Positions 1 through 6,607 of a stretch of DNA of 6,607 nt are shown one piece after another (positions within the stretch are counted from its first letter, which is position 1; the number at the start of each line of letters is the position of its first letter). This DNA comes from Candidatus Mcinerneyibacteriota bacterium (GTDB taxonomy: Bacteria > AUK180 > JAQVHJ01). The stretch lies in the NCBI GenBank assembly GCA_030630935.1, contig DAOVMD010000175.1, positions 1 to 6,607 on the forward strand. Reading direction: 5' to 3'. Made by a program: the position numbers and the translations under genes. The notes below the pieces were generated by a model, which worked only from the letters and a program-made list of their open reading frames with translations, ran no database searches and was not told the origin of the DNA.

Positions 1-3
1 AAG

Positions 4-113
4 CATGATAATATGTGATAAGAAAAAGAATATAAATACCTATTTGAATTTAATCTTTGGTTCAATAATTACTTTTTTCTATTATATTCTTTTTTATAAT
101 CACATTTATCATG
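4..113. repeat. imperfect inverted repeat, 31-bp arms
   Basis: Arms at 4-34 and 83-113 are reverse complements apart from one single-base indel on each side and a few mismatches; both begin or end with CATGATAA and GAATATA. The 48-base centre is AT-rich and non-coding. The structure could be a small non-autonomous element, a transcript-end structure of a gene lying to the left, or a chance AT-rich palindrome. No coding sequence is seen here. Confidence 0.5.
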
Positions 114-155
114 TAATCTCTGTTAAATAACCTTAATCTTTCTTTTGTTTTTTTT

Positions 156-235
156 CGGAGTTTACCCCGAATTCACTTCGGGGTGGTGAAAATTTTACAT
201 TCGGTTGATTACTAAGTAGCTTCAGCTCTAAACAA
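156..235 (+). repeat. dispersed ~80-bp repeat, copy 1
   Basis: This block matches 4805-4880 in the same orientation. Both share CGGAGTTTACCCC, then a hairpin, then GGGGTGGT, an A/T stretch with ACATTC, and the end GCTCTAAACAA. Both are preceded by a T-rich tract containing TTTCTTTTGTTT. In this copy the hairpin is an 8-bp stem, ACCCCGAA (164-171) with TTCGGGGT (177-184), around a 5-base loop. No run of T follows the stem, so it is not a typical terminator. Function is unknown. Confidence 0.7.
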
Positions 236-260
236 GTATATTGTAATCTATAATATAGCG

Positions 261-287
261 GTGTGTTCAGTGTGTTCAGTGTGTTCA
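261..287 (+). repeat. 3 x 9-bp tandem repeat
   Basis: Three perfect copies of GTGTGTTCA lie at 261-269, 270-278 and 279-287, with a partial fourth (GTG) after them. Read on the minus strand the unit is TGAACACAC, which resembles the ACACTTGAAC motif that recurs in the other intergenic regions of this window. It lies between the 80-bp repeat and rlpA. A role in regulation is not shown; slippage makes such arrays variable in length. Confidence 0.7.
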
Positions 288-374
288 GTGGTTAATTTTT
301 TATTTTTTTAACTTTTTCCGAAGAGGCAATTAAAATTTTAATAAATATCGTATTACTCGATAAACAACAGGTTT

Positions 375-395
375 CTGTGAATAAACATTTCACAG
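375..395 (+). promoter_or_regulatory. hairpin/palindrome upstream of rlpA
   Basis: CTGTGAA (375-381) and TTCACAG (389-395) form a perfect 7-bp inverted repeat around a 7-base centre, ending 15 bases before the rlpA Shine-Dalgarno sequence GGAGG (414-418). It could be an operator for a dimeric regulator or a leader hairpin. I see no convincing promoter around it, so its position relative to the transcript start is unknown. Confidence 0.35.
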
Positions 396-424
396 TACCT
401 TTAAAATCAAGAAGGAGGTAAAAT

Positions 425-1060
425 ATGAAGTCAGGATTTCTAAAAGGATTTTTAATCCTTGCGCTTATCTTAGGACTCTTTGTAACAGGATGTGTTGAGG
501 ATGAAAATAATGAGGAAGGATTAACTAAAGAATTCTATCAGCAAGGAACCGCATCATGGTATGGTGAAAATTTCCACGGTAAAAAAACTGCAAATGGTGA
601 GATTTATAATATGCATGCATTCACTGCTGCACATAAATACCTCGCATTTAATACAAAAGTTGTCGTAGTAAATATTTCCAATAAAAAAGAAGTCACTGTC
701 AGAATAAATGACCGGGGACCCTATGTCGGTGATAGGATTATTGACCTATCCTATGCCGCTGCAAAAAAGATTGATCTGGTTAATGCCGGAACCGCAACAG
801 TGAAATTATACATCTATAAACAAGCCGGGACATCAAGTACCGGGAAACACTATCTCCAGTTAGGATCATTTTCAAAAAAACAGAATGCTATTAAATTAAG
901 AAAAAGAGCCCTTAGACATACAAAAAGAGTCAGGATAGTTTCAGAAGGCGGTAAATTTAAGGTGCTGGTTGGACCATTCGATTCTGAAGCAAGTGCGAAA
1001 AAAGTTCTAAAAAGGATTAGGAAAAACTCTAATATCACAGGATTTGTTGTAGTTAGATAA
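425..1060 (+). CDS. rlpA: RlpA-family septal lipoprotein (DPBB + SPOR)
   Basis: This encodes a 211-residue envelope lipoprotein of the RlpA family. Characterised members are lytic transglycosylases that cleave peptidoglycan lacking stem peptides and are brought to the septum by a SPOR domain. Residues 1-22 form a lipoprotein signal peptide ending in a lipobox (VTGC, Cys23). A double-psi beta-barrel spans about 38-131, with GTASWYG (41-47), TANGE (55-59), RINDRGP (93-99) and RIIDLS (104-109). Glu59, His70 and Asp96 match in spacing the residues reported as important in Pseudomonas RlpA, so activity is plausible. A SPOR domain fills about 141-211. The ATG is preceded by a strong Shine-Dalgarno site, GAAGGAGG at 411-418. 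The gene stands alone, with repeats on both sides and no clear promoter. It is shorter than proteobacterial RlpA because the linker between domains is brief. Family assignment is secure; enzymatic activity is inferred. Confidence 0.93.
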   Translation: MKSGFLKGFLILALILGLFVTGCVEDENNEEGLTKEFYQQGTASWYGENFHGKKTANGEIYNMHAFTAAHKYLAFNTKVVVVNISNKKEVTVRINDRGPYVGDRIIDLSYAAAKKIDLVNAGTATVKLYIYKQAGTSSTGKHYLQLGSFSKKQNAIKLRKRALRHTKRVRIVSEGGKFKVLVGPFDSEASAKKVLKRIRKNSNITGFVVVR

Positions 1061-1122
1061 TAGCTTCGCTATCGAGAACAGAAAACAGACCCAGAACCAC
1101 GCACTTCGTTAGGGTATCTGGG
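1060..1122 (+). other. small hairpins downstream of rlpA
   Basis: Directly at the rlpA stop codon, ATAGC (1060-1064) pairs with GCTAT (1068-1072) around TTC. Further on, CCCAGA (1090-1095) pairs with TCTGGG (1117-1122), with an inner ACC/GGGT extension. Neither is followed by a proper T run, so termination here is only possible, not demonstrated. The GCTTCGC-type loop recurs at 1155-1160 and 4703-4710, suggesting remnants of a repeat family. Confidence 0.35.
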
Positions 1123-1165
1123 CGCGGAAACAGTCGTTTTATAGATAGCATACAGCTTCGCTAAC

Positions 1166-1284
1166 GTTTGAATTGTTGTATTGGAATGCATCGATGGTAA
1201 TCGATGGGGTGCAAGCACCCTGTATAATGCATTGATTCATAGAATTCATCAATGCACTCCAAACTCTACGATAACACTTCAACA
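1166..1284 (+). repeat. intergenic hairpin element A
   Basis: The core is an imperfect inverted repeat: 1181-1196 (TTGGAATGCATCGATG) and 1247-1262 (CATCAATGCACTCCAA) pair at 14 of 16 positions. The homology of the arms extends outward in a gapped way to about 1166 and 1284. Inside lie GGGTGC/GCACCC (1207-1220) and a second stem, TGCATTGAT (1228-1236) with ATCAATGCA (1248-1256), which uses the same right arm as the outer stem. A related copy, element B, lies at 5476-5536. The two copies share arms, while their central regions differ. This looks like a miniature dispersed repeat or structured element; it encodes no protein. Confidence 0.65.
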
Positions 1285-1285
1285 T

Positions 1286-1361
1286 TTGAACACATGCGAA
1301 GCAGGCATTGAACATCTGAACACTTGAACGCATGCGAAGCATGCATTGAACACTTGAACAC
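1286..1361 (+). repeat. two tandem 38-bp repeat units
   Basis: Units 1286-1323 and 1324-1361 are the same length and differ at only four positions. Each holds TTGAAC, a GCATGCGAAGCATGC-type mini-hairpin (perfect in the second unit: GCATGC, GAA, GCATGC), CATTGAAC and a final TGAACAC. The same pieces recur at 5442-5466 next to element B. The array ends about 27 bases before the promoter of the OmpA-family gene. Confidence 0.7.
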
Positions 1362-1387
1362 TTTAACCATTTTTTTGTAAAAAAAAC

Positions 1388-1416
1388 TTGACATCCAGTT
1401 TCTTTTAAGGTATAAT
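1388..1416 (+). promoter_or_regulatory. perfect-consensus sigma70 promoter
   Basis: TTGACA at 1388-1393 and TATAAT at 1411-1416 are both exact consensus hexamers with the ideal 17-base spacer. The A/T tract 1371-1386 just upstream could act as an UP element. Transcription should begin near 1423, giving a leader of about 28 bases to the ATG at 1451. This predicts strong constitutive expression of the OmpA-family gene. Confidence 0.88.
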
Positions 1417-1450
1417 AATATGATAATTTGTGAAGTATGGAGGTACTTTT

Positions 1451-2200
1451 ATGAAATTTAAAGGAAGCGTTATGTTGGTAGGAATCTTAATAATTATCCT
1501 TGGCCTGGGGTTAATTGTAAATGCAAAAACATTTAAGTCTGAGCTTGAAGAGATCCAATATGCCCAAAACCTATATAAAAAAGCTGAGCAGAGTTTCACA
1601 TCTGCTGAATCACAATATACAGATGGCAATATAGTTATGAATAAAGATGGAGCAACTGTAAAAGAAATTAATACTGCAACCAAATCCTTTTTAACGGCAG
1701 CAAATAGATTCGGGGAAGCAGAACAATATTATAATGAAGCAAATGTCATTTTAGCAAAATATGTCACTGAGGAACCAGCACCTATTCCGGAACCGATTGT
1801 TTATAATAACCCTGAGCCGGTTTATGTTGACCCTGAACCATATATTGAGCCGGAAGAGATAAAAACGTTTCTTGGTACTATTCAATTTGACCTTGATAAA
1901 GCAATCATTAAAGTTCTCTATAAAGGGAAACTTGATAATATGATTACAAAGATAATTGAATCTGATGGAGCCATTTATGTAGATGGACATACCTGTGATA
2001 TTGCAACGGATGAATACAACATGGCACTTTCCAGACAGAGAGCAAACCGCGTTGTGAATTACCTTGTTGCTCACGGAGTAAAACGTAGTAATATTGTCCC
2101 GAATTGGTATGGTGAAGAAAATCCGACAGTATCCAACGCAACAGAAGAAGGCAAGTCAAAAAACAGAAGAGTTGAAATATACTTAATTGTTTATAAATAA
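1451..2200 (+). CDS. OmpA-family peptidoglycan-binding protein
   Basis: This encodes a 249-residue secreted or inner-membrane-anchored protein with a C-terminal OmpA-like domain, which in this family binds peptidoglycan non-covalently. The ATG at 1451 is chosen over an in-frame GTG at 1430 because GGAGGT (1439-1444) lies 6 bases before it and the promoter would start transcription at about 1423. Residues 1-25 are a signal peptide or anchor (cleavage plausible after VNA). Residues 26-105 are mostly helical and charged. Residues 108-135 are a Pro/Glu/Tyr-rich spacer. The OmpA-like domain is about 140-249, with FDLDK, GHTCD (179-183), LSRQRA (193-198) and NRRVEI (238-243). Arg197 is the expected diaminopimelate-contacting Arg; the Asp usually following GHT is Cys182, and the glycine of the loop is Ala. 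There is no beta-barrel, so this is not a classical OmpA porin. It is a single-gene unit ending at the terminator at 2231-2259. Confidence 0.9.
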   Translation: MKFKGSVMLVGILIIILGLGLIVNAKTFKSELEEIQYAQNLYKKAEQSFTSAESQYTDGNIVMNKDGATVKEINTATKSFLTAANRFGEAEQYYNEANVILAKYVTEEPAPIPEPIVYNNPEPVYVDPEPYIEPEEIKTFLGTIQFDLDKAIIKVLYKGKLDNMITKIIESDGAIYVDGHTCDIATDEYNMALSRQRANRVVNYLVAHGVKRSNIVPNWYGEENPTVSNATEEGKSKNRRVEIYLIVYK

Positions 2201-2230
2201 TTTTCATTTTTATATCACTTATAAAATTTA

Positions 2231-2259
2231 AACGGGAGATTCGTCTCCCGTTTTTTTTT
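2231..2259 (+). terminator. intrinsic terminator, UUCG loop
   Basis: AACGGGAGA (2231-2239) pairs perfectly with TCTCCCGTT (2244-2252) around a TTCG tetraloop, followed by an uninterrupted run of nine T (2251-2259). It lies 30 bases after the OmpA-family stop codon. On the minus strand the same stem is followed by a weaker T/A tract, so it may also serve the convergent propeller gene, which stops at 2344. Confidence 0.93.
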
Positions 2260-2343
2260 GCTTTGATTCAGAAAGTTTAAGGTCTTCTGTTTGATTTTTT
2301 ATTTTATTGTTTTCATAAGAGCTATAAATGGTTTCATATTCAA

Positions 2344-4350
2344 TTATTTAATTATTACAAACTTACCAATTCTTTTCTCACCTTTATCATTTGAAATTAC
2401 ATAAAGATAAACACCTGATGCAACACTCTTACCAGCTTCAGTTTTAAGATTCCAGGGATAATTAATATTATCAGGTTTTAGTTCAATTAAAAGTTCACCT
2501 GAAATAGTATATATCTTGATATAACTATTTACTGTCAGCTTTGCAAATATAATTGAATCTTCTCCCGTTTCAGGTTTCCAGGGATTTGGATAAACAAAAA
2601 CATCTTTCAGATTCTCAGCAAAAGTTATAAAATCTGCATCATTAATATCACAATTTAAATTAGTATAAGTCCTTTTTACAGGTGTAAATATACTATTCGT
2701 CTTTGTGGGTATAATAATGTATGTTGCACCAGCATTTAAATTATTAAATGAGTAATTGCCATTTGAATCTACAATTGTATTTGCTTTGGAATCTCCCCTT
2801 AGTTTAACTGTAACATTTGGTAATGTATTAACTCCATCAGTAATCGTTCCACTAATTGACCATTGGTTAAAAGTTCCTGTAAAATTTGCGTCATTTACAT
2901 CACCACTTAAATTAGTATAAGTCATATTCATTGGCATAAATTTCCAATAGAGATTTGTGGGTGTGATAACATAGTTCAAGCCAGCAGTTAAATCATTAAA
3001 TGAGTAATTTCCATTTGAATCTGTTATGATACTTGCAGTAAAATCTCCTGTTAAATTAACTGTAATATTTGAAATTGGATTAGCTCCATCAGTAATAGTT
3101 CCATTTAAATTATATAACGCTTTATATTTTCTTGTCCAAACATTACCATATTGCCCTAAATCATTTCTCTTTTCATATCCGGTAACATATACATTTCCAG
3201 CAGTATCTACTGCAATGCCATATCCTCTATCATCATCATTATTAGGTGAATTATATGTTATTGTCCAGATCTCATTACCATTATTATCATATTTCCTGAC
3301 CCAGATATTATAACCCTGTCCTAAATCACTTCTACTTTCAGCGCCGACGACATATACATTTCCAGCAGGATCTACTGTGATATCATAACCATAATCTTCT
3401 CTATTATTAGGTGAATTATATGTAGAAGTCCAGACCTCATAACCGCTACTATTATATTTCCTGGTCCAGATATTATGATCCTGTCCTAAATCACTTCGAT
3501 CTTCATATCCGGTAACATATACATTTCCGAAAGTATCTACTGCGATACCAAAACCTTCATCATAACTATTATTAGACGAATTATATGTCGAAGTCCAAAC
3601 TTCATAACCGTTACTATCATATTTCCTGATCCAAATATTCCTAAGTTCCCCTATATCGCTTCTATATTCAGAGCCAGTAACATATACATTTCCGGCAGTA
3701 TCTACTGCGATACTAATACCAAAATCTGCACTATTATTAGGTGAATTATATGTAGAAGTCCAAACCTCATAACCGTTACTATCATATTTCCTGGTCCAGA
3801 TATTGTTCCCTTCTCCTAAATCATCTCTATATTCATATCCGATAACATATACATTCCCGGTACTATCTACTGTGATATCTGAACCAACATCAATATTATT
3901 ATTAGGCGAGTTATATGTAGAAGTCCAGATCTCATAACCATTACTATCATATTTCCTGGTCCAAATATGAGAACCATGTCCTAAATCGGTTCTATTTTCA
4001 CCACCTGTAACATATACATTTCCAAGAGTATCTACTGCGATACCAATACCCAAATCTCTACTATTATTAGGTGAATTATATGTAGAAGTCCAGACAACAT
4101 AACCATTACTGTCATATTTCCTGGTCCAGATATTATGATCCTGACCTAAATCACTTCGATCTTCATATCCGGTAACATATACATTCCCGACATGATCTAC
4201 TGCGATACTAATACCTTCATCATAACTATTATTAGGCGAATTATATGTAGAAGTCCAATCAACTACTACATCATCTCCAAAAACTGAAGTAAATAGAAAA
4301 AACAAACAAACAATGAAAACAAATAGATACCTAACGTAATTTCTTCTCAT
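2344..4350 (-). CDS. secreted SBBP-repeat beta-propeller protein with FlgD-Ig-like C-terminus
   Basis: This encodes a 668-residue exported protein of unknown ligand. Residues 1-25 are a signal peptide. Seven tandem 55-residue units start at Tyr36 and carry YNSPNN, GNVYVTG, DLG, IWTRKYDSNG and WTST. They match the SBBP (seven-bladed beta-propeller) repeat, and the seventh stops after RKY at 409. Two Cna_B/carboxypeptidase-regulatory-like beta-sandwich domains follow at about 414-495 and 498-577, repeated with an 84-residue period (GTITDG, DSNGNYSFN, TYTNL). The C-terminus, 583-668, has VYPNPWKP, KIYTISGEL, an ASGVYLYVI strand and a basic GKFVIIK end, as in FlgD-Ig/type IX-like sorting domains. 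The ATG has AGGAG (4358-4362) 7 bases upstream. The gene is monocistronic and convergent with the OmpA-family gene. A surface or extracellular location is inferred; whether the tail is a true type IX signal depends on the host having that system. Confidence 0.92.
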   Translation of the reverse strand: MRRNYVRYLFVFIVCLFFLFTSVFGDDVVVDWTSTYNSPNNSYDEGISIAVDHVGNVYVTGYEDRSDLGQDHNIWTRKYDSNGYVVWTSTYNSPNNSRDLGIGIAVDTLGNVYVTGGENRTDLGHGSHIWTRKYDSNGYEIWTSTYNSPNNNIDVGSDITVDSTGNVYVIGYEYRDDLGEGNNIWTRKYDSNGYEVWTSTYNSPNNSADFGISIAVDTAGNVYVTGSEYRSDIGELRNIWIRKYDSNGYEVWTSTYNSSNNSYDEGFGIAVDTFGNVYVTGYEDRSDLGQDHNIWTRKYNSSGYEVWTSTYNSPNNREDYGYDITVDPAGNVYVVGAESRSDLGQGYNIWVRKYDNNGNEIWTITYNSPNNDDDRGYGIAVDTAGNVYVTGYEKRNDLGQYGNVWTRKYKALYNLNGTITDGANPISNITVNLTGDFTASIITDSNGNYSFNDLTAGLNYVITPTNLYWKFMPMNMTYTNLSGDVNDANFTGTFNQWSISGTITDGVNTLPNVTVKLRGDSKANTIVDSNGNYSFNNLNAGATYIIIPTKTNSIFTPVKRTYTNLNCDINDADFITFAENLKDVFVYPNPWKPETGEDSIIFAKLTVNSYIKIYTISGELLIELKPDNINYPWNLKTEAGKSVASGVYLYVISNDKGEKRIGKFVIIK
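3124..4245 (-). repeat. seven in-frame 165-bp coding repeats
   Basis: Units begin every 165 bases from 4245 downward; the seventh is truncated (3124-3255). Units 1 and 5 are far more alike at the DNA level than expected: 4121-4190 and 3461-3530 differ at only two of 70 positions. This suggests recent duplication or gene conversion inside the propeller. Within units, the glycine/asparagine turns and the GNVYVTG strand are the most constant parts, and the segment after the YNSPNN motif is the most variable. Confidence 0.9.
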
Positions 4351-4494
4351 AATAAAACTCCTTTATTAAAACACAAATGTAATGGGGAACCTGATTTTCT
4401 GTCACTTAATAATGTAAAAACAGATTATCCCAAAAGTAACATTACAACAAATAAAAATACTTTCCTAATATCTTTCTCTAAAATATTATGTTAT

Positions 4495-4523
4495 ATTATA
4501 ACCGTTTCTTTTTTAAAAATCAA
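4495..4523 (-). promoter_or_regulatory. sigma70 promoter of the propeller gene
   Basis: On the minus strand, TTGATT (4523-4518) and an exact TATAAT (4500-4495) are separated by 17 bases. The expected transcript start is near 4488, giving a leader of about 138 bases before the ATG at 4350. The leader is AT-rich and I see no strong riboswitch-like structure in it. Confidence 0.7.
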
Positions 4524-4804
4524 GTGATTTTTTGACACTTGAACTATTTAACTATCGTCACTCCCGGACATTTGATCATATACAACACATGATTTTAGAT
4601 CTCGCTTCACTCGATGCGCCACCTACATTGTTTGGCAAACAATTCTTTTGTCACTGAATGAATACATATTTTTTTTCTTAGTTCTCTTTAGTTCTCCCGA
4701 TACGCTTCGCTATACGGGATTTCCTCTCTACGATCGTCGACCTGCTAAAGAAACATTTTTTTCTCTTTCTTTTGTTTCTTTTTTTATTTGTTTTTCTCTG
4801 CGTC
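4524..4804. other. non-coding stretch with palindrome and hairpin
   Basis: No credible gene is present; a 70-codon open frame on the plus strand from 4648 is of low complexity and runs into the dispersed repeat. Two structures stand out. A 17-bp palindrome, ATTGTTTG-G-CAAACAAT, lies at 4627-4643, about 100 bases upstream of the propeller promoter, and looks like an operator half-site pair. An imperfect hairpin at 4695-4719 has TCCCG/CGGGA ends around a GCTTCGC centre. The ACACTTGAAC motif shared with the other repeat regions is at 4535-4544. Confidence 0.5.
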
Positions 4805-4880
4805 CGGAGTTTACCCCATTTTTTCGGGGTGGTAAAAATTACATTCAACCGAATCCTTAAGTATCAGTCGCTCTAAACAA
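4805..4880 (+). repeat. dispersed ~80-bp repeat, copy 2
   Basis: This is the second copy of the block at 156-235, in the same orientation. CGGAGTTTACCCC (4805-4817) and GCTCTAAACAA (4870-4880) are identical at the two ends, and GGGGTGGT is kept. The hairpin here is reduced to ACCCC (4813-4817) with GGGGT (4826-4830) around an 8-base T-rich loop. The stem bases closest to the loop have changed while the outer five pairs remain. It lies just downstream of the HIT gene, which is on the opposite strand. Confidence 0.7.
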
Positions 4881-4927
4881 ATATTAACAAAATAATTAAG
4901 TCCCTTACAAGTCTCTTCCAGTCCCTG

Positions 4928-5347
4928 TTAAATTTTTTGTTTTTTTATTTGCGAAGCAATGGTATTTAATTCTTTTCTTAAGGGATACATTGTGAAATTT
5001 GCTTTTATACCAAAACCATCATTGTGATATCTTGGGATTAAATGAATGTGGGCATGAAATACTTTCTGCATTGCAATTTGTTCTTCGGCAAGAAATAGAT
5101 TCAGGCCCTCACAATTTAAATCAGATTCTCTGATTGCTTTTGATAATTTCAATGTGATTTCAAAAAGATGACTTGCTGTCGTTTCATCCAAGTCTGTAAA
5201 AATTCGAAAATGTTTTTTAGGAATTACCAGAAGATGCCCCTTAGTAACCGGATTTATATCAAGGAATGCAAGAACAATCTCATCTTCATACACAATACTC
5301 GCGGGAGATTTCTTTTCAATAATATCACAAAAAATACAAGTACTCAT
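4928..5347 (-). CDS. HIT-family nucleotide hydrolase/transferase
   Basis: This encodes a 139-residue cytosolic protein of the histidine-triad superfamily, typical in length for bacterial HIT proteins. Members hydrolyse nucleoside phosphoramidates, acyl-adenylates or dinucleoside polyphosphates at the alpha-phosphate; the substrate of this one cannot be read from sequence. The triad HAHIHLIPR is at 98-106, with His100 expected to be the nucleophile and His98/His102 flanking it. CIFC at 4-7 with His46 and His98 would fit the zinc site found in many bacterial members. DINPVTKGHLLVIPKKH (30-46) is the usual N-terminal nucleotide-pocket segment. GLNLFLAEEQ (81-90) replaces the more common form with Gly before the triad. 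The ATG is preceded by AGGAAT, a moderate Shine-Dalgarno site at 5352-5357. No clear promoter or terminator is seen. It is separated from its neighbours by repeats on both sides. Confidence 0.93.
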   Translation of the reverse strand: MSTCIFCDIIEKKSPASIVYEDEIVLAFLDINPVTKGHLLVIPKKHFRIFTDLDETTASHLFEITLKLSKAIRESDLNCEGLNLFLAEEQIAMQKVFHAHIHLIPRYHNDGFGIKANFTMYPLRKELNTIASQIKKQKI

Positions 5348-5417
5348 TTTTATTCCTATAATTTTTATTGAATTAGTTCATTCTGTTCTCTATTATCTGT
5401 TATCTAAATCTTAAATA

Positions 5418-5433
5418 TATCGCGTTAGCGATA
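5418..5433. other. 6-bp hairpin upstream of the HIT gene
   Basis: TATCGC (5418-5423) and GCGATA (5428-5433) form a perfect stem around GTTA, about 70 bases before the HIT start codon. It sits at the edge of the element B repeat cluster and resembles the mini-hairpins after rlpA. It could be an operator or a repeat remnant. Confidence 0.4.
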
Positions 5434-5558
5434 CTACAATAACACTTGAACGCATGCAAAGCATACTTTTCTGTATCGGAATGCATCGATGCAAGGTTTT
5501 CTGCATTGATTCACCGAGTTCATCAATGCACTCCAAAAATCTACAATAACACTTGAAC
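5434..5558 (+). repeat. intergenic hairpin element B with flanking direct repeats
   Basis: The core has arms at 5476-5491 and 5521-5536 that match element A (1181-1196, 1247-1262) almost base for base, plus the same inner stem TGCATTGAT/ATCAATGCA (5502-5510, 5522-5530) with an 11-base loop. The centre is shorter than in A and lacks its GGGTGC hairpin. A perfect 18-bp direct repeat, CTACAATAACACTTGAAC, flanks the element at 5434-5451 and 5541-5558. The second copy lies inside the end of the neighbouring gene. Whether this is a target duplication or a repeat module is open. Confidence 0.65.
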
Positions 5559-6437
5559 ATTTTCGACCCTCTCTGTTAAATACCATTTTATTCTACCTAT
5601 TCGAATTGTTTTCCGAAAGAAAGTAGAATTTGTATGCCATTTACCTTTCTTATCAAGACAGCCGGGAATAGTTTTATCAATTGACTGGAAGATCTCAGTT
5701 GAAGTTGTTATTCCTAAAAAGGCCTTATTAAAACCTAACTTAACGCTGAAGAGAAATCCTTCCTTTTGGAAATACTCCTTTGACTTCTCATCAAGATGAA
5801 AACTGAGGATATGAGCTCTTTCAGAATTCACCATATCAAAATCACTTTTCTTTAAAAACATTTTTATGATCTGTGAATTGCTCTGTTCAACATAATCAAT
5901 CATAGTAGGTAATAGGGTTTCTCTACCATACCTTTGTTTTTTTGCAAAATACGAATATTGCGTCAAGGTAGTATGTCTTTCAAGTTTATACCGATAACTA
6001 TCTGTTGTATACTTAACTGGAAGTTTCCTCGTAATATTTATAAATAACTCCTCAAGTTCATTCCAGATCTCCTTCGCTACAAAATAAGCACCAAAAACTG
6101 AAACGATTGATTCAATTGAAATAAGGCTTGCAGGTTTAATTCTCCAGAAAACAAGTACAATAATTATTCCGACCATAATTCCAAAGACTTGATTGAAACT
6201 CTTTATAATCTTTCTATATGCTGATTTCTTTGATAATAATAAGTCATTCACATACTCTTCATAAGGATTAAAAGAAATATTATTCGAATCAATTTCTCTG
6301 CTGTAAGGATAGAGAACAAGGTGACAATCAATACTCGAGTACTTTTTCAATGTTGGAATATTACATAACTCCACATCATAAATCTGGGGATATTCTGAAT
6401 TTTGTTTTATGTCAATTATATTTTCCGGTATTTTCAT
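5541..6437 (-). CDS. two-transmembrane-segment protein of unknown family
   Basis: I do not recognise this 298-residue protein. Residues 1-80 are soluble and rich in Ile, Asn and Tyr. Two hydrophobic segments, about 84-99 and 104-121, form a tight hairpin with a short KPAS turn, which would place both ends on the same, probably cytoplasmic, side. An acidic amphipathic stretch (KEIWNELEELF, 122-132) follows. Residues 140-298 are a basic, mixed alpha/beta soluble region with no motif I can assign. There is no signal peptide. The ATG at 6437 is the only good start, since an in-frame stop (TAG) lies shortly upstream and the next Met is inside the first membrane segment. No Shine-Dalgarno sequence precedes it, and the promoter at 6447-6476 would leave a leader of only about 3 bases. 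The last six residues and the stop codon are encoded by an intergenic repeat copy, so the original C-terminus may have differed. It is coding in appearance, function unknown. Confidence 0.75.
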   Translation of the reverse strand: MKIPENIIDIKQNSEYPQIYDVELCNIPTLKKYSSIDCHLVLYPYSREIDSNNISFNPYEEYVNDLLLSKKSAYRKIIKSFNQVFGIMVGIIIVLVFWRIKPASLISIESIVSVFGAYFVAKEIWNELEELFINITRKLPVKYTTDSYRYKLERHTTLTQYSYFAKKQRYGRETLLPTMIDYVEQSNSQIIKMFLKKSDFDMVNSERAHILSFHLDEKSKEYFQKEGFLFSVKLGFNKAFLGITTSTEIFQSIDKTIPGCLDKKGKWHTNSTFFRKTIRIGRIKWYLTERVENVQVLL

Positions 6438-6446
6438 AACATCTAT

Positions 6447-6476
6447 AATATAACATAAAACCTAATTTAAAGTCAA
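6447..6476 (-). promoter_or_regulatory. extended -10 promoter next to a start codon
   Basis: On the minus strand, TTGACT (6476-6471) and TATATT (6452-6447) are 18 bases apart, each matching five of six consensus bases, and TGT directly before the -10 gives an extended -10 (TGN) motif. The expected transcript start is near 6440, while the ATG begins at 6437. Confidence 0.65.
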
Positions 6477-6490
6477 GAAAATAATGAATA

Positions 6491-6575
6491 AAACTTGGGA
6501 CATCCTGTAAATGTGATAAGTAACATTATATATAAAACATTCTTTTGTCTCCAAAGAAATGTGTTTCCCAAATTT
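6491..6575. repeat. short inverted repeat at the window edge
   Basis: AAACTTGGGA (6491-6500) and TCCCAAATTT (6566-6575) are inverted copies matching at 9 of 10 bases. A second near-pairing, TTGGGACA with TTGTCTCCAA at 6545-6554, lies inside. Nothing coding is seen from 6438 to the end. It may be part of a repeat or element end that continues outside the window. Confidence 0.3.
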
Positions 6576-6607
6576 ATCAAGGGTGTTCCATTAATCACTC
6601 ATTACAA

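Follow-up and report, generated by a model that had tools for sequence, protein, structure and literature searches.

A window of 6,607 nucleotides of bacterial genomic DNA contains two diverged repeats, element A (1181-1262) and element B (5476-5536), in which one arm has a choice of two mutually exclusive pairing partners, and this raises the question of what kind of element they represent. The explanation that we favour, with a probability of roughly 70%, is that in both A and B two different REP-like units stand head to head as a heterodimer of the REPIN/BIME type, each unit bearing a 5' TWT-GGAR tag, and that mobilisation would depend on a Y1/HUH enzyme.

Pairing options of elements A and B

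The two pairings that the original prediction had described in element A are both present where it had placed them: 1181-1196 is complementary to 1247-1262 at 14 of 16 positions, and 1228-1236 forms a 9-bp stem without mismatch with 1248-1256. Element B was confirmed to keep both options, as an outer pairing of GGAATGCATCGATG (5478-5491) with CATCAATGCACTCC (5521-5534) and a local 9-bp stem (5502-5510/5522-5530). The first reading had not noticed that element A also has a left local hairpin (1189-1195/1200-1206) and, adjoining it, a spacer hairpin, GGGTG-CAAG-CACCC (1207-1220), or that an unpaired tag stands at each end, plus-strand GGAA at one and minus-strand GGAG at the other. In element B the left hairpin is reduced to one arm, the second having been lost in a deletion of 10 nt that lies between ATCGATG repeats, as judged against loci L006 and L007. 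The features are as follows.

1183-1206, plus strand: L-type unit of A, with tag GGAA (1183-1186), arm TGCATCGAT (1187-1195), loop GGTA (1196-1199) and arm ATCGATG (1200-1206); the DNA fold pairs 1189-1195 with 1200-1206
1207-1220, no strand assigned: spacer hairpin of A, from the fold, with copies in loci L002, L003 and L009
1228-1260, minus strand: R-type unit of A, with tag GGAG (1257-1260), stem 1248-1256/1228-1236 and an 11-nt loop, from the fold
1261-1275, minus strand: flank outside the R tag of A, GTTATCGTAGAGTTT; several other R units adjoin the related GTTATTGTAGATTTT
5478-5493, plus strand: degenerate L-type unit of B, with tag GGAA and one arm kept, the second lost in the deletion; from the fold and comparison with L006 and L007
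5502-5534, minus strand: R-type unit of B, with tag GGAG (5531-5534) and stem 5522-5530/5502-5510, from the fold
5535-5550, minus strand: conserved R-side flank of B, GTTATTGTAGATTTTT

The fold of element A was more stable than all 200 dinucleotide shuffles on either strand, both as DNA (z of -3.9 and -4.4 for the two strands) and as RNA (-3.4 and -4.2). As DNA, element B folds more weakly (z of -1.9 and -1.6), and its minus strand as RNA folds strongly (-4.7). In the RNA folds, the R-to-L strand of both elements favours the long hairpin, and the other strand of A favours the local hairpins.

Short repeats of the AACACTTGAACATTTGAAC type with GCATGCGAAGCATGC palindromes occur around the elements, in the window (1273-1360) and at many other loci. 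A minus-strand open reading frame (5541-6437) extends at its 3' end (within 5541-5600) into the repeat that flanks element B, so that its last residues are encoded by the repeat. Tandem 165-bp repeats (about 76% alike) lie at 3124-4248, within an open reading frame (2344-4350) that matches the SBBP beta-propeller repeat.

Family members and covariation

The original prediction would have been weakened had the genome held few copies; in the source genome, an 80% complete bin of 3.16 Mb in 471 contigs, blastn with the element returned many, namely 49 matches. Arm patterns with up to two mismatches were found at 68 and 74 places, compared to 3 and 1 for reversed-pattern controls, and these two lists overlap because the R and L arms differ at two positions. 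The working list comprises 30 R-type candidate arms, GGAG-TGCATTGAT...ATCAATGCA, and about 39 L-type candidate arms, GGAA-TGCATCGAT-gnta-ATCGATGCA, of which a few with two mismatches are probably chance matches (those at L135, L143 and L144, for example, have no second arm). From these searches and the fetched stretches of the genome, the whole family is estimated at about 70-100 units.

Each unit consists of a 9-bp stem-loop with an unpaired TWT-GGAR tag on one side only. Sixteen head-to-head pairs with outward tags, 57-176 nt in length, were identified, and every one of them joins an R to an L unit; spacing is mostly 57-115 nt, with a single 176-nt form, and the spacer hairpin of element A is common to other dimers spanning 78-93 nt. 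The remaining units are solo or in tandem (on one contig, C357, four L units follow one another in tandem), solo halves being about as frequent as dimers. Units in dimers were somewhat more alike than solo units (0.971 versus 0.952 for R, 0.964 versus 0.923 for L, with no significance test), which resembles REPINs, whose singlets are more diverged than doublets (Bertels and Rainey 2011, PMC3116915).

In L025 (position 74), L048, L052, L054 and L055 the R unit is longer, its first arm being followed by extra sequence that contains hairpins of its own, and GAATCAATGCA lies further downstream in L025, L052 and L054. At other loci a unit retains its tag and 5' arm, and in place of the rest of the hairpin a different repeat follows at once, TCTCAAGCAAC...GTTGCTTGA or a near match (L192 minus strand 336, L200:298, L201 minus strand 311, L219:307, L224:308, L132:1529 and L137 minus strand 1489).

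A sister group of units, M (GGAG-TGCATCA...TGATGC), has the same tag and foot with a different upper stem; its forms include GGAG-TGCATCAGG...CCTGATGCA, GGAG-TGCATCACG...CGTGATGCA and variants of these, and on contig C240 two different M units are paired head to head. Outside the source genome, the exact L pattern had no match in genome_contigs, and the R and M patterns had none in viral_contigs. The dimer consensus gave weak short matches only in G001-G007, G022 and G035, and the M pattern gave scattered one-mismatch matches in G001-G006, those inspected having no repeated hairpin. Beyond such weak short matches, the family was found neither in the same-family relative (G001) nor in five genomes of the same class.

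Covariation was assessed in 71 units with at least 7 of 9 stem pairs, 41 of them distinct. At four stem pairs both sides had changed, in 44 cells where the shuffles averaged 13.6, and the local stem scored 0.416 compared to 0.212 in shuffles, none of 500 reaching as high, with the proviso that these shuffles ignore relatedness and that R, L and M are only a few events apart; slid controls were far lower. Selecting the 3' arms by complementarity inflated pairing, and in a control for this selection 9/9 pairing was seen in 35 of 113 candidates as against 0.4% in shuffled downstream sequence. Since paired bases change together across the subfamilies, the local hairpins are supported, and, as in REPs, the compensatory changes preserve the stem. 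The original prediction had held that two exclusive stems are retained in the diverged copies, and this is borne out for the local stems, but not for the outer stem, which in 15 dimers had no double-sided change and a covariation score like that of its shuffles. The dimer-only alignment varies too little for the stems to be tested, and nothing in it favours the outer one. Column 10 of the outer stem is U-G in all 14 readable copies and column 4 is G-U in 13 of 15, both corresponding to A-C mismatches on the other strand. We read the long outer stem as a by-product of two related units in inverted orientation.

Tag and candidate transposases

Because most units had been found by patterns containing the tag, a tag-free hairpin search was run on 261 kb of long contig stretches and on the loci of the whole-element search, whose blastn query itself had included the tag. 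R and L hairpins were recovered with GGAG, GGAA, GGAT or TGAA on one side and variable sequence on the opposite side. Before the tag, T is found at -3 and -1, with W between, in 26/26 R units and in 23/23 M units; these positions are looser in L units. As in REPs, the conserved tag is unpaired and precedes the hairpin foot on its 5' side, with no counterpart on the other side. Its sequence, GGAG, GGAA or GGAT, falls outside the GTAG superfamily, in which GTAG and the permitted GYAG, GYRG, GTRG, GTMG and GTGG occur (PMC3733652), and it is not the CGTC of the other REP superfamily. A text search of the literature for GGAG together with repetitive extragenic palindromes, which was not exhaustive, returned nothing related. 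In biochemical studies the tetranucleotide participates in recognition and in the choice of cleavage site, with a tolerance that varies between systems (PMC8266576), and recognition of a GGAR tag by a related enzyme is therefore plausible by analogy.

Classical GTAG-tagged palindromes are present in the same genome as well, e.g. GTAGGGGCGAAGGGCCTTCGCCC and GTAGCCCAGCAATTCATTGCTGGG (L173:885, L177:13920, L188:250, L181 minus strand, L050:1442 and others), and GTAG precedes 8 hairpins in the 261 kb compared to 0.7 expected.

By analogy with known REPs, the best explanation for the family is that a Y1 transposase mobilises it. A unit would fold as a hairpin in a single-stranded DNA intermediate of the kind known from REP biology, a Y1/HUH transposase, presumably of the RAYT type, would recognise the tag together with the hairpin and nick nearby, and copies of the dimer would enter further extragenic sites. 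The two rival stems would then be two folds of one dimer, with the units folded separately or joined in one long hairpin.

Target-site duplications were absent from 15 dimers (2.8 observed, 2.8 under the null), which fits enzymes of the IS200/IS605 type and speaks against a MITE of a DDE-type insertion sequence. Such a MITE, whose terminal inverted repeats would be the outer repeats of 14-16 bp and in which the local hairpins would be incidental, could account for paired copies with inverted ends of this length at a spacing of 57-115 nt, including the one 176-nt form. We consider it unlikely, as many units are solo and single-ended or lie in same-direction tandems, each pair of ends combines R and L and has constant mismatches, and covariation favours the local hairpins.

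Three Y1_Tnp genes, whose presence favours the REPIN reading, were found in the 80% complete bin, one of them cut at a contig start, and their readable flanks contain no units of this family; a REPtron, in which the RAYT or Y1_Tnp gene is flanked by the same units, was thus not seen in the sequence at hand, an absence that in a bin of this completeness is not proof. Y1 genes in G000-G006 are flanked by other inverted repeats and by none of these units. Many in the relatives G001-G006 have inverted repeats of their own, often starting with GGGGACGGT. Repeats beside many Y1 genes of G002-G006 (loci L157-L169) start with GGGGACGG or close to it, and their inner parts differ from copy to copy but agree at both ends of any one copy. 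Somewhat tentatively, TWT-GGAR may constitute a third REP tag class beside GTAG and CGTC, which would either have its own transposase or be moved in trans by resident Y1 proteins whose genes carry unrelated terminal repeats.

Genomic setting and comparison with known repeats

Only 2 of 52 element sites lie inside predicted genes, although 83% of the 261 kb codes (according to a simple hexamer gene caller); as with REPs, many copies of a short palindrome occupy extragenic space. The 29 sites with both neighbours fell into 15 unidirectional, 12 divergent and 2 convergent gaps, compared to 46%, 32% and 22% of gap bases, respectively. A contig end is no more than 400 bp away from 22 arms, against 9 expected, as would be the case for assembly-breaking repeats. 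By a rough visual count, R units tend to lie on the upstream side of the adjacent gene, an orientation bias toward gene starts that is suggestive only.

These data also bear on a structured regulatory RNA or 5' leader, in which the two alternative folds would act as a switch. The strand-dependent RNA folds, the scarcity of convergent gaps and the tendency of R units toward gene starts are all in its favour, but no consistent neighbouring gene was noticed and either orientation occurs, the outer stem lacks covariation, an Rfam search of the elements gave nothing at or above the gathering score, and solo halves are as common as dimers; we regard this explanation as improbable. Bidirectional transcription terminators or hairpins that stabilise mRNA, multiplied through ordinary recombination, which would fit stable hairpins in intergenic gaps and the T runs after some units, are very improbable given the 2 of 29 convergent sites, and they would leave the conserved unpaired tag unexplained.

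The REPIN/BIME reading agrees with several features of described systems. GTAG REPs and their head-to-head dimers (Di Nocera et al. 2013, PMC3733652) are likewise palindromes of 20-40 nt with an unpaired tag at one end, occurring extragenically in solo, head-to-head and tandem forms, and separate or joint folding, heterodimers and hairpin-bearing spacers are known among them as here. They differ in that the present tag is TWTGGAR, the present stems are not GC-rich and no cognate RAYT was found in the bin, and in that classical REPs lie mostly between unidirectional and convergent genes, whereas few sites here, in small numbers, are convergent. The 16 R/L dimers, as their folds indicate, can form one long hairpin from two inverted units, as do the REP doublets of REPINs (PMC3116915), but their halves are always different subtypes and their copy number is far lower. 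In IS200/IS605 elements the foot of the subterminal hairpins is likewise preceded, immediately on its 5' side, by a tetranucleotide, although here the two hairpins are inverted and have no gene between them.

Against the REPIN reading stand the lack of these units in the readable flanks of the three Y1_Tnp genes, the difference of GGAR from GTAG and CGTC and the small size of the family for REPs, and recombination among decayed copies could also account for the subfamilies with no need of mobility at present. The original prediction of a structured RNA or a mobile hairpin, as opposed to random repeats, holds in that these are dispersed, extragenic, structurally conserved and tagged palindromes, but no RNA-specific sign such as an Rfam match accompanies them. 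The sequence feature is real and is a member of a REP-like family with an unusual tag.

Which transposase can act on a REP is determined by tag and hairpin jointly. If an uncultured lineage carries a coherent family tagged with GGAR, in which the stems have diversified and the foot has stayed constant, the range of known tags would grow, and the units would supply natural substrates for studying how much variation of the guide tetranucleotide HUH transposases tolerate. In repeats of this kind, competing stems would be explained without an RNA switch, and the family as a whole looks like REP/REPIN-like tiny mobile DNA with an unusual GGAG-type tag.
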